Source: Methanomassiliicoccales archaeon LGM-DZ1 (GTDB lineage: Archaea; Thermoplasmatota; Thermoplasmata; Methanomassiliicoccales; Methanomethylophilaceae). Taken from it: DNA of 64,000 nucleotides. The DNA lies in contig CP115556.1 of the NCBI GenBank assembly GCA_030168595.1, positions 186,001-250,000 on the forward strand, given 5' to 3'. This document shows positions 1 to 64,000 of the stretch, in pieces (within the stretch, counting starts at the first letter, position 1; each line of letters begins with the position of its first letter). The position numbers and the translations under genes were made by a program. The notes beneath the pieces are model-generated. The model was given only the letters and a program-made list of their open reading frames with translations. It was not told the origin of the DNA and ran no database searches.

Positions 1-733
1 GGACGTTCATGTGCAGTTCCCTGGCCACGGCGGCGCTCTCTATCGGGTTGCCGATGTTCAGCATCAGATAGGTCACCATCTTCCCCAGTTCCTCTGGCTT
101 CCTCACGTTCCCGCGCGTGACGATGTCTCTGAACACGATGGACGAGTACAGGTCGTCCAGCATCGCCGATGCTGCCTGTTTTCCTAAAGCTGGGTCTATG
201 CCGGGGAACCCTCCGTACTCGAAATACTCGCCGAACACTTCGTCAGGTTTCCTGCCGTTCCCCCTGAGGTCCATGTATTCTTTGAAGGACAGGGGGAGCA
301 TCCTCAGCTCCACGTAGCGCCCTGTCAGGTAGGTGGCGAGATCGGTGGAGAGGAGATGGGCATTGGAGCCGGTGATGTAGATGTCGGCCTCGGTGTCGAC
401 CATCAGGGCATTCACAGTCTTCTCCCAATCCTTCACCCTCTGGACCTCGTCCAGGAAAAGATAGAAACGCCCTTTTGCAGGGACCCTGGACCTGAGGTAT
501 TCATTGAGATCAGAGTGATCAGATATGGAATCGTAACGGGCGGATTCGAAGTTGATCAGCAGCATCTCGCCGTCTCCGACGCCGTCGGACCTGAGCTTCT
601 CCATGAACTGCATCAGGAGCGTGGACTTGCCACACCTCCTGACCCCGGTGATCACTTTGACATGGCCCCTGTCGTCACGCAGGCTCTCGAGCTCCGACAT
701 GTAGAGAGGGCGCTCTATCATACCTTTCATCAT
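1..733 (-). CDS. DUF4143-family AAA ATPase, 3' end beyond the left edge
   Basis: Reading the minus strand from 733 gives an open frame that leaves the window. Near the N-terminus is a Walker A (ITGVRRCGKSTLL), then a Walker B-like strand (FYLFLDEVQRV) and a sensor-like ITGSNAHLL. After these comes the FxEYxxxGGFP stretch that typifies DUF4143 ATPases (AAA_14 plus DUF4143). This family is widespread in archaea and gut bacteria, often in many copies, with no settled function. The start may be any of three ATGs (733, 730, 721). The upstream DNA is AT-rich and carries two near-identical palindromes, which suggests autoregulation. The C-terminal part is not visible. Confidence 0.85.
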   Translation of the reverse strand, partial: MMKGMIERPLYMSELESLRDDRGHVKVITGVRRCGKSTLLMQFMEKLRSDGVGDGEMLLINFESARYDSISDHSDLNEYLRSRVPAKGRFYLFLDEVQRVKDWEKTVNALMVDTEADIYITGSNAHLLSTDLATYLTGRYVELRMLPLSFKEYMDLRGNGRKPDEVFGEYFEYGGFPGIDPALGKQAASAMLDDLYSSIVFRDIVTRGNVRKPEELGKMVTYLMLNIGNPIESAAVARELHMNV

Positions 734-763
734 AGAACTCTAAGGGTTCCTTCGTATTTCAAT

Positions 764-824
764 AATTGTATTATAATACAATTTTAGGTCGATAATTCTT
801 TGAAAATTGTATTATAATACCATT
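764..824. promoter_or_regulatory. Twin palindromic operator upstream of the ATPase gene
   Basis: AATTGTATTATAATACAATT at 764-783 is a perfect 20-bp palindrome. A second copy at 805-824 differs at one base. Centres are 41 bp apart, about four helical turns, so dimers bound at both would sit on the same face. The AT-rich cores also resemble TATA boxes for the ATPase gene (start 733). I infer an operator/promoter array; the binding protein is unknown. Confidence 0.6.
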
Positions 825-895
825 ATTTCGGCGCCGTTCTTTCAGGAAGCCGGATCTCTGAAAGAAGATCATCAGTTGCAGTGCTGCAACATTAA

Positions 896-985
896 TCAAA
901 AAATCTTTCCGGGCCCTATGCCCGCTGTATTGATTTTGAAACAGCGGGGGACGGCGGACCTTCCGATGCGGAAGGGTCCGCCGTA
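896..985 (-). terminator. Structured 3' region and terminator after the pyridoxal kinase gene
   Basis: Downstream of the kinase stop are two stable hairpins. One pairs 951-964 with 970-984 (one bulge, loop GATGC). The other is a perfect 8-bp stem pairing 921-928 with 941-948. On the minus strand they are followed by a run of six T at about 901-906. This fits a terminator for the kinase transcript, although two stacked stems are more than a simple terminator needs. The rest of 734-1047 holds no credible gene. Confidence 0.5.
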
Positions 986-1047
986 TCCGATTATCCGATC
1001 CTGGCACCTTCGTGAAGAACCCGTTCCCGAGGGGCAGGGCCCCTGCC

Positions 1048-1902
1048 TCAGTCCTTCCTGAGCCCCATGTCATCGAGGAGCCGGGGGAAGCCGGCCTCGA
1101 AGTTCACGCCGAACCTGACGTCGGTGCCGGCGTCGTGGGTCCTGACGATGCTCCTCCAGGTGAAGTCCACGGCCAGCTCCGTCGCTCTGGCCAGTGTGAG
1201 GCCGTTCATGACGGAGGCGACTATCACGGACCCGAAGATATCCCCAGTGCCGTGGTAGTATCCGGGGATGCGGTCGCGGAAGAAGTACTCCGTCCTCCCG
1301 GTGCCGGCGTCGTAGCAGGCGGCGCCCAGCTTCACGCTGTCGAAGTGCACGCCGGTGAGGATGACCTTCTTCGGGCCGAGCGCGGAGAGGCGCCTGAGCC
1401 GCCCTTCGATGTACTCCTCCGTGTACGGGCCCGGCTTATACTCCTCGCCGAGCATGAACACCGCTTCGGTGATGTTCGGCATTATGACATCCGCGCGGGT
1501 GCAGAGGTCCCTCATGCCTTTCGCGAAGGACATGTCGAACCCGGGGTACATCTTGCCGTCGTCGGCCATCACCGGGTCGACGAAGATCTGCGCCCCGTTC
1601 CCCTTGGCGTACGCGAAGATCTCCTCGACGAGCGCCACCTGCCGGGCGGACCCGAGGTAGCCGGTGTACACGCCGTCGAATCTCACATTCAGTGATTTCC
1701 AATGTGCCAGGATGGGCTCGATGTCGTCGGTGAGGTCGCGGAAGGTGTAGCCCTTGAACCCGCCAGTGTGGGTGGAGAGCACGGCGGTGGGGAGGGCGGA
1801 GCACTCGACGCCGGCGGCCGAGATGATCGGCAGGGCGACGGTCAGGGAGCATTTGCCGACGCACGAGATGTCGTGGACGGCGAGAACGCGTTTCTGCTGC
1901 AT
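1048..1902 (-). CDS. pdxY: Pyridoxal/pyridoxamine kinase (PdxK/PdxY type)
   Basis: A 284-aa ribokinase-superfamily protein that phosphorylates B6 vitamers for salvage of pyridoxal phosphate. Visible features are the N-terminal VLAVHDISCVGKCSLT, the substrate-loop THTGGFKGY, FVDPVMADDGKMY in the middle, and the C-terminal HGTGDIFGSV anion-hole/catalytic Asp motif. The start at 1902 (MQQKR) is preferred because the longer frame adds 34 residues without family resemblance. pdxS and pdxT lie 5 kb away on the other strand, so the organism appears to have both B6 synthesis and salvage. PdxK and PdxY cannot be separated by eye. Confidence 0.85.
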   Translation of the reverse strand: MQQKRVLAVHDISCVGKCSLTVALPIISAAGVECSALPTAVLSTHTGGFKGYTFRDLTDDIEPILAHWKSLNVRFDGVYTGYLGSARQVALVEEIFAYAKGNGAQIFVDPVMADDGKMYPGFDMSFAKGMRDLCTRADVIMPNITEAVFMLGEEYKPGPYTEEYIEGRLRRLSALGPKKVILTGVHFDSVKLGAACYDAGTGRTEYFFRDRIPGYYHGTGDIFGSVIVASVMNGLTLARATELAVDFTWRSIVRTHDAGTDVRFGVNFEAGFPRLLDDMGLRKD

Positions 1903-2066
1903 ATGCCCGATTGATGGGCCACCGCGTATTAAACAACCGCGAACAGGGAATGCGCCTGCGGCGGAAGCACAGGGAAACACAGAATGACAGGGGGTCTCGG
2001 CCATTTCCCGAGGTCCCGCTTGCTCTCCCCGATACTTTTAAGAAACGATAGCAGGAATAGAGGCGC

Positions 2067-2963
2067 ATGCTGAATTCGGACGAGCATCTCGAGAGGGCCC
2101 TGGCGGAGTACAACGATAAGGTCTCCGCCCTCGAGGACAGCGGGCCCAGGGAAAAGCTCCTCGAGGCCCTCGTGAACCGCGGCTGCGTCCTGTTCATGAT
2201 GGACTCCTACGTCTCCGCCTACGGCGATTTCGATGATGCGTCCGACATCATCGCGGAGATCGAGGACTCCGGAGGGTCGGTGGACCCGGGGCTGTACGTC
2301 AAGACGCATGCCATGAAGGGGATGACGATCGTCGAGAAATCGGTGCACGAGGCCGCGGAGGAGTTCAGGCTGGCCGCCACGAGGCTCGGGCAGCTGAAGC
2401 CGGGCGCCAGGCACTTCCCGGACGGCAGGGCCATCGCCGACTTCTGCCTCGACTGCGCCCAGACGCTCATCGACGAGGACATGGGCGCGGACGCCCTGCC
2501 GTTCACGGAGAAATCCATGTCCCAGACCGTCGGGAAGGACGATGCCTGGAGCCGCAACAGGTACATGGAGGCATGCAGCATGGAGGCGGACGCCCTGTCC
2601 GGCTCGGAGGACCCGGAGAAGGCCGGGGAGTACTTCGACGAGGCCGTGCGCACCGGGGAGTCCCTCAGGGCCTCCGGGGAGCTGGAGGACGACATCATGC
2701 TGGTCGACGCCTACGTCGGCCGCGCGGAGCTCTGCAAGGGGGAGGAGTTCATCGGGTATGCGGAGAAGGCCGAGAGGATCCTCGAGGACCTCGAGGCCCG
2801 CCATGCCCTGGAGGACAGGGACCTGCTGTCGCAGCTGTGCGGGGAGATCGCCCAGGCGTACATGGGTCTGCACAAGATGAAGGAGGCCGAGAAGTACCTG
2901 ATGAAGCAGGTAAAGCTCAGCATCGGCGCCGAGCCCCCGCGGTCCGGGGATTCCGCCCATTGA
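2067..2963 (+). CDS. TPR-like helical repeat protein
   Basis: A 298-aa soluble protein made almost entirely of amphipathic helices in pairs (for example ALVNRGCVLFMMDSYVSAYGDF and AYVGRAELCKGEEFIGYAEKAE). The spacing fits a tetratricopeptide-type solenoid, so a scaffold or binding role is likely. There is no signal peptide or membrane segment. A TATA-like CTTTTAAG lies about 26 nt before the ATG, so the leader is very short. The XPD-like helicase follows 27 bp downstream in the same direction and may be co-transcribed. No specific function is recognised. Confidence 0.7.
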   Translation: MLNSDEHLERALAEYNDKVSALEDSGPREKLLEALVNRGCVLFMMDSYVSAYGDFDDASDIIAEIEDSGGSVDPGLYVKTHAMKGMTIVEKSVHEAAEEFRLAATRLGQLKPGARHFPDGRAIADFCLDCAQTLIDEDMGADALPFTEKSMSQTVGKDDAWSRNRYMEACSMEADALSGSEDPEKAGEYFDEAVRTGESLRASGELEDDIMLVDAYVGRAELCKGEEFIGYAEKAERILEDLEARHALEDRDLLSQLCGEIAQAYMGLHKMKEAEKYLMKQVKLSIGAEPPRSGDSAH

Positions 2964-2990
2964 TATACGGCGGAGGGATTAGGCGGAGCG

Positions 2991-5084
2991 ATGCGCACAT
3001 TCTTCTGCCCCCAGTGCGGGGCGATGGTCCTCCCGGGCGTCGGCACATGCCCTTCTTGCGGGACCGTGCTCGGAGCCGACGGGCCTCAGATGCAGGAGCC
3101 CGTCCCGGAACACCGTCAGGGCCCTGCCACGGTCTCCGACGCCTCCGAGATGAAGGCCCCCTTCCTGCCCTACGAGCCCAGGGAGTTCCAGCTGCAGATC
3201 ATCAGCGACATAGTCGATGCCCTCGACCGGCACCGGCACATCGTCATCGAATCGGGCACCGGCACCGGGAAGACCATCGTCTCCCTGGCGGGGGCCCTGC
3301 AGCACGCGAGGAAGACCGGCAAGAAGATCATCTACACCACCCGCACCATATCCCAGTCGGACCAGGTGATGAAGGAGCTCAAGGCGATCTCCTCCCTCAA
3401 GCCGGTCTCCGGGATAACGCTCACCGGCCGCAGCAAGTCCTGCCCCCTGCTCCAGTCGCGCCCGGATTTCGCCGACCTCAGCCCGAGCGCGCTCTCCACC
3501 CTCTGCTCCGACCGGAAGCAGAAGAGCCTGCAGAACCGCCCCGGGGGGTGCCAGTTCTTCGAGCAGGTGGAGCCGAGGCTGAACAGCATCTCCATGTACG
3601 CCAGGAGAAACTTCCCGCGCTCGGAGGAACTGGACGCGTTCTGCAGGAACCTCGGCGCCTGCCCCTACGAGGCCAAGAAGCTCCTGCTGAAGGACTTCGA
3701 CGTCGTCGTCGCGCCCTATGTGCACATAATCGACCCGGAGATCAGGAAGAACCTGCTGACAAACATGGGCGTAGACGAGAAGGGCATCGTGCTCATCGTG
3801 GACGAGGCCCACAACCTGATCGACGCCGTGAGGCAGCAGGAGAGCTTCACCATCACGGCCAGGCTCGTGGCGTCCGCTCACGACGAGGCCATGCTGTTCA
3901 CCGATGCCTCCGACGCTTCAACGCCGGCAGCGTCCCAGCGCCGGTCCCCGCAGCTGTGCCAGGGCGTCACCATGACCGAGTTCGTCCGCGCCGTCGGGAG
4001 GGCCATGAAGGACCTCGGCACCAAGTACATCGGCTTCAACAGGAAGGAGACCGCCCTGCCCCCCAAAGCTCTCGAGGGGAGCCTCTGCGCCATCCTGGGC
4101 ATCGATGATGCGCAGCTTGGGGCGGCCGTGAACAGGCTGATCGAGCTGGGGGAGAAGAGGGAGGAGGCCATAGCCGACACCGACGCGCCCTCCTCGCCCG
4201 TCCTGGAGCTGGGGCACCTGCTGGAGGCGTGGATCAAGAGCCCGGACAGCAGGTACGTCCGCGCCGTCCGCGCCGATGCGGACGGGGAGTTTCTCACTGC
4301 GTCCTGCATCGATCCGGCGGACATCGTGACGTTCATGCGCTCCCTGCCGGGCGCGGTCCACATGTCCGGGACGCTGCAGCCCCTGGCTCAATATGCGAGG
4401 GTGATGGGACTGCCGGGTGACTCGATACCCAGGACCTACCCGTCCCCGTTCCCGAAGGAGAACAGGCTCGTGGTCTACACCCGCGGCCTGTCCACGAAGT
4501 ACGACGAGCTGAAGTCCAACCCGTCGATGTGGCCCGAGATCCAGCGGACGGTCGCGAAGCTCTGCAACTCCGTCAGGAAGAACACCCTGGTCTTCATGCC
4601 GTCGTACAGCATGATGGGCAGGATACGCCCGTACCTGGAGGAGGCCGTCGACAAGCCCCTCTACTGGGAGGAGAAGGGGAGGCAGAGGAACACCATGCGC
4701 TCGCTCGACGCCTTCCGCAGGGGCAGGGACGGCGTGTTCGTCTGCGTCATGGGCGGGTCCGTGGCCGAGGGCATGGACTTCCCGGGCGACGAGCTGTGCT
4801 TCGCCGTGATCGTCGGCATGCCGTACCCCCCGCCGTCGCTGGAATCCGACGCGATGAAGACCATGTTCGACTCCCGCTACGGCGCCGGGATGGGATGGGT
4901 CTACTGCTCGGAAGTGCCTGCGGTCAGGAAGATCCGCCAGGCGATCGGCCGCCTGATCAGGACCGAGACCGACCGCGGGATGGCGGTCATCATCGACAGC
5001 AGGGCCGCGAGGAACGCGAGGCAGCTGGGGGCCGTGCCCACGGACGATCCGGTCGGTGACGCGGCCAGGTTCTTCTCCGGATGA
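2991..5084 (+). CDS. XPD/DinG-type superfamily 2 DNA helicase with N-terminal zinc ribbon
   Basis: A 697-aa ATP-dependent 5'-3' helicase of the XPD/Rad3/DinG group. An N-terminal zinc ribbon has Cys6, 9, 20 and 23. Walker A is SGTGTGKT (88-95) and the DEAH box is residues 271-274. Between them Cys151, 172, 187 and 224 are spaced as the four ligands of the XPD iron-sulphur cluster. C-terminal motifs include SGTLQPL, GGSVAEGMDFPGDE and QAIGRLIRTETDRG. The expected role is repair or unwinding of structured DNA. The extra zinc ribbon is not part of core XPD. The start is supported by GGCGGAG a few bases upstream. Confidence 0.9.
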   Translation: MRTFFCPQCGAMVLPGVGTCPSCGTVLGADGPQMQEPVPEHRQGPATVSDASEMKAPFLPYEPREFQLQIISDIVDALDRHRHIVIESGTGTGKTIVSLAGALQHARKTGKKIIYTTRTISQSDQVMKELKAISSLKPVSGITLTGRSKSCPLLQSRPDFADLSPSALSTLCSDRKQKSLQNRPGGCQFFEQVEPRLNSISMYARRNFPRSEELDAFCRNLGACPYEAKKLLLKDFDVVVAPYVHIIDPEIRKNLLTNMGVDEKGIVLIVDEAHNLIDAVRQQESFTITARLVASAHDEAMLFTDASDASTPAASQRRSPQLCQGVTMTEFVRAVGRAMKDLGTKYIGFNRKETALPPKALEGSLCAILGIDDAQLGAAVNRLIELGEKREEAIADTDAPSSPVLELGHLLEAWIKSPDSRYVRAVRADADGEFLTASCIDPADIVTFMRSLPGAVHMSGTLQPLAQYARVMGLPGDSIPRTYPSPFPKENRLVVYTRGLSTKYDELKSNPSMWPEIQRTVAKLCNSVRKNTLVFMPSYSMMGRIRPYLEEAVDKPLYWEEKGRQRNTMRSLDAFRRGRDGVFVCVMGGSVAEGMDFPGDELCFAVIVGMPYPPPSLESDAMKTMFDSRYGAGMGWVYCSEVPAVRKIRQAIGRLIRTETDRGMAVIIDSRAARNARQLGAVPTDDPVGDAARFFSG

Positions 5085-5094
5085 ACGCCGAACA

Positions 5095-5181
5095 AATGGA
5101 TCGGACCGGCAGGGATAATATACCGGACGCGGCATCGCGGTTCCGTGCGGGGCGCGGAAGCCCATAAGCTCCCGATCCATT
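5095..5181. other. Long inverted repeat, candidate small RNA or terminator
   Basis: AATGGATCGG (5095-5104) and CCGATCCATT (5172-5181) are perfect 10-base complements enclosing 67 nt that can form further GC-rich stems. It lies just after the helicase gene in a 278-bp gap. The rest of the gap ends in a TATA-like TTATATC near 5335 that probably serves the transporter. No known RNA family is recognised. Confidence 0.3.
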
Positions 5182-5362
5182 GCAAAAACGCTGTCTCAGA
5201 GACCCGCGTAGCTCAAAATTAAAAACCGGACGGGCCGGGCGACATGGCCTTGTGCCGCCCGCCCCGCACACTTCCCATTCATCGCATCGTGCATGGCGGT
5301 CACGACAGGCTGCCCCGTAAGCACGCAAAACGCTTATATCAGACTTCTAGGTGGGTGCTGTC

Positions 5363-6307
5363 ATGGCAATGATGTCCGTCCTCACGGACATAAAGTACTG
5401 GGTCGCAGCATCGATCTTCGTGGCGTTCGCCGTGGGCAGCCTGGGCGATCAGGTCCCCAACATGGTGATAGCTGTCCTCATGCTGCAGATGATCGCGGCG
5501 ATGGCAGGGCTGTCGTTCAGGAAGGATGACTTCAAGAAGGATGCCAAGCCGATATTCTGGTCCTTCGTCTGCTGCTTCGGGATCTGCACCGCGCTGACGC
5601 TAGCCGTGGGCGCCCTCTTCATCCCGTCCTACAAGGACCTCTGGTACGGCTGGGTCATGCTCGCCTCGGTACCCGCCGGGGTCTCGGTCATCACCCTCTC
5701 GCTGATGATGAAGGGGAACAGGGTGATGTCCGTTCTTGCCCTGACCGTGATCTACCTCATCGCCCTGGCCCTCACCCCCCTGCTCACCACTGTGTTCATC
5801 GGGGATGCGGTCAGCCCGCTTGACATCTTCAAGTACGTGCTCCTGTTCATCGCCGTCCCCCTCCTGGTCAACATACCGCTCAAGAAGGTGAAGCTCAACC
5901 AGAACGGGAAGGTCATCTTCATCAACATCATGATGTTCTTGCTGATGGTCTTCTCCATCGGGAACAACAGGGACTTTATCATCGACAACCTCGACCTGGT
6001 CCTCTACATCATCGCCGCCTGCCTGGTCAGGACGTTCGGTGTCAGCCTGACCATGGTCTGGTTCATGAAGAGGCACGGGACCGACAGGGACAACGGCGTC
6101 GTCTACATGGGGTTCGCCGTCTGGAAGAACTCCGGCCTGGCGACCACCATGTGCCTCGTGCTCCTGGACGCCAGCGAATCCGCCCTGCCCTGCGTCCTGT
6201 CGCTGATGATGGAGAGCATCTGGTTCGCGGTCATGAACGGCTACATCAAGAAGCACTGGCCCTCCCATGAGAACGTCGAGGCCGAGGTGCTGGGGACGGC
6301 GGCCTGA
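5363..6307 (+). CDS. Bile acid:sodium symporter (BASS/SBF) family transporter
   Basis: A 314-aa integral membrane protein with about nine hydrophobic segments and the BASS-type SVPAGVSVITLSLMMKGN and GFAVWKNSGLATTMCLVLL stretches. In the latter, a discontinuous helix forms part of the sodium/substrate site in relatives. Family members carry bile acids, pantoate, other organic anions or arsenite; the substrate here is unknown. The ATG at 5363 has AGGTGGG seven bases upstream, which decides against the GTG at 5351. The gene stands alone, followed by a clear terminator. Confidence 0.75.
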   Translation: MAMMSVLTDIKYWVAASIFVAFAVGSLGDQVPNMVIAVLMLQMIAAMAGLSFRKDDFKKDAKPIFWSFVCCFGICTALTLAVGALFIPSYKDLWYGWVMLASVPAGVSVITLSLMMKGNRVMSVLALTVIYLIALALTPLLTTVFIGDAVSPLDIFKYVLLFIAVPLLVNIPLKKVKLNQNGKVIFINIMMFLLMVFSIGNNRDFIIDNLDLVLYIIAACLVRTFGVSLTMVWFMKRHGTDRDNGVVYMGFAVWKNSGLATTMCLVLLDASESALPCVLSLMMESIWFAVMNGYIKKHWPSHENVEAEVLGTAA

Positions 6308-6359
6308 AAGGCGCCGTCCTCTCCTCTTCCGGATCGATCGCCGAACATGATCGGCTCGG

Positions 6360-6386
6360 AATCGGGAGCTTTTCCCTCCCGATTTC
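6360..6386 (+). terminator. Hairpin terminator after the BASS transporter
   Basis: AATCGGGAG (6360-6368) and CTCCCGATT (6376-6384) form a perfect 9-bp stem with a 7-nt pyrimidine-rich loop, about 50 bp past the transporter stop codon. Confidence 0.6.
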
Positions 6387-6669
6387 GCCTGCGCCCCGCC
6401 TCCCGTTCTAAGTGCCAGACAGCGCATCTGCATCCGCGGGCCTGGATCGAATTGCCAAATATTATCGAAGCGGAATACGGGGAATGAAACGGATCTGGCA
6501 TACCGCACAGATTGTTGGGTCCTGAGATGCTTTAATAAATGCCTCAATGCAGGCATCTTTTTTCCATTTCTTAGGAAAAATATATCCAGCATGAAGGACA
6601 TTACTTTGTAATCTATTGTTAATGTACATAATAATACATTAATGTACTTTTTGGATATTGTTAAATAGC
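6387..6669 (+). promoter_or_regulatory. pdxS upstream region with direct repeat TTAATGTAC
   Basis: No gene is visible here. The last 130 bases become strongly AT-rich. TTAATGTAC occurs at 6619-6627 and 6639-6647, 20 bp apart (two helical turns), within a TATA-rich stretch that must contain the pdxS promoter. Such spacing suggests a regulator site controlling B6 synthesis; the regulator is not identified. Confidence 0.45.
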
Positions 6670-7572
6670 ATGTCTGCATGGCAAGCGACGATAGAAATGG
6701 CCAAGAGCAGATATGAACTGAACAAGGAACTGGCTCAGATGCTGAAGGGCGGCGTCATCATGGATGTCACTACCCCGGAGCAGGCGAAGATCGCCGAAGA
6801 GGCAGGGGCCGCCGCCGTTATGGCCCTCGAGAGGATCCCTGCGGACATACGCGCCGCCGGCGGGGTTTCCCGCATGAGTGACCCCAAGATGATCAAGGGC
6901 ATCCAGGACGCCGTCTCCATCCCAGTGATGGCCAAATGCCGCATCGGGCACTTCGTCGAGGCGCAGATCCTCGAAGCCCTGGAGATCGACTACATCGATG
7001 AGAGCGAGGTACTCACTCCCGCCGATGACATCTATCACATCGACAAGACCAAGTTCAAGGTCCCGTTCGTCTGCGGCGCCAGGGACCTCGGCGAGGCCCT
7101 CAGGAGGATCTCCGAAGGTGCCAGCATGATCCGCACCAAGGGAGAGCCCGGAACCGGCGATGTCGTGCAGGCCGTCCACCACCTCAGGGCGGTCAACTCC
7201 GAGATCGCCAGGGTGAAGGCGCTCAGGGCCGACGAGATCTATGAGAAGGCCAAGGAGCTCCAGGTTCCAGTCAGCCTGGTGCAGTACGTCCACAGGCACG
7301 GCAAGCTCCCGGTCGTCAACTTCGCCGCCGGAGGCGTCGCCACCCCCGCCGATGCCGCGCTCATGATGCAGCTCGGCGCAGAGGGAGTGTTCGTGGGTTC
7401 GGGCATCTTCAGGTCCGGGAACCCCGCCAAGCGCGCCAAGGCCATCGTCCAGGCAGTCACCAACTACGACGACCCGAAGATCCTGGCAGAGGTCTCCACC
7501 GACCTCGGCGAGGCCATGGTCGGGATAAACGCCGAAGAGATCAAGACCATAATGGCAGAGAGGGGGCAGTGA
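6670..7572 (+). CDS. pdxS: Pyridoxal 5'-phosphate synthase, lyase subunit PdxS
   Basis: A 300-aa TIM-barrel synthase that makes PLP from ribose 5-phosphate, glyceraldehyde 3-phosphate and ammonia supplied by PdxT. Highly conserved stretches are [44 protein letters not shown] with the catalytic lysine, and [23 protein letters not shown] 6670 was chosen over an upstream TTG; ATG 6697 is also possible because family homology begins at KSRYELN. The stop overlaps the pdxT start by 4 bp, so the subunits are translationally coupled. Confidence 0.97.
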
Positions 7573-8165
7573 GAACGCCGACGGCCGCCGTCCTTGCCCT
7601 TCAGGGGGCCTTCATCGAGCATGAGCGCTCCCTGAAGAGGCTGGGCGCCGACGTCTTCGAGATCAGGCAGCGCGTGGATCTGCAGAGGCATTTCGACGCG
7701 CTCGTCATCCCCGGCGGGGAGAGCACCGTCATCGGAAAGCTCCTCCGCGATCTGGGTCTTTATTCCCCGCTCAGGAAGATGATCGAGGATGGGCTTCCCG
7801 TCTTCGGCACCTGCGCGGGGCTCATCGTCCTCGCGAAGGAGGTCGTCGGAGGGGAACCGGTGTTCGGGACCCTGGATGTCAAGGTCAGGCGCAATGCCTA
7901 TGGACGTCAGCTCGGCAGCTTCTACGCAGAGGAGGATTTCGACGGGATCGGGAAGATACCCATGACCTTCATCCGCGCACCCGTAATAGAGTCCGCAGGG
8001 CCGGGAGCCGAGGTCCTCGCGAAGGTCGACGGGCAGATCGTCGCAGCCCGCCAGGGAAGGCAGCTCGGCATCACGTTCCACCCTGAACTGTCGAAGGACC
8101 TCAGAGTGCACCGCTATTTCCTCGAGGAAGTGGCGGGGCTCAGCCTGCGAAGGCAGCGATTCTAA
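7569..8165 (+). CDS. pdxT: Pyridoxal 5'-phosphate synthase, glutaminase subunit PdxT
   Basis: A 198-aa class I glutamine amidotransferase that releases ammonia for PdxS. Visible are LQGAFIEH, the [11 protein letters not shown] glutamine-site loop, the catalytic cysteine in [11 protein letters not shown] and the His-Glu pair in [10 protein letters not shown]. Translation starts at GTG inside the GTGA overlap with the pdxS stop. A GC-rich hairpin terminator follows, so pdxS-pdxT form a two-gene operon. Confidence 0.97.
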
Positions 8166-8177
8166 GGCGATCCGCTG

Positions 8178-8199
8178 CGGGGATTCTTATCCCCGTTTC
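8178..8199 (+). terminator. Terminator of the pdxST operon
   Basis: CGGGGAT (8178-8184) pairs with ATCCCCG (8189-8195) around a four-base loop and is followed by TTT, just after the pdxT stop. Confidence 0.65.
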
Positions 8200-8274
8200 G
8201 GAATTAACCTGCAGTCGAGAAATCGTTCGGTGCAGCACGCCCTTTCCGCTGACTATAAAATCCGATTCTCCATC

Positions 8275-8940
8275 ATGTCAGCTATGACCGGCGAACAGCC
8301 TGCTGACAGTGCCCGCGAGATACCTCCGCCCAGCGATCCGGGCGATCTCTACGTCCTCGGCGGCGTTTACTATCAGGGCATCGGCGTTCCCGTCGACAAG
8401 GAGAAGGCCGCCGCCCTCTACCGCATGTCGGCCGACAAAGGCAACGCCGACGCCATGGTGAGGCTCGGCATCATCCTCATGACCGGCGACGGCGCGGAGC
8501 AGGATTACCGCGAGGCCTCCAAGCTCTTCAGGAGGGCGGCCGACCGCGGGAACGCCGACGCCGAGTACCTGCTCTCATCCCTCTATTCCCGCGGGAAAGG
8601 GGTCGACCGCAATCCCATCGAAGCGGTGAAACTCTGCCTGCATGCGGCTGCCGAAGGATGTACAGGGGCCATGTGCCAGATGGGCAAATGGTACCGCGAC
8701 GGAGAGAACTGTGTAGACAGGGACATGGCGAAGGCCGTCTGCTGGCTGAAGCAGGCCGCGGAGAAGAAGGACGCCGAGGCGCTCTATGAGCTGGGATGCA
8801 TGTTCGCGTTCGGCGAGGGCGTGGAGAAGGATGAGGCGAACGGCCGCACCCTCCTGCGGTACGCCGACATGTACGGGGACCCGGACGCCGCCGGGGCCCT
8901 GGAAGCTCTCGACAGCGGCATGGGCCGGAGACCGGAATGA
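8275..8940 (+). CDS. Sel1-repeat protein
   Basis: A 221-aa protein of about five Sel1-like repeats (GDLYVLGGVYYQGIGVPVDKEKAAALYRMSA-type units), a TPR relative that builds a short superhelix for protein binding. No signal peptide is seen. ATG 8275 is favoured over the GTG at 8230 because a TATA box (CTATAAAA, 8251-8258) lies about 20 bases upstream, which makes the message nearly leaderless. The stop overlaps the helicase start (ATGA), so the two are co-translated and may work together. The partner is unknown. Confidence 0.85.
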   Translation: MSAMTGEQPADSAREIPPPSDPGDLYVLGGVYYQGIGVPVDKEKAAALYRMSADKGNADAMVRLGIILMTGDGAEQDYREASKLFRRAADRGNADAEYLLSSLYSRGKGVDRNPIEAVKLCLHAAAEGCTGAMCQMGKWYRDGENCVDRDMAKAVCWLKQAAEKKDAEALYELGCMFAFGEGVEKDEANGRTLLRYADMYGDPDAAGALEALDSGMGRRPE

Positions 8941-11078
8941 AAGGATACCTCGACAGGCTGAACGACGCCCAGAAGGAGGCCGTCCTGACCACTGAGGGCA
9001 GGGTGAGGGTGATAGCCGGTGCCGGAACAGGCAAGACCCGCGCCCTGACCGCCCGCTACTGCTACCTCGTGGATGAAGCAGGGATATCCCCGGCGAACAT
9101 CCTCTGCGCCACCTTCACCAACCGCGCCGCGGACGTCATGAAGCGGAGGATCCGCGCGGAACTTGGAGACCTCGACCTGGGGATGATATGCACCTTCCAC
9201 GCCTTCTGCGTGCAGCTTCTGAGGGAGGACATCAACGTCCTCAACTATCCCAAGGACTTCATCATCATGGACGAGGAGGACGTGAGGGACACCCTCCTCA
9301 AGGTGTTCTCCGACATGGGTCTGACGTCGCGCGACATCACCGTGAAGAAGGCCAACGACAACATCCTCGAGACGCGGAAGCTGCGCACCGAGGACTACAT
9401 CGACAACGTCTACCTGCTTAACAACGAGGAGCTGAGGGCGAGGTTCGAGGCGACGGACGACATGGAGGAGGGGATCTTCCTGCGCTATCTGTACGAGCAG
9501 AAGAAGAGCTTCGGCCTCGATTTCAACGACCTCATCAATTTCGCCACCTACATCCTCGAGCGCTTCCCGGACGTCCGCTCCAAGTGGGCCGGGAGGATGG
9601 AGTACGTCATGGTCGACGAGTTCCAGGACGTCAGCGCGAGGCAGTACGGCATCGCCAAGATACTCTCGTCGGTCCACCGTAACCTCTTCATCGTCGGCGA
9701 CCCGGACCAGACCATCTACACCTGGAGGGGCTCGCACGCGAAGATGTTCCTCGATTTCGACAAAGAGTTCCCGGACTCCAAGACCATCGTCCTCGACATC
9801 AACTACCGCTCCGTCCCCGAGATCCTGGCCGCTTCGGACGAGCTCATCAGCCATAACATCGTCCGCTACCCCAAGACCCTGAAGGCGGTGAAGGAGGAGG
9901 GCACCAAACCCGTCTTCTTCCATGCCAAGAGCGACCGTGAGGAGTCCCAGTGGATCTGCTCCCGCATCTCCGACATCAGGAAGGAAGGCGGGAAGCTCGG
10001 GGACTGCGCCGTGCTCTACCGCGCCCACCATCTCTCGCGCCCGCTGGAGGAGGCCCTGATGCGCAACAAGATCCCGTACGTCATCTACGGCGGGACGGAG
10101 TTCTATTCCCGCCGCGAGGTGAAGGACCTCATCTGCTACCTGCGCATGGTCGCCTACGGCGACGACATCTCCTTCCGGAGGGTGGTCAACGTCCCTCCCA
10201 GGAAGATCGGCAGGAAGAAGATGGAGCTCCTGGCAGAGAGGGCGGAGGCCGGGGGCAGGACGCTGTACGAGGCGCTGAGGGACAGCATCCGCGACCCGGT
10301 CTTCAAGGGCACCGATGCCGGACGCTTCGTATCCTGCATCGAGGCCGCCCGCGAGCTCCGCGGGAGCATGTCGCTCGGCGACCTTCTGCAGGCGCTGATG
10401 GACCGCTCCGGGTACGAGAGGTTCCTGAGGCTGCAGGGAGACCAGGAGAGGCTGGATAACGTCGCCGAGCTGAAGCGCGGAATAACAGAGTACGGGGAGG
10501 ACCCGGACGCCACCCTGGAGGATTTCCTGGTGCATGCGTCGCTGTTCGACGGGAACGGAGATGAGAAACCGGACAGGGTGAAGCTCATGACCGTCCACAC
10601 CTCCAAGGGCATGGAGTTCCCGTACGTCTTCATCTGCGGGCTTGACGAAGGCGTGTTCCCTTCGAAGAAGACGGACAGCCCGGAGGAGATGGAGGAGGAG
10701 CGCAGGCTGATGTACGTCGCCATGACCCGTGCGGAGTACGGCCTGTACCTCACCGATTCCGAGGGGCCGGCCGAGTCGGGAGGATTCAAGAACCCCTCGC
10801 GTTTCGTGTTCGAGATCGGGAGGGAGAACCTCGATTACGCCGTCGAACTGGACCCGGAGATGGCCAAGGAGATGGAGGGGCGCGCCCGCACCGAGGCTGC
10901 GCGCGCCAGGCGGATGTCCGACCTGTTCCGGCGCGGGGACCGGGTGGTCCACCAGGTCTTCGGAGCCGGAACTGTGGAAGAGGTTTCCGAGCGCGAGATG
11001 TGCTACATCGTGAAGTTCGACAATCTCGAGACTCCCCGCACCCTGCGCTTCGACGCGAAGCTTTCACGGGAGCTTTGA
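8937..11078 (+). CDS. UvrD/PcrA-type superfamily 1 DNA helicase
   Basis: A 713-aa 3'-5' helicase of the UvrD/Rep/PcrA group. Walker A is AGAGTGKT (27-34). Other motifs are CATFTNRAADVMKRR, VDEFQDVSARQYGI (Walker B), VGDPDQTIYTWRGS and LMTVHTSKGMEFPYVF. The C-terminal VVHQVFGAGTVEEV module matches the PcrA/UvrD tail that contacts RNA polymerase in bacteria. It is probably acquired from bacteria, since core archaeal repair uses other helicases. It overlaps the upstream Sel1 gene by 4 bp and converges on the cupin gene with a 15-bp overlap. Confidence 0.92.
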   Translation: MKGYLDRLNDAQKEAVLTTEGRVRVIAGAGTGKTRALTARYCYLVDEAGISPANILCATFTNRAADVMKRRIRAELGDLDLGMICTFHAFCVQLLREDINVLNYPKDFIIMDEEDVRDTLLKVFSDMGLTSRDITVKKANDNILETRKLRTEDYIDNVYLLNNEELRARFEATDDMEEGIFLRYLYEQKKSFGLDFNDLINFATYILERFPDVRSKWAGRMEYVMVDEFQDVSARQYGIAKILSSVHRNLFIVGDPDQTIYTWRGSHAKMFLDFDKEFPDSKTIVLDINYRSVPEILAASDELISHNIVRYPKTLKAVKEEGTKPVFFHAKSDREESQWICSRISDIRKEGGKLGDCAVLYRAHHLSRPLEEALMRNKIPYVIYGGTEFYSRREVKDLICYLRMVAYGDDISFRRVVNVPPRKIGRKKMELLAERAEAGGRTLYEALRDSIRDPVFKGTDAGRFVSCIEAARELRGSMSLGDLLQALMDRSGYERFLRLQGDQERLDNVAELKRGITEYGEDPDATLEDFLVHASLFDGNGDEKPDRVKLMTVHTSKGMEFPYVFICGLDEGVFPSKKTDSPEEMEEERRLMYVAMTRAEYGLYLTDSEGPAESGGFKNPSRFVFEIGRENLDYAVELDPEMAKEMEGRARTEAARARRMSDLFRRGDRVVHQVFGAGTVEEVSEREMCYIVKFDNLETPRTLRFDAKLSREL

Positions 11079-11474
11079 GTAGTCGGCGTCCGAGACGGGC
11101 CCGCACCATTCGGTTGAGGCCCCGGGAGCGGGCACCTCCACGGCGATGTGCGAGAACCAGGAATCCTTGGCGGCCCCATGCCAGTGCTTCACCTCCGGCG
11201 GGATGGCGATGACATCTCCGGGGTGCAGCCCGCGCGGCTCCTCTCCCCATGCCTGGTACCATCCGCAGCCCGCGATGCAGATCAGGACCTGCCCGCCCTT
11301 ATGGTGTATGTGCCAGTGGTTGCGGCATCCCGGCTCGAAGGTCACGTTGGCGATGCCAACGGGGGACTCGGCGAACATCTTCAGATAGCTCTTGCCTTCG
11401 AAATGGGCTCCGTAAGGGTTGGGCTCCCCGGCATCGAACGGGCTGAGGTCTTTGGGGACTTCTTCAGATGACAT
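11064..11474 (-). CDS. Cupin-domain protein
   Basis: A 136-aa single-domain cupin with the two metal-binding motifs GCRNHWHIHHKGGQVLI (three histidines and nearby Gln) and PGDVIAIPPEVKHWHGA. It resembles the small cupins often annotated with carboxymuconolactone decarboxylases or quercetinase-like proteins. Substrate and reaction are unknown. A TATA-like TTTTATAAC lies just upstream, inside the end of the gltS gene, so it can be transcribed on its own. Confidence 0.8.
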   Translation of the reverse strand: MSSEEVPKDLSPFDAGEPNPYGAHFEGKSYLKMFAESPVGIANVTFEPGCRNHWHIHHKGGQVLICIAGCGWYQAWGEEPRGLHPGDVIAIPPEVKHWHGAAKDSWFSHIAVEVPAPGASTEWCGPVSDADYSKLP

Positions 11475-11496
11475 GATGTAAGGTATATGCCGGCTG

Positions 11497-12681
11497 TTAT
11501 AAAATGTTGAGGAAAACGGTGATTATCGCCACGTTCAGCAGGTCTATGAAGACGCTCCCGACGAGGGGGACGGCGAAGTACGCCTTGGGCGCGACGCCGT
11601 ACTTGTCGAAGAGGGACTCCATGTTCGCCATGGCGTTGGGGGTCGCCCCCAGGCTGAACCCTGCGGTGGCCGTCACCAGGGCGGCGGACTCGTAGTCCCT
11701 GCCGGTGGCGTTGAATATGACGTAATAGGCGTACACAGCGACCAGCGCCGTCTGCGCCAGGAGTATGACGACCATCTTGCCGGCCAAGTCGGCGAGGTTC
11801 CACAGCTGGGTCACCATCAGGGCGATGGACAGGAACAGCGACAGCGAGATCCACCCGAGGGTGTTGATCTCCTTGAGCGGCAGCTCGATCCCCTTCCAAT
11901 CGGCGACGTTGCGGATGAGCATGGCCACGAGCATCGCCCCCAGGTACACCGGCAGGGTGAGGCCGGCGGCCTTGATGCCTGCGACGATGTACGACCCGGC
12001 GCCCACGCCGATGCACAGCAGCAGGAGGGCATAGAGGAAGCGCTCGGAATCGATCTTGCGCACCTCTTCCTCCTCCTCGGCCATGGCGATGTCGTCCTTG
12101 TCGGGGGACAGGTTGCCTTTCTCGATCCTCCTCTTGGCCAGTGGCCCTCCTACGAACCCGCTTATGGCCAATCCGAAGGTGGCGGCGGCGATGGCGACGG
12201 TATCGGCGTTCTCCACGCCGTAGATGTCCACCAGGTCGGGGCCGAACGACCCCGCCGTCCCGTGCCCTCCGACAAGGCTTATCGAGCCGAGGGCCAGCCC
12301 CATGTCCGGGTCCATGCCCAGGAGGGACGCCAGGGAGACGCCCAGCACGTCCTGGCAGACGATCAGGACGCCGACGAGGGCCAGGAGGGTCAGCACCAGG
12401 CGCCCTCCCTTCTTCAGCATCCTCACCGACGCCATGAAGCCGACGGAGCAGAAGAAGGCCATCATGAAGACGTTCTTCAGGGTCTCGTCGAAGGAAACTT
12501 CGGCGATGTCCGCCTCGTAGATGGCGCAGAACGCTATCGAGAACACCAGCCCGCCCATGACGGCCGCGGGGATGCAGTATTTCCGCAGGAGCTTCGAGCG
12601 CCTGACCAGGAGTATGCCGACGGCGAGCGCGACCGCTCCCATCATGGCGGTCTGGTAGACGTCGAAATGGACGGTGTACAC
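11497..12681 (-). CDS. gltS: Sodium/glutamate symporter GltS
   Basis: A 394-aa membrane protein with about ten hydrophobic segments. The GltS hallmarks ISLVGGHGTAGSFGP and FSLGATPNAMANME form the two pseudo-symmetric substrate/sodium loops. It imports glutamate with sodium. A charged cytoplasmic linker (KDDIAMAEEEEEVRK) lies between the halves. The start is GTG 12681; TATTTAAAAA about 20 bp upstream leaves almost no leader. Confidence 0.9.
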   Translation of the reverse strand: MYTVHFDVYQTAMMGAVALAVGILLVRRSKLLRKYCIPAAVMGGLVFSIAFCAIYEADIAEVSFDETLKNVFMMAFFCSVGFMASVRMLKKGGRLVLTLLALVGVLIVCQDVLGVSLASLLGMDPDMGLALGSISLVGGHGTAGSFGPDLVDIYGVENADTVAIAAATFGLAISGFVGGPLAKRRIEKGNLSPDKDDIAMAEEEEEVRKIDSERFLYALLLLCIGVGAGSYIVAGIKAAGLTLPVYLGAMLVAMLIRNVADWKGIELPLKEINTLGWISLSLFLSIALMVTQLWNLADLAGKMVVILLAQTALVAVYAYYVIFNATGRDYESAALVTATAGFSLGATPNAMANMESLFDKYGVAPKAYFAVPLVGSVFIDLLNVAIITVFLNIL

Positions 12682-12720
12682 GGTTCACCTGACGCAGGAC
12701 GGTATTTAAAAAGGGAACGC

Positions 12721-12752
12721 CCGGGCCGCCCTCTCCAAAGAGAACGGCCCGG
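12721..12752 (-). terminator. Terminator after the membrane coiled-coil gene
   Basis: CCGGGCCG (12721-12728) pairs perfectly with CGGCCCGG (12745-12752). On the minus strand the stem is followed within ten bases by TTTTT, which also forms part of the gltS TATA box. The terminator of one gene thus abuts the promoter of the next. Confidence 0.6.
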
Positions 12753-12763
12753 ACGGCGGAACC

Positions 12764-13717
12764 TCAGAGCTCGTAGTGGGTGGCCGTCAGCTTGACGGAC
12801 GACATCTCGCGGACGGTGGTGATGTACTCCGAGAGGGCGTCCTCCTCCTGCTGGACCATCTCCGCCAGGAGCATGACGTTCTTGAGCTCGACATCGGCGT
12901 CGCCCAGGGTCGTGGAGATATCGGAACTCCTGATCTGGCGGATGACCGCGGCCTTCTCGCCCTTCATGGCGTCCGACTGGTAGGCTATGAGGGAGTCCAG
13001 GGCGGCGCCTCCGTAGGTGGAGGCGTTGATGAACTTCATGGCCGCATCGCAGATCTCGGGGTTGAAGTCGAAGTCGATGTCCTCGACGGTGTTCATGAAC
13101 GCCTTGGCCAGGGCCTTGTGCTGGGTCCTGAAGCATTCGATCCTGGTCCTGCCGGCGTCGGTGATGATGTCGGATTTCTCGTACATGTTGGAGAGGCTCT
13201 TGAAGGTCAGGTCTGACTTCACCAGGTACGTGCGGACGTTGTCCCCCGGAGGTGTGAGCATCATGTTCTTCCTGGCCAGGTACATATCGATGGCCGGCTG
13301 GAGGATCCTGTTGTGGCGTATGATCGCCCTCTCTTCCGACCTCTTGCGGCCGTTCGCCTGGTTGATGTACATGATGGCGTCCATGGCGGTCAGACCTACG
13401 ATGAACGCGAAGCTGTTGTCGGCCAGGTTGATCAGGTGGGTGGAGCCGTCCCCCCAGGTGTCGTAGAGGATGAAGCAGGCGACCTCGAACGCCGCCACGG
13501 CCACGAGGATGATGAGCGAGGACTTCAGGATGGTGGCGCCGAGGTTGTGCATCTCGCGGTGGCCGGCGCTGTTCTTGGCATAGTTGCGCCTGATCCTGTC
13601 CCTCTCCGTCTCGATGGTCCTCTTCCGGGCCTCCTCGTCCTTCATGGCCCTGTTCTTCCTGCGGGCCTCGGCCCGGTCCTTCTCTTTCTGTATCTTCTCC
13701 TCGTCCCTCAGCTTCAT
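12764..13717 (-). CDS. Membrane protein with charged coiled-coil N-terminus, partner of the HprK-like kinase
   Basis: A 317-aa protein. Residues 1-55 are a highly charged helix rich in Lys, Arg and Glu. Two membrane segments follow, at roughly 63-85 (SLIILVAVAAFEVACFIL) and 97-117. The remaining 200 residues are cytoplasmic and helical, with no recognisable domain. The ATG shares one base with the TGA of the upstream kinase gene, so the two are coupled. A phosphorylated membrane adaptor or sensor is one possibility. No homologue is recognised by eye. Confidence 0.6.
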   Translation of the reverse strand: MKLRDEEKIQKEKDRAEARRKNRAMKDEEARKRTIETERDRIRRNYAKNSAGHREMHNLGATILKSSLIILVAVAAFEVACFILYDTWGDGSTHLINLADNSFAFIVGLTAMDAIMYINQANGRKRSEERAIIRHNRILQPAIDMYLARKNMMLTPPGDNVRTYLVKSDLTFKSLSNMYEKSDIITDAGRTRIECFRTQHKALAKAFMNTVEDIDFDFNPEICDAAMKFINASTYGGAALDSLIAYQSDAMKGEKAAVIRQIRSSDISTTLGDADVELKNVMLLAEMVQQEEDALSEYITTVREMSSVKLTATHYEL

Positions 13718-14676
13718 CAATGCGCCCCCACGATGCTGCGGATGATGTCCTGGGTCTCCTGCGGCGTGCCGATGGTGTTGATCATATGGACATCGCACCT
13801 GTCCAGCAGCTTCCTGAAGAACTCCTTCCTCAGCCCGGTCCTGTAGGCATCCCTCACGATCTGGTGCGGGTTGCACAGGTCCGCCGCGGAAAGGTATTCG
13901 AGCGCGGCCTCGGCATCCATGCTCCTGCACTTCTCCCCGTCCGACGGGTCGCGCTTCATCAGGATGACATGGCTCAGCGAGCACTCGTGCACCACCGAGG
14001 ACCCGCCGGATACCCAGCGGATGTTGGCGATGCCCCTGCCCCGGCTGTCGAACTTCACGTTCTTGACCAGCGGGCGGTATTCCTCCCACACGTCCCCGAT
14101 GTCGGCATCGATGTAGCAGTTCTTCTCGGAGGCGCGGATCTGCGGCCTTCCGGAAGACCCGAACTTGACGAAGAACCAGTCGTCCGAGATGAGAGAGGCG
14201 TTCTCCGATCTCAGGAGGCCCCATGACTGGGTCGTCTTCCCGGTCTTCGGAGGTGCGATGAGGGTGACACCGACACCGTCGGCGCAGATCGCCGCCCCGT
14301 GGACCGAGTAGATGTCGTGCGCGGCCTCGTTGATGTACCCGGCGATCCCGAGCGCGATGCTCTTGACCCAGCCGTAGTAATCGAAGTTCAGGAGGAACGC
14401 GGTCTTCGAGTTGGGCTCGAACCTCAGCACGCTCTCGCCCGCCGACGGCTCCCTGACGACGAAGAGCTTGGCGTGGGAGCGGACGCGGTCGGAGGCCGAG
14501 TAGAAGTTGTCCCTCCACATGTCCGTGAAGTCCCTGTCCGAGGTGCAGAGCTCGATGACGACCCCGTTGATGTCCGCCTTGGCCGCATACAGTAGGCCGG
14601 GGGCGTATCTGGCGCGGAGGGCCGCCGATTCCTCCTCGGAGATGAGCTCGGTCTGATATACCATGAACTGGCACAT
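13717..14676 (-). CDS. HPr kinase-like P-loop protein
   Basis: A 319-aa protein with the layout of the HprK/PEPCK-like nucleotide-binding fold. SVHGAAI precedes a P-loop APPKTGKTT (141-149), then LISDDWFFV carries the acidic pair found after the P-loop in HPr kinases. Classical HPr kinase acts in the bacterial PTS; related kinases occur in peptide-modification and unassigned loci. The substrate here is unknown. The gene opens a two-gene operon with a membrane coiled-coil protein, directly behind a 20-bp palindrome. Confidence 0.6.
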   Translation of the reverse strand: MCQFMVYQTELISEEESAALRARYAPGLLYAAKADINGVVIELCTSDRDFTDMWRDNFYSASDRVRSHAKLFVVREPSAGESVLRFEPNSKTAFLLNFDYYGWVKSIALGIAGYINEAAHDIYSVHGAAICADGVGVTLIAPPKTGKTTQSWGLLRSENASLISDDWFFVKFGSSGRPQIRASEKNCYIDADIGDVWEEYRPLVKNVKFDSRGRGIANIRWVSGGSSVVHECSLSHVILMKRDPSDGEKCRSMDAEAALEYLSAADLCNPHQIVRDAYRTGLRKEFFRKLLDRCDVHMINTIGTPQETQDIIRSIVGAH

Positions 14677-14677
14677 G

Positions 14678-14697
14678 GAACGTTAATATTAACGTTC
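14678..14697. promoter_or_regulatory. Perfect 20-bp palindrome at the kinase start
   Basis: GAACGTTAATATTAACGTTC is fully self-complementary and ends one base before the kinase ATG. Its TTAATATTAA core may also serve as a TATA element. A bound dimer would block transcription or initiation of the kinase-membrane protein operon. Confidence 0.6.
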
Positions 14698-14788
14698 TGC
14701 GACCTTGCGAAACACGTTCCGTCCAATTTCGCCGGCCCTGCGAAACGCTATTTACGGAGTTCGGCATGAGAGTGCCGAGGATGGGATC

Positions 14789-15208
14789 ATGACAAGCACA
14801 GCGATCATCTATTCGACTTCCATCGGAAAGCACGTCGAGGCCGCAGCCAAGTATCTGGCACAGCAGTCCGGCGCCGACACTTTCAACCTGAAGGACCAGA
14901 CCAGGATCGACATCTCCCGCTACGACAGGATCGTGCTCGGGACCGGTGTCCATGCCGGCAAGCCCTACAAGCCCCTGATGTCGTGGGCGGAGGCCAACAA
15001 GGAGGCCCTCGCGGGGAAGCAGACCGTGCTCTTCATCTGCTGCCTCTACAAGGGGGAGCGCGCCAAGGCGGAGCTCGACAAGATAAAAGCGTCCATGCCC
15101 GTCGAGTTCGGCAAGGATGATTTCTCCGCCTTCTTCCCTGACAAGGACGAGCAGAAGGACGGAGTGGGCATCAGCATGGCCGCCTTCGCCGAGAAGCTCA
15201 GATCATGA
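14789..15208 (+). CDS. Small flavodoxin-domain protein
   Basis: A 139-aa flavodoxin-fold protein. TAIIYSTSIGKHVEAAAKYLA matches the FMN phosphate loop, and YDRIVLGTGVHAGKPY the second FMN loop, as in HemG/flavodoxin_5 proteins. A role in electron transfer or as a flavodoxin-type oxidoreductase is likely. GAGG at 14777-14780 supports this start rather than upstream in-frame codons. A BRE/TATA-like CGAAACGCTATTTA lies about 40 bp upstream. The stop overlaps the DUF1294 start by 4 bp. Confidence 0.8.
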   Translation: MTSTAIIYSTSIGKHVEAAAKYLAQQSGADTFNLKDQTRIDISRYDRIVLGTGVHAGKPYKPLMSWAEANKEALAGKQTVLFICCLYKGERAKAELDKIKASMPVEFGKDDFSAFFPDKDEQKDGVGISMAAFAEKLRS

Positions 15209-15471
15209 GCCCGGCAGAGGCCGCAGCCGCGGCGTACATACTGCTCAATCTGATATCATTTGCAGTCTACGGCATCGACAAGCGCCGCGCCGTGAAGGGC
15301 GAGTGGAGGATAAAGGAGAGCACGCTCCTCCTGCTGGGTCTTATCGCACCGTGGGGAGCGGTCGCCGGGATGCATGCGTTCCGCCACAAGACCAGGAAGC
15401 GGAAGTTCCTCGCGAACTACGTCTTCCTCGTCCTGCACATCGCCGCCATCATCCTTATACTGACGGCGTGA
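15205..15471 (+). CDS. DUF1294 membrane protein
   Basis: An 88-aa protein with three hydrophobic stretches and the DUF1294 pattern YGIDKRRAVKGEWRIKESTLLLLGLIAP followed by FRHKTRKRKFL. The family is small, membrane-bound and uncharacterised, and in bacteria is sometimes fused to cold-shock domains. It is coupled to the flavodoxin gene by an ATGA overlap. Confidence 0.85.
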   Translation: MSPAEAAAAAYILLNLISFAVYGIDKRRAVKGEWRIKESTLLLLGLIAPWGAVAGMHAFRHKTRKRKFLANYVFLVLHIAAIILILTA

Positions 15472-15486
15472 GCAGAGGACGGATCA

Positions 15487-16452
15487 TCAGTGCAAGCGGC
15501 GCGAGAACGCCGTCCCGGACTCCCATGCCCGGGCGGTGTCCAGCTCCGTGCCTTCATAACCGAGGAGCGCGACGCGGCTGTCCTTCTTCTCGCGCAGCAG
15601 CGACATGCCGAGCTCCTCCCCCAGCCTGGCCGAGAAATCCTTCACGGCCTCGAACGAGGGCATGGCATCGACGGTCAGCCTCTGCCTGGAGCCCCCGACG
15701 AACACGTAGCCCTTAGGCTCGACGAGGTCGGGATCGGCGGTCTTGTCGATCTTGGCGTAATCCTCGGGGCGGAACATGTTGATCCCCTGGACCAGAGTAT
15801 GCCTTATGACCGTCCTCGTCTCGAGCGACGGCATAAGTGCCAGCGTCTCCATTATGCGCTCCCAGCCGTCAGAGACCTTGGGCCTGCAGGCCCTCGCGTA
15901 GGTCTCCCGGTCGGGCGCTGCCACGGTCACGTAGAGCTGCGAGGGCAGGGTGTCCAGGGCGGCGATCCTTTCCGGGTTCGTGCCGTTGGTGACCAGGAAC
16001 ACGGTCATCCCCCTGGACCTGCATTCCCTGAAGAACTCCGACAGATAGGGGTACTCAGTGGGTTCCCCGGCGAGCGAGCAGGCCACCTGGTTGGGGTTCA
16101 TGGCCTCCTCGAACATCTTGGGGTCGCAGCGCGGGTCTCCCTTGAACCCGGACAGGAGGAACCGGTGGTATTCGATGAGGGCGTCCAGCATCTCCTTCGG
16201 CTCCGCCCATTCCGTCACCGGGTAATCGTGCCCCTCCGTGCGCCAGCAGAACGGGCACATGTGGGTGCATTCGTTGATGGCGGGGGTCATCTGCAGGCAG
16301 CGGTGCGTCATTATCCCATAGAAGTCCTGCTTGTAGCAATGGCGCCCGTGAAGGAGGGACTCCTTGATCCACCCGCAGAGCTTGACGGCGGCATGGTCGC
16401 GGTAGACGCGGTAATGCTGGCGGATCAGGGTCTGGCGGTATTCCTCGTCCAT
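15487..16452 (-). CDS. taw1: 4-demethylwyosine synthase Taw1 (TYW1)
   Basis: A 321-aa radical SAM enzyme that builds the tricyclic 4-demethylwyosine at G37 of tRNA-Phe from N1-methylguanosine and pyruvate. The radical-SAM cluster is CTHMCPFCWR, preceded by the family-typical THRCLQMTPAINE, which supplies part of the second cluster. Further conserved parts are SLAGEPTEYPYL and LVTNGTNPERI. Length matches archaeal Taw1. It is the last gene of a minus-strand run with rfcL, starting 10 bp after the rfcL stop. Confidence 0.93.
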   Translation of the reverse strand: MDEEYRQTLIRQHYRVYRDHAAVKLCGWIKESLLHGRHCYKQDFYGIMTHRCLQMTPAINECTHMCPFCWRTEGHDYPVTEWAEPKEMLDALIEYHRFLLSGFKGDPRCDPKMFEEAMNPNQVACSLAGEPTEYPYLSEFFRECRSRGMTVFLVTNGTNPERIAALDTLPSQLYVTVAAPDRETYARACRPKVSDGWERIMETLALMPSLETRTVIRHTLVQGINMFRPEDYAKIDKTADPDLVEPKGYVFVGGSRQRLTVDAMPSFEAVKDFSARLGEELGMSLLREKKDSRVALLGYEGTELDTARAWESGTAFSRRLH

Positions 16453-16461
16453 GGCCGTGCC

Positions 16462-17985
16462 TCAGAAATCGAAGAGGCTCGTCTGCACTCTCTTCGCCGG
16501 CTTGGGAGCGGGGGCCTCGGGCGCCGCCTGCTGAGCTGGCTCCTGCGCGGTCTTCGTTTCTTCTGCAGGCGCCTCGGGCCCTGCATGCTCCTCGGCGGCC
16601 GGAGCGGCTGCCGCAGGCTCCTGAACTGGCTCCTGCGCGGTCTTCTTGCCCTTGGTCTTCTTGGCCGGCTTCTCCTCGGGCGGGAACGCCTCGAGGAAGG
16701 TCTTCTTCACCGCCGCCGAATCCACCTTCGCGCCCAGGAGGAACGCGAGCTCATCCTCGTCCAGGCCCCCTTCCTTCACCAGCATGACGCGGAACCCCTG
16801 GTCGTTCTTCGCCATCGCCCTGTAGGAGAGCAGGGAATCCGCCAGGATGCGGGCGGCCGAGGTGTGGGTCATGCGGCCGATCTTGGAGGCCAGGGAGTTC
16901 CTCACTGCGCGGACCGATTTCGTGCGGGACATCTTGGTGAGGTAAGACGGCCAGTTGATGCGGGTCCATTTGGGCTTGCTGTGCAGGGACTCTATGATGC
17001 CGTCGACCATCAGGTTGTTGGCATATCCCCAGAACCCGTAGTACATGCGCCTGTTCACCCTCCCGAGGTAGATGTCGGCCCGGGACAGGCGCTCGTAGCA
17101 GCGGACTAGCTCCCCGGTGTCCGACACCTGGTACGGTATGTTCTCGTCCAGCCATACGGAGACGGTGCCCGGGTCGGAATCTACGTCGCGCAGGACGGAA
17201 TACGCCAGGGCCGGGTCCCTCTTGGTGAAGACCGCCCCGATGAAGTCGAACATGCTCTTGGTGCCGGCGGCCTGCCTCATGGAGAGGGCATGGGCCGCCT
17301 CCGCGGTCACCCTGACGCCGCCGTACGCCAGGGACTCCAGGTCCCTGACCGCGGCCCTCAGGTCGCCGTCGGCATTGTCCGCGATGGCGGCCAGCGCCGC
17401 CGGCTCCGCGTCCACGCCTTCCGACTCGCAGATATGGGCGAGCACCCTCTCGACGGCAGCGGCACGGGGCTTCTTGAAATCGACCTGCAGGGTGCAGTCC
17501 TTGACGGCGGACGACCTCCTCGAGATGTTGTAGAAGTCGTTGACGATCATCACGGTCGGCTGCTCGGTGGTCTTTATGAGCTCGCTGATCGCCGGCAGGG
17601 CGTCCCTGTCCCCCGACGGGGAGAAGCTGTCGGCCTCGTCGAGGATGATCATCTTCATCCCGCCGTTGCGGACCGCGGAGAAGCTGCCGTCGTCCGAGAA
17701 GGTGTCGAAATGCGAGGCCCTGAGCGCTATGTTCCTGATGTCCTCCGCCTTCCTCTGGTCGGAGGCGTTCATCTCCACCACCGGCCAGCCCATCTCGCGG
17801 GCCAGGGCCCAGGCGGAAGAGGTCTTCCCTATGCCGGGGGCGCCTTTCAGGAGCAGGACGCGCTTCTCCGGGACTCCGTGCTCCCAGGACTTCGCCCAGG
17901 CGCGCATGGTCTGCACGGCGGTCGGGTTCCCGACGACATCGTCCAGCGTCTTGGGGCGGTACTTCTCGTTCCAGTCCTCGCTCAT
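16462..17985 (-). CDS. rfcL: Replication factor C large subunit
   Basis: A 507-aa AAA+ clamp-loader subunit that opens the PCNA ring at primer ends. Visible are WNEKYRPKTLDDVVGN, Walker A LLKGAPGIGKTSSA, Walker B MIILDEADSF, and the five-helix collar region. A low-complexity Lys/Ala/Glu/Pro tail follows, ending in QTSLFDF, a PIP box for PCNA binding. The start at 17985 removes a non-homologous N-terminal extension. It overlaps the upstream zinc-ribbon gene by 4 bp. The small subunit is not in this window. Confidence 0.95.
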   Translation of the reverse strand: MSEDWNEKYRPKTLDDVVGNPTAVQTMRAWAKSWEHGVPEKRVLLLKGAPGIGKTSSAWALAREMGWPVVEMNASDQRKAEDIRNIALRASHFDTFSDDGSFSAVRNGGMKMIILDEADSFSPSGDRDALPAISELIKTTEQPTVMIVNDFYNISRRSSAVKDCTLQVDFKKPRAAAVERVLAHICESEGVDAEPAALAAIADNADGDLRAAVRDLESLAYGGVRVTAEAAHALSMRQAAGTKSMFDFIGAVFTKRDPALAYSVLRDVDSDPGTVSVWLDENIPYQVSDTGELVRCYERLSRADIYLGRVNRRMYYGFWGYANNLMVDGIIESLHSKPKWTRINWPSYLTKMSRTKSVRAVRNSLASKIGRMTHTSAARILADSLLSYRAMAKNDQGFRVMLVKEGGLDEDELAFLLGAKVDSAAVKKTFLEAFPPEEKPAKKTKGKKTAQEPVQEPAAAAPAAEEHAGPEAPAEETKTAQEPAQQAAPEAPAPKPAKRVQTSLFDF

Positions 17986-18581
17986 CGCTGCCCTCCGGTC
18001 CCGCTGTCCCCGCCGGGCCCGTCCTGCTTTCCGCCACCGGGAGGGGCGTAGATCAGCCTCACCACCTCCATGGACTGCTGGAAGTACACGGCGAAGGTGA
18101 TGAACCAATAGAGCATGTAGACGCCGGTGCCGGACGAGGTCACGACGGTGAACCTGAGGTACAGCACCACGGCGGAGATCATCAGGTACATGAACGCGCG
18201 GGACCACTTCCCCATGACGAGGTGCCCCAGGCCGAAGATGTTAACGATTCCCGGCACGAAGGCCAGGAACATGGCGAGGTAGTCCTTCCTGGTGAGGGTC
18301 TTGACGGGGTACGGGCCGTACGGCTGCGCGAAGGGGTCGGCGGCCGCCCCTTCCTGCGGGCGTTCGGAGGACAGCTTCCTGCCGCATTCGGAGCAGAAGG
18401 AGGCGCCCTCGACGTTCTTGTGGCCGCAGTCCGGGCAGACCCCGTCCGGGCTGTACGCCGGAGAGACCTCGCGCCCTTCGTCGTCTATGGCTATCGCTTT
18501 AGACTTGAGAGCGCCGCAGTAATAGCAGAAATCGGCCCCGGGCTCGATCTCGTGTCCGCATTCCCTGCAGTAATACCTCAT
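17982..18581 (-). CDS. Double zinc-ribbon membrane protein
   Basis: A 199-aa protein with two four-cysteine zinc ribbons (CRECGHEIEPGADFCYYCG and CPDCGHKN..CSECG). A Pro-rich linker leads to about three hydrophobic segments (YLAMFLAFVPGIVNIFGLGHLVMGKW, then LMISAVVLYLRFTV and LYWFITFAVYF). This zinc-ribbon-plus-TM architecture is common in Thermoplasmatota and uncharacterised. ATG 18581 is favoured over GTG 18587 because GGAG sits five bases upstream. The gene lies between an ABC ATPase and rfcL. Confidence 0.75.
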   Translation of the reverse strand: MRYYCRECGHEIEPGADFCYYCGALKSKAIAIDDEGREVSPAYSPDGVCPDCGHKNVEGASFCSECGRKLSSERPQEGAAADPFAQPYGPYPVKTLTRKDYLAMFLAFVPGIVNIFGLGHLVMGKWSRAFMYLMISAVVLYLRFTVVTSSGTGVYMLYWFITFAVYFQQSMEVVRLIYAPPGGGKQDGPGGDSGTGGQR

Positions 18582-18583
18582 CT

Positions 18584-19372
18584 TCACTCCAGATACATGC
18601 GGTATATCCCTTTGGTGCTTTCTACTTTTATCTTCGCGCCGTAGAGCTCGGAGACCTTCTCGTCGTTGAGCAGGTCCTCCTTCTTCCCGTCGCCGAATAT
18701 CCTGCCTTTGCGGATCATCACGATGCGCCCGATGCTGACCGGGATGTCGGTCAGGTCGTGGGTGATCATCACGATGCGGACGCCCGAATCGATCAGGATG
18801 TCGAACATCTGCCTGAACTTCGACTTCATGACGATGTCGAGGCCGGTCATCGGCTCATCGAGGATCAGCATCCGGGGATTGGTGATCAGGGCCCTGGCTA
18901 TGAGCGCCCTGCGCATCTCGCCCAGGGACAGGCCCTCGATGGTCCTCTCCAGGAGGTCCTCGATCCCCATCTCCGTCGCGCGGTAGCGGATGAGCTCCTC
19001 CATCTCCGGCCTGACCTCCATGTTCCTGAAGATGTCGAGGCTGCCGAAGAAACCGGAACCGATGACCTCCCGGACGGTGGTGACGGGCGAGAACCTGTTC
19101 TGCAGGTCCATCGACACGACCCCCATCTTGGTCCTCAGGTCGAATATGTTCCAGTGCCTCTCTCCGAATATCTTCATAGAGTACGGGACCTCGTCATCGT
19201 CATAGGGGTAGATGTCCCCGCGTAGCAGCTTGAGGAGGGTGGTCTTCCCGGAGCCGTTGAGCCCTATGATCGCGACGTTCTCGTCCTGCCCGATGATCAG
19301 GCTGACGCGGTCCAATATCCGATGCCCGTCCTTCACGACGGACACGTTGGAGAGTTCGAGTGCGTTCTCCAT
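18584..19372 (-). CDS. ABC transporter ATP-binding protein, ModF-like
   Basis: A 262-aa ABC ATPase with Walker A IIGLNGSGKTTLLKLL, signature GLSLGEMRRALIARALI, Walker B MLILDEPMTG and switch histidine MITHDLTDI. The inserted GERHWNIFDLRTKMGVVS element is typical of COG1119/ModF-like stand-alone ATPases. No permease is adjacent, so its partner is unknown. ATG 19372 is chosen; 19393 is an alternative. The stop lies three bases before the next ATG. Confidence 0.8.
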   Translation of the reverse strand: MENALELSNVSVVKDGHRILDRVSLIIGQDENVAIIGLNGSGKTTLLKLLRGDIYPYDDDEVPYSMKIFGERHWNIFDLRTKMGVVSMDLQNRFSPVTTVREVIGSGFFGSLDIFRNMEVRPEMEELIRYRATEMGIEDLLERTIEGLSLGEMRRALIARALITNPRMLILDEPMTGLDIVMKSKFRQMFDILIDSGVRIVMITHDLTDIPVSIGRIVMIRKGRIFGDGKKEDLLNDEKVSELYGAKIKVESTKGIYRMYLE

Positions 19373-19513
19373 GCGCGGGCTTAAACTGGACATGACTAAA
19401 AAGGTGAGCCCTGCAGGCATGCTTATCAGCATGGCGGAACACGGCCGGGAGGGCCGGCCCCCGCTGTCGGCGGGCGCCGGTCTGGCACATGCGGGAAGAT
19501 GTTTCTTTCGGCC

Positions 19514-21160
19514 TCACTCGGCCGCGGACGCCTGCAGGGACGGCTGCCTCTTCTCCCTGGCGCGGTCGATGAGGAGGACGGCTGCGAAGACGATGATCGA
19601 CAGGGGCAGCGCGACGACGAGCGCATCGCAGTACTGGATGGAGCCCTCCGTGAACAGCACGCTGTTCCCGGTGATCCACTTGCAGATCGGCAGGAACACC
19701 GAGGTCGAGGTGTTGATGAACAGCGCCCAGAACAGGTAGGACACGGTGCCGACTATGATGCTGGCCAGCGCCGCCTTCCTGTCGGGGGTGCGCTTGGTGT
19801 ACAGGCCGTGCACGAAGGCCGGCAGCAGGGCCGCGGCGGTGATGCCCATGAACAGAGACGTGGCCTTGGCTATGATGTCCTTGGGCATGATGTAGCAGTA
19901 CACGACCACGAGCACCAGCATGACGGCGGTGCAGATCCTGTTCACCCTGATGTTCTGGGAATCCGCCTCATTGCGCTCCCTGCGCTGTCTGGCGAGCGTG
20001 TACAGGTCGTATCCCCCGGCCGCCCCGATGGTGTGCATCAGAGCGCTTATGGTGGAGATCGATGCGCATATCAGCGACAGGAGGAACAGGCAGACGATGA
20101 AGTCGCCTCCGGTCTTCCCGTCGAAGAGCTCGAGGATGAACTGGGGGATGATGAAGTCGGTGGACCCGCTGCCGTAGATGCTCGCGACGTGCGCTGCCGC
20201 CAGCCCCTCCCCGTTGTTCCAGAAGAAGACGTTGGACAGCGCTCCGCAGGTGTAGGCGGTGCCGACGATTACGAACATGAAGATGCTCCCGACTATGAGG
20301 GAGCGGTCGAGCATGCGGTCGTCCTTGGCGGACATGAACCTGACGATCAGCTGAGGCTGGGTCAGCACGCCCAGGCCGACGCCCATCAGGAACGTGGTCA
20401 CCACCAGCATCCATTCCGAAGATCCGAAGTCCGCCACGCTGTCCCAGCCCTCGAACCCGGGGAGCACCCCGGAAGCCGAGGATGCCGGCAGGTCCGCCAG
20501 GCTCTCGAAGGCCGCGGTGACGCCGTCGAGCTCCGCGAAGGTGACCACGAGGATCACCGCCATGCCGCAGAACATGACGGCGGCCTGCAGCGCGTCGTTG
20601 TACATGACCGCGATGATCCCGCCGTAGATGACGTAGAGGCCGACGATGACGGCCATGATCACGAGGATCTCGTCGTAGTAGTCGTTCAGCCCGGTGATGA
20701 CGGCGACGGAGTTGACGCCCCCTTTGAGCACGGCGGCGCAGTAGATCGGCATCATCACGATGATGAGGATGGCGGTGAACGCGCGTATCCCCTTGGACGA
20801 GTACATCTTCCCGAGGATGTCGGCGAAGGTGGAGGCGTGCAGCCTCCTGCCGATGCGCCTGGTCCTGGGCCCGAAGAACAGGAACGCCACGAACAGGCCG
20901 ACGAACAGGTTGAGGAAGCACAGGTACATCAGGGTGAGGCCGTGCGTCGCGGCCTGACCCCCGAACCCGATGACGGCGCTGGCGCTGAGGAACGTGGCGC
21001 CGTACGACAGCCCGATGATGACGGAGTTGGTCTTGTTCCTGCCCAGCAGGAACTCCTTGTTGTCGCGCGTGTTGCGGTATCCGTAATATCCGAGGTAGAC
21101 CGTGACCGCTCCGAAGACGGCGATCATGACGGCCAATATGGGCAGCGATACGCCGCTCAT
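19514..21160 (-). CDS. Sodium:solute symporter (SSS family)
   Basis: A 548-aa transporter with about 13 hydrophobic segments and SSS features: LLGRNKTNSVIIGLSYGATFLSASAVIGFGG around the first discontinuous helix, YVIYGGIIAVMYND, and GVGLGVLTQPQLIVRFMSAK. The family imports solutes such as proline, monocarboxylates, sugars or pantothenate with sodium; the substrate is not evident. It is translationally coupled (ATGA) to a 54-residue single-TM protein. Confidence 0.85.
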   Translation of the reverse strand: MSGVSLPILAVMIAVFGAVTVYLGYYGYRNTRDNKEFLLGRNKTNSVIIGLSYGATFLSASAVIGFGGQAATHGLTLMYLCFLNLFVGLFVAFLFFGPRTRRIGRRLHASTFADILGKMYSSKGIRAFTAILIIVMMPIYCAAVLKGGVNSVAVITGLNDYYDEILVIMAVIVGLYVIYGGIIAVMYNDALQAAVMFCGMAVILVVTFAELDGVTAAFESLADLPASSASGVLPGFEGWDSVADFGSSEWMLVVTTFLMGVGLGVLTQPQLIVRFMSAKDDRMLDRSLIVGSIFMFVIVGTAYTCGALSNVFFWNNGEGLAAAHVASIYGSGSTDFIIPQFILELFDGKTGGDFIVCLFLLSLICASISTISALMHTIGAAGGYDLYTLARQRRERNEADSQNIRVNRICTAVMLVLVVVYCYIMPKDIIAKATSLFMGITAAALLPAFVHGLYTKRTPDRKAALASIIVGTVSYLFWALFINTSTSVFLPICKWITGNSVLFTEGSIQYCDALVVALPLSIIVFAAVLLIDRAREKRQPSLQASAAE

Positions 21161-21321
21161 TGGTCCATGCCCCCGTCTTCATCTCCCTCATCGGCATCCT
21201 CTTTGGAGATGTTCTTGCGTCCTCCTCCGAGAATGCCGACGAGGCAGCAGAGCACCACTGTTATGATGCAAAGCGCATAGGCCCCGATGATCCAAGGGTC
21301 CGTGAGGCCCATGATGCTCAT
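21157..21321 (-). CDS. Symporter small accessory protein
   Basis: A 54-aa protein (MSIMGLTDPW..) with one membrane helix from about residue 11 to 31 (IIGAYALCIITVVLCCLVGI) and an acidic tail EDADEGDEDGG. Its stop overlaps the SSS symporter ATG by 4 bp. Short single-TM partners encoded just before SSS transporters are known in archaea and bacteria and may stabilise or tune the carrier. The overlap, hydrophobic pattern and family setting make this a real gene despite its size. Confidence 0.8.
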   Translation of the reverse strand: MSIMGLTDPWIIGAYALCIITVVLCCLVGILGGGRKNISKEDADEGDEDGGMDQ

Positions 21322-21370
21322 TCTTCAGCACTCTCCCCGAATATTGCAGACATATCTATCAACCGTACAC

Positions 21371-21389
21371 CGTGCTAACACGTAGCACG
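21371..21389. promoter_or_regulatory. Inverted repeat in the symporter leader
   Basis: CGTGCTA (21371-21377) and TAGCACG (21383-21389) form a perfect 7-bp inverted repeat with a 5-bp spacer. It sits about 20 bp downstream of a TATATA element (near 21412) that can serve the minus-strand symporter operon. Its position at the likely transcription start suggests an operator. Confidence 0.4.
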
Positions 21390-21486
21390 CTTCAGGATTA
21401 TCCGCTCCTTGTATATAAACAGAGATGCTGACGGCACCTATCATCGGCGCGAACAGCTGATATAACCGCCTTCCGATACGGTCCGC

Positions 21487-22071
21487 ATGAGGAAAGACCT
21501 GGGAAGGAAGACCCTGCTGTACCCTATGCCCGCCGTTATCGTCGCCGCCTACGACAAAGAAGGGAAGACCGATGCCCTGACGGCCGCGTGGGCCGGCATT
21601 GACGATGATTACCGCATCGGGATCTGCCTTACCGCCTCCCACCACACGTCGGTGTCCCTCATGGAGAGGGGAGCGGTCACTGTCAGCATCGCCGACGCCG
21701 CGCACGTGAAGGAAGCGGACTACCTCGGGATCGTCTCCGCCAACAAGACGCCCGACAAGTTCGCTAGGTCCGGCCTGCATTCGCACCCGAGCGCGCACGT
21801 GGACGCCCCTGTCATCGACGAGTTCCCCCTGACGTTCGAGTGCAAGGTTGTATCGCACGACACCATCGCCGAGGACACGATCCGCGTGGTGGCAGAGATC
21901 GTCAATGTCAGCGCCGACGAGAGGATCCTGACCGACGGGAAGATAGACATCGCGAAGCTCGACCCCCTGGTGTTCGACGGGGAGACCAGGAGGTACATGC
22001 ATGTCGGCGGGGAGATCGCCAAGGCCTTCTCCGTCGGCAGGTCCCTCGCGGACGGCCCGGGGAAAAAGTGA
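21487..22071 (+). CDS. Flavin reductase-like protein (FMN-binding split barrel)
   Basis: A 194-aa protein resembling the flavin reductase/DIM6 family. YPMPAVIVAAYDKEGKTDALTAAWAGI, then ICLTASHHTSVSLMERGAVTVSIA, matches the FMN-binding split barrel. Members act as flavin reductases or as flavoprotein partners in anaerobes. A TATA-like GATATAAC lies about 25 bp upstream, leaving a short leader. The TGA shares one base with the next ATG, which joins it to the diiron-type protein gene. Confidence 0.85.
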   Translation: MRKDLGRKTLLYPMPAVIVAAYDKEGKTDALTAAWAGIDDDYRIGICLTASHHTSVSLMERGAVTVSIADAAHVKEADYLGIVSANKTPDKFARSGLHSHPSAHVDAPVIDEFPLTFECKVVSHDTIAEDTIRVVAEIVNVSADERILTDGKIDIAKLDPLVFDGETRRYMHVGGEIAKAFSVGRSLADGPGKK

Positions 22072-22751
22072 TGGACCGCGAATCGCCGATATTCGGGAAG
22101 CTCTACCAGTTCTCGCAGAACGTGGGGATGATGGCCATGCCGGTGCACCAGTACCTGCTGGCCTCCGATCCCCCCATCATGTTCGCCACCGGCACCGCGT
22201 CCCAGGCGGAATGGATACTCCCGCGCATAGACCGCATACTCGGCGGGAAACCGCTGAAGTACCTCTTCATATCCCATATGGAATCCGACGAGTGCGGCGG
22301 GTACATGCTGTTCCACAAAAAGTATCCGAAGATCTCCGTCATCTGCTCCTCGTTCACCGCGAAGGAGATGCAGGGCTTCGGGTACAAAGGCAGGATAATA
22401 GTCGGCGATTCGGCGAACGGCATCAACGACGGCGAGCTCGCCTTAAGGTTCTACAAGTACCCGTCCGAGGTCCATCTCCAGAACGGTGTCCTCTGCCTCG
22501 ACCGCGGCAGCGGCGTCTTCTACAGCTCCGACCTGTTCTTCCGCGGCATGTCCGACGGGAAGATCCAGGAGGACACCTGGGACAGGGTCCTGACGACCGT
22601 GGACAGGCATTTCATGCCCAGCCGCGAGAAGTACGGGGAACTCCTGAAGGAGCTCGAGGGCGCCGACCCGAGGTTCATCGCCTCCGGGCACGGAAGCTGC
22701 ATCCTCTGCGGCGGCAGGCGAATCGGCGCCTGCGGATGCGGCGGCAGTTGA
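22071..22751 (+). CDS. ODP-type metallo-beta-lactamase-fold protein, flavodiiron-related
   Basis: A 226-aa protein like the diiron domain of A-type flavoproteins (ROO/FprA). ISHMESDECGGYML corresponds to the HxExDH ligand loop, with the last His replaced by Glu. VFYSSDLFFRG supplies the bridging Asp region and SGHGSC a late His. No flavodoxin domain is attached; the upstream flavin reductase-like gene could supply electrons. The tail CILCGGRRIGACGCGGS is cysteine-rich. Reduction of oxygen, NO or another oxidant is plausible. The 3' end overlaps licD on the other strand by 77 bp. Confidence 0.75.
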   Translation: MDRESPIFGKLYQFSQNVGMMAMPVHQYLLASDPPIMFATGTASQAEWILPRIDRILGGKPLKYLFISHMESDECGGYMLFHKKYPKISVICSSFTAKEMQGFGYKGRIIVGDSANGINDGELALRFYKYPSEVHLQNGVLCLDRGSGVFYSSDLFFRGMSDGKIQEDTWDRVLTTVDRHFMPSREKYGELLKELEGADPRFIASGHGSCILCGGRRIGACGCGGS

Positions 22752-23496
22752 TGCCCCGCTTTTCCATTATGTAATCCTTCAGGACGCTCAGCGGGAACCC
22801 TTTCGCCCCGGTGCGCTGGTCCTCGGGGGGCGGCGTCATGTAATCCCCGAACTCCGCGGTCAGGAGGAGGTCCCATTTCTCCGGGAGGGGGATCTCGGTG
22901 TCCTCGAACCTGTGCCTGACGGGGGTGCCGTACCAATCGGCGGGGAAGAGCTCCTTCGCGAACGCTGTCGTGTAGATGGCGGTCGTGCGCGAGCCTTCCT
23001 CGGGCATGAGCTCGGCCAGCCTCATATGCCCTGCCGGTATCCAGGAGAGCATGCGGTGGACGGCCAGCGACCTCACGCGGTTCAGTGCCGTGACCCATAT
23101 GTGGAGTCCCCACACCGCCGCGAAGGAGACGGCGCGCCTGAACCTGCCCTCCGGATAGCGTTCGATCGGGAATATGTCGATGAACGGGGTCTGTTCGGAA
23201 CCCAGGTCCTTCTCCATGTCCTCCGTCCTGAGCATGACATGGGGATGGGTATCGGCGGTAGGGTCGTGGACATAATAGCGATCTTTGTCCAGGTCCGATT
23301 CCAAGGCGTCCATGACCGCCGGGAGGTCCTCCGCCCACACTCCCAGGTCGATATCGTCGTCCCACGGGATGAACCCGTTGTGACGCACCGTGCCGATGGC
23401 CGTGCCGTACAAAGCATAATAGCGGAACCCGTGCGCGTCGAGGACGGCAGCGATATCCTTGTACATCGACAGCAGGCAGGTCTGAACATCGTTCAA
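22675..23496 (-). CDS. LicD-family nucleotidyl/phosphotransferase-like protein
   Basis: A 273-aa protein with the LicD pattern YYALYGTAIGTVRHNGFIPWDDDIDLGV, a nucleotidyltransferase-fold active site with the DDDID acidic cluster, followed by FIDIFPIERYP. LicD proteins attach phosphocholine or related groups to cell-surface glycans. The last 25 residues are arginine-rich and run opposite the cysteine-rich tail of the diiron-type protein, so the native end is uncertain. It is probably acquired horizontally, as LicD is typical of host-associated bacteria. Confidence 0.85.
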   Translation of the reverse strand: MNDVQTCLLSMYKDIAAVLDAHGFRYYALYGTAIGTVRHNGFIPWDDDIDLGVWAEDLPAVMDALESDLDKDRYYVHDPTADTHPHVMLRTEDMEKDLGSEQTPFIDIFPIERYPEGRFRRAVSFAAVWGLHIWVTALNRVRSLAVHRMLSWIPAGHMRLAELMPEEGSRTTAIYTTAFAKELFPADWYGTPVRHRFEDTEIPLPEKWDLLLTAEFGDYMTPPPEDQRTGAKGFPLSVLKDYIMEKRGINCRRIRRRRFACRRRGCSFRARRR

Positions 23497-23721
23497 TGGA
23501 CCACTCAGCCATCCTCACGGGCGGGACGTTAATAAATGATTGCAGGGAAAGCGCCTCTGTAGGCCTGGTTGCAGCTATATAGGCCGGTCAGCGGATCACG
23601 ATGATGCATGGCCGGATCGGGAAATGCGGCCATGGCGAGCTGATGGCCGTGCGGTTCAGGGCAGTGCTTGAAATCGCTTGTTCCATCATATATGAGGAAG
23701 AGGAAGTTTCCGAAAAGCATA

Positions 23722-23732
23722 CTTGTTAAATA
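23722..23732 (+). promoter_or_regulatory. Promoter of the SRP RNA gene
   Basis: TTAAATA (23726-23732), preceded by a purine-rich BRE-like stretch, lies about 26 bp before the first base of the closing helix of the SRP RNA. The spacing is that of archaeal TATA promoters. The upstream DNA, 23497-23721, holds no gene; a CTATATAG near 23576 probably serves licD. Confidence 0.6.
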
Positions 23733-23754
23733 CGGACCGTCCTTTTACCACCAC

Positions 23755-24062
23755 GTTAGGCTTGGCCGGGGAGCTTGGCGTGCCCTGAACACGCAATCGT
23801 CACAGCGTGGGCGACTGGAGGGGGCGGCGGAGCGGAAACGGCCGGCCCTTCGAACGACGATGATACTTTGTCCTGCAGAGTTGGAGTACGCGTCCTTCGT
23901 TCCCGGAGGGGATCGCGGAGCGCGCCAATCGGGGGGACCGGGCCAGGCCCTGACGGGAGCAGCCTAACCTCGAGCTACCGACGTTTGCGGGGATACAGGG
24001 TTGAGGAGGGAGATGGATTACCGGCCGCGGAAGTGACGTCCACCTTTCCGTGCCTAACACTT
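23755..24062 (+). ncRNA. ffs: Signal recognition particle RNA (7S RNA)
   Basis: An untranslated, GC-rich stretch of about 308 nt. Its ends pair: GTTAGGC (23755-23761) with GCCTAAC (24052-24058), as in archaeal helix 1. The 5' part has the Alu-domain pattern GGCCGGGGAGCTTGGCGTG and a hairpin ACGC..GCGT. Near 23936-23966, ACCGGGCCAGGCCC..GGGAGCAGCC matches SRP helix 8, the SRP54-binding site; the apical loop appears to be TGAC rather than the usual GGAA. A T-rich run follows at 24061-24066. Length fits archaeal SRP RNA, and srp54 lies elsewhere in this window. Confidence 0.9.
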
Positions 24063-24112
24063 TTCTCTCGATCGGGCGGTATTTCTTCCGGCCCGGATGC
24101 AGGGGCCGCGGA

Positions 24113-25111
24113 TCATTCCGATCTGCGGCGGCTTTTCGGCCTGCATCCGGTGATGATGTCCTTGGTGAAATCGAACAGGACGCCTTTCTCTCCGTCCATG
24201 GTCAGGGTCAGCCTGCGGGAGGAGTTGATCTTCCCCACGACCGCCCCGGCGCAGCCGACCTTGGCGAACTCGGCGATGACGTCGGCAGAATGCTCCGGAG
24301 GGCACGAGTACACGAACCCGCATCCCTGATAGGCGAGGAGCCAGCGGATGAGGCCTTCCCCTTTCTCTGATTCCGGTATGGGGATGCTGCGGATATCCAC
24401 TTCAGCGCCCATCTCCGAGGTCTCGAGGAGCATGCCGAGCGTGCCCACGCTGCCTGGATTGCTGAGGTCCTTGCCGGCGTGCACCCAGTGGTTCTCCGCC
24501 ACGATGGCAGCGGCCTCCATCTGCCTTCTCACGAGCTTGGGGTCCTTGGCGAGGGTGGTCTCCCATGCGTACGGTGTGGTCTTTGGATAGTGGCCGTCCA
24601 GGTCCATGACCATGACGACGTCGTCCCCGTCGGCGGCGGTGCTGCTCCGGACCAGGGCGTCCTTCCTGACCCTGCCGATGACGGAGATGTCGATGGCATG
24701 GTAATCGCAGTCAGGATGCGTGTGGCCTCCGACGATCGGGACCCTGAACCTGCGGACGCCCTCCTCCATGCCCCTGAGCATCCTCCCGCAGAGGACCTCG
24801 TCGGACATGGACATGACGTCCACCATGGCGGTCGCCCTGCCGCCCATGGCGGCTATGTCGTTGATGTTGACCAGGACCGCGAAATAGCCGGCCATGTACG
24901 GGTCAGACTCGACCAGCGACTCCATGATGCCGTCGGCGGCGAAGAGGATGTAGTGGTCGCCGTCATCGATGGCGGCGGCGTCCTCGCCTTCGGCGGCGTC
25001 CACGTTAGCGAACGAATCCGTCGGCAACAGGTCGACGACCTCGTGTATCTTTCCCTTCCTGGTGACGCCCGGGAATCCGCGGATGGCGTCGATAACCTCC
25101 TGCAGGGCCAT
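24113..25111 (-). CDS. Methanogenesis marker protein 2 (AIR synthase-related)
   Basis: A 332-aa member of the PurM/ThiL/SelD ATP-grasping superfamily. ATP/metal-site segments are GEDAAAIDDGDHYILFAADGIMESL, FAVLVNINDIAAMGGRATAM and VGGHTHPDCDYHAIDISVIG. This family is restricted to methanogens, where it is known as methanogenesis marker 2. The reaction is unknown; by fold it should activate a substrate through a phosphate intermediate. It is a strong sign that the host is a methanogen. Confidence 0.82.
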   Translation of the reverse strand: MALQEVIDAIRGFPGVTRKGKIHEVVDLLPTDSFANVDAAEGEDAAAIDDGDHYILFAADGIMESLVESDPYMAGYFAVLVNINDIAAMGGRATAMVDVMSMSDEVLCGRMLRGMEEGVRRFRVPIVGGHTHPDCDYHAIDISVIGRVRKDALVRSSTAADGDDVVMVMDLDGHYPKTTPYAWETTLAKDPKLVRRQMEAAAIVAENHWVHAGKDLSNPGSVGTLGMLLETSEMGAEVDIRSIPIPESEKGEGLIRWLLAYQGCGFVYSCPPEHSADVIAEFAKVGCAGAVVGKINSSRRLTLTMDGEKGVLFDFTKDIITGCRPKSRRRSE

Positions 25112-25146
25112 ATTCCCCAGGCACGCACCCGCGGATATTAACCTTT

Positions 25147-25713
25147 TCAGAAGAGCTTCGTCTGCTTGGTCGTCATGACCAGGTGCCCGGAGTCCGTGGC
25201 CTCCAGGACGGCGGCGGCCACAATCGCGTCGTATTCCTCAAGATATTCTTTCACCGGAACATAGGCGGCATCGCTCGGGACGATGTTGCCGGCCCTCTTC
25301 AGGACCTTCGCGGCGTCGGCCACCGCATCATCGCCCGCTCTCTCGCCTACAGGGCGCATGATCCCGCAGCGGCGGAGCTCCGACTCGAACACCGGCCTGC
25401 GGAACAGGCGGTTCAGGCAGTACAGTATCACTTCGTCGGTGTCTATGCCGGAGTAGGCACGGGCGCCGGCGGTCACGGCATCGTAGATGTTATCGGGCAG
25501 CCTTTTCGCAGGAACGTAGATCTTCGCCGGGGGAACATCCCTCATCCTGAGGTATCCGAGGTCGGTCATCGCCCTCAGATATCCGGTGAGGACCAGGCGG
25601 TGGTCCTTTATGCCCTGCCTGGATAGTTCCTTGTCCAGCGAACTAATCGACATCCCATCTTTGCCGAGAAGCTCAATTATCTTCCTGCTCAGGTCCTTTT
25701 CGGGACTGAACAT
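25147..25713 (-). CDS. Winged-helix-like protein of unknown function
   Basis: A 188-aa protein. The first 60 residues (DLSRKIIELLGKDGMSISSLDKELSRQG..LVLTGYLRAMTDLGYLRMRD) look like a winged helix-turn-helix. The rest is helical, with PVFESELRRCGI and EYDAIVAAAVLEAT. ATG 25713 is preferred to 25752 because TTATAAG lies about 25 bp upstream, giving a leaderless message. It may be a regulator or RNA-associated protein. The gene ends 35 bp before the marker-2 gene, so they may form an operon. Confidence 0.55.
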   Translation of the reverse strand: MFSPEKDLSRKIIELLGKDGMSISSLDKELSRQGIKDHRLVLTGYLRAMTDLGYLRMRDVPPAKIYVPAKRLPDNIYDAVTAGARAYSGIDTDEVILYCLNRLFRRPVFESELRRCGIMRPVGERAGDDAVADAAKVLKRAGNIVPSDAAYVPVKEYLEEYDAIVAAAVLEATDSGHLVMTTKQTKLF

Positions 25714-25777
25714 GAAGAGATGAATGGTCAGCACTCTTATAATTGATTCCATGCACTGTTTCGGGGCATTTGATCAA

Positions 25778-25800
25778 GAGAATCGATTTTTTATGATTCT
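25778..25800. promoter_or_regulatory. Inverted repeat AGAATC/GATTCT upstream of the winged-helix gene
   Basis: AGAATC (25779-25784) and GATTCT (25795-25800) form an inverted repeat with a 10-bp AT-rich spacer. A further AGAATCGG lies some 40 bp away. It is a possible autoregulatory site; the motif is short and the evidence weak. Confidence 0.3.
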
Positions 25801-25883
25801 GGCTATTTCATTTGGTAAAAGATATGATAAAGAATCGGATAAATTAACAGGGGTGCAATGTTATCAGTTCGGATTCAAATTTA

Positions 25884-26085
25884 ATTAAATACCCAGCGGT
25901 AATCTGGAAATATGCCAGTCATTCGGTGTGCGGATGGGATTGCACACCGGGGGATCGTCCAAGTGTTCGAATTTGCAGTTCCGACACAATCCATCCTATC
26001 TCATACCCGGGACGGTCCTCCGGCACCCATCTGCCATCGGATGCAGACATTTTGCAGCATGCGAGTTCATAGGAATGAGCAGTTT
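25884..26085 (+). ncRNA. Candidate small RNA behind a strong TATA box
   Basis: A 348-bp gap (25753-26100) contains ATTAAATA at 25884-25891. About 30 bases downstream is a perfect 8-bp hairpin, CGGTGTGC (25924-25931) with GCACACCG (25942-25949). GCGGATGGG can pair over distance with CCCATCTGC near 26026-26034. ATTTT follows near 26050. Open frames through it show no protein-like composition. A transcript of about 140-170 nt is possible; no known family is recognised. Confidence 0.35.
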
Positions 26086-26100
26086 TCGCCTGCGCCCTTA

Positions 26101-27648
26101 TCAGACGAGCACCGCTACGATCACGATAGCATAGAGGAAGATCATCAGTATCGATATGTTCCCGGTGATCTCCTCGGCCTGTTTCTCGCGCGCAGCCCTG
26201 TCCTTCTTCCCGGTCTTCTCGAGGACCCAGTCGACCCAGCCCATGAATATGAAGCCACCGTCGAACGGGACCGCGGGCAGAGCGTTGCAGATGCCAAGCA
26301 GGATGTTGATCCAGAATATCCAGTACAGCAGCTCGGCGGCCATCCAGAAGGCATCGCTCTCACCGTACCACCACTGGACGCTCGACGGTATGGGGTCGAA
26401 CCCGTTGATGGGGAGGACCAGGTAGGACAGCGAGCTCTGAACGTAGTCCAGCATGCCGTCGGCGCCGTAGAAGGGATTCGAGGCGGTCTCGAGGATGATC
26501 TCAGGGGTCGTGAGGACCATGCCCGAGGTGTTGGCATAGACCCCGAGGTATCCGATGCCGTTGTTCTCGTCCAGGACGGCGTCGACGGTCTTTGTCGTAT
26601 ATGTTCCGCCGGAGGTACGCTGCATGACCGTGAACGTCACGGTGTCCCCGCCGCTCGTGGAGGACATGAAGTCGGAGAACTGGTTCTGGGTGTAGAACTT
26701 GTACGTGACGCCGTCGCGCTCGGCCGATAGGATGAACATGCTCTCTCCCAGCCCGGCCTTGTCCGCGGAAGAATCCTCGGCGATCTTGCTGATATACACC
26801 CCCCACACGAGTTGGGCACTATAGGTGCTGTTTTCGGAGATGCACGTCACGGTGACGAGGTCCCCGGGAGACCAAGAATAGGTGCGGCCGTCATCGAAAT
26901 CGTCCGAGAAATAGAACGTCTCGCCGTTAATCTCCGAGATGATGTCGCCTGCGGAGATATCCGCATTGTAGGCGGGCGAGTCCTCGGCCTCCATGTAGAC
27001 CGCGCAATTGTCCGAATAATCGGAGGAGACCGACCCCAGCATCCCGAATGACATTATCAGGAACGCGACACCGGCGATGATGAAGTTAGTGGTGATCCCG
27101 GCGCTGTAGAGGTCGAGCTTCACCCTGCGGCTGGCCTTCTCCACATCTTCCTGCTCCGGCTCGACGAACGCTCCGAGGGGGACGACACCGTAGAGGAGGC
27201 CGGTGTTCTTCACCCTCATGCCGTTGGAGCGTGTCTGCACGCCGTGGGCGAACTCGTGGCAGACCAGGGCGATTATCAGGCCGATGAGAGCGTACCAGAA
27301 GGGCAGAAGGGGATTGATCCCGGGTATGGCCAGGACATACTCGATGCCTATCGAGGTCCCGCTGCTGAGGCGGTTGGGCAGGTTGATGACGGCGACGACC
27401 ACCATGTAAACGATCAGGACCATCATGATGAACGAGGCCGCCTGCGAGAAGATGCCCATCGCCCTCCAGAAACGATGGAAGCGGCAGACCTTGTCCATGG
27501 ACTTCTTGCCGAGCTGGGTATTGATCTTGATGATCGGGCCGTACTTCTGGAGGCCCAGCTTCTGAGCGCGGGGGCTCTTCCACACCCACACCCACAGCGG
27601 GATGTAGATAAGGGTCAGGATTAGGAGTATCCATCCGGTCGCGCTCAT
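26101..27648 (-). CDS. Site-2-type intramembrane metalloprotease (M50) with PDZ-like domains
   Basis: A 515-aa membrane protease. The zinc site is HEFAH in ALVCHEFAHGVQTRS. The second part, NALPAVPFDGG, supplies the conserved Asp near the C-terminus. About 200 residues between the halves are extracytoplasmic, with two PDZ-like stretches (SPAYNADISAGDIISEINGETF and ISKIAEDSSADKAGLGESMFIL). Around six membrane segments are visible. Family members cleave membrane-bound regulators; the substrate here is unknown. Nothing nearby is an obvious anti-sigma-like target. Confidence 0.88.
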   Translation of the reverse strand: MSATGWILLILTLIYIPLWVWVWKSPRAQKLGLQKYGPIIKINTQLGKKSMDKVCRFHRFWRAMGIFSQAASFIMMVLIVYMVVVAVINLPNRLSSGTSIGIEYVLAIPGINPLLPFWYALIGLIIALVCHEFAHGVQTRSNGMRVKNTGLLYGVVPLGAFVEPEQEDVEKASRRVKLDLYSAGITTNFIIAGVAFLIMSFGMLGSVSSDYSDNCAVYMEAEDSPAYNADISAGDIISEINGETFYFSDDFDDGRTYSWSPGDLVTVTCISENSTYSAQLVWGVYISKIAEDSSADKAGLGESMFILSAERDGVTYKFYTQNQFSDFMSSTSGGDTVTFTVMQRTSGGTYTTKTVDAVLDENNGIGYLGVYANTSGMVLTTPEIILETASNPFYGADGMLDYVQSSLSYLVLPINGFDPIPSSVQWWYGESDAFWMAAELLYWIFWINILLGICNALPAVPFDGGFIFMGWVDWVLEKTGKKDRAAREKQAEEITGNISILMIFLYAIVIVAVLV

Positions 27649-27792
27649 ATCGGTCCTCCCTAATCCTGAGCGCGGTTATAGCGTTATTGGGCGCCGGGCC
27701 GCTGTCCCGAACGCACGGTATGAACAGAGAGGGGTCCGAGGCCTGAACCCTTCTACGCATGCTGATGCGATCCCGGGTCTCCGTCCGTACGC

Positions 27793-28440
27793 TCAGAACC
27801 GGACGGCCGCGCCACCGTGCTCCTCGATGATCCTCTTCGCCCAGGACAGCTTGCGGAGCTTGACCGCCGGGTCGGACCCGGCCTTGGGCATCGGGCTGCC
27901 GAAATCGAACCCCCTGAGGAGAATCCTCTGCGACCCGGCCTCCTTCGCCAGGCAGACGGCCCTGTCGCCGTCGGTGAACCCCCCGTGGCACTCGACTATG
28001 CCGAACGGCTCCCCCTGGGTCGTCAGAACTATGGGCCCTTTGAACAGCGGGGCGCAGCGGGCGACCGTCTCGGCGTTGTCGCCGTGTGCCAGGATGAAGG
28101 CGGGGACCCCGGCCGCGCTCAGGCCGATCTGGGCCTGCAGGTCGCCGTCCAGGTCCGTGACCATGATGTCCGGGGTTATGCCGGCCCTTCCGGCGGCGGA
28201 CCCGGCGGCAATGACGCAGCCCTCGGGAGGGCGCTCGGCAATGTCCTTCTCGAGGCATCCGGCGCCTCCGAGCACCGTGACCGTTCCCTTCATGAGCCCT
28301 TCGAAGTCCGAGCCCATGCGCAGGTCCGAGTTCTGGGTGACGGCGAGGAGGACCCTGGCGGACATAGTGTCCTGGGCCGGGTCGTATCCCATGTCCCTGC
28401 AGATCTCGAGATACTCAGGCTCCCATTCTTGGTAATTCAT
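27793..28440 (-). CDS. mptE: 6-hydroxymethyl-7,8-dihydropterin pyrophosphokinase MptE
   Basis: A 215-aa protein of the archaeal DUF115 family that transfers pyrophosphate to 6-hydroxymethyl-dihydropterin in tetrahydromethanopterin or folate-type cofactor synthesis. Conserved parts are VTVLGGAGCLEKDI, VIAAGSAAGRAGITPDIMVTDLDGD, IVLTTQGE and GFTDGDRAVCLA. It overlaps the upstream DUF373 gene by 26 bp, a pairing seen in other archaea. Confidence 0.87.
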   Translation of the reverse strand: MNYQEWEPEYLEICRDMGYDPAQDTMSARVLLAVTQNSDLRMGSDFEGLMKGTVTVLGGAGCLEKDIAERPPEGCVIAAGSAAGRAGITPDIMVTDLDGDLQAQIGLSAAGVPAFILAHGDNAETVARCAPLFKGPIVLTTQGEPFGIVECHGGFTDGDRAVCLAKEAGSQRILLRGFDFGSPMPKAGSDPAVKLRKLSWAKRIIEEHGGAAVRF

Positions 28441-29551
28441 CCTCTTCCTCTTTCTTGGCCTGCCCGCGGTGGACGGCGATCTGCATGACGGTCGCGAAGA
28501 TGGCCATCAGGAAGCCGCCAATCAGCTCGAGGCCGACGACGGTGGTGCTGAGGTCGACGATGTCCACCGACTCGCCGATGAGGTCGAACACGCCGCACAG
28601 GATGAGGCCGATCGCCACCAGGTCCAGGAAGCGGACGACGTAGACGATCTTGACCTTGCCCTTGGAGAAGTACTCGTCGAGCAGCGAGCCGAAGGTGAAG
28701 GTCATCAGCCCGAATATGGCCGGCCACAGGGCGTTGGACAGGAAGATGTATGCTTTCTGGGTGATGCGGGGGGTGTAGTACTCCGAGAGGGAGAAGTAAC
28801 CGAACACGATGCCAACGACTATGAATGCCATACCAGCCAGGAGGAAGATGAGGTCGAGGGCGTCCCTGTCGGACCTCTTGATGAGGTTGTGGATCCTGTC
28901 GTCGAGGCTGTACGAATAGATGATCAGCAGGACCCCGACGATGAAGAATATCAGCGGGGTGGTGGACTTGAGGACGTACTCCTCGGCGCTGTCGCAGTCG
29001 TACATGTTGACCACGAGGTACACAGCGCTGATTATCAGGACGATCCAGGCTATCGGGGCCAGGAAACGCTCCTTCTTCTGAGGGTCCTCGAGGGTCTTCT
29101 GGATGATGTAGAACGTACCTTCGACCCCGGGGGCCTGCTTGACGTAGACCTTCCTGACGGAGATTATGGGGACACGCGAGGATATGATGGGGTAGATGTA
29201 CTCATCCTCCGCGCCGTCGCTGACGAGGACCGCGCGGTCGGGCTTGACCTCCTCGATGACCCTGTCGAGCTGCTCCACGAGCGCCTCGTCGGACTTGTAC
29301 CCGACTTTCTTATTGCCGCAGATGAGCGCCACTTCGAAGGACCCAGGCGGATTATCTCCGTCCGCCTCCATCTGCCGGTAGATGTTCATGGCAGCATAGA
29401 GCGCGTTGGTGTCGGAATCCTCGGGGTCAGCAGTGCCCAGGGCGGCGGCCGCCTTGTAGCATGCGTCCATGCCTATCGCCGGCGATTCGACGCCTCCTTT
29501 GGCGCCAAAATCGTCATCGCGGTCGACAGCGAGGATCAGGGTCTTCTTCAT
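28415..29551 (-). CDS. DUF373 membrane protein
   Basis: A 378-aa archaeal protein. The N-terminal ~150 residues are soluble and begin MKKTLILAVDRDDDFGAKGGVESPAIG. They contain VEQLDRVIEEVKPDRAVLVSDGAEDEYIYPII, typical of DUF373. About six or seven membrane segments and a short charged tail follow. Function is unknown; the acidic N-terminal domain suggests metal or nucleotide binding. The start at 29551 (MKKT) matches the conserved beginning. Confidence 0.85.
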   Translation of the reverse strand: MKKTLILAVDRDDDFGAKGGVESPAIGMDACYKAAAALGTADPEDSDTNALYAAMNIYRQMEADGDNPPGSFEVALICGNKKVGYKSDEALVEQLDRVIEEVKPDRAVLVSDGAEDEYIYPIISSRVPIISVRKVYVKQAPGVEGTFYIIQKTLEDPQKKERFLAPIAWIVLIISAVYLVVNMYDCDSAEEYVLKSTTPLIFFIVGVLLIIYSYSLDDRIHNLIKRSDRDALDLIFLLAGMAFIVVGIVFGYFSLSEYYTPRITQKAYIFLSNALWPAIFGLMTFTFGSLLDEYFSKGKVKIVYVVRFLDLVAIGLILCGVFDLIGESVDIVDLSTTVVGLELIGGFLMAIFATVMQIAVHRGQAKKEEEDELPRMGA

Positions 29552-29655
29552 CGCCTTCGTATCATCGCGCGCATATTTTATGCTGAGCACTGCGGCGCGG
29601 AGGAGCGGGGCCCGGCATACGACGATTTATAGAAGACACGTCTTAGAGGGCGAGT

Positions 29656-30300
29656 ATGTACATCAGGTGGTTCGGCTACTCCTGCTTCCTCTTCTCGGAC
29701 GATTCCGTAAGGGTCGTCACGGATCCGCACGACGGCCGTTCCATCGGGATCGCCAAACCCGCCGCCTCGGCGGATGTGGCACTGTGCACCCACAACTCGT
29801 ACGAGAGGAACTGCTTCCGTTCCCTCACCGGGAAGCATAAGGACTTCATGGAGGCCCTCGGCCGCCAGGAGTGCGGATGCTTCAGTTTCGAAGGGCTCCC
29901 GTCGTTCGCCGACGCGTCCGGAGGGAAGGAGCGCGGCCGGAACTCGGTCTACATGTTCGAGATGGACGGGCTGAGGATAGTCTTCTGCGGGGCCCTCGGG
30001 GACATCCCGGGGGAGGAGGAGATCGCCCGGATGAAGGGCGCGGACATCGTCTTCGTCCCGGTAGGCGAGTTCGGCACCCTGCCCATCGCCCGCGCCGACG
30101 AGATGATGTCGGCGGTATCGCCCAAGGTCATCGTGCCGGTGGGCTACAGGACGGGCGGGATAACGCTGCCGCTGTCGCCACTGTCGAGCTACGCCGAAGG
30201 CAAGGACCCGGATTCGTTCGTCCATGTCGGGAACGAGGTGGAGCTCACGGCCGGGGACATAGCGGATTTCACAGGATACTGGATCTTCGACCAGTCGTGA
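29656..30300 (+). CDS. MBL-fold hydrolase-like protein (UlaG-type)
   Basis: A 214-aa metallo-beta-lactamase-fold protein resembling YycJ/UlaG-type hydrolases. MYIRWFGYSCFLFSDDSVRVVTDPHDG is followed by DVALCTHNSYERNC, where the usual HxHxDH loop is degenerate (H, N, S, Y, E). Later IVFCGALGDIP, DIVFVPVGEFGTL and VIVPVGYRTGG match the fold. The altered metal loop raises doubt about activity. A TATA-like TTTATAG lies 25-30 bp upstream. Confidence 0.75.
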   Translation: MYIRWFGYSCFLFSDDSVRVVTDPHDGRSIGIAKPAASADVALCTHNSYERNCFRSLTGKHKDFMEALGRQECGCFSFEGLPSFADASGGKERGRNSVYMFEMDGLRIVFCGALGDIPGEEEIARMKGADIVFVPVGEFGTLPIARADEMMSAVSPKVIVPVGYRTGGITLPLSPLSSYAEGKDPDSFVHVGNEVELTAGDIADFTGYWIFDQS

Positions 30301-30363
30301 AAGCGGCCGGGACGGCCGGAGAAAGAAAGCCTGAAAAAAAGGAACAGAGGAAGGGGCCCGCCC
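30301..30363. terminator. Convergent terminator region
   Basis: Between the MBL gene and the aIF6 gene, the minus strand carries a run of seven T (30335-30341) just after the GC-rich aIF6 end. The plus strand has the short stem GGCCGGGACGGCC (30304-30316). Confidence 0.5.
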
Positions 30364-31023
30364 TCAGAGGGCCAGGCCGTCCTCTATCCTGCCCATCTCT
30401 ATGGGGGTCGTGGCGTCGCCGACGAGCGCTCCCCTGGAGTTGGCGATGATGCCGGAACCGACGTATCTGGAACCGTGGTTGACGGTCGTGCGGACGACGT
30501 CGACCTTCAGGACCTCCCTGAGAAGCTGCAGGTCGTCGTCGGTGGCCTCGGTGGTCACGACGCAGCCGCTGTTGGTGCAGCATGCGACGGACCCGACGGA
30601 CACGCAGCCCGCGATCATCGACCTGACGCACTCGATGCCGAGCGCCTCGGAGATCCTGTCAGCGGTCTTCGCGTCAATCTCGGGCGAAAGAACCGCGCCG
30701 TTATCGTTCGCGAGGATGTTGTTCCCCGCGGCGTTGCAGTAATCGGGCAGGAGGACCATAGGCAGCTCCTTCCCGATGAGGTCCGCCTCGGCGGACTCGA
30801 TGAGCCCGGAGACGGCGGCCCCATGCGAGTTCATCGCCACGAGCGAGCCCACCACATGGGACCCGGAGACCGTGGTCGGGACGGACCTGACGCCGAGGAC
30901 CTCGGAGATGTCCTTTATGAACGCCTCGTCGGCCTCAGAGGAGACGATGGCGAGGTTCTCGCTGACCGCGGCCTCAACTCCTATGTTGGGCGTGCCCGCT
31001 ACCCTCGAGAGCCTCATTGCCAT
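30364..31023 (-). CDS. eif6: Translation initiation factor aIF6
   Basis: A 219-aa anti-association factor that binds the large ribosomal subunit. The repeated pentein-fold units are visible (GVEAAVSENLAIVS, GSLVAMNSHGAAVSGL, GNNILANDNGAVLSP, SVACCTNSGCVVTTEA, SGIIANSRGALVGD). ATG 31023 has GGAG eight bases upstream, which favours it over GTG 31032. It is the last gene of the rps19e operon, following rpl31e by 5 bp. Confidence 0.96.
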   Translation of the reverse strand: MAMRLSRVAGTPNIGVEAAVSENLAIVSSEADEAFIKDISEVLGVRSVPTTVSGSHVVGSLVAMNSHGAAVSGLIESAEADLIGKELPMVLLPDYCNAAGNNILANDNGAVLSPEIDAKTADRISEALGIECVRSMIAGCVSVGSVACCTNSGCVVTTEATDDDLQLLREVLKVDVVRTTVNHGSRYVGSGIIANSRGALVGDATTPIEMGRIEDGLAL

Positions 31024-31028
31024 GCGGT

Positions 31029-31301
31029 TCACTCCTTCTTGTCGGCGAGCGAGACCTCTACGAGGCCGTCGTCGAACTTCACCGCTTTCACGGTGATCTT
31101 GGTAGGGGGGTTGCGGATTCCGTTCTCCCAGACCTTCTCGTTGACCGTCTTGTCGATCCAGACGTGCTCAGCGTCCACCTTCATGTGGCGCATGATGGCC
31201 TTCCTGACCTCTTTGACGGCACGCTCGGTCCTCCTGGACCTGGGCGCGAGCCTTGCATCCCTCAGGGGGATGACGATAATCCTGGTTACTTCGTCTGCCA
31301 T
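31029..31301 (-). CDS. rpl31e: Large ribosomal subunit protein eL31
   Basis: A 90-aa basic protein beginning MADEVTRIIVIPLRDARLAPRS with RAVKEVRKAIMRHMKV and ITVKAVKFDDGLVEVSLAD, all typical of archaeal L31e. It sits between rpl39e and aIF6 in the conserved archaeal order, 5 bp from each neighbour. Confidence 0.96.
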   Translation of the reverse strand: MADEVTRIIVIPLRDARLAPRSRRTERAVKEVRKAIMRHMKVDAEHVWIDKTVNEKVWENGIRNPPTKITVKAVKFDDGLVEVSLADKKE

Positions 31302-31306
31302 CGGAA

Positions 31307-31462
31307 TCACTCCTTGAGCTTGCCCATGCGCCACGACCTTCTCTTCGGGTGCCTGAGGAACTGCCTGTTGGTCCTGAGCATGACCCATGCGGGGACGCGG
31401 CGGTTCTGTTTGATCTTCTTGTTGAGCCTCTCTTTCATTGCCGGGGGCTTTGTAGATGACAT
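31307..31462 (-). CDS. rpl39e: Large ribosomal subunit protein eL39
   Basis: A 51-aa very basic protein ([20 protein letters not shown].. then [26 protein letters not shown]), the typical size and sequence of archaeal L39e, which lines the peptide exit tunnel. Its place between PDCD5-like and rpl31e is the conserved one. Confidence 0.96.
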
Positions 31463-31464
31463 GT

Positions 31465-31797
31465 TTATCTCCTCTCTATCTTGATTTCGCGGTGCTGCGG
31501 AACCATGCTCTGAAGGATCTCTCTCAGCATGGCGTCGCTGATCTCCTGCTGAAGCCTGCCGCTCTGGTAAAGGCGGATCAGCTGGTTCTCAACAGAGGCA
31601 GCGAGCTGGGGATTGGCGAGCTTGACGTTCGCCAGCCTGTCGCGTGCCTCGGGGGACATGATCTGCCTGAGGATGGACTGCTTCTGGGCCTCGATCTGCT
31701 TCGCCTGCTGCTCCTGGGCCGCCTGGTTCTGCTGGTTCTGCTGCATCTCCTGCAGCCTTCTCTGCCTGATAGCCTCCAATTCAGGATCGTCGTCCAT
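31465..31797 (-). CDS. PDCD5-like DNA-binding protein
   Basis: A 110-aa protein: an acidic start [20 protein letters not shown], a Gln-rich helix, then the PDCD5 core [42 protein letters not shown] and a basic end HREIKIERR. The family is conserved in archaea and eukaryotes, binds DNA weakly and is routinely encoded beside rps19e. The stop lies 2 bp before rpl39e. Confidence 0.93.
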
Positions 31798-31810
31798 GCC
31801 GTTCGCCCCT

Positions 31811-32242
31811 TCAGTTCTTGGCCTCGTCGAAAACCTCTTTCGCAACGCTGTCGAGGAGCTTCTGGCCGGCCGGGCTGACCTTGCGTCCCTGGAGGTCCTT
31901 GGTGGCCTCGAGGAGCCCTGCGTCCTGGAGCTGGATCAGGATCTTCCTGATGATGTTCCTGCTTCCCTTGACGGCCCTGTTGGGCTTGCTTCCCCTGTCG
32001 ACGTATCCTCCGTACTCGCCTGCGAGCTTGGAGGTGCCCATGGGGCCCTTGACATACAGTTTCCTCATGACTGAGGCTGCCCTGGTGTACCACCAGTCGC
32101 CCTGCACGGGCGCCCTCTCGGCCTGGATACCGGTCTTAGCGAACTCGGCCCAGTCGGGAGCAACGATCTTGTCGTTCTCTTTGAGCTTCTCAGAAAGCCT
32201 GAGAATGAGCTTCTCTGCGGGAACGTCGTAGACTGTTACCAT
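31811..32242 (-). CDS. rps19e: Small ribosomal subunit protein eS19
   Basis: A 143-aa protein with the S19e signature (TVYDVPAEKLI, DWWYTRAASVMRKLYVKGPMGTSKLAGEYGG, GSKPNRAVKGSRNIIRKILIQLQDAGLLE). It is first in the five-gene translation operon. A TATA element (TTTTTATATA on the minus strand, about 32308-32317) lies roughly 70 bp upstream. Confidence 0.97.
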   Translation of the reverse strand: MVTVYDVPAEKLILRLSEKLKENDKIVAPDWAEFAKTGIQAERAPVQGDWWYTRAASVMRKLYVKGPMGTSKLAGEYGGYVDRGSKPNRAVKGSRNIIRKILIQLQDAGLLEATKDLQGRKVSPAGQKLLDSVAKEVFDEAKN

Positions 32243-32592
32243 TTGTTCATCCTTCTGCCGCGCTTACCGTGAAGTATGCGCGACCGCAGGGCGGAATAGC
32301 CGCTTCATGTATATAAAAACAACTGGCGCTAACGCTGACACTGAAGCAATAGCGAAAAAACCACTGCACGCGTTCGCCCGAAGGCCCCGCGCGCCCCGAA
32401 GGAGCAATTCCTTCCACGGCAGATACCGAACGGCATCCAAATCCGTGATTGCGGAGATTCATGGAAGGTATATAAAACTTCCATGGACGGCCCGGAAGAT
32501 GCGCCCGTCCGTATGCGCGTCCGTCCGCGCATCAGCTGCCTTCCCGCGGGCGCATAAATAATTATAATATCCATGAAAGGTTCGCTCGGAGC
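32243..32592. promoter_or_regulatory. Divergent promoter region between rps19e and hmgA, with an inverted repeat around a TATA box
   Basis: A 350-bp gap without a gene. Minus-strand promoter elements for rps19e lie near 32308. Toward hmgA, CATGGAAG (32460-32467) and CTTCCATG (32478-32485) flank TATATAAAA, placing a TATA box in the loop of an 8-bp inverted repeat. A second AT-rich TATA candidate (TAATTATAATATCC) is immediately upstream of hmgA. A bound dimer at the repeat would block the distal hmgA promoter. Confidence 0.5.
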
Positions 32593-33756
32593 ATGACTGA
32601 CGGTACCGGGCTCAAGAACAGGGGCCACACCCATGCGGACGTCGATGAGAGGCGCGGGGCAGTCGAGCAGTTCACCGGCGCGGATCTCGAGAAGATTTCC
32701 AAATACTGCTTCAGGGCAGAGGATGCGGAGCACAACATCGAGAACATGATCGGGGCGGTGCAGGTGCCCCTGGGCTTCGCCGGGCCCCTGAAGGTCGAAG
32801 GGGAGTACGCCGAAGGGGAGTTCCTGGTACCTCTCGCCACTACCGAGGGTGCGCTGGTGGCATCCATTTCCCGCGGCATGTCCGTCATAACGGCCGCCGG
32901 TGGCGCCAGGACGAAGGTCTTCTCCGACTGCATGACCCGCGCGCCCGTCCTCAGGGTGGACGGGCTGTCGCACGCCTGCAGGGTCATCCAGTGGATCGAC
33001 GCGCACGAGGACGACATCAAGGCCGCCGCCGCTTCGACCACCAAGCACGGCAGGCTGGTCAGGATCGAGAAGTTCCCCACCGGCCGCGCGCTCTACCTGA
33101 GGTTCTCCTTCGAGACCGGGGACGCCATGGGGATGAACATGGCCACCATCGCCTCGGAGGCAGCCTGCCGCGTCATCGAGGAGGCCACGGGAGCGGTCAT
33201 GGTCTCGGTCTCCGGGAACCTGTGCTCGGACAAGAAACCCGCCGCCGTCAACATGATCGAGGGGCGCGGCAAGACCGTGGTCGCCGAGGCCCTCATACCC
33301 AAGGACCTGGTGGAGTCCAAGCTCCATACGACCACCGCGCTCATCGTCGAGACCAATGTGAGGAAGAACTTCGTCGGCTCCTCCCTCGCCGGCACCCTCG
33401 GGGCCAACGCCCATGCCGCGAACATGGTCGCCGCCTTCTACATCGCCACCGGGCAGGACCCGGCGCAGGTCGTGGGCGGGAGCATGACCCTCACCGACTG
33501 CGAGGACGTCGGCGGGGACCTGTACATAAGCGTCAGGATGCCCGCGGTCGAGCTCGGGACCGTCGGCGGCGGCACCGGCCTGCCTTGCCAGCGCGAGGCG
33601 CTCGAGATGATGGGTTGTAAGGGCGAGGGCAAGGCCAGGAAACTGGCCGAGATACTCGCGGGAACCGTCCTCGCGGGCGAGCTGTCGACCCTGGCCGCCC
33701 AGGCCGCCGGCCAGCTCGGCAGGGCCCACGCACAGCTGGGGAGGAACAAAGCATGA
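32593..33756 (+). CDS. hmgA: 3-hydroxy-3-methylglutaryl-CoA reductase, class I
   Basis: A 387-aa NADPH-dependent reductase of the mevalonate pathway, the committed step to archaeal isoprenoid lipids. Conserved parts are the catalytic-Glu ENMIGAVQVPLGFAGPL, TTEGALVASISRG, the cofactor motif DAMGMNMAT, the lysine region VSGNLCSDKKPAAVN, and GGGTGLPCQREAL. Length matches archaeal class I enzymes. The stop overlaps the pheT start (ATGA). Confidence 0.97.
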   Translation: MTDGTGLKNRGHTHADVDERRGAVEQFTGADLEKISKYCFRAEDAEHNIENMIGAVQVPLGFAGPLKVEGEYAEGEFLVPLATTEGALVASISRGMSVITAAGGARTKVFSDCMTRAPVLRVDGLSHACRVIQWIDAHEDDIKAAAASTTKHGRLVRIEKFPTGRALYLRFSFETGDAMGMNMATIASEAACRVIEEATGAVMVSVSGNLCSDKKPAAVNMIEGRGKTVVAEALIPKDLVESKLHTTTALIVETNVRKNFVGSSLAGTLGANAHAANMVAAFYIATGQDPAQVVGGSMTLTDCEDVGGDLYISVRMPAVELGTVGGGTGLPCQREALEMMGCKGEGKARKLAEILAGTVLAGELSTLAAQAAGQLGRAHAQLGRNKA

Positions 33757-35411
33757 CCAACGTCAATTTCAGCTACAAAGACTTGGAGAAGCTCATCGGG
33801 AAGGAGCTGCCGCAGGACAAGGCGCTCGAGGACCTCCAGATGATCGGATCGGACACGGGCGACACCGTCCCCGGCGATGACGCGATGACCGTGGAGTTCT
33901 TCCCCAACCGGCCGGACCTGTACAGCGTCGAGGGCATCGCGAGGGCCATGAGGCAGTACCTCGGAATGGAGCCCGGGCTGAAGACCTACAAGGTCGAGGA
34001 CTCGGACATAAAGGCGATCGTCACCCCGGAGGTCAGGGAGATCCGTCCCTACTTCATGTGCGCCGCCGTCAAAGGGGTGGAGATCGACGATACCGTCCTC
34101 CGCTCGATGATGGAGCTGCAGGAGAAGCTGCACATCACCGTCGGGAGGAAGAGGACGAAGGTCGCCATCGGGATCCACGATCTCGACAAGGTCGTCCCAC
34201 CGTTCACCTTCTCCGCGGCCGACCCCGATAGGACCTCCTTCGTTCCGCTCGCGAAGACCCAGAAGATGACCATGAGGGAGATCCTCGATAAACACGAGAA
34301 AGGCAGGGCGTACGCCCGCCTGCTCGACGGTTTCGACAGGTACCCGCTCATCACCGATGCCAACGGCAGCGTGCTCAGCTTCCCCCCGATCATCAACGGG
34401 GCGCTCACCGCCGTCACCGTGAACACCCGCAACCTGCTCATCGATGTCACCGGCTTCGATGCATCGGCCGTCGAGGAATGCGTCAACATCGTCGCCACGG
34501 CCCTGGCCGAGAGGGGCGGCACCATCTGCCGTGTCCACATGGAAGGCGCTCCGAAGGAGAGCTACCCCGACCTGGAGCCCAGGAAGATGACAGTGTCCCT
34601 TGCCGAGTGCCGGAAGTTCATCGGAGTGCCGATCTCCCCGGAGGACGCTGTCGCCTCGCTGAGGAGGATGGGGCTGGACGCCGGCTGCGAAGGCGACAGG
34701 CTCACCGCCGTCATCCCCGCCTACAGGATGGACTTCCTGGCGGCCGCCGACGTCTACGAGGACGTGGCCATAGGGTACGGCTTCGGGAACTACGGGAAAC
34801 GGAAGGTCCCGGTGACCCAGACCTTCGGCAGGCTCCTCCCAGAGACTGATTTCTCCGAGAAGCTCAAGGACGTCATGATCGGCCTCGGCTACACCGAGGT
34901 CACCACCCTGACCCTGTCCAACCACCGGGACGAGTTCGAGATCTCCGGCCTCCCCGAGGTCGATTCCGTGACCGTCAAGAACCCGATAACCGAGGACCAC
35001 ACCTGCCTGCGCTCCTATCTCCTGCCCAGCCTCATGAGGATCCTGAGGCACAACAAGCACAGGGACCTCCCGCAGAGGATATTCGAGACCGGGTTCGTCA
35101 TCAGGGATGCGAAGACAGTCCTGCACCTGTGCGCCCTGCAGGCGGCGTCCAAGAGCTCGTTCACCGAGGCCAAGTCCCTCACCGAGGCCATACTGAGGGA
35201 GATCGGAGGGGACTTCTCGCTCGAGCCCTGCTCCTACCCCACTTTCATCGCCGGAAGGGGCGCCTTCATAGTGTACAAGGGGAAGAGGATCGGCATCTTC
35301 GGAGAGATGTCGCCTGCGGTCATCGCCGGATACGAGATGACGCACCCCGTCATCGCCGTGGAGATGGACATCAGCGGGCTGGCCGCCGAGCGCTCCGGGA
35401 GGCTGTTCTGA
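33753..35411 (+). CDS. pheT: Phenylalanine-tRNA ligase beta subunit
   Basis: A 552-aa archaeal/eukaryotic-type PheT (B3/B4, B5 and catalytic-like domains) that supports tRNA-Phe recognition and editing. Visible are VEFFPNRPDLYSVEGIARAMR, KVAIGIHDLDKVVPPFTF, MDFLAAADVYEDVAIGYGFGN and VKNPITEDHTCLRSYLLPSLM. The alpha subunit pheS is not in the window. It is coupled to hmgA (4-bp overlap) and to the peroxiredoxin gene (1-bp overlap). Confidence 0.96.
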   Translation: MTNVNFSYKDLEKLIGKELPQDKALEDLQMIGSDTGDTVPGDDAMTVEFFPNRPDLYSVEGIARAMRQYLGMEPGLKTYKVEDSDIKAIVTPEVREIRPYFMCAAVKGVEIDDTVLRSMMELQEKLHITVGRKRTKVAIGIHDLDKVVPPFTFSAADPDRTSFVPLAKTQKMTMREILDKHEKGRAYARLLDGFDRYPLITDANGSVLSFPPIINGALTAVTVNTRNLLIDVTGFDASAVEECVNIVATALAERGGTICRVHMEGAPKESYPDLEPRKMTVSLAECRKFIGVPISPEDAVASLRRMGLDAGCEGDRLTAVIPAYRMDFLAAADVYEDVAIGYGFGNYGKRKVPVTQTFGRLLPETDFSEKLKDVMIGLGYTEVTTLTLSNHRDEFEISGLPEVDSVTVKNPITEDHTCLRSYLLPSLMRILRHNKHRDLPQRIFETGFVIRDAKTVLHLCALQAASKSSFTEAKSLTEAILREIGGDFSLEPCSYPTFIAGRGAFIVYKGKRIGIFGEMSPAVIAGYEMTHPVIAVEMDISGLAAERSGRLF

Positions 35412-35896
35412 TGGAGAAGGGAGATAAGATGCCCCCGTTCCGCCTGCAGGACGAGAACAGGGAATGGATCGATTCCTCGGCCCTGCTCGGCATCCGTTTC
35501 GTGCTGTTCTTCTATTCCCAGGACGGCACGCCCGGATGCACCAAGGAGGCCCAGGAGTTCACCGACCTCTACCCCAAGTTCCAGCTCAGGAACGTCCCGG
35601 TCATCGGGGTCAGCGGGGATTCTATCGAGTCCCACCGGAAGTTCAAGGACAAGTACGGGCTGAAGGTCAAGCTCCTGAGCGACCCCGACCATAAGTATGC
35701 CGCGGAATGCGGGGCATGGGGCAAGAAGATGCTCTACGGCCGCGAGGTCACCGGCACGATCCGCTCCAGCTACCTCGTCGGCAAGGACGGGACTATAGAG
35801 GAGGCCTGGCGCAACGTTAAGGCCACCGGCCATGCGAAACGCGTCCTCGACGGCACCCTGAAGCATTACGTCGACGACAGCCCGGCAGAATTCTGA
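35411..35896 (+). CDS. bcp: Peroxiredoxin (Bcp/PrxQ type)
   Basis: A 161-aa thiol peroxidase with the active-site loop FYSQDGTPGCTKEAQEF (peroxidatic Cys in TPGCT) and VIGVSGDSIESHRKFKDKYGL. The usual second PrxQ cysteine five residues on is replaced by Glu/Ala, so it may act as a 1-Cys enzyme or use a different resolving thiol (Cys in KYAAECGAWG). It detoxifies peroxides in a strict anaerobe. It is last of the hmgA-pheT-bcp run. Confidence 0.92.
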   Translation: MEKGDKMPPFRLQDENREWIDSSALLGIRFVLFFYSQDGTPGCTKEAQEFTDLYPKFQLRNVPVIGVSGDSIESHRKFKDKYGLKVKLLSDPDHKYAAECGAWGKKMLYGREVTGTIRSSYLVGKDGTIEEAWRNVKATGHAKRVLDGTLKHYVDDSPAEF

Positions 35897-35911
35897 GAAT
35901 AATATGAGAAG

Positions 35912-35935
35912 GCCGGGAGGATAAGTCCTCCCGGC
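35912..35935. terminator. Bidirectional terminator hairpin
   Basis: GCCGGGAGGA (35912-35921) and TCCTCCCGGC (35926-35935) form a perfect 10-bp stem with a TAAG loop, between the convergent bcp and etfA-like genes. Confidence 0.75.
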
Positions 35936-35941
35936 GGGCGC

Positions 35942-36640
35942 TCACGCCCGGTATTCCGAGGAGACGATGTCCTTCAGGTCGTCCCCTTCGTACTGCCAAT
36001 AGATGACGGTCCCGGTGCGCCCGGTATCCGGTTTCCCGAGGGGCAGCGCGCCCGGGACGACGGTCGCGAACTGAGGGTAATGAGCGTATTCCGCTCTGCA
36101 GCGCCTGCCCTGCACGCCGACCTCGATGTCCAGGTCCCTCCCGTCGGCTCCGAAGTCTGCGCAGTTGGCCTCCATCCCCGCCTCCAGCCTGGCTGCCGTT
36201 CTGGGAGCGAGCTCTTTCCCGCGGCGGGTGGCACCCATGAGGACCGCGGCCGCCTCGGTGCGGATGATAATCTTGGCCAGGCAGTCGGCGTATGCCTCGG
36301 GCTCGAACCCGACGAGGCGCTTGTCGTGGACCTCGTAGAGGGTCTCGATCCCGTAGGAGAACAGCTCGCTGCGCAGAGGCCTGAGCTCCGAATGGCCGAA
36401 GATGACGCCCCAGACGCGGGAACCGCCGTTCACCTCGCGGATCCTGGAGAGAATCTCCTCGCTGACGCGGGCTATGCGCGGGCCCTCGGGCCGGTGCTCC
36501 ACCTCGATCCACACCAGGAATCCGTCCGAGCGTGGAGAGTTGAGCTTGTACGCCTGCAGCATCCCGGGCGGGAGGTCCCTCACGCGCCCGTTGGAGCAGC
36601 TGGAGCACGATCCGGACGAGCAGGATTCGCAGCCGCTCAT
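35942..36640 (-). CDS. EtfA-like protein lacking the FAD domain, with N-terminal cysteine cluster
   Basis: A 232-aa protein resembling only the N-terminal domain of electron-transfer flavoprotein alpha (GIETLYEVHDKRL..AVLMGATRRGKELAPRTAARLEAGMEANCADF). The C-terminal FAD-binding domain of normal EtfA (about 320 aa) is absent. The N-terminus carries Cys4, 7, 12 and 15 in a CX2CX4CX2C pattern, fit for a metal or Fe-S site. It overlaps the EtfB-like gene by 4 bp. An unusual electron carrier or a nucleotide-sensing pair is possible. Confidence 0.7.
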   Translation of the reverse strand: MSGCESCSSGSCSSCSNGRVRDLPPGMLQAYKLNSPRSDGFLVWIEVEHRPEGPRIARVSEEILSRIREVNGGSRVWGVIFGHSELRPLRSELFSYGIETLYEVHDKRLVGFEPEAYADCLAKIIIRTEAAAVLMGATRRGKELAPRTAARLEAGMEANCADFGADGRDLDIEVGVQGRRCRAEYAHYPQFATVVPGALPLGKPDTGRTGTVIYWQYEGDDLKDIVSSEYRA

Positions 36641-37263
36641 TCCGATGCCCCCATGTCCTTCAGGACGATCTTCGAGCCCCTCTCGCCGACCGAGAAGGTC
36701 CCGAGACCCAGATCGATCCTACCCAGCCTCTTGACCGCGGAAGGGTCCCCTTCGGGGGCATCCGCCGGAGGATAGGCGCCGGAAAGGACGGAGACCACGG
36801 AGCCTCCGCACGTGCGGCACACGCGGACCTCGTCCCCGTAGTCCTGGGTCATCAGGAACCAGCACCCGTCGCGCTCGATCTTCGAGGTGTAGTAGAACTG
36901 GTCCCTCCCGAGCATCTCGGCGAGCTCCGCCGGCAGCATGCCCGTGCCCGAATCGGACGATGCCTCCCCGGCGATTATCAGAGCATAATCGGGAGCCTCC
37001 CTGCCGATGAAGGCATTCAGGCACCTGGCTGTCGCGTAGACGTCGGCATAGCCGAACGCTTCATCGCAGAGCAGGAACGCATCGTCGGCGCCGGCTGCCA
37101 GGCATCTCCCGAGGGCCCCGGCGGCCGCCTCTGGCCCCATGGACACTGCGGTGACGGTGTCCCCTTCCTCTTTCAGACCTTCCGCCGCGGCGAGGGCGGA
37201 CAATGACCCTGCATCGGGCGATTCTCCCGACGGGCCCGCTTTGATCAGGACGATGAACCTCAT
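36637..37263 (-). CDS. EtfB-like protein
   Basis: A 208-aa protein of the Etf beta fold. MRFIVLIKAGPSG, ALAAAEGLKEEGDTVTAVSMGPEAA and DYALIIAGEASSDSGTGMLPAELAEMLGRDQFYYTSKIE match the AMP-binding domain. It is shorter than normal EtfB (about 260 aa) and lacks the extended arm. Overlaps of 4 bp link it to coaD-DUF84 upstream and the EtfA-like gene downstream. No acyl-CoA dehydrogenase is nearby, so its redox partner is unknown. Confidence 0.75.
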   Translation of the reverse strand: MRFIVLIKAGPSGESPDAGSLSALAAAEGLKEEGDTVTAVSMGPEAAAGALGRCLAAGADDAFLLCDEAFGYADVYATARCLNAFIGREAPDYALIIAGEASSDSGTGMLPAELAEMLGRDQFYYTSKIERDGCWFLMTQDYGDEVRVCRTCGGSVVSVLSGAYPPADAPEGDPSAVKRLGRIDLGLGTFSVGERGSKIVLKDMGASE

Positions 37264-38228
37264 CGATCTTCCTCCGTGTACGCATCATTGAGCCTGGGTA
37301 TCATGGCGGCCATGACGGACTCCTCCGTGAGGGCCTTCCTGTCGATGATGCCGCCGCTCAGGATCCCGACGGCGCCCATCCTCTTCCCGACCTCCGATTG
37401 CCCGAAGACCTTCCCCATGGCGTCCCCCACGGTAGATCCTCCCCTGACGAGGGCGGCCACCTTCGGCGGGTACATGAACCCCGATCCCGTGCCGACGGTG
37501 AACCTCCCGTCCCTGTCGAGGACCGCGCAGTACTGGTAATCGTACAGCCCGTCTTCCATCTCGAAGGCCCCCGCCTCGATGCCGACGGCCAGCTCATGGC
37601 CGCCCAGGGCGTTCCGGGCGCGGTTCATCGCGCCCTCGCGGGCCTGCTTCCCGAAGGGCTGCTCCGGGACGCCCGACGGGACGTCGCAGGCGGTGATCCT
37701 CACATCGCCGAATATCCTCTCCATTACCGAGCGGACGGCCTCCGCCTTGACGCGGTTGAGCGATCCGACGGCGATGTCCTTCACGCCGTGCCTGCCTGTG
37801 CGCCCGTATTCCCCTCTGAGTATGTTCCGGGCGCTTATCTTCGAGCCGTCGTCCGCCATCACGAGCGGGACCACCGAGAGCTCCAGCGGGGGGACCCCGC
37901 GGGAGGCGCGGTCCCTGTTCAGCTCCCTGCCGTTCTCCAGGGTCTCCTCGGAGACGACCAGGACGGAGACCCTGTCCATCTCCTCGCGGGGGCCGTACAT
38001 GTCGTCGATGACGCCGATCCTCCAGGGCTTCTCCTGCTCCGAGAGCAGGTCCTCGAGGGCCCTGCGCCTGAGATAGAGGGGCAGGTGCTCCCCCCTTCCG
38101 GCGGCGGCGAACCTGTCGGAGGTGATGCCGACGAAGACGGAATCCCCCACTTCGAACGCCCGCTCGATGAGGGCGCGGTGGCCGTCATGCAGCACATCGA
38201 ACGTGCCGGCGACCGCAGACTGCTTCAT
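37260..38228 (-). CDS. coaD: Fusion of archaeal phosphopantetheine adenylyltransferase and DUF84 nucleotide phosphatase
   Basis: A 322-aa two-domain protein. Residues 1 to ~150 are a CoaD-type nucleotidyltransferase (AGTFDVLHDGHRALI with the HxGH-like motif, VSEETLENGRELN, SKISARNIL), the penultimate step of CoA synthesis. Residues ~155-322 are a DUF84/YjjX-type inosine/xanthosine triphosphatase (VGSLNRVKAEAVRSVMERIFG, PSGVPEQPFGKQAREGAMNRARNAL, VGIEAGAF). This joins cofactor synthesis with nucleotide-pool cleaning. The start is ATG 38228, inside the 4-bp overlap with the DUF2116 gene. Confidence 0.88.
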   Translation of the reverse strand: MKQSAVAGTFDVLHDGHRALIERAFEVGDSVFVGITSDRFAAAGRGEHLPLYLRRRALEDLLSEQEKPWRIGVIDDMYGPREEMDRVSVLVVSEETLENGRELNRDRASRGVPPLELSVVPLVMADDGSKISARNILRGEYGRTGRHGVKDIAVGSLNRVKAEAVRSVMERIFGDVRITACDVPSGVPEQPFGKQAREGAMNRARNALGGHELAVGIEAGAFEMEDGLYDYQYCAVLDRDGRFTVGTGSGFMYPPKVAALVRGGSTVGDAMGKVFGQSEVGKRMGAVGILSGGIIDRKALTEESVMAAMIPRLNDAYTEEDR

Positions 38229-38434
38229 AATCCGATCACCAGGACCGCCGCGATGACGACCGCCCAGAGGACGGCGATCTCGGCGATGTACCTGTAGAGC
38301 TTCTTCTTCGCGGCCTGCCCGTCGAGGTCCCTGCACTCGTCCGAGCAGTAGGGGCCCTCCCCGATGAACGCCTTGCCGCAGCGCCTGCAGTGCCTGTGCT
38401 GCGGGATCTTCGCGGTATGCTGCTCCTCAGCCGT
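38225..38434 (-). CDS. DUF2116-type zinc-ribbon membrane protein, apparent ACG start
   Basis: A 69-aa protein: AEEQHTAKIPQHRHCRRCGKAF, then GPYCSDECRD (four-Cys zinc ribbon), then one membrane helix (IAEIAVLWAVVIAAVLVIGL). No ATG, GTG or TTG lies in frame between the trmY stop and the conserved part. ACG at 38434-38432 follows the trmY TGA by one base, with AGAAGGGGG seven bases upstream, and gives exactly the family-like N-terminus. The only orthodox start is ATG 38491, deep inside trmY (56-bp overlap). The protein is real; the start is uncertain. Confidence 0.7.
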   Translation of the reverse strand, partial: TAEEQHTAKIPQHRHCRRCGKAFIGEGPYCSDECRDLDGQAAKKKLYRYIAEIAVLWAVVIAAVLVIGL

Positions 38435-38435
38435 C

Positions 38436-39029
38436 TCAGAGCCCCCTTCTGTCCATCTCGTTCTGCACCAGGATGATGCAGTGGTCGGCATGCAGGCTCA
38501 CCGGCCCGAGGCAGATGGTGGACGGCCCCTTCTCCAGGAGCGCCTTCTCCTCGTTCTGCGTCAGGTCGCTGTTATCCCCGAGGACGAATATGGGGTTCTC
38601 GGGGAAGTCGAAGCCCCTCACGTCGCTGCCGTCCTCCTTCAGGTAGACGAAGCTCCCCTTCCCGGACAGCATGTCGATCACATCGTAGAATGACATCTTC
38701 GACACGAAGACGCCGGGGGACGAGACCGCCTCCTTCCCGTCGGGGATCTTCTTCAGCAGGGCGTTCCTGAGAAGGGAGGCCGTGCTCCTCTCGTCGGGGT
38801 TGAGATAGCGCACCAGGGACCCGTTTATCCTCACCGTCTTGGGGGAATCGTCCCCGCCTTCGAAGACGAGGTAGATCTCGGCGTCCTTCCTGATGCCGTG
38901 GCTGAGCATGAACGCCGAGTTCACGCATCTCGCGAGTATGTCGGCGCGCCCGGCCCCTCCGGCGATATCGTCGAGCTTGAACGACCCGTCCGCCAATGCT
39001 TTGTGGCCGGTGATGACGAAATATCTCAT
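38436..39029 (-). CDS. trmY: tRNA (pseudouridine(54)-N1)-methyltransferase TrmY
   Basis: A 197-aa SPOUT methyltransferase that makes N1-methylpseudouridine at position 54 of archaeal tRNAs. Conserved parts are MRYFVITGHKALADGSFKLDDI, LVFEGGDDSPKTVRI and IFVLGDNSDLTQNEEKAL followed by SLHADHCIILVQNEMDRRG, the C-terminal SAM-binding knot. It overlaps srp54 by 4 bp. Confidence 0.94.
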   Translation of the reverse strand: MRYFVITGHKALADGSFKLDDIAGGAGRADILARCVNSAFMLSHGIRKDAEIYLVFEGGDDSPKTVRINGSLVRYLNPDERSTASLLRNALLKKIPDGKEAVSSPGVFVSKMSFYDVIDMLSGKGSFVYLKEDGSDVRGFDFPENPIFVLGDNSDLTQNEEKALLEKGPSTICLGPVSLHADHCIILVQNEMDRRGL

Positions 39030-40405
39030 TTCTCCCCGCCTTCGATGTCTTTGAGCTCCTTAAGAGCATCCGGGTCCATGCCACCCATCTGCTTCGCCAG
39101 CTGCCTGCGCATCTTGCGGTCCTTGGACACGGCGGACATCGTCTTCTTGCTGTTGTTGTACTGCTTCAGGAGGTCCCTGACCTCGGACGCCGGCACTCCT
39201 GCGCCTACGGCGATCCTGTCGATCCTGTTCCCTTTGATGATCGAGGGCTCGTCCTTCTCCCGGGCGGTCATGGAGTCCATGATGATCCTGTACTTGGAGA
39301 GCCTTGACTGGGTGGCCTCGTAGTCGATCTTGTCCGACATCTTGCTCATGCCGGGCAGGAGGCCCATGATCTTCTGCAGGGTGCCCATCTTCCCGAGGGC
39401 CTTCATCTGAGTGTACATGTCGCTGAGGGTGTACTTCCCGGAGGTCATCCTGCGGGCCATCTCCTCGACGTCCACGTCCTCGTCGAAGCTGTCCTTCGCC
39501 ATCTCCACGAGCCCGGCGAGGTCCCCCATGCCGAGGAGGCGGGAGATGAACCTGTCGGCATCGAAGGGCTCCAGGTCCCTGATGTGCTCCCCGGTCCCGA
39601 TGAACACGATCCTGGCCTTGGTGGTGGCCACCGCGGAGAGCGCGCCTCCTCCGCGGGACGTCCCGTCCATCTTGGTGACGATGACCCCGGTGACCCCGAC
39701 GGCCTTGTTGAAGGCGTCCGCCTGGGGGCCGGCCTGCTGTCCGACCTGCGAATCGAGGACGAGTATCCTCTCGTCAGGATTGGTCGCATCCGCGATGTCG
39801 GTGATCTCCTTGATCAGGTCGTCCTCGAGCGCATGACGTCCGGAGGAGTCGATGATCCTGACCTTCTTGTCCCTGAACCTCTCCATCCCCTCGCGGGCGA
39901 TCTTGACGGCGTCCTTCTCCTGATGGGTGGGGTCCCCGAAGACCTCCGCGCCCACCTTGTCGCCGAGCTGCTTGAGCTGGTCGTACGCGGCAGGCCTGTA
40001 CACATCTGCGCCGATGAGGCCGACGGACAGCCCTTTCTTTATGAAGTAGTTCGCGAGCTTCCCGGCCGTGGTGGTCTTACCCTGTCCGTAGAGCCCGACA
40101 AGGAGTATGGTCTGGGGCTTCACCTCGAGGGGCTCGCCGTTCTTCAGCAGGGCCACGAGCTCCTCGTAGATGATGCGGGTCACGTGCTCTTTCGCGGAGC
40201 GGCCGGCGGCCGGCTTCTCGTTGAGGGCGCGCTCGCGGACGTTGCCGGTCAGCCTCAGGACGAGCTGAACATTGACGTCCGCCTGGAGGAGCGCGCGCTG
40301 AAGCTCCTTGCAGACCTCCTTAATGAGATCCTCGTCGACCGTGGATGAACCTTTGATGCGGTCGAGGACGCCTCTGAGGGATTTTCCCAATCCGTCCATT
40401 ACCAT
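39026..40405 (-). CDS. srp54: Signal recognition particle protein SRP54
   Basis: A 459-aa SRP GTPase that binds signal peptides and SRP RNA and docks with FtsY. Domains in order are the N-domain, the G-domain with P-loop GLYGQGKTTTAGKLA, DSSGRHALEDDL (DSSGR rather than the usual DTAGR) and TKMDGTSRGGG, and a Met-rich M-domain with RNA-binding GNRIDRIAVGAGVPASEVRDLLKQY. It heads a six-gene operon. A hairpin pairing ACCACC with GGTGGT lies between the ATG and the TATA box (TATTTTATT, near 40432). Its RNA partner is at 23.8 kb. Confidence 0.96.
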   Translation of the reverse strand: MVMDGLGKSLRGVLDRIKGSSTVDEDLIKEVCKELQRALLQADVNVQLVLRLTGNVRERALNEKPAAGRSAKEHVTRIIYEELVALLKNGEPLEVKPQTILLVGLYGQGKTTTAGKLANYFIKKGLSVGLIGADVYRPAAYDQLKQLGDKVGAEVFGDPTHQEKDAVKIAREGMERFRDKKVRIIDSSGRHALEDDLIKEITDIADATNPDERILVLDSQVGQQAGPQADAFNKAVGVTGVIVTKMDGTSRGGGALSAVATTKARIVFIGTGEHIRDLEPFDADRFISRLLGMGDLAGLVEMAKDSFDEDVDVEEMARRMTSGKYTLSDMYTQMKALGKMGTLQKIMGLLPGMSKMSDKIDYEATQSRLSKYRIIMDSMTAREKDEPSIIKGNRIDRIAVGAGVPASEVRDLLKQYNNSKKTMSAVSKDRKMRRQLAKQMGGMDPDALKELKDIEGGEK

Positions 40406-40552
40406 TTAATCACCACCCCATGCGCTGGTGGTTATTTTATTATTAGTATAGGGCCGAAACCCTGCCGGCGGACGGGATTGTGTAAAGAACAGAGGTTCAT
40501 CAGACATTGGGGGCCGGAACGGATCGAAGATGCGCCGGAGCGGAGAAAATGC

Positions 40553-40640
40553 CCGCAAAACAAGAATCAGAAGAAGTACGGGACAGGCCAGCCAGTCAGA
40601 AGGGATGGGATGCACTCTACAGAACTGACCTGTTCCCGAA
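40553..40640 (-). ncRNA. Candidate small RNA upstream of srp54
   Basis: On the minus strand a TATA element, AGTTAAATAT (40670-40661), is followed about 25 bases on by an imperfect long hairpin. CGGGA-CAGG (40579-40587) pairs with CCTGTTCCCG (40629-40638), and GTCAG (40595-40599) pairs with CTGAC (40625-40629). A T-rich run (CTTCTTCTGATTCTTGTTTT) follows. Promoter, structure at the start site and T-rich end fit a transcript of about 88 nt. The rest of the 485-bp gap (40406-40890) shows only the srp54 promoter and a T-run after the methyltransferase gene. Confidence 0.4.
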
Positions 40641-40890
40641 TATATCATAATCCATATCCGATATTTAACTGCTTAGGTTTACGTATCCATGCTGGACACG
40701 CCCAGGCCTGACATTCATCGGAGATTCATGTACACACGTGCGGATGATGTCAGACTGGCGGCGGCCGGCCGGAGAACGCGCTCCGCGATTCAAATGATCG
40801 AGCAGGAACGCTTCTCATCATCGATCCCGTCCCCGGCCCGAGCCAGGAAAAAGGGCCGGAGAGGGTCCGGGCATATGCCCGTAAGATGTT

Positions 40891-41940
40891 TCACTCGGGT
40901 GCGCGGGACTTGATGGCCTTGACCATCGCGCGGATGTTGTCCGCAGGCGTCCCGATGGGCACTCCGCATCCTGCCGAGATGACATCGAACCCGGCATCCG
41001 CAGAGCGCGTCGCGGCGGCGGCGCAGTCGGCAGGCGTTCCCTTGAACAGGGGGAACGCGCATCCCACGTTGCCGACCAGCACTCCGCGGCCGTTCGCGAT
41101 CTTCACTGCCTCCTCCGGCGGGACCTTCTCCTCCACGGAGATCCCCGTGGCGCCTGTCTGGTACATGTAGGGGATGATCTTCCTCGTGTCCCCGCAGATA
41201 TGCAGGATCGTCATCCCGGGCAGCTCCCCGAGGGCATGGTGCACGTAGGGCATCGACATCTGCTGGAAATCATCGGGCGAGAGGATATCCGTGGACGCCG
41301 ACGGCTCCGACATCTGGACGATGTCCGCGCCGTTCGCGAGCAGCTCCTCGCCGAACTTCCTGCAGTAAGGCTCCACCGCCTTCAGCCATGACTTGGCCCT
41401 GTCGGGATCGGTCCATACCGAGTAGATCAGGTTCTCCGCGTTCAGGATGTGCCCGGTGAGGGTGAACACTCCGGTGTTCCCTCCGACGACCACGTACCTG
41501 TCCCCGTGGGTCTTGTGCATGATCGCCATCGCGTCGATGGCGGTCTTCACCCTGCCGCCCTTGCAGAAGTCCTCCAGGGGCATTATCTCCTGGAGCTTCT
41601 CGGGGTCGTCGAATATCCTCTTCTGGGGGTCGTACGTGTACGGGTGGGAGAGGATCATCGGGGACGATGTCTTCGAGCCCATCCTCATCTTGCACCCAAG
41701 GCGCTCGGCCTCCTCCGTGAGGCAGAACCCCGCCCTGACGGACTCCAGCCCGAAGTAATCGGCCTGGGCGCATCCCAGGGTGGCCATCTTCTGCGGATCG
41801 GAGTGAGCCTCCGGCCACGCCGCCCCGCAGGCGTTCATCATGTCGATCGTATCGCAGGTGGTGAAGATCGCCACCGGCGGCCTGTCAAGAGACTCGCGGT
41901 GCATGGCCGCGAGCACCCTGTCCCTGCAGCTCATGCTCAT
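40891..41940 (-). CDS. Corrinoid:coenzyme M methyltransferase (MtaA/MtbA type, UROD fold)
   Basis: A 349-aa zinc methyltransferase of the uroporphyrinogen decarboxylase superfamily that moves methyl from a corrinoid protein to coenzyme M. The zinc ligands are visible as HICGD (His-X-Cys) and the later Cys in SAGCGVP. ATG 41940 is chosen because GGAGG lies seven bases upstream and it overlaps the corrinoid gene by 4 bp. Coupling to its own corrinoid protein suggests a dedicated methyl route. Methylamine or methanol specificity (MtbA or MtaA) cannot be told by eye. Confidence 0.85.
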   Translation of the reverse strand: MSMSCRDRVLAAMHRESLDRPPVAIFTTCDTIDMMNACGAAWPEAHSDPQKMATLGCAQADYFGLESVRAGFCLTEEAERLGCKMRMGSKTSSPMILSHPYTYDPQKRIFDDPEKLQEIMPLEDFCKGGRVKTAIDAMAIMHKTHGDRYVVVGGNTGVFTLTGHILNAENLIYSVWTDPDRAKSWLKAVEPYCRKFGEELLANGADIVQMSEPSASTDILSPDDFQQMSMPYVHHALGELPGMTILHICGDTRKIIPYMYQTGATGISVEEKVPPEEAVKIANGRGVLVGNVGCAFPLFKGTPADCAAAATRSADAGFDVISAGCGVPIGTPADNIRAMVKAIKSRAPE

Positions 41941-42578
41941 AGACCTTCCTCCTTCAGCCACTTGACGCAATTGGTCGCGTCCGTATCCCTGTGGTCCGCG
42001 CCGATCTCCTTGGCGAACCCGTCCGTCGTCGGGGGCCCGCCGATGGTCACAGTGCACTTCTTCCGGTATCCGTTCTCCTCGAGCGCCTTCAGAGCGGCGG
42101 CCATGCTGTCCATGGTCGGGGTCATGAGCGTGCTCAGGCAGACCACGCCGATCCCCTGCTCCTTGGCGGTGGAGGCGATGACCTTGGGATCGACGTCCTT
42201 TCCGAGGTCGTTGACGATGTAGCCCGACGCGGTCAGCATCGTCTTCACGATGTTCTTGCCGATATCATGGACATCTCCCATAACCACGGCGGTCTCGGCC
42301 TTCTTCGCGTCGGCGAGATCGGCCTTGGGTATAGCGGGCAGCAGGACATCCAGCCCGTTGTACATGGCATGCGCGGCGACGAGCACCTGAGGGAGGTACA
42401 TCTCCCTTGCGGCGTAATGCTCGCCGATTCTGTCCATTCCGACCACGAGGCCCTCGTTGATGGCCTCTACAGAATCCATTCCGGAGTCAAGAGCCTTCTT
42501 CGCGACCTCCGTCGCGACTTCGGGCTTACAGGACTCCACTGCATCCGCGAGGGCATTCAGAAGATCCTTCTTGTCCAT
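41937..42578 (-). CDS. Methyltransferase corrinoid protein (MtbC/MttC/MtmC-like)
   Basis: A 213-aa B12-binding protein. An N-terminal helical cap (LLNALADAVESCKPEVATEVAKKALDSG) is followed by the Rossmann domain with GDVHDIGKN (His104 as lower axial cobalt ligand), CLSTLMTPTMDSM and VTIGGPPTTDGFAKEIGAD. It carries methyl between a substrate-specific methyltransferase and the UROD-type protein encoded next. No MtmB/MtbB/MttB/MtaB gene is adjacent, so the methyl donor is unknown. AGGAGGA eight bases upstream gives strong initiation. Confidence 0.92.
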   Translation of the reverse strand: MDKKDLLNALADAVESCKPEVATEVAKKALDSGMDSVEAINEGLVVGMDRIGEHYAAREMYLPQVLVAAHAMYNGLDVLLPAIPKADLADAKKAETAVVMGDVHDIGKNIVKTMLTASGYIVNDLGKDVDPKVIASTAKEQGIGVVCLSTLMTPTMDSMAAALKALEENGYRKKCTVTIGGPPTTDGFAKEIGADHRDTDATNCVKWLKEEGL

Positions 42579-42709
42579 TCAGATTCCTCCTGGGAAGGCT
42601 CGGCTTCCGCCTCAGCCTTCTGCATGGGGATATATGCCGGATAGAGTGATAAGCAGTATTACGAATCAGTTCGGCATTCTGAAACAGCTTATACAAAATT
42701 GAAAAGTGT

Positions 42710-42731
42710 CTTCCTCCGTTCCCGGAGGAAG
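42710..42731 (-). terminator. Terminator after the coiled-coil gene
   Basis: CTTCCTCCG (42710-42718) and CGGAGGAAG (42723-42731) make a perfect 9-bp stem with a 4-base loop. On the minus strand it is followed by ACACTTTTCAATTTTG. Confidence 0.7.
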
Positions 42732-42754
42732 TAAAGGGTTTCCGTGAGTGACTT

Positions 42755-43810
42755 TCAGAGGTACCCGGACTTCTGGAGGATCATGAGGTCCTCGGTCGAG
42801 AGCTTCTCTCCGGCCTTGAACTTCTCGAAGATCTCCTCAGCCTTCTTCTTGGTCTCGTAGTCGGTGCGCTTCTTCTTGGCGATGTTCTTCTTGTTCTTGA
42901 TGCCGTCGGCGTCCTTTCCGACCGCATGGACCGACTTGATGGACTCGATATGCAGGCGGTGCTCCTCATCGGCCTTCTGCTTGCACTCGACGAACTTCGC
43001 CTGAGCGGCATCGGCCTCCTTGCGGATGGCATCGGCGCGCTGGTAGAGCGAGAGCATGTTGTCGTGGGCCTTCTGGGCCTCCTCGGCGTTGATCGAGACC
43101 TGCTTGTGGGCCTCCTCGGCCTTGGCCTTGGCGTCCCTGAGCTCCTGGACGAGCCCGCGGATCTCCTCATCGCCTTCCTCGACCTTCTCGCGCTCGCCGA
43201 TCTGCTTGGCAAGCTCCTGGATCTGCTTGACGAGGGCCTTCTCCTTGTCAGCGCCCATGGGCATGGTCTGCTGCTGCATCTCCATGCGGTCGAGGCGGGC
43301 CTTCATCTGGCCGAGGCTCTCCTCTTCGCCTTCCTTCTTCTTCTCGGGGCGGATCTCGTTGATCTTGGCCCTGATCTCGGACACCTTCTTGTTCCACTCG
43401 TCCCTGACTGCTTTGGACTCGCGGACCTTCTGGTTGAAGCCGTCGCGGACCTCGCGGGATTTGCCTGCCTCCTCGACGAGCTCCCTGACCTGGGCGTTGA
43501 GGGCGTCCCTCTTGGACTTCCACTCCTTGGTCTGGGCGTTCAGCTCGTCCCTCTTCTGCCTGTGGACCTCGGCCTCGTTGTTGAGGATGGTCTTCTGGGC
43601 CTCGAGGTCGGCCAGCTTGGCCTTCTCCTCGGGGGTCGGCTCCGCCTCTTCAGCGGAAGGGACCTGCTCGCTCTCGGCCTGCTGCTCTTCCTGGGCGTTC
43701 TCCGGCTCCTGCTCGCTCTCGGCCTGCTCGGCGGCCATCTTTTCGGTGTCTTCAACCTGGACTTTTTCCTCGTCAGTCATAAAAATATCACTCACGTTCG
43801 TTTTGGCCAT
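42755..43810 (-). CDS. Archaeal coiled-coil protein (COG1340-like)
   Basis: A 351-aa protein. The first 60 residues are an acidic, Gln/Glu-rich disordered segment. A long coiled coil rich in Lys, Glu, Arg and Asn follows (LADLEAQKTILNNEAEVHRQKRDELNAQ, AQVRELVEEAGKSREVRDGFNQKVRESKAVRDEWNKKV), and a small C-terminal domain ends GEKLSTEDLMILQKSGYL. Such proteins are conserved in archaea and suspected to act in chromosome or cell structure. No enzyme motif is present. Confidence 0.8.
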   Translation of the reverse strand: MAKTNVSDIFMTDEEKVQVEDTEKMAAEQAESEQEPENAQEEQQAESEQVPSAEEAEPTPEEKAKLADLEAQKTILNNEAEVHRQKRDELNAQTKEWKSKRDALNAQVRELVEEAGKSREVRDGFNQKVRESKAVRDEWNKKVSEIRAKINEIRPEKKKEGEEESLGQMKARLDRMEMQQQTMPMGADKEKALVKQIQELAKQIGEREKVEEGDEEIRGLVQELRDAKAKAEEAHKQVSINAEEAQKAHDNMLSLYQRADAIRKEADAAQAKFVECKQKADEEHRLHIESIKSVHAVGKDADGIKNKKNIAKKKRTDYETKKKAEEIFEKFKAGEKLSTEDLMILQKSGYL

Positions 43811-43886
43811 GATTCAAAGCGTGGCCCACTTTTAAGCGCTCTATAATGGTATCCCTTATAAAGTTTAGTACTGGAATCACAAAACA

Positions 43887-43985
43887 CGTAGGATTATCGG
43901 TCCTTTTCGGGCGCTCCGAACAATGTCAGGACCGGCGCCTGCGGTTGGCCAGAAATGGGGTGCTGCAGGCGCTTGCGGCATCCCT
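43887..43985 (+). ncRNA. Candidate small RNA with two stacked hairpins
   Basis: A CTTATAAAG element (about 43855-43863) precedes two adjacent stems. CGGTCCT (43898-43904) pairs with AGGACCG (43928-43934) and contains an inner TTCGG/CCGAA stem. GCGCCTGC (43935-43942) pairs perfectly with GCAGGCGC (43965-43972). All pairs are exact and the stems can stack. No protein frame fits. It lies between the divergent coiled-coil and purB genes. A stable RNA of about 100 nt is possible; the family is not recognised. Confidence 0.4.
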
Positions 43986-44070
43986 GATGGTCTGATACCG
44001 ACTGCCTAACAGTGGCCGCGCGCATAAGTTCTATTAAATAATGTAAGCCTATCCGATTCCAGAGATAAGC

Positions 44071-45441
44071 ATGAGCGATTACGTCTGTCCCTTGGACTAC
44101 AGGTACGGTCGCAAAGAGATGAAATCAATCTTCTCCGAGACCAGCCGCATCAATTACCAGATGAAGGTCGAGGCGGCCCTTGCCAGGGCGCATGCCTCCT
44201 TGGGAGAGATCCCGCAGGCCGATGCCGACGAGATCACCCGCGTGGCCGAGTCCGGCGAGGTCACTGTTGAGAGGATCAAGGAGATCGAGAAGCTCACCAA
44301 CCACGACCTCATGGCCATGGTCAAGGCGATGACCGAGAAGTGCAAGGGCGATGCCGGGAAGTACGTGCACCTCGGGGCCACCTCCAACGACATCGTCGAC
44401 ACCGCTACCGCGATGCAGATCGCCGACGCCCTCAAGCTGGTCTCGGACGACATCGATGAGTTCGCCTACACCCTCGCCAAACTGGCCAAGAGGGAGAGGG
44501 ACACCCTGGAGATCGGCAGGACCCACGCTCAGTTCGCCATCCCCATCACTTACGGCTTCAAGATCGCCGGGTACATCGCTGAGATCCTCAGGTACAGGCA
44601 GAGGATAATCGAGATCATGCCGAGGGCCTGCTGCGGCAAGATGGCCGGCGCCGTCGGGACCGGGGCCGCGCTCGGGAAGAACTTCCATAAGATCCAGGCC
44701 ATGGTCATGCAGGACCTCGGGCTCACTTACGAGCCGGCCGCCACCCAGGTCGTCGGCAGGGACAGGTACACCGAACTGATTTGCCTCATGGCCACCCTCG
44801 GGACCTCCCTCGAGAGGTACGCAACTGAGGTCAGGAACCTCCAGAGGTCCGAGATCGGCGAGGTCTCCGAGTACTTCGACAAGGAGCACCAGGTGGGCTC
44901 GTCCACCATGGCCCAGAAGAGGAACCCCATCAACTCCGAGAACGTCTGCGGCCTCGCCCGCATACTGAGGGGCTTCGTCATGCCGACCTTCGAGAACCAG
45001 GTCCTCTGGCACGAGAGGGACCTCTCCAACTCCAGCGCCGAGAGGTTCACCCTGCCCCACGTCTTCACGCTCATCGATTACATGCTCTATAAGATGAACA
45101 AGGTCTTCTCCGGCCTCGAGGTCCACCGCGACAAGATGCTCAGGAACATCGCTTCGGCGCACGGCCTTGTGATGGCCGAGCCGGTGATGATGGCCTTCGT
45201 CGGCAAGGGCATCGGCAGGCAGGACGCCCATGAGATCGTGAGAGAAGCCTCCATGGAGGCCGAGGACAGGGAGATCGACCTCTCCGAGACCCTCTGGGAG
45301 AGGAAAGAGGTCCGCGACCGCTTCACCAAGGAAGAGCTGGCCGCGGTCATGGACCCCGCAGGCTACACCGGAGCTTCCGGCGAGATCGTCGACAAGATGG
45401 TCGACGCCGTCGAGTCCGCTCTGGAGAGGAAGGTCGAGTGA
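44071..45441 (+). CDS. purB: Adenylosuccinate lyase
   Basis: A 456-aa enzyme of the fumarase/aspartase superfamily acting twice in purine synthesis (SAICAR to AICAR, and adenylosuccinate to AMP). Visible are CPLDYRYGRKEMKSIFSE, the catalytic-His regions HLGATSNDIVDTA and IGRTHAQFAIPITYG, and the signature loop GSSTMAQKRNPINSE. TATTAAATA about 30 bp upstream gives a very short leader. The stop shares bases with the next ATG (TGATG). Confidence 0.96.
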   Translation: MSDYVCPLDYRYGRKEMKSIFSETSRINYQMKVEAALARAHASLGEIPQADADEITRVAESGEVTVERIKEIEKLTNHDLMAMVKAMTEKCKGDAGKYVHLGATSNDIVDTATAMQIADALKLVSDDIDEFAYTLAKLAKRERDTLEIGRTHAQFAIPITYGFKIAGYIAEILRYRQRIIEIMPRACCGKMAGAVGTGAALGKNFHKIQAMVMQDLGLTYEPAATQVVGRDRYTELICLMATLGTSLERYATEVRNLQRSEIGEVSEYFDKEHQVGSSTMAQKRNPINSENVCGLARILRGFVMPTFENQVLWHERDLSNSSAERFTLPHVFTLIDYMLYKMNKVFSGLEVHRDKMLRNIASAHGLVMAEPVMMAFVGKGIGRQDAHEIVREASMEAEDREIDLSETLWERKEVRDRFTKEELAAVMDPAGYTGASGEIVDKMVDAVESALERKVE

Positions 45442-45635
45442 TGGGCTCCAAGACCACCGCCATGACCCGCCACCGCATGAAGTGGGCGGCCATCATCGGC
45501 GGAGCCGTGGGCTTCGCCGTGGGGTGGGTCGGGTGGCTCATGTACGACTCGCTCTTCTACATGCTCATGATCGTATTCGGCGCCGTGATCGGCGCCTATA
45601 CGGTCAAGTACATGGACGGAGCGCCCGACGACTGA
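45441..45635 (+). CDS. Small membrane protein
   Basis: A 64-aa protein with two hydrophobic segments (WAAIIGGAVGFAVGWVGWLMY and LFYMLMIVFGAVIGAYTV) and an acidic end DGAPDD. It is translationally coupled to purB (TGATG). Gly-rich helices suggest tight packing or oligomerisation. No family is recognised. Confidence 0.65.
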   Translation: MGSKTTAMTRHRMKWAAIIGGAVGFAVGWVGWLMYDSLFYMLMIVFGAVIGAYTVKYMDGAPDD

Positions 45636-45642
45636 GCGCCGG

Positions 45643-46062
45643 TCACTCCTTGTACTTCATGCCGGCGTGCTCGCCGGGGGCCGTGTCGTACACATCGGTG
45701 ACGGCGATCTTTATGAGGCCCTTCGCAGGGAAGGCGGGGTTCTTCTCGTGCGCCATCTTGACGGCGGCCTCGTAATCGGGGCCGAAGTCGAAGTACCTGC
45801 ATGCGCCCTTGACCTGTATGCAGTCATGGCCCTCTCCCGCCAGGGCGTACACGGCGGCGACAGGGTTCTCCTTGATGTTCGCAAGGGTCTTGTTCATGTA
45901 GTTGTCGATGACCCAGATCTCCTTATCATTGGCGACCCACAGGAAGCCGATGGGGACGACGTTGGGGACACCGTCCTTGGAGGCGGTGGCAAGCGCGAAG
46001 TACTTGTGCGATTTCTTATGGTCCTCGAACAGGGCCTTCATCTTGGGCGTAATCATTGCCAT
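45643..46062 (-). CDS. Pyridoxamine 5'-phosphate oxidase-family (FMN split barrel) protein
   Basis: A 139-aa protein: MITPKMKALFEDHKKSHKYFALATASKDGVPNVVPIGFLWVANDKEIWVIDNYMNKTLANIKENPVAAV-type sequence, characteristic of small FMN-binding PNPOx-like proteins common in methanogens. It probably binds FMN or F420; the reaction is unknown. It is not a vitamin B6 enzyme by necessity. ATG 46062 or 46056 may be used. Confidence 0.82.
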   Translation of the reverse strand: MAMITPKMKALFEDHKKSHKYFALATASKDGVPNVVPIGFLWVANDKEIWVIDNYMNKTLANIKENPVAAVYALAGEGHDCIQVKGACRYFDFGPDYEAAVKMAHEKNPAFPAKGLIKIAVTDVYDTAPGEHAGMKYKE

Positions 46063-46136
46063 GCCATATGGATGGCCTAACGCAGATTTAAGAATTGGTC
46101 GGTGAGAGCGGGGGGCGGGCATGGCCCGCCCGGCGC

Positions 46137-46628
46137 TCAATGCCCCTGGCGCTGGAGGAGCTCAAGCAGACGGGCGGCCGCCTGCTTCGGGAAGGCAGGG
46201 TCGTCCGACCCGGCCATCGCCTCGAGCATCTTCCTGACGTTCGGGGACTGGGGGATCATGTAGCCCGCTTCGCGGTAGAGGTCCTCGGCCTGGCGGCGGA
46301 AGGAGAGCTCCATGGCCTCGGCGGTCTGCTTCCGGATGGGGTCGCGGGCAGCCTCCGCCGCCCCGCGGCACAGCGATTCGGCGGCAACGCGGCAGCGGGC
46401 CTGCGCGAACACGGCATCGCAGATCTCAGCGGCCTTCGGCTGCTGGAGCGGGTACAGGTCCGGCACCAGCGAAAGGGCCTTGCTGGGACAGCTGCGGACG
46501 CACATCCCGCACCCTATGCATTTGGTGAAGTCGATCTGCCCTGTCTCGGTGTCCGTCGCCCCGGTGGGGCATACGTACAGGCAGAGGCATTCCTTCTCGC
46601 ACATCTTCAGATTCCTTATCGCATGCAT
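46137..46628 (-). CDS. 4Fe-4S ferredoxin-domain protein with helical tail
   Basis: A 163-aa protein. The N-terminal 55 residues carry two cluster motifs, CEKECLCLYVCPTGA (irregular) and CIGCGMCVRSCPSKAL (CX2CX2CX3CP). About 100 helical residues follow, rich in Ala, Arg and Glu (RQAEDLYREAGYMIPQSPNVRKMLEAMAG). It is coupled to the upstream rubredoxin-fusion gene by a one-base TGATG overlap and presumably exchanges electrons with it. Confidence 0.82.
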   Translation of the reverse strand: MHAIRNLKMCEKECLCLYVCPTGATDTETGQIDFTKCIGCGMCVRSCPSKALSLVPDLYPLQQPKAAEICDAVFAQARCRVAAESLCRGAAEAARDPIRKQTAEAMELSFRRQAEDLYREAGYMIPQSPNVRKMLEAMAGSDDPAFPKQAAARLLELLQRQGH

Positions 46629-47326
46629 CAGATCTGCCTCCTCTCGATCTTGACCAGCTTGTCGCGCGGCACCTTGCAGACAGGGCAGATCTCCGGCGGG
46701 TCGTTCCCGACATAGATGAACCCGCAGATGTCGCATACCCAGACGCCGGTGCTCTCCAGGAAGCCCTCGCCTTCCTTGCCGAGGCGCTCCACCAGGGCCT
46801 GCAGGATGCGGGCCACCTTGGTGCTCCAGAGCATGGCGCGCTTGGCCCCGCGGTCTCCTGCCGCGCCTGCCGCGGCATCCGCCGAGTCATAGGCGGCAAG
46901 CCCCTCGTTGATGAGTGCCAGAAGGCGCTCGTCGGTGAGGTCCGAGGCAGGCTCCGCGCGCTTGCGGTAGTAATCCGAGATCTCGCCGAAGAGGCCGGCC
47001 TCCTCGGTCAGGTACTGCTTCTCGCATCCCCTCTGGAGGTTGGAGCAGAGGTCGGCCATCTCCGCGAAGGACATCTCCCTCATGCGGTCGCCTCCCTCGC
47101 CGGCAGGTATGGATACGGCATCTTTCACCGGACCTGCGGAGACAGGCTCGGATGGTGCAGGGGCTTCTTCGATTTTCTTGAACATGCTCTTGGGCGAACC
47201 GCACATCGGGCATGTCCAATCGTCCGGAAGGTCTTCGAAGCGGGTACCGGGGGCGATACCGCTCTCGGGTATGCCCTTGTCCTCGTCGTAGACGTATCCG
47301 CACAGCGTGCAGACGTATTTCGCCAT
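46628..47326 (-). CDS. Rubredoxin-helical-rubredoxin fusion (rubrerythrin-like)
   Basis: A 232-aa protein with rubredoxin at both ends: [22 protein letters not shown] at the N-terminus and [20 protein letters not shown] at the C-terminus, a rubrerythrin-type iron site. The middle ~100 residues are helical but I see no clear ExxH diiron pairs of a working rubrerythrin. It may shuttle electrons to an oxidant or scavenge peroxide with its ferredoxin partner. The promoter TATA (TTATATATG) lies 20-30 bp before the ATG, within an inverted repeat. Confidence 0.8.
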
Positions 47327-47338
47327 GATGCGATGTCA

Positions 47339-47378
47339 CGGCCTCTGGCATATATAACTGATTACCGGCCAGAGGCCG
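47339..47378. promoter_or_regulatory. 10-bp inverted repeat flanking the TATA box of the rubredoxin-ferredoxin operon
   Basis: CGGCCTCTGG (47339-47348) and CCAGAGGCCG (47369-47378) are perfect reverse complements separated by 20 bp that contain the minus-strand TTATATATG box. The half-sites are 30 bp centre to centre, near three helical turns. This suits a dimeric repressor or activator, plausibly redox-responsive given the genes controlled. Confidence 0.6.
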
Positions 47379-47415
47379 ATTGTGGGCCCTGTCCAAAGGC
47401 CCGAAAAGGTTTCGG

Positions 47416-47943
47416 TCAGTGCTTGGCCGCGCAGGCGTCCATGCAGTCCTTTATTGTCTTCTTCGCGGCCTCGGGGCCCTCGATCTCTCCGGTCTGGGTC
47501 TTCTTGCCCTCGAGCGCCTTGTAGACGTTGAAGAAGTGCTGGATCTCCTCGCCGAGGTGCTTGGGCAGCTGGGCGATGTCGGTGAAGTCCTTGAACATAG
47601 GGTCCTTGGGCATGACGGCTAGGACCTTGTCGTCCTGGTCGCCGCTGTCGTTCATCCTCATGATGCCGATGGGGCGGCATTTGGCCAGGCATCCTGCCTG
47701 GATAGGCACGCTGCTGATGATGAGGACATCGAGCGGGTCCCCGTCGGGAGCGACGGTCAGGGGAATGAGCCCGTAGTTCCAGGGGTAGGCCGTTGAGGTG
47801 TAGAGGATCCTGTCGACAGCGAGAAGACCGGTCTCCTCGTCAAGTTCATACTTCATCTTGCTGCCTTTGCTGATCTCGACGAAGGCGGTGAACTCCTCCG
47901 GCTTCACCCTGTCCTTCGATATGGTGTCGACGATGCTTGCCAT
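47416..47943 (-). CDS. ppa: Inorganic pyrophosphatase, family I
   Basis: A 175-aa soluble pyrophosphatase. Active-site segments are FVEISKGSKMKYELDEETGLLAVDRIL, YPWNYGLIPLT, DGDPLDVLIISSVPIQAGC and MNDSGDQDDKVLAV. It drives biosynthesis by hydrolysing PPi. The start at MASIV (47943) matches the family; the longer frame adds a hydrophobic stretch from the promoter region. A short hairpin CCGAAAAGGTTTCGG lies just after the stop. Confidence 0.95.
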   Translation of the reverse strand: MASIVDTISKDRVKPEEFTAFVEISKGSKMKYELDEETGLLAVDRILYTSTAYPWNYGLIPLTVAPDGDPLDVLIISSVPIQAGCLAKCRPIGIMRMNDSGDQDDKVLAVMPKDPMFKDFTDIAQLPKHLGEEIQHFFNVYKALEGKKTQTGEIEGPEAAKKTIKDCMDACAAKH

Positions 47944-48000
47944 GCTTCTCCTAATAAGGATTATTGATAAAAGGATAACGAGAAGGCGATCTGACATCAT

Positions 48001-48061
48001 TTATCGGATTGATTGTCCCTCGATTGCAAGTTCTCCCCGAATTAGGAATTAATTCCGATAA
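48001..48061. promoter_or_regulatory. Palindromic elements upstream of the NitT/TauT-type importer
   Basis: GGAATTAATTCC (48045-48056) is a perfect 12-bp palindrome. TTATCGGA (48001-48008) and TCCGATAA (48054-48061) form a wider inverted repeat. Both lie in the AT-rich gap between ppa and the importer operon, whose TATA-like ACATATAGA sits near 48105. They may bind a regulator of substrate uptake. Confidence 0.4.
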
Positions 48062-48149
48062 TCCCCGAAATTTTATCCTTTTTTGGAAAATATTTTACAA
48101 AGGTACATATAGAATCCAGCCAGATTCGATTTCAACAGAAAGGCATACC

Positions 48150-49415
48150 ATGAACGCTAAATTTTGGTCCACCGCCATCATCGTCGTCGCCATCATGGGC
48201 GCGATGGCCGGCATCATCGTCTACGATGAATCCATCAACGATGACAACGGCTCTAACAACGTCTACAACATATTGGCACGTGTGAACACCGAGGGATCGG
48301 GCATATACATTGACAAGGGCGAAGTGGAATCCACTGTCACTACGACGTTCACCGCCACCGTCGACGGTTCAGAGGTAACATACAGCGTGAACGTCCCCTA
48401 CCGGAACGGCACTCCTTTCTACACTCCCTCTGCGGACTCTGAGGGAAATCTAGTATATTCTGTCAGTTCGGATAATGCGGCTGCCTGGGGAGGCCTCATA
48501 TGCGGAACCCCGGGAAACACCTCCATCCAGCACGTTCAGATGAACCAGATAGTTACCTCGATGGGGCTTTCGTTCGTGCTGTACGAATCCGGGACGTCGG
48601 TGTCATCCAGCCAGGTGGCATACATCTCGACGTTCACCAATGCCAGCAAGATTATGCACGATACTCCCCATCCGGACATCGGGATCATATGGGAACCTCA
48701 GTACTCTGCAGTCATCGATGCCGAAGGCACTGCATTCCAGGGCCTGGGCCTTACCAACTACTTCTTCCCCGGGCACACCTGCTGCGTCCTCGCGGGTTAT
48801 TCCTCTTATGTGAACAGCCACCAGGACGTCACCGAGAGGTTCCTCGCCGGATACATCGAATCGGTCAACTGGGTCAATGCGGCCCTCAGCGACACTTCGT
48901 CCGATAATTACAATACCCTGGTGAGCACCTGCGTGAGCTCCACCGGACTCAGCGAGACCGACATCAAGGACGCTCTCAGCAACATCACCTACGTCTACGC
49001 GGACGAGGATGGGACCCTGACGCAGCTCAAGTACGATATCGCCGACATCGTCGAGGCGAACTCGAGCACCCTCAGGTACAGCATGTCCGACCTCGGCTTC
49101 TCCAACTCTGTGCAGTTCGCCAACAGGTTCGTCGACGAGTCGTACCTGCATGAGGCGGAGAGCTACGGCAGCTACAACGGGACCAGCACCACCGTGACGG
49201 TCGCCGTCATCTCCGGAGACATCCACCAGATCGCCCTCCAGGTCGGAGTGGCTCAGGGGTTCTTCACACACTACGGGATCAACATCCAGCAGGTCAACGA
49301 GTCGAACGGCGCCGGCGTTGCAGTCGCCATGCAGAACGGCTCTGCGGACTTCGGGTTCATGGGAGCTCCCCCTGCGACCATAACCTGCGTCAACGGGCAG
49401 CTCGTGACGGTCTGA
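48150..49415 (+). CDS. Membrane-anchored ABC substrate-binding protein, NitT/TauT type, apparently circularly permuted
   Basis: A 421-aa protein with an N-terminal membrane anchor (residues 8-25). Residues 41-345 resemble the usual middle and end of SsuA/NMT1-like binding proteins (ILARVNTEGSGIYIDKG, CGTPGNTSIQHVQMN, IGIIWEPQYSAVID, FFPGHTCCVLAGYSSYV). Residues 348-421 (VTVAVISGDIHQIALQVGVA..FFTHYGINIQ..GSADFGFMGAPPATITCVNGQ) are what normally comes first. Joining the C-terminus to residue 41 restores the standard order. The stop is genuine, since the permease gene follows after 10 bp. The substrate is unknown (nitrate, sulfonate or pyrimidine-like compounds in relatives). Confidence 0.85.
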   Translation: MNAKFWSTAIIVVAIMGAMAGIIVYDESINDDNGSNNVYNILARVNTEGSGIYIDKGEVESTVTTTFTATVDGSEVTYSVNVPYRNGTPFYTPSADSEGNLVYSVSSDNAAAWGGLICGTPGNTSIQHVQMNQIVTSMGLSFVLYESGTSVSSSQVAYISTFTNASKIMHDTPHPDIGIIWEPQYSAVIDAEGTAFQGLGLTNYFFPGHTCCVLAGYSSYVNSHQDVTERFLAGYIESVNWVNAALSDTSSDNYNTLVSTCVSSTGLSETDIKDALSNITYVYADEDGTLTQLKYDIADIVEANSSTLRYSMSDLGFSNSVQFANRFVDESYLHEAESYGSYNGTSTTVTVAVISGDIHQIALQVGVAQGFFTHYGINIQQVNESNGAGVAVAMQNGSADFGFMGAPPATITCVNGQLVTV

Positions 49416-49425
49416 AGGCGATAGA

Positions 49426-50277
49426 TTGGCACTGGAGTTCAGGGAAGGCGGGATCGCGGACACGGTCCTGCATTTCAAATACGACAAACACAACAAATAC
49501 CACCGGGCAGGAAGGAAGCTCCTGATCACCGCGATATCGCTGGTGATGTTCGTGGAGGCCTGGTGGGTCATATCCATCATCGCAAACTCGTACACCATCC
49601 CCAACCCCGCGGACACCTGGGACGCCCTTGTGGACTTCTACAGCAACGGGGACACCATGTCCGGCGGGAAGTCCATGTGGTCGTACATCAGCTCATCGCT
49701 GTCCACTTACCTGGAGGGATTCATCCTCGCCCTGGTGGTGTCCATACCCCTGGGCCTGGTCCTCGGCAAGTTCGCTACCCTGAGGGAGTTCGCCACTCCG
49801 ATGATCGAGGTCCTCAGGCCCATCGCGCCCATCGCATGGGCGCCTATCTTCATGGTCGCCATCGACTACGAGACCGGGCCCATGCTGGTCGTCTTCGTCG
49901 GTATCTTCTTCCCTCTGCTGACCAACGTCATCTTCGGGGTCTCGAAGATCGAGCCGAACCTCATAGATGCCTCCAAGACGCTGGGGGCCTCCGACGCCCA
50001 GATCTTCGTGAAGGTCATGATACCGTCCACCGTTCCCTACATCATGAACGGGATTAAGGTCGGGCTCGGCATCGGCTGGATGTGCATCGTTGCCGCGGAA
50101 CTGTACGCCTCTCCTCTCGGAGGCATCGGGTTCTACCTCTCCGAGCAGGCGACGGCAGGCTTCTGGCCTTCCGCCTACGCCGCGATCGTCATCATCGCAG
50201 TGCTGGGGATCCTCACCTCCGGGCTCGCCGACTACATACACAAGTACATATCGAAGAGAATGGGGATGGATGTCTGA
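49426..50277 (+). CDS. ABC transporter permease, NitT/TauT (SsuC/TauC) type
   Basis: A 283-aa membrane protein with about six helices and the ATPase-contact loop SKIEPNLIDASKTLGASDAQIFVKVMIPSTVPYIMNGIKVGLGIGW. It pairs with the downstream ATPase and upstream binding protein. The start is TTG 49426 with AAGGCGA eight bases ahead; no better codon precedes the conserved part. The TGA shares one base with the ATPase ATG. Confidence 0.9.
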   Translation: MALEFREGGIADTVLHFKYDKHNKYHRAGRKLLITAISLVMFVEAWWVISIIANSYTIPNPADTWDALVDFYSNGDTMSGGKSMWSYISSSLSTYLEGFILALVVSIPLGLVLGKFATLREFATPMIEVLRPIAPIAWAPIFMVAIDYETGPMLVVFVGIFFPLLTNVIFGVSKIEPNLIDASKTLGASDAQIFVKVMIPSTVPYIMNGIKVGLGIGWMCIVAAELYASPLGGIGFYLSEQATAGFWPSAYAAIVIIAVLGILTSGLADYIHKYISKRMGMDV

Positions 50278-51278
50278 TGGCTGCCAACGACGGGATAAAG
50301 ACAGAAGGCCCGAGGTACAGGTCCAGGGACCGTGTGAGAGCGGACCGCACCGACCTGCTTTACAAGGACATCCCCGAGGGCGAGACCCTGATGTCCATCA
50401 AGGACCTGCACGTGGTGTACAAGACCGACGAGTCGGAGACCACCGCGGTGGAGAACTTCAGCCTTGACGTGAAGAAGGGGGAGCTCGTCTCCATCGTAGG
50501 TCCGTCAGGATGCGGGAAGACAACCATCCTCAGATGCATCGCGGGGCTCCTGCAGCCCACATCCGGGACCATCACCATGGGCGGGAAGCCGTGCACCGCG
50601 CCGGGCTCCGACCGCGGGATGGTGTTCCAGGACTTCGCGCTCTTCCCCTGGAGGAGCGTGAAGCAGAACGTCGAGTTCGGGATGGAGGTCGCAGGCGTCC
50701 CCAAGGCGGAACGCGAGGAGAGGGCCATGAGGTACATCAAGGCCGTCGGCCTGGAGGACTTCGCGGACTCCCGTATCTATGAGCTCTCCGGAGGCATGAA
50801 GCAGAGGGTGGGCATCGCCCGCGCCCTGGTCATGCACCCGGCGGTGACCCTCATGGATGAGCCGTTCGGAGCGCTCGACGCCCAGACCAGGAACATCATG
50901 CAGGAGCAGCTGACGAGGATCCTCATGCACAGCGAGAGGACCATCATCTTCATCACCCACTCCGTCGACGAGGCGCTGTTCCTGTCCGACCGCGTGGTCA
51001 TCCTAACCAAGAGGCCTTCGACGGTCTACAAGGTCATCGACGTCCCGTGGGAAAGACCCAGGGACAGAGCGTCCCCGGAGTTCACCAAGCTCAGGCGGGA
51101 CATCCTCGATTACCTGGAGAACCAGAACGTGATGTCCGACGACGCGGGGATCGTGAGCAGGAAGAAGCCCAAGAAGGGATTCGGCCTCAGCATGTTCAAG
51201 AGCAAGGAAGAGCCGAAGGTCAGCTCCGAAAGTGCAACTTCCGCGACAGATCCGAGTCTGAATGAAAAACAGAACTGA
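50277..51278 (+). CDS. ABC transporter ATP-binding protein, NitT/TauT (SsuB/TauB) type
   Basis: A 333-aa ATPase. Walker A is VGPSGCGKTTILRCIAG, the Q-loop FQDFALFPWRSV, the signature LSGGMKQRVGIARAL, Walker B VTLMDEPFGALD and the switch His ITHSVDEALF. About 35 extra N-terminal and 50 extra C-terminal residues (Lys- and Ser-rich) exceed the family core. It completes the three-gene importer, closed by a strong terminator. Confidence 0.93.
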   Translation: MAANDGIKTEGPRYRSRDRVRADRTDLLYKDIPEGETLMSIKDLHVVYKTDESETTAVENFSLDVKKGELVSIVGPSGCGKTTILRCIAGLLQPTSGTITMGGKPCTAPGSDRGMVFQDFALFPWRSVKQNVEFGMEVAGVPKAEREERAMRYIKAVGLEDFADSRIYELSGGMKQRVGIARALVMHPAVTLMDEPFGALDAQTRNIMQEQLTRILMHSERTIIFITHSVDEALFLSDRVVILTKRPSTVYKVIDVPWERPRDRASPEFTKLRRDILDYLENQNVMSDDAGIVSRKKPKKGFGLSMFKSKEEPKVSSESATSATDPSLNEKQN

Positions 51279-51306
51279 AACCCTGCGAAACATTTTTACC
51301 AAATAG

Positions 51307-51338
51307 CCTCTCCCGTCCGCCGCCATCGGCGGGAGAGG
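51307..51338 (+). terminator. Terminator of the NitT/TauT-type operon
   Basis: CCTCTCCCG (51307-51315) and CGGGAGAGG (51330-51338) form a perfect 9-bp stem followed by ACTATTTT. The rest of the gap to the Sel1 gene holds a TTATATAG element near 51388 and no gene. Confidence 0.75.
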
Positions 51339-51534
51339 ACTATTTTCCATCGATTCTGGGCTCGCTGCGGCTTTCGATTGGCAACCGTTATATAGCCAAG
51401 CGGTGTGAGCATCATTTCGGGCCCGGACGGACGCAGTCTTTTCGTCCAAGGTATGCGCACGCTCGGACCCCTTTCTCCAGTTTTCCGACGTTCCGTTCGA
51501 TACCATCTTATCGGTGCTCGCAATAGAACATACC

Positions 51535-52716
51535 ATGAAGAACGCCGACCAGGAGCTGTCCGAGGGTGTGAAGTACATCACGGAAGGCGATCACCGCAGA
51601 GCAGGGCGCATCTTCAGGAGGCTGGCCCGCCGCAACGTGGCGGAGGCCATGTTCAACCTCGGCCTGATGTACTATGATGGCAACGGGGTGAAGCAGGATT
51701 ACGCGAAGGCCGCCAAGTGGTACACGAAGGCCGCGGCCGGAGGGATGGACACTGCGAGGCTGAACCTGGCCATCATGTACCTCTACGGCGAAGGCGTCAA
51801 GCAGGACCGGAAGAAGGCCTTCGACCTGATGCAGGAAGCGGCCGACCACGGCTACGACCGCGCCGAGGCCCAGCTGGGGATCATGTACGAGAACGGCTAC
51901 GGGACCGAGAAGGACACCGCGATGGCCAAGGCCTGGTACAGGTCCGCTGTCCAGCAGGGCCTCCCGGAGGCCGCCCTGCTGCTCGCCGAGCTCATACTGC
52001 AGGAGGAGAAGGGGCCTGCCCGCGGAGAGGCCGCCGAGCTCCTCAGCAAGGCCGCGGAGGATGGGTTCGGCCCCGCCCAGGAACGTCTGGGACTGCTGTA
52101 TTATTCGGGGGACACCGTCCCGCGCGACCTGTCCAAGGCGTTCGAGCTCTTCACGAGGGCAGCGGATCAGGACCTGCCTGATGCGCAGTATTTCCTGGCC
52201 TGCATGTACTCCGACGGGGAGGCCGTCCCGATCGACGAGGCCAAGGCGTTCGAGCTGTTCAGCAGGGCCGCCGACAACGGCAACACCGACGCTCAGTTCA
52301 ACGTCGGGGTGGCCTACGAGACGGGCGTCGGCGTCGGGATAGACTACGGCAAGGCCATCTCATGGTATTGGATGGCCGCCATCGGAGGGAGCAGCGACGC
52401 CGTCTGCAACCTCGGCGACATGTACGAGAACGGCCGGGGCATCGGGAAGGACTACGAAGTCGCCAAGAAGCTGTACGGCATCGCCTCCGAGCACGGAAGC
52501 AGTCTCGCCACCTGCAGCCTGGGCGACATGTACCGCCTGGGGGAGGGCGTGGAGAAGTCCCCGGAGACTGCGGAGAGGTACTACCGCCAATCGGCCGAGC
52601 AGGGCTGCCCGGAGGCGGTCGAGGAGCTTAGGAAGATGGGGAAGGACGTCTCCATGTACGGTAAGGAGGTAAGAGAACGAACGGAGGCACAGCGAGGAAG
52701 ATCGAAGAGCACCTGA
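51535..52716 (+). CDS. Sel1-repeat protein
   Basis: A 393-aa protein of about nine Sel1 repeats (AMFNLGLMYYDGNGVKQDYAKAAKWYTKAAAGG and successive copies) after a short helical start. There is no signal peptide. It is a protein-binding solenoid of unknown partner. The ATG at 51535 is preferred over the in-frame GTG at 51514. The last ~13 residues overlap the start of the SUFU-domain gene, whose ribosome-binding site AAGGAGGT lies within this coding region. Confidence 0.88.
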   Translation: MKNADQELSEGVKYITEGDHRRAGRIFRRLARRNVAEAMFNLGLMYYDGNGVKQDYAKAAKWYTKAAAGGMDTARLNLAIMYLYGEGVKQDRKKAFDLMQEAADHGYDRAEAQLGIMYENGYGTEKDTAMAKAWYRSAVQQGLPEAALLLAELILQEEKGPARGEAAELLSKAAEDGFGPAQERLGLLYYSGDTVPRDLSKAFELFTRAADQDLPDAQYFLACMYSDGEAVPIDEAKAFELFSRAADNGNTDAQFNVGVAYETGVGVGIDYGKAISWYWMAAIGGSSDAVCNLGDMYENGRGIGKDYEVAKKLYGIASEHGSSLATCSLGDMYRLGEGVEKSPETAERYYRQSAEQGCPEAVEELRKMGKDVSMYGKEVRERTEAQRGRSKST

Positions 52717-53270
52717 ACGACTGCTTCGGGGCGGAGCCGCAGAGGAAGACGACGGTAGGGAGCGATCCGTCCTACGGGATGCTCATCTACGCCCCGGACC
52801 GGAAGTATGATTTCTGGAAGATCTGCACCGTCGGCGCCTCCGATTACAAGATGCCGAAGCGCGAAGGCGTGCGCTACGGGGAGACCGCGAGCTTCCACAA
52901 TGAGTACATGATGTTCGTCCCCCCGGGCATCGACTTCAGCGAGGGGAAGAACGGCTGGCACTGGTACGCCGAATACCTGTGGAGGGCGGCCTCGTTCGCG
53001 CAGCTCAACAAGACCGGCGTGGTCGCCACCGACATCCTCGACTTCAAGGACCGCACCCAGCCCATGAGCGCCGTCACCCTGCTGTTCCCGGAGGCCATCG
53101 AGAACACCGATATCCTCCAGCTGCGGCTGGGCCTCGGGAAGACGATCACGTTCCTGCAGGTGATGCCTGTGACCGCCTCCGAGGCCGACCTCGGGGACGT
53201 CCTCTACGAGAGGTTCTACCCCCACGACGGCGTCCGCCCGCAGATGTTCCTGGCCAGGAGAGGCGCATGA
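52677..53270 (+). CDS. Suppressor-of-fused (SUFU) domain protein, apparent ACG start
   Basis: A protein of 197 aa if it starts at ACG 52677, 163 aa if at ATG 52779. The sequence before the ATG, KIEEHLNDCFGAEPQRKTTVGSDPSYG, reads as the natural first helix and strand of a SUFU domain. ICTVGASDYKMPK, FVPPGIDFSEG, WYAEYLWRAASFAQLNKTGVV and LLFPEAIENTDILQL follow. No ATG, GTG or TTG lies in frame from the stop at 52662 to 52779, yet a perfect AAGGAGGT (52663-52670) sits six bases before the ACG. SUFU-like proteins in prokaryotes are often tied to immunity or toxin loci. Function here is unknown. Confidence 0.65.
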   Translation, partial: TNGGTARKIEEHLNDCFGAEPQRKTTVGSDPSYGMLIYAPDRKYDFWKICTVGASDYKMPKREGVRYGETASFHNEYMMFVPPGIDFSEGKNGWHWYAEYLWRAASFAQLNKTGVVATDILDFKDRTQPMSAVTLLFPEAIENTDILQLRLGLGKTITFLQVMPVTASEADLGDVLYERFYPHDGVRPQMFLARRGA

Positions 53271-54253
53271 TCTCCCCCTTCGGGATGACCTCCGAGGGCC
53301 CCGCGGACAAGATCGACCTGGAGGCCGGGGAGGTCTCCTGCTCAGTCATCACCTACGGGGCCGCCCTGCAGTCGCTGACCGTCCCCGACCGCGAGGGCTT
53401 CTACACCGACGTCGCCCTGGGGTACCAGACGGCCTCCGAATACGAGAGCAGGCACGGCCGGATGGGGGCTGTGATCGGAAGGTTCGCCAACCGCATCGCT
53501 GACGGCAGGTTCCCCTTCGAAGGGAGGACCGTGGAGCTCTCGAAGAACCGCGGCCCGGACCACATCCACGGCGGATTCAGGGGATTCGACAGGAGGATCT
53601 GGCACATCGATGAGTCGGGAGAGGATCACGCCGTCCTTTCGATAAGGAGCGCGGACGGGGAGGAGGGCTACCCGGGGAACCTGGAGGCCTCGGTCCGCTA
53701 CACCGTCTCCGAGGAAGGGCTCAGGATCGACTATCTGGCACATTCCGATGCCGACACCGTCTGCTCGCTGACCAACCATTCCTACTTCAACCTCGCGGGC
53801 CAGGGGAACGGCGATGTCTCGGGCCACACGCTGAGGATCGGCGCCTCCCGCTACCTCCCGTCCGGCGACCGCTCGCTCCCCACCGGGGAGATCGTCGCCG
53901 TGGACGGAACGCCCATGGACTTCCGGGAGCCCCGCTCGCTGGGGGCCAGGCTCCGCAAGTACGGGGGCTACGACTGCTGCTACCTCCTGGACGGGGAGGA
54001 TGCGGCCGAGGTCTCCTGCGGCGACACCGGGATAACGATGAAGCTGAGGACGGACCTCCCGGCGCTGCAGTTCTACACGGCCGAGGGGCTGAAGCCCTGC
54101 ACCGGGAAGGACGGGGCCTCCTACGGGAGACGCAGCGGCCTCTGCCTGGAGACCGAGTTCTGCCCAGACTCCCCCAACCACGGGAACTTCCCCTCCTGCG
54201 TCCTGCATGCGGGCGAGGAGTACCGCCACTACGCCCTCTTCTCCTTCAGATGA
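53267..54253 (+). CDS. galM: Aldose 1-epimerase
   Basis: A 328-aa mutarotase that interconverts alpha and beta hexose anomers. Conserved parts are the substrate-site GRFANRIADGRFPFEG, DHIHGGFRGFDRRIW, the catalytic His in LTNHSYFNLAG, and the catalytic Glu region LCLETEFCPDSPNHGNFPS. It starts inside the SUFU stop (ATGA overlap). It is probably acquired from gut bacteria; no sugar pathway genes are nearby. Confidence 0.93.
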   Translation: MISPFGMTSEGPADKIDLEAGEVSCSVITYGAALQSLTVPDREGFYTDVALGYQTASEYESRHGRMGAVIGRFANRIADGRFPFEGRTVELSKNRGPDHIHGGFRGFDRRIWHIDESGEDHAVLSIRSADGEEGYPGNLEASVRYTVSEEGLRIDYLAHSDADTVCSLTNHSYFNLAGQGNGDVSGHTLRIGASRYLPSGDRSLPTGEIVAVDGTPMDFREPRSLGARLRKYGGYDCCYLLDGEDAAEVSCGDTGITMKLRTDLPALQFYTAEGLKPCTGKDGASYGRRSGLCLETEFCPDSPNHGNFPSCVLHAGEEYRHYALFSFR

Positions 54254-54336
54254 GGTTTTTCCAATCCAATCCTGTTGTTCCTGTGAAAGGATAATTATCG
54301 GCAGGGCGATGCCCGACCGAACCGGCAGGGCGTTTC

Positions 54337-56094
54337 ATGATTTTCAGATACCTGGGGAAAGGAGGGTGGGCCCTCATCGCCGTCCTGGCATGCCTGATAA
54401 TGGGGCAGGCGTACCTGGACATCAGCATCCCCGGCTACATGAACGACATGACCGACGCCATCCAGGAGCAGGTGGTGTCCGGGGACACCTCGAACTCCGC
54501 CGTCACCGAGAACGGCATCAAGATGGTCTCCGCCGCCCTCCTCAGCCTGATCCTGGCCGTCCTCTCCTCCACCGTCGCGGCCCGCATCGGCGCATCCCTG
54601 GGAAGCACGCTCCGCCGTCTGGAGTTCGCCAAGGTGCAGTCCTTCTCCGAGGAGGACATGAACACCTTCTCGGCCGCCAGCCTGGCCACCCGCTCGACCA
54701 ATGATGTCTACCAGCTGATGCAGTTCACGGCCAGGGGCCTGACCCTGATGATAAAAGCGCCGCTAACCGCGGCCTTCGCCATCGTGATGATCTCCGGCAA
54801 GCACTGGGAATGGACGGCCGCCACCGCCGCCGCGGTCGCCGTCCTGATCTGCGTCACTGTCTTCACCACGTACTTCATAGTGCCCAGGTTCAAGAGGATC
54901 CAGTGGCTCACCGACGGGGTCAACCGGGCCGCCAGGGAAGAGCTGGAGGGCCTGCGCACCATACGCGCCTACGGTACGGAGGCCGTCCAGAGGGAGAAGC
55001 TGGACAGGGCCAGCGACGAGCTCCTGGACAACAACCTCTCCGTCGTCCATGCGATGGCCCCGATGCACCCGATATTCAGCTCGGTCAGCAACTTCCTGAC
55101 CCTGGCCATCTACTGGATCGGAGCAGGGATAATCGCATCGTCGTCCGGCACGGCGGCCAAGATGTCCGAGTTCTCCGACATGGTGGTCTTCACCTCCTAC
55201 GCATCGCAGATCATCTCGGCGTTCATGATGATGAACGGCGTGGTCAGGATGTTCCCCCGCGCCATGGTGGCGTCCCGGCGCGTGGAGGAGGTCATCGACC
55301 ACGAGCCCTCCGTGAAGGACGGGCCCAGGGAGTCCGGCGAGCCGGGGAAGGAGGGCACCGTCGAGTTCAGGCATGTCACCTTCACCTATCCCGGCTCCGA
55401 TACGGCCGCCCTGAGCGATGTGAGCTTCTCCGTCGGGAAGGGGGAGACCATCGCCTTCATCGGCCCCACCGGGAGCGGGAAGAGCTCCATCGCGAGGCTC
55501 ATCCCTCGCCTCTACGACCCTGATTCCGGGCAGGTGCTGGTGGACGGGACGGACGTCAGGGAGTTCCGGCAGACCGCCCTGCATTCCAGGATAGGCTACG
55601 TGCCCCAGGACGCCGTCATCTTCACCGGGACCATAAGGGAGAACGTCGGGTATGGGGGAAACGGCGGGGAGAGGTCCGAGGCGGAGATCCGCGAGGCGCT
55701 GGACATCGCGCAGGCGTCGGAGTTCGTCAGCGCCTCCCCCGACGGCCTCGATACCCGCATATCCCAGTACGGCAGGAACATCTCCGGCGGGCAGAAGCAG
55801 AGGGTCTGCATCGCCAGGGCCGTGTGCATGCGCCCGGAGATCTACGTCTTCGACGATTCCTTCTCGGCGCTCGATTTCAAGACGGACCTAGCTCTGCGCG
55901 AATCCCTCCGGAAGAGCACCGAGGGGGCCACCCGCATCATCATCGCGCAGAGAGTGGGGACCATCATGGACGCGGACCGCATCGCCGTGGTGGACGGCGG
56001 GAGGATCGTGGGCCTCGGCACCCATGACCAGCTGATGCAATCCTGCCCCATCTACAGGAGCATAGCCGAATCGCAGCTCGCAGGAGGGTCCTGA
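54337..56094 (+). CDS. Heterodimeric ABC exporter subunit with degenerate ATP site
   Basis: A 585-aa half-transporter: six membrane helices (1 to ~310) then an ATPase domain with Walker A IGPTGSGKSSIARLI and signature ISGGQKQRVCIARAV. Walker B is YVFDDSFSALD, with Asp in place of the catalytic Glu, and the switch region is IIAQRVGTI, with Gln in place of His. This pattern marks the degenerate site of heterodimers such as TM287/288 or BmrCD. It is coupled by TGATG to the second subunit. The substrate may be a drug, lipid or peptide. Palindrome GATAATTATC (54291-54300) lies upstream. Confidence 0.92.
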   Translation: MIFRYLGKGGWALIAVLACLIMGQAYLDISIPGYMNDMTDAIQEQVVSGDTSNSAVTENGIKMVSAALLSLILAVLSSTVAARIGASLGSTLRRLEFAKVQSFSEEDMNTFSAASLATRSTNDVYQLMQFTARGLTLMIKAPLTAAFAIVMISGKHWEWTAATAAAVAVLICVTVFTTYFIVPRFKRIQWLTDGVNRAAREELEGLRTIRAYGTEAVQREKLDRASDELLDNNLSVVHAMAPMHPIFSSVSNFLTLAIYWIGAGIIASSSGTAAKMSEFSDMVVFTSYASQIISAFMMMNGVVRMFPRAMVASRRVEEVIDHEPSVKDGPRESGEPGKEGTVEFRHVTFTYPGSDTAALSDVSFSVGKGETIAFIGPTGSGKSSIARLIPRLYDPDSGQVLVDGTDVREFRQTALHSRIGYVPQDAVIFTGTIRENVGYGGNGGERSEAEIREALDIAQASEFVSASPDGLDTRISQYGRNISGGQKQRVCIARAVCMRPEIYVFDDSFSALDFKTDLALRESLRKSTEGATRIIIAQRVGTIMDADRIAVVDGGRIVGLGTHDQLMQSCPIYRSIAESQLAGGS

Positions 56095-57896
56095 TGCCCG
56101 GGAATCCCGGCAGTGCGCCGAGATGGGCGGCCTCCGGCGAGAGACCGAAGAACATCAGGGGGACCCTGCGCCGGCTCATCGGCTACATGGGAGACTACCG
56201 CCGCGAGGTCTACGCGGGCATAGCGTTCTCGGTGCTGTCCACTATATTCTCCCTGATCGGGCCCCAGTACCTCGAGGCGATCACCGACGAGATCTCCGGC
56301 GCCGTGCTCGGGGGCAGGGACATCGACTCCGATTTCATCGCCGGCACCGCCTTCTTCCTGCTGGCCGTCTACGCCCTCTCGATGCTGTTCATGACCGCCA
56401 GCGACTACCTCATACCGGCGGCCTCTGAGAAGATAGCCAACCTGGTGAGGAGGGACCTGAGCAGGAAGATCAACACCGTCCCCCTGAACTACTATGACGG
56501 CCGCACGACCGGCGACGTCATGAGCCTGATGACCAACGACGCCGACATCATCGGGAACCAGAGCGCCGATTGCATAACCCAGGCGGTCTCTTCGGTGACG
56601 ATCGCCGTCGGCGCGGTGATCATGATGCTGTACACCGACTGGAAGCTCGCCGCCCTCTCCGCCCTCCCCACGGCCGCCGGCCTGCTGTTCATGCTGTTCA
56701 TCATCAGGCATTCCGGGAAGTACTTCAGCAGGCAGAGCAGGGACCTGGGCCTCATAAACGGCATCGTGGACGAGAACTACTACGGGCACGAGATCGTCCG
56801 CACCTACAACGGCGAGGCAGGCGCCACGGAGCGCTTCGCCGAGGTTGACAGGGACCTGTTCAGGAGCTCCTTCCTGGCCAGGACCATGGGCGGGACGATG
56901 CCGGCTGCCATCAACTTTGCCTCCAACATCTCGTACGTGGCGGTCTGCGTCTTCGGCTCGATGCTGGTCGTCGAGGGCGAGATCGGGTACGGGGTGGTGG
57001 TCGCCTTCATAGTCTATTCCGGCATGCTCTCGAGGCCTCTCATGATGCTGTCCGAATCGCTGACCTCGATGCAGTCCGTGTCCGCATCGGCGGACAGGAT
57101 CTTCGCTTTCCTGGACACCCCCGACATGCCCGACGAGTCCTCCAAGACCGCCCGCCCCGGGAAGGTCAGGGGCGAGGTGGAGTTCGACGGCCTCAGGTTC
57201 TCGTACGTACCCGGGAGGGAGGTCATCCGCGGCCTGAACATCTCCGTGAGGCCGGGGGAGAAGGTGGCCATCGTCGGCCCGACGGGGGCCGGCAAGACCA
57301 CTCTTGCGAACCTCATGCTGCGCTTCTACGACGCCGACAGCGGCGACATCAGGATAGACGGCGTCTCGATATACGACATGAAGCGCGAAGATGTGCGCTC
57401 CCTGTTCTGCATGGTCCTCCAGGACTCCTGGGTCTTCGACGGGACGATAATGGAGAACGTGGCCTACGGATGCGGCGGTGTATCGGATTCCCGCCTGGAG
57501 GAGATCCTCGGAGACGTCGGCCTGGGACCGTTCCTCGAGTCGCACGCCGGCGGCCTGGATGCGAAGATAGCTGCCTCATCGCTGTCCTCGGGCCAAAGGC
57601 AGCAGATATCCATCGCCAGGGCGATGGCCAAGGACGCGCCGCTGCTCATCCTCGACGAGGCCACCAGCTCGGTGGACACCATAACCGAGCGCAGGATACA
57701 GGATGCTATGGACCATCTGATGCGCGGGAGGACCTCGTTCGTCATCGCGCACCGCCTGTCGACCATCGTGAACTCCGATATCATCCTCGTGGTGAGGGAC
57801 GGGAATATTGTGGAGAAGGGCAGCCATCAGGAGCTGATGGCCCTGGGCGGGTTCTACCGCAGCCTCTACGACAGCCAGTTCGAAGGGTGCGACTGA
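56094..57896 (+). CDS. Heterodimeric ABC exporter subunit with canonical ATP site
   Basis: A 600-aa half-transporter: an N-terminal Pro/Gly-rich lead-in, six membrane helices, then an ATPase domain with Walker A VGPTGAGKTTLANLM, signature LSSGQRQQISIARAM, Walker B LLILDEATSSVD and switch His FVIAHRLSTI. All catalytic residues are present, which complements the degenerate partner encoded before it. A perfect 8-bp hairpin (57910-57917 with 57929-57936) follows and may terminate the pair. Confidence 0.94.
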   Translation: MPGNPGSAPRWAASGERPKNIRGTLRRLIGYMGDYRREVYAGIAFSVLSTIFSLIGPQYLEAITDEISGAVLGGRDIDSDFIAGTAFFLLAVYALSMLFMTASDYLIPAASEKIANLVRRDLSRKINTVPLNYYDGRTTGDVMSLMTNDADIIGNQSADCITQAVSSVTIAVGAVIMMLYTDWKLAALSALPTAAGLLFMLFIIRHSGKYFSRQSRDLGLINGIVDENYYGHEIVRTYNGEAGATERFAEVDRDLFRSSFLARTMGGTMPAAINFASNISYVAVCVFGSMLVVEGEIGYGVVVAFIVYSGMLSRPLMMLSESLTSMQSVSASADRIFAFLDTPDMPDESSKTARPGKVRGEVEFDGLRFSYVPGREVIRGLNISVRPGEKVAIVGPTGAGKTTLANLMLRFYDADSGDIRIDGVSIYDMKREDVRSLFCMVLQDSWVFDGTIMENVAYGCGGVSDSRLEEILGDVGLGPFLESHAGGLDAKIAASSLSSGQRQQISIARAMAKDAPLLILDEATSSVDTITERRIQDAMDHLMRGRTSFVIAHRLSTIVNSDIILVVRDGNIVEKGSHQELMALGGFYRSLYDSQFEGCD

Positions 57897-57909
57897 GGCC
57901 GTCCGCTGC

Positions 57910-57936
57910 GCAGATGAATCCAACTGGGTCATCTGC
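57910..57936 (+). terminator. Hairpin after the ABC exporter pair
   Basis: GCAGATGA (57910-57917) pairs perfectly with TCATCTGC (57929-57936) over an 11-nt loop in the 80-bp gap before the AAA ATPase gene. There is no T-run, so termination is only likely. Confidence 0.4.
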
Positions 57937-57976
57937 CCGATAACGGCTAAAAACACCTACCCCATATGGGCTTCGG

Positions 57977-59083
57977 ATGCTGATCAGGTTCTGGGTCGAG
58001 AACTACCGCTGCTTCCGCGGGAGGGCGAAGCTCGACTTCACCGACAAGAAGAACTACCGTTTCGGGAAGATGTACGTCCGTGGCGACCTTCTCGGGAAGA
58101 TAGTGCTCATCGGCAACAACGGGTCCGGGAAATCGAGCTTCGGGTATGCCCTCTGCGACATCATAACCACCCTGACGGGACTCGACAATAATGTCGGGCA
58201 GAAGGACCCGGACTGCTTCATCAACGGCTACGGAACGTCAGACCGGGCGGTCTTCCATTACGAGTTCGCCTTCGGCGGGTCCACCGCGGTCTATGAATAT
58301 TCGAGGAAATCCCCGTCGCTCCTGGCCTCCGAGATGTACTCTGTGAACGGGAGGACGGTCTTCGATTACGATCTCGACGACCCTTCGGGCAATTCGTTCA
58401 GCCTGGCGTCGATCGGGGCCGGGAACGTGAGCACCGAGGGCCTGGACGGCTCCGAGTCCCTGCTCAGGAGGGTCCTGGACCGTTCCCTCAGCAGGGACGA
58501 TGTCACCGAGGGGATGCGCGAGACCGCCCGGAGCTCGATGTACTACATGGCCATGTGGAAGCACGACTTCCACCTCGGCCTCACCGGCACCGAGAACGAC
58601 AACGAGGAGTACATCATCTCCAACGGCCTCGTCGGGGACTTCCGGTCGTTCCTCAGGGACGTGTGCGCCATAGAGGCCGACCTCGTCTCCGACGGAGGGA
58701 GGCTGTACATCGTCAAAGGCAGCAAGAGGCTGCCGTTCTTCGAGACGGCGTCCCGCGGGACCGCCCTGATCTGCCGCCTGTACTGCTGGTGGAAACGCTC
58801 CCGCGGGCGCGGGGGCTTCGTCTTCCTCGACGATTTCGACGACCTGTTCGATTACCGCACATCCGACAGCTTCATCGAGAGGATAATCGCCGGCAACAAG
58901 ACCCAGTGCATATTCGTCACCCACAACCCCGAGATAATCGCCGGCGAGGACGTCCGCCCCGACTGCTGCTTCCTGCTCAAGGACGGGGAGCTCAGATCGC
59001 TCGCCAGCCTCACCGACAAGAGCATCCGCAGGGGGAACAACCTCCTGAAGATGCTCAGGGAAGGCGAGTTCGACAAATCATGA
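57977..59083 (+). CDS. AAA ATPase of the AAA_15/OLD-like type
   Basis: A 368-aa SMC/ABC-like ATPase. The start LIRFWVENYRCFRGRAKLDFTDKKN is typical. Walker A is IGNNGSGKSSFG, a late Walker B is GGFVFLDDFDDLF (Asp where Glu is usual), and IFVTHNPEII is the switch His. About 180 insert residues lie between. Relatives occur in abortive-infection and stand-alone nuclease systems, but no nuclease domain or partner gene is visible. It converges on the nitrogenase-like gene with a 6-bp overlap. Confidence 0.8.
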   Translation: MLIRFWVENYRCFRGRAKLDFTDKKNYRFGKMYVRGDLLGKIVLIGNNGSGKSSFGYALCDIITTLTGLDNNVGQKDPDCFINGYGTSDRAVFHYEFAFGGSTAVYEYSRKSPSLLASEMYSVNGRTVFDYDLDDPSGNSFSLASIGAGNVSTEGLDGSESLLRRVLDRSLSRDDVTEGMRETARSSMYYMAMWKHDFHLGLTGTENDNEEYIISNGLVGDFRSFLRDVCAIEADLVSDGGRLYIVKGSKRLPFFETASRGTALICRLYCWWKRSRGRGGFVFLDDFDDLFDYRTSDSFIERIIAGNKTQCIFVTHNPEIIAGEDVRPDCCFLLKDGELRSLASLTDKSIRRGNNLLKMLREGEFDKS

Positions 59084-60241
59084 GCGCCCGGCCCTATTGA
59101 ACAGGGACCCGAGGATGTACATGGCGCCGTCGAGGCCCATCACAGGGGCCTTTGAGAAGTCCACATACGCGGATGACGGGAACCCGATGTCGATGCCCGT
59201 CCCGCAGCGCCCGGAGCGCTCGGCGAAGAGGGCGTCATCCCCCGGCGCGAAGAGAACGTCGGGCCTGCCGGCGGCGGGCACCATGCCGAGGGACGATTCC
59301 AGCCATCTGCCCAGCGGATCCGCCGTGGACGGAACGGAATCGATCCTGTACGACATCCCCGTCAGGTCCGTGTCTGAGGCAAGTATGCACTCGTAGGCCC
59401 GGCGGCGGGAGTTCTTCAGCATCTGGAAGCCGTGCTCGGTCTCATGCCCGGTCTCATCCGAGACCCGGCGGTAGAACCTCTCGAAGGCATCGAACCCCAC
59501 GGGCGACTCCCCGGACGATACAGCCGGGGTCCCGAACATCTCCGTATAGAAGGCGGCGGTCTTCGCGCAGTGCTCGGGGCAGAGGACGATGTTGAACTCG
59601 GCCGATGCCGATGCGCGCAGCTCCTCCAGGGAGCTGCCGGCTCCCGGGAAGCTCAGCACTTTCAGCCCCGCCTTCCCGAGAAGATGCCCGACCTCCTGCT
59701 TCACGCACCTCCAGTCCTTGTGCATGATGCTCAGCCCGAGGACGTTGACCGTTCCGGGGATCGCCTCCGCCCTGTCCGGCACGGTACGCCTCAGGACCTC
59801 CCTCACGACGGTGTCGAAGCCTTCCGGGCATCCGGTGCCGAGCTGATCGGGATCGAAGGAGACCACCCTGTCCCCCGTTCCGGCCGCACGGGCCGCCCGG
59901 AGGCAGTCGTCGCCGACTATCGAAAGCCCCGGCGACGTGAACAGCAGGTACATCCCGTACCTTCCGCTGAGCGCGGAGAGCTTCTCCTCCAATTTCCTGT
60001 AGGAGGCCTCATTGGTATAATCCGCTGCAGTGACCCCCGTGAACTCTACGGAGCGGTGCCCGTCCGGGCCCCTCGGCGAGTCCTTCCTCGGATAAAGGCG
60101 GTTGCAGAGCGACAGCCCTTTCCTGCATCCGTTCTGCCCGTGCAGCACCGGCACCGCTCCGGGTATCCCCTGGGCGGCCATCACCCCTCCGACGTACGCT
60201 CCCGGGGCGCATCCTCCGGCCCCTCCCAATCCGTCTGTCAT
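59078..60241 (-). CDS. Nitrogenase component 1-like subunit
   Basis: A 387-aa protein of the nitrogenase/oxidoreductase component 1 family (NifD/NifK/BchN/CfbD). Cys11 (GGCAPGAYVGG) and Cys39 (VLHGQNGC) match the first two cluster cysteines. The third position reads TSPGLSIVGDD, so that Cys is missing. No FeMo-cofactor ligand motif is seen. ATG 60241 gives a 4-bp overlap with the upstream fusion gene and has GGAGGAG ahead; ATGs at 60247 and 60256 are alternatives. It should pair with the component-1 half of the fusion protein. Confidence 0.87.
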   Translation of the reverse strand: MTDGLGGAGGCAPGAYVGGVMAAQGIPGAVPVLHGQNGCRKGLSLCNRLYPRKDSPRGPDGHRSVEFTGVTAADYTNEASYRKLEEKLSALSGRYGMYLLFTSPGLSIVGDDCLRAARAAGTGDRVVSFDPDQLGTGCPEGFDTVVREVLRRTVPDRAEAIPGTVNVLGLSIMHKDWRCVKQEVGHLLGKAGLKVLSFPGAGSSLEELRASASAEFNIVLCPEHCAKTAAFYTEMFGTPAVSSGESPVGFDAFERFYRRVSDETGHETEHGFQMLKNSRRRAYECILASDTDLTGMSYRIDSVPSTADPLGRWLESSLGMVPAAGRPDVLFAPGDDALFAERSGRCGTGIDIGFPSSAYVDFSKAPVMGLDGAMYILGSLFNRAGRS

Positions 60242-62313
60242 CTCCATCTCCTCCATCCGAGATCTGTCTCCGCCCTCAGTACGTTCCCGGCACGTTCCAG
60301 GAATCCTGCCGAGGCGAGATGCGATACGAACGTCTCCGGAAGGCCCATGGTGCGTATCCCCGCTCCGGGACGCGCCCAGAACGGGCAGACCGCGAGGTCC
60401 GGCTCATCCGCCGCGATCTGCTCCCTGATCTGCTCCGGGCTCCCTGCGAACCCTCCGTCCCCCGTCCCTCCCGAGCCTGCGAGGTACACGAGCGGGTCGG
60501 CGCCGGCGTCGGAGAGCGCCTCGGCGATCCAGGAGACCTCGTCCCTGTGGCCGGCGGCGACGGCAACCCTGCGCCCGGACACCCCCTTCCCGAAACTCTC
60601 CAGGGCCCCGGAGTACTCCTTCTCCGCTCTCGAGGCTGCAACAGAGGTATCATGCCCGGAGAACCTCTCCAGGGAATCCAGCCACCGCAGGGTCTCAGAG
60701 AACCCGCTGGGCAGGGCACCGTCCATGAAACGGATGCCTTTGGCGGAGAGGATCCCGCGGAGCTCCCTGCATCCGGTCCTGTCCTCCCCCATGACCGCGA
60801 TGCCTGCGCGCTTCAGGTTCCTGATCGTGTATGAGCTGCAGTCCTCTAGGAAGCCCGCGGTGCGCCTGATGCCGGTGCCTGCGATGATACGGTCCGCGAA
60901 ACGAAGGTTATCGCCTCTGCCGAGCCTCTCGAAAGTATCGTCCATCACCGCCAACAATGACATGTCGGGCGATACGCCGGCATCGATGAGGTCCGCCAGG
61001 CCCCTCAGGACGTCCATGTGGGCGTCCCCTCCGGTCTCGGCGGCCCCGCCGTCGGCTATGATGATGCGCATGCCGGGATGGGCCCTCTCTGTCTCCGAGG
61101 CCACGGCAGCGACATCGTCTCCGGACATCTGGGTCTGGCACGTCGTCAGGACGATGGCGGCGGGATATCCTTCGGACGCCAGCCCGTCCAGGACCGCCCT
61201 GAGGCTGTCCGCGCCTCCGAGGGCGAGACCGGCGGACGACAGCGATGACGAGATGATGTTCCATCCACCGGAGGCCGGGGGCCCGCCATACAGCCGGCGG
61301 CCCCTGAACTCGCCCATCATAGAGACCCAGCATTCGCGCGGACCGTGCACCACGGCCGGTATGTCGGACACCATGCCGGCCTCGAGCACCGCGGACATCG
61401 GCCCCTTGCCGATCCTCGGGGGTACCATCCGGATCCCGGATACGGGGGCCTTCGCGACCGCCGGGACGTACTCCCCCTTCCCCTCGATCCTCCCTTCCGA
61501 CAGCAGCCTGTCGAGCTGGGCATCGGTCAAAGGCGAAGGCGTGCTGAGCGCCCTGCGTCCGGACGAGAGGGCGGTCAGGTCGTCCGCCAGTGCGGAGAAC
61601 TCCGCCGCCTCCTCCGATCCGGGGAACATGCGGCAGAGAGTCTTCCCTGCCCTCTCGGCCTCGGCAAACAGCTGCGAGCGGCCGATGCGGACGGCCACCG
61701 GGACGCCGACAGCCTCGGCGAACGCATCGACCAGGGCATCCTCCCCCGGCACACCCCTGCGGTTGAGGACCAGGCCGGCGACCTTGCCGCCTCCTTCCTC
61801 GAACCGCTTCTCGCCGCGGAGTATGCTGTTGGCGGCATAGAGGGACATCGCCTCGCCGGAGGTCACGATGTAGACGGCGTCCGAGCGCCCTCTGCGCATG
61901 GGGACCGCGAACCCTCCGCAGACGACGTCCCCGAGGACGTCGTAGATGGTGATCCCCGACCTGTCAGCGCCCATTGCTTCGAGCGCCTGGAACATCATGA
62001 TTATGCCCTTCCCGGCGCAGCCTACCCCCGGGTCCGGGCCTCCCGCCTCTATGCAGGTCACGCCCGCGTCACCGGCGGCGGAAACGTCCTCCAGGCGCCT
62101 GTCATGCGGGGCGGTCTCGGCCAGGTAGCCGACGACCGTGCGCAGGCCCTTCCCGGAGAGGAGGGAGCGGGAGGAATCGTGCTTCGGGTCGCACCCGATC
62201 AGCGTGACCTTCTTCCCTCTCGAACCGAGGACATATGCCAGATTTGATGAGACGGTAGATTTGCCGATCCCGCCCTTGCCGTAGACGGCCACTGAGAATC
62301 CTGCGGACAGCAT
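60238..62313 (-). CDS. NifH-component 1 fusion: nitrogenase-like reductase and catalytic subunit in one chain
   Basis: A 691-aa single frame. Residues 1-250 are a NifH/BchL/CfbC-type ATPase: P-loop GKGGIGKST (12-20), GCDPKHDSS (40-48), and cluster cysteines Cys99 (GVGCAGKGI) and Cys132 (DVVCGGFAVP). Residues ~295-691 are a component-1 domain with Cys328 (VVHGPRECW) and Cys392 (LTTCQTQMSGDD); the first of the usual three cysteines is absent. The two parts are normally separate proteins that dock and part. Translation may also start at GTG 62319, overlapping the importer ATPase stop. Confidence 0.9.
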   Translation of the reverse strand: MLSAGFSVAVYGKGGIGKSTVSSNLAYVLGSRGKKVTLIGCDPKHDSSRSLLSGKGLRTVVGYLAETAPHDRRLEDVSAAGDAGVTCIEAGGPDPGVGCAGKGIIMMFQALEAMGADRSGITIYDVLGDVVCGGFAVPMRRGRSDAVYIVTSGEAMSLYAANSILRGEKRFEEGGGKVAGLVLNRRGVPGEDALVDAFAEAVGVPVAVRIGRSQLFAEAERAGKTLCRMFPGSEEAAEFSALADDLTALSSGRRALSTPSPLTDAQLDRLLSEGRIEGKGEYVPAVAKAPVSGIRMVPPRIGKGPMSAVLEAGMVSDIPAVVHGPRECWVSMMGEFRGRRLYGGPPASGGWNIISSSLSSAGLALGGADSLRAVLDGLASEGYPAAIVLTTCQTQMSGDDVAAVASETERAHPGMRIIIADGGAAETGGDAHMDVLRGLADLIDAGVSPDMSLLAVMDDTFERLGRGDNLRFADRIIAGTGIRRTAGFLEDCSSYTIRNLKRAGIAVMGEDRTGCRELRGILSAKGIRFMDGALPSGFSETLRWLDSLERFSGHDTSVAASRAEKEYSGALESFGKGVSGRRVAVAAGHRDEVSWIAEALSDAGADPLVYLAGSGGTGDGGFAGSPEQIREQIAADEPDLAVCPFWARPGAGIRTMGLPETFVSHLASAGFLERAGNVLRAETDLGWRRWR

Positions 62314-62315
62314 GT

Positions 62316-63092
62316 TCACGGCTCCAGGCGGCGGTTGAGGAGGATCACCGGGCGCTCCTCGTGGGTGATGACCGTGGACCTCACCCTGTAGGTGTCGTAG
62401 ATCGTCCTCTCCTCGATGACATCCTCCACAGTCCCGACCTTCTTGATCGTCCCGGGCGGGGCCATGAGCAGTATGCTGTCGGCGAACATCGAGGCGATGT
62501 TCACGTTGTGGCTTATCATGATGACCATGACGCCTTTCCTCATCGCGATCTCGTGGAGCAGCGAGGTGACGAAAAGCTGATGACCCAGGTCCAGGTTCGC
62601 GGTGGGCTCGTCGAGTATGATTATCTCGGTCTCCTGCACCAGGCCGCGCGCGATGGCGACGAGCTCGCGCTGTCCCGCGGAGAGCTCGTTGAACCTGCAC
62701 TGGGCCAGATCGCCGATCCCCAAGACCTCCAGCACCGTCTTCACTTTGGCGATGTCCTCCGCCCTCGCCCTCCAGCGGTACTTGTTGGAGCGGCCGATCA
62801 TCACGGTGTCGAAGACCGTCATCGAGAAGAGGTCCTCCGCCTGCACCGGGACGTAGGCGATCTTGGCGGAGATATCCTTCCTGCTCAGCGAGGACAGGTC
62901 GGCGCCGTCGATCGATACCTTCCCCTTCATCGGCGGGAGGAGCCCGTCGATGCACTTGACCAGGGTGGACTTCCCCACCCCATTGGGCCCGATAATGCAG
63001 TTCAGCCCCGGGCCCTCGAGCGTGAAATCGGCGCCGCGGACGATCGCTTTCCCGCCGTAGCCGATGTCGACATCCTCCATCTTCACCTGCAT
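62316..63092 (-). CDS. ABC importer ATP-binding protein, FecE/BtuD type
   Basis: A 258-aa ATPase of the iron-chelate/cobalamin class. Walker A is IGPNGVGKSTLVKCI, the Q-loop AYVPVQAEDLFSMTVFDTVMIGR, the signature LSAGQRELVAIARGLVQ, Walker B IIILDEPTANLD and the switch His MISHNVNIASMF. It lies 4 bp after the permease and runs into the nitrogenase-like fusion gene, so importer and reductase are probably made together. Confidence 0.93.
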   Translation of the reverse strand: MQVKMEDVDIGYGGKAIVRGADFTLEGPGLNCIIGPNGVGKSTLVKCIDGLLPPMKGKVSIDGADLSSLSRKDISAKIAYVPVQAEDLFSMTVFDTVMIGRSNKYRWRARAEDIAKVKTVLEVLGIGDLAQCRFNELSAGQRELVAIARGLVQETEIIILDEPTANLDLGHQLFVTSLLHEIAMRKGVMVIMISHNVNIASMFADSILLMAPPGTIKKVGTVEDVIEERTIYDTYRVRSTVITHEERPVILLNRRLEP

Positions 63093-63096
63093 CTTA

Positions 63097-64000
63097 TCAC
63101 CATGCCCTCCTGCGCTGCTTGACGATCAGGTACAGGAACATGGGGCCGCCGATGAGAGCGGTGACCACTCCGACCTGGAGCTCAGCAGGCGCGATTATCG
63201 TCCTGCCGACGAAATCGGCGACCTCCAGCAGCACCGCGCCGAACATCGCCGAGGAGATCACGAGGTAGCGGTTGTCCGCCCCCACGAATATCCTGCAGAT
63301 GTGCGGCGAGACCAATCCGACGAACCCGATGAGGCCGGTGAAGCTCACCACGACTGAGACCATCACTGAGACGACGAGGAGCAGGACGATCCTGAAGTCC
63401 TCGACGTCTATCCCCATGGACTTGGCCGAGTCGTCGCCGGCGGAGAGGATGTTCAGCTTCGCGGCGCACATCTGGGTGACTGCGACGCCTGCGACGGTCA
63501 CGGCCGCCATCAGCGCTATGCTGTTCCATTTGGCGTCGCTGACCGTTCCGACCGTCCAGGCGTAGATCTTAGCCAGGGAGTCGGGGTCGGCGTTGAGCTT
63601 GAACAGGGTGGTGAACGCGTTGAAAATGAACATGACGGCGATCCCCGCCATGATCATGGTCGTCGGGTCCGCGCCCTTGATCTTGGATATGGTCAGTATG
63701 ACAGCGAGGGGGATGAGGGAGAACACGAAGGCGTTGACCACTATCGCATAGTCCCCCGCCACCAGGGAGACTCCGGCGACCACCGCGATGGTGGCACCGA
63801 AGCCGGCCCCGCTCGATATGCCTGTGGTGTAAGGGTCGGCCAGAGGGTTCTTCAGGAGGGTCTGCATGGCGCATCCGGAGACCCCCAGGGCGCATCCGGT
63901 CACCAGGGCGGTGACGATGCGGGGCAGGCGCTCCTTCACCACGATGTAGTCGAGCTGCGTGTCCCCGATGTCCCCCGTGATGTGGTCCCAGAGGATGCTG
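63097..64000 (-). CDS. ABC importer permease, FecCD/BtuC type, 5' end beyond the right edge
   Basis: At least 300 residues are visible on the minus strand, open to the window edge. Family motifs are RLPRIVTALVTGCALGVSGCAMQTLLKNPLADPYTTGISSGAGFGA near the N-terminal side, and LSAGDDSAKSMGIDVEDFR with FTGLIGFVGLVSPHICRIFVGADNRYLVISSAMFGAVLLEVADFVGR toward the end. These are the hallmarks of vitamin B12, haem and siderophore importers. A binding protein gene is expected just outside the window. Confidence 0.93.
   Translation of the reverse strand, partial: SILWDHITGDIGDTQLDYIVVKERLPRIVTALVTGCALGVSGCAMQTLLKNPLADPYTTGISSGAGFGATIAVVAGVSLVAGDYAIVVNAFVFSLIPLAVILTISKIKGADPTTMIMAGIAVMFIFNAFTTLFKLNADPDSLAKIYAWTVGTVSDAKWNSIALMAAVTVAGVAVTQMCAAKLNILSAGDDSAKSMGIDVEDFRIVLLLVVSVMVSVVVSFTGLIGFVGLVSPHICRIFVGADNRYLVISSAMFGAVLLEVADFVGRTIIAPAELQVGVVTALIGGPMFLYLIVKQRRRAW

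Follow-up and report, generated by a model that had tools for sequence, protein, structure and literature searches.

Introduction

Electron transfer flavoproteins (Etf) are defined by their flavins. In a gut-type methanogen, a Methanomethylophilus (order Methanomassiliicoccales) closely related to strain 1R26, the 64,000-nucleotide stretch of DNA that was analyzed, hereafter the window, contains a pair of Etf-like genes whose alpha product has no FAD domain. An initial annotation, made from the sequence alone, had pointed to this missing domain, to four N-terminal cysteines of alpha read as a cluster, to the lack of a dehydrogenase nearby and to an operon shared with srp54, trmY and coaD, and had proposed that the pair may do something other than classical Etf work. 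What, then, is an Etf pair kept for without its FAD domain?

The gene pair and its operon

The alpha gene (35942..36640, minus strand) encodes 232 amino acids and the beta gene (36637..37263, minus strand) encodes 208. Both open reading frames are intact, and each product has PF01012 as its sole Pfam match (E=5e-24 for alpha, at residues 47-215, and E=1.5e-21 for beta). PF00766, the FAD domain, is missing from alpha, which ends where that domain starts in full-length homologues, confirming the first observation of the initial annotation. The beta protein, recognized from PF01012, alignment and an AlphaFold2 model, is reduced as well, and in alignment lacks the protrusion, the beta-FAD motif and the C-terminal arm of EtfB. 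At its N-terminus alpha reads MSGCESCSSGSCSSCS, which does contain the reported CX2CX4CX2C pattern (C4, C7, C12 and C15) within a Cys/Gly/Ser-rich arm (residues 1-22; 36575..36640, minus strand). The arm is followed by the motif LPPGML (residues 23-28; 36557..36574, minus strand), a possible short docking motif.

The pair belongs to an operon on the minus strand whose first gene is srp54 (39026..40405), an open reading frame with a conserved position in relatives, for which we keep the name given in the initial annotation. It is followed by trmY (38436..39029; PF04013, NF002560), a DUF2116 treble-clef protein gene (38225..38491; PF09889) and, directly upstream of beta, a coaD/NTPase fusion (37260..38231; identified by Pfam and NCBIfam). 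Consecutive genes overlap by 4 bp at both the alpha/beta and the beta/coaD-NTPase junctions, indicating that the operon is tightly coupled. Beyond srp54, the window encodes a URO-D family (MtaA-like) methyltransferase and then a B12-binding corrinoid protein (40891-42578), probably a methyl-coenzyme M pathway module, and a coiled-coil DUF7121 protein (42755-43810; PF23435) that adjoins srp54 in many relatives (cluster c9).

The 3' limit of alpha is set by a convergent peroxiredoxin gene (35411..35896, plus strand; PF00578), the same neighbor as in relatives. Only 45 bp separate the alpha stop from the end of this gene at 35896, so a frame-shifted FAD domain cannot follow alpha. Furthermore, a profile search found no PF00766 match in the complete, single-contig genome (1,768,094 bp, 99.7% complete), whereas a control search with the same profile gave matches in 10 of 14 reference genomes. 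A frameshift at 35942 hiding the domain is therefore excluded, and the search of the genome for a separate FAD-domain protein came back empty as far as PF00766 can detect one. Within the sensitivity of a profile search, it is very improbable that the pair obtains a FAD domain in trans or through a frameshift.

Full-length relatives and the missing dehydrogenase

We compared 147 genomes from the order. About half lack alpha altogether; 74 encode a homologue of it, and the FAD domain is found in 49, nine of them from the window's own genus. The initial annotation had named full-length orthologues in close relatives as a finding that would speak against its observation. Such orthologues exist in these nine congeners, and the window pair is therefore a reduced Etf and not a member of a primitive FAD-free family. 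The observation itself is no artefact, given that at least six lineages have undergone such a reduction (see below).

The intact operon reads srp54-trmY-(DUF2116)-coaD-X-etfB-etfA. The product of X is an FAD-linked oxidase of 515 aa (PF01565 and PF02913) that matches LctD (7QH2_C) of Ldh-EtfAB and D-lactate dehydrogenases. X is absent from the window and the other reduced loci, and in the window coaD directly abuts etfB, bearing out the earlier remark that no dehydrogenase is nearby. Of the 49 intact loci among the 74 genomes, 48 have X next to etfB and the other one is at the edge of a contig; of the 25 reduced loci, none has X there. The distance between coaD and beta is correspondingly about 1.5 kb in full-length loci versus a 4-bp overlap in reduced pairs of separate lineages. 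Genomes generally contain three PF02913 genes when the locus is intact versus two when it is reduced, although some incomplete genomes deviate; the two that remain in the window genome lie away from the Etf locus.

The full-length EtfAB of Methanomethylophilaceae (for example G036 and L060) are orthologues of the window pair, sharing its operon, the arm, LPPGML and 56-59% identity over the common part of alpha. Unlike the window pair, they have the FAD domain, the EtfB arm, the beta-FAD motif and the adjacent LctD-like dehydrogenase. In another full-length locus (L059 of G037, 7835-7850) there is no ATG, GTG or TTG ahead of the Cys tail, and the alpha frame opens directly after the beta stop with ACG GGT TGC, reflecting either a non-canonical start or an assembly error.

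In profile comparisons, the best match of beta is a bifurcating EtfB and that of alpha is LctC. By sequence, the intact locus resembles the bifurcating Ldh-EtfAB complex, its dehydrogenase gene being lactate-dehydrogenase-like and FAD-linked. The gene set of Ldh-EtfAB (LctBCD) of Acetobacterium woodii (7QH2), dehydrogenase-etfB-etfA, is the ancestral set seen in the window's relatives, and Ldh-EtfAB, CarCDE (6FAH) and Bcd-EtfAB (5OL2) all have the same domain I plus domain III fold as the window pair. As srp54, trmY and coaD also house these complete Ldh-EtfAB genes, the operon is uninformative on a new role; we therefore reject guilt by operon, and with it the earlier use of these neighbors as a clue.

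Loss of flavin and NAD sites

Mutagenesis has defined DGDTAQVGP, RXFXG and EtfA R205 as beta-FAD and NAD binding elements (PMC9232219), and we used the functional maps of Ldh-EtfAB and Bcd-EtfAB (PMC9232219, PMC5691135) for comparison. Relative to Ldh-EtfAB, CarCDE and Bcd-EtfAB, the window pair lacks the dehydrogenase, domain II and the EtfB arm, which together form the alpha-FAD shuttle, and the EtfB protrusion with VKQVPD. Relative to Etf of the Ldh-EtfAB type, it also lacks an intact beta-FAD or NAD motif: in the window beta, DGDTAQVGP has become SDSGTGMLP and RXFXG has become EAFGY. Also absent from the window alpha is the EtfA segment RPAFGGN. From sequence context, we equate the arginine of this segment with R205 of LctC, the contact to N5 of the beta-FAD.

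These changes extend to the other truncated proteins. RPxFGG is present in 44 of 49 intact alphas and TADC in 47 of 49, versus none of 21 truncated alphas for either. In betas, VKQVP is found in 48 of 49 intact versus 0 of 10 truncated proteins, DGDTxQ in 36 of 49 versus 0 of 10, and RxFxG in 31 of 49 versus 3 of 10. The 49 include G033, which has a degenerate FAD domain, and the strict patterns miss some intact but diverged betas. All ten truncated betas end shortly past the GSxT anchor, without the C-terminal EtfB arm. Every flavin and NAD element that can be tested by sequence has been lost, repeatedly and together with the dehydrogenase. These data support the view that the window pair cannot do classical Etf work, because the FAD domain, the dehydrogenase gene and the beta-FAD and NAD motifs are gone. 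The non-classical role originally proposed is upheld to this extent, as that of a reduced protein.

Repeated reduction across the order

In a maximum-likelihood tree of 73 sequences of alpha domain I, alphas group by genus, and reduced forms, which sit on long branches, appear in g1, g9, g14, g11 plus g2, and g10, with G033 (genus g6) counted as reduced by its degenerate FAD domain. Parsimony requires seven changes. Supported branches give six pairs, and in each of them the dehydrogenase was lost along with the FAD domain (sign test p=0.031). A single origin of the truncated forms is rejected (one-clade tree, p-AU 5e-5), as is their horizontal spread, given that the alpha tree follows the genera; within the window's genus, one loss and several are not distinguished (p-AU 0.505). 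On this evidence, the stripping-down arose independently at least six times.

The genomes compared are mostly draft or metagenome assemblies. Four alphas have a degenerate C-terminal half that is negative for PF00766 (L043 of G024, L044 of G104, L045 of G103 and L080 of G033), apparent intermediates in the loss of the FAD domain. At the other end, a truncated alpha is the sole ETF-domain gene in ten genomes. Eight of these belong to genus g9, in which alpha has moved to another locus, where (L053, L054, L055 and L058) it stands alone, tail to tail with a gene cluster. This cluster encodes an FMN reductase, a conserved protein with no Pfam match, a NIL-ferredoxin and the homocysteine biosynthesis enzyme HcyBio (PF01837); its relation to alpha is one of position, and no operon is shared. 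In Methanomethylophilus sp. 1R26 (L031), whose alpha is 98% identical to that of the window, the beta gene (about 7378-8003) is broken by an extra G in a G-run near 7672, and the alpha gene is intact. In this draft assembly, the frameshift may have been introduced in sequencing, or beta may have been lost recently here, as it was in the alpha-only genomes.

What the reduced proteins retain

The Cys arm is kept in all 21 truncated alphas, each with at least three cysteines at variable spacing. Among relatives in general there are 2-7 cysteines within the first 45 residues, mostly 3-4. The CX2CX4CX2C pattern of the window is therefore a local version of a variable Cys/Gly/Ser arm, judging from these alignments, and the earlier reading of it as a fixed cluster signature does not hold. 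LPPGM(L) is present in every one of the 21 truncated alphas and in 44 of the 49 that are full-length.

AlphaFold2 models were made as single chains, alpha and beta separately. Alpha has a mean pLDDT of 86 and its Foldseek match is domain I of EtfA, with the arm predicted to be disordered (pLDDT <50 at residues 1-5 and 7-18) and the LPPGML stretch at low-to-moderate pLDDT. Beta has a pLDDT of 93 and TM scores of 0.84-0.85 to EtfB of 5OL2 and 7QH2. As the best Foldseek matches are EtfA and EtfB chains, the fold is predicted to be retained in both subunits.

The remnant is also under purifying selection, suggesting that the pair still does something. Values of dN/dS are 0.02-0.25 for truncated alphas (0.15 for window versus 1R26), 0.13-0.25 for truncated betas and 0.05-0.11 for intact alphas, over pairs that span up to 0.7 synonymous differences per site. 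In genus g14, no part of alpha is as well conserved as the arm, which has a pN of 0-0.013 versus 0.077-0.12 elsewhere in the protein (Fisher p 0.002-0.045); in the other genera, the tail is no more conserved than the rest.

The arm appears to stand where EtfA of the Ldh-EtfAB type has its ferredoxin (Fd) domain, the cysteines of which are essential in Ldh-EtfAB (PMC9232219). Profile alignment places it at cysteines 41, 44 and 47 of LctC, which hold a [4Fe-4S] cluster, although the alignment is weak in that stretch. Two alphas from other families (G001 and G008) have a 2x[4Fe-4S] Fd domain at the N-terminus, and the arm may descend from such a domain, as also found in LctC and CarE. In the window, however, the arm does not look like a ferredoxin domain itself, and alpha has no match to the Fer4 family in Pfam. 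With so weak an alignment and such variable Cys spacing, Fe-S, Zn and thiol chemistry are all possible for the arm. Among other proteins of the genus, searches for similar Cys tails gave weak matches (E >= 0.015), one of which, in the window genome, adjoins a zinc-ribbon-like protein.

Discussion

The losses, their linkage and repetition, purifying selection, retention of the arm and the survival of alpha without beta in ten genomes are all demonstrated by sequence comparison. We consider it on balance probable that a flavin-free Etf base has been kept for a second function of the Cys-rich arm and domain I of alpha. The ancestor would have been a bifurcating or confurcating complex of the Ldh-EtfAB type, with an alpha that also served a second role needing no flavin chemistry. 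In this role the arm would carry a reactive thiol, a metal or an Fe-S cluster, and LPPGML or the domain I surface would dock it to a putative partner. Dispensing with the lactate-oxidizing complex would have cost the pair its dehydrogenase, its beta-FAD/NAD site and the shuttle domain for FAD, built from EtfA domain II with the EtfB arm. Only the second role would have been retained, leaving the Etf base (domain I and the domain III core), the flexible arm and LPPGML. Beta would be a structural partner of alpha, kept in some lineages and dropped in others. Candidate jobs for the arm and domain I are metal, Fe-S or sulfur handling, or scaffolding. The broader proposal that EtfA of Methanomethylophilaceae is a two-job protein, of which at least six lineages kept only the flavin-independent job, ten genomes as a stand-alone alpha, is plausible but more tentative. 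Several observations count against a second job: the arm has no constant number of cysteines and grows by GSC repeats, which a fixed Fe-S site would not do; outside g14 the tail is conserved no better than the remainder of alpha; the long branches of reduced forms would also be expected if function wanes; about half of the order's genomes lack alpha, so its role is dispensable; and no partner gene shared by all forms was found, one alpha-only clade being at a different locus.

The main rival is slow decay, in which loss of the dehydrogenase left Etf genes without function that eroded stepwise, from complex to pair to alpha alone to nothing, with the remaining reading frames persisting by chance or to keep the operon intact. 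Decay would account for the graded series of intact loci, degenerate FAD domains (G033, G103, G104 and G024), truncated pairs, alpha alone and absence, for the long branches and for the broken 1R26 beta. However, that insertion, a lone G added to a G-run, comes from a draft assembly and may be erroneous. Against decay stand the low dN/dS over well-diverged pairs, frames that are unbroken in five g14 species and in eight from the alpha-only clade, an arm retained in 21 of 21 and a relocated alpha that was nevertheless kept. With selection and stand-alone survival against it, we regard decay as rather unlikely. Alternatively, the arm could hold an Fe-S cluster as a collapsed Fd domain, making the pair a flavin-free carrier of single electrons that links ferredoxin to a new acceptor. 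The Fd domains of G001 and G008, the alignment of the arm at the cluster cysteines of LctC/CarE and the need of Ldh-EtfAB for its Fd-domain cysteines are in keeping with such a carrier, but weak alignment, unconserved spacing and the missing Fer4 match make it improbable.

In ordinary Etf, AMP is bound by the beta part of the ETF base. A reduced pair of this HUP-like fold might bind AMP, ATP or another adenine nucleotide and regulate its neighbors, for instance CoA synthesis, with no redox role. The predicted retention of the fold and the operon shared with coaD agree with a sensor, yet the phosphate-binding loop of beta has changed from AIDGDTAQVP to SSDSGTGMLP in the window and is shortened in g14, ten genomes have no beta at all and the same operon houses the complete Ldh-EtfAB, leaving a sensor distinctly improbable as well.

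The nearest architectural precedent for a FAD-less alpha is Ta0212 of Thermoplasma acidophilum (3FET, "EtfA-related protein"), an EtfA-like domain without a FAD domain from the same class, Thermoplasmata. It matches alpha in Foldseek with TM scores of 0.70-0.71 (normalized to 3FET), but is just 166 aa long and about 14-16% identical (profile E=0.014). The literature searched contained no functional paper on Ta0212 and no description of the reduced Methanomethylophilaceae genes. Among 300 sampled genomes of the class, EtfA matches outside the window's family are mostly in open frames of more than 300 aa. Bar a few shorter matches (G162 and G254), a FAD-less alpha with a Cys arm thus seems restricted to Methanomethylophilaceae.

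Taken together, the repeated loss points to a hidden second job of these Etf proteins. If the second-job reading is true, these archaea would have an Etf pseudoenzyme, a conserved Etf base stripped of its flavin and NAD sites repeatedly and in parallel while purifying selection persisted, and their bifurcating Etf would have a second function. The natural series from intact complex through degenerate form, pair and alpha alone to absence means that comparison between species can test the question. Meanwhile, those building metabolic models of gut methanogens should be wary of treating the products of these genes as electron transfer flavoproteins.
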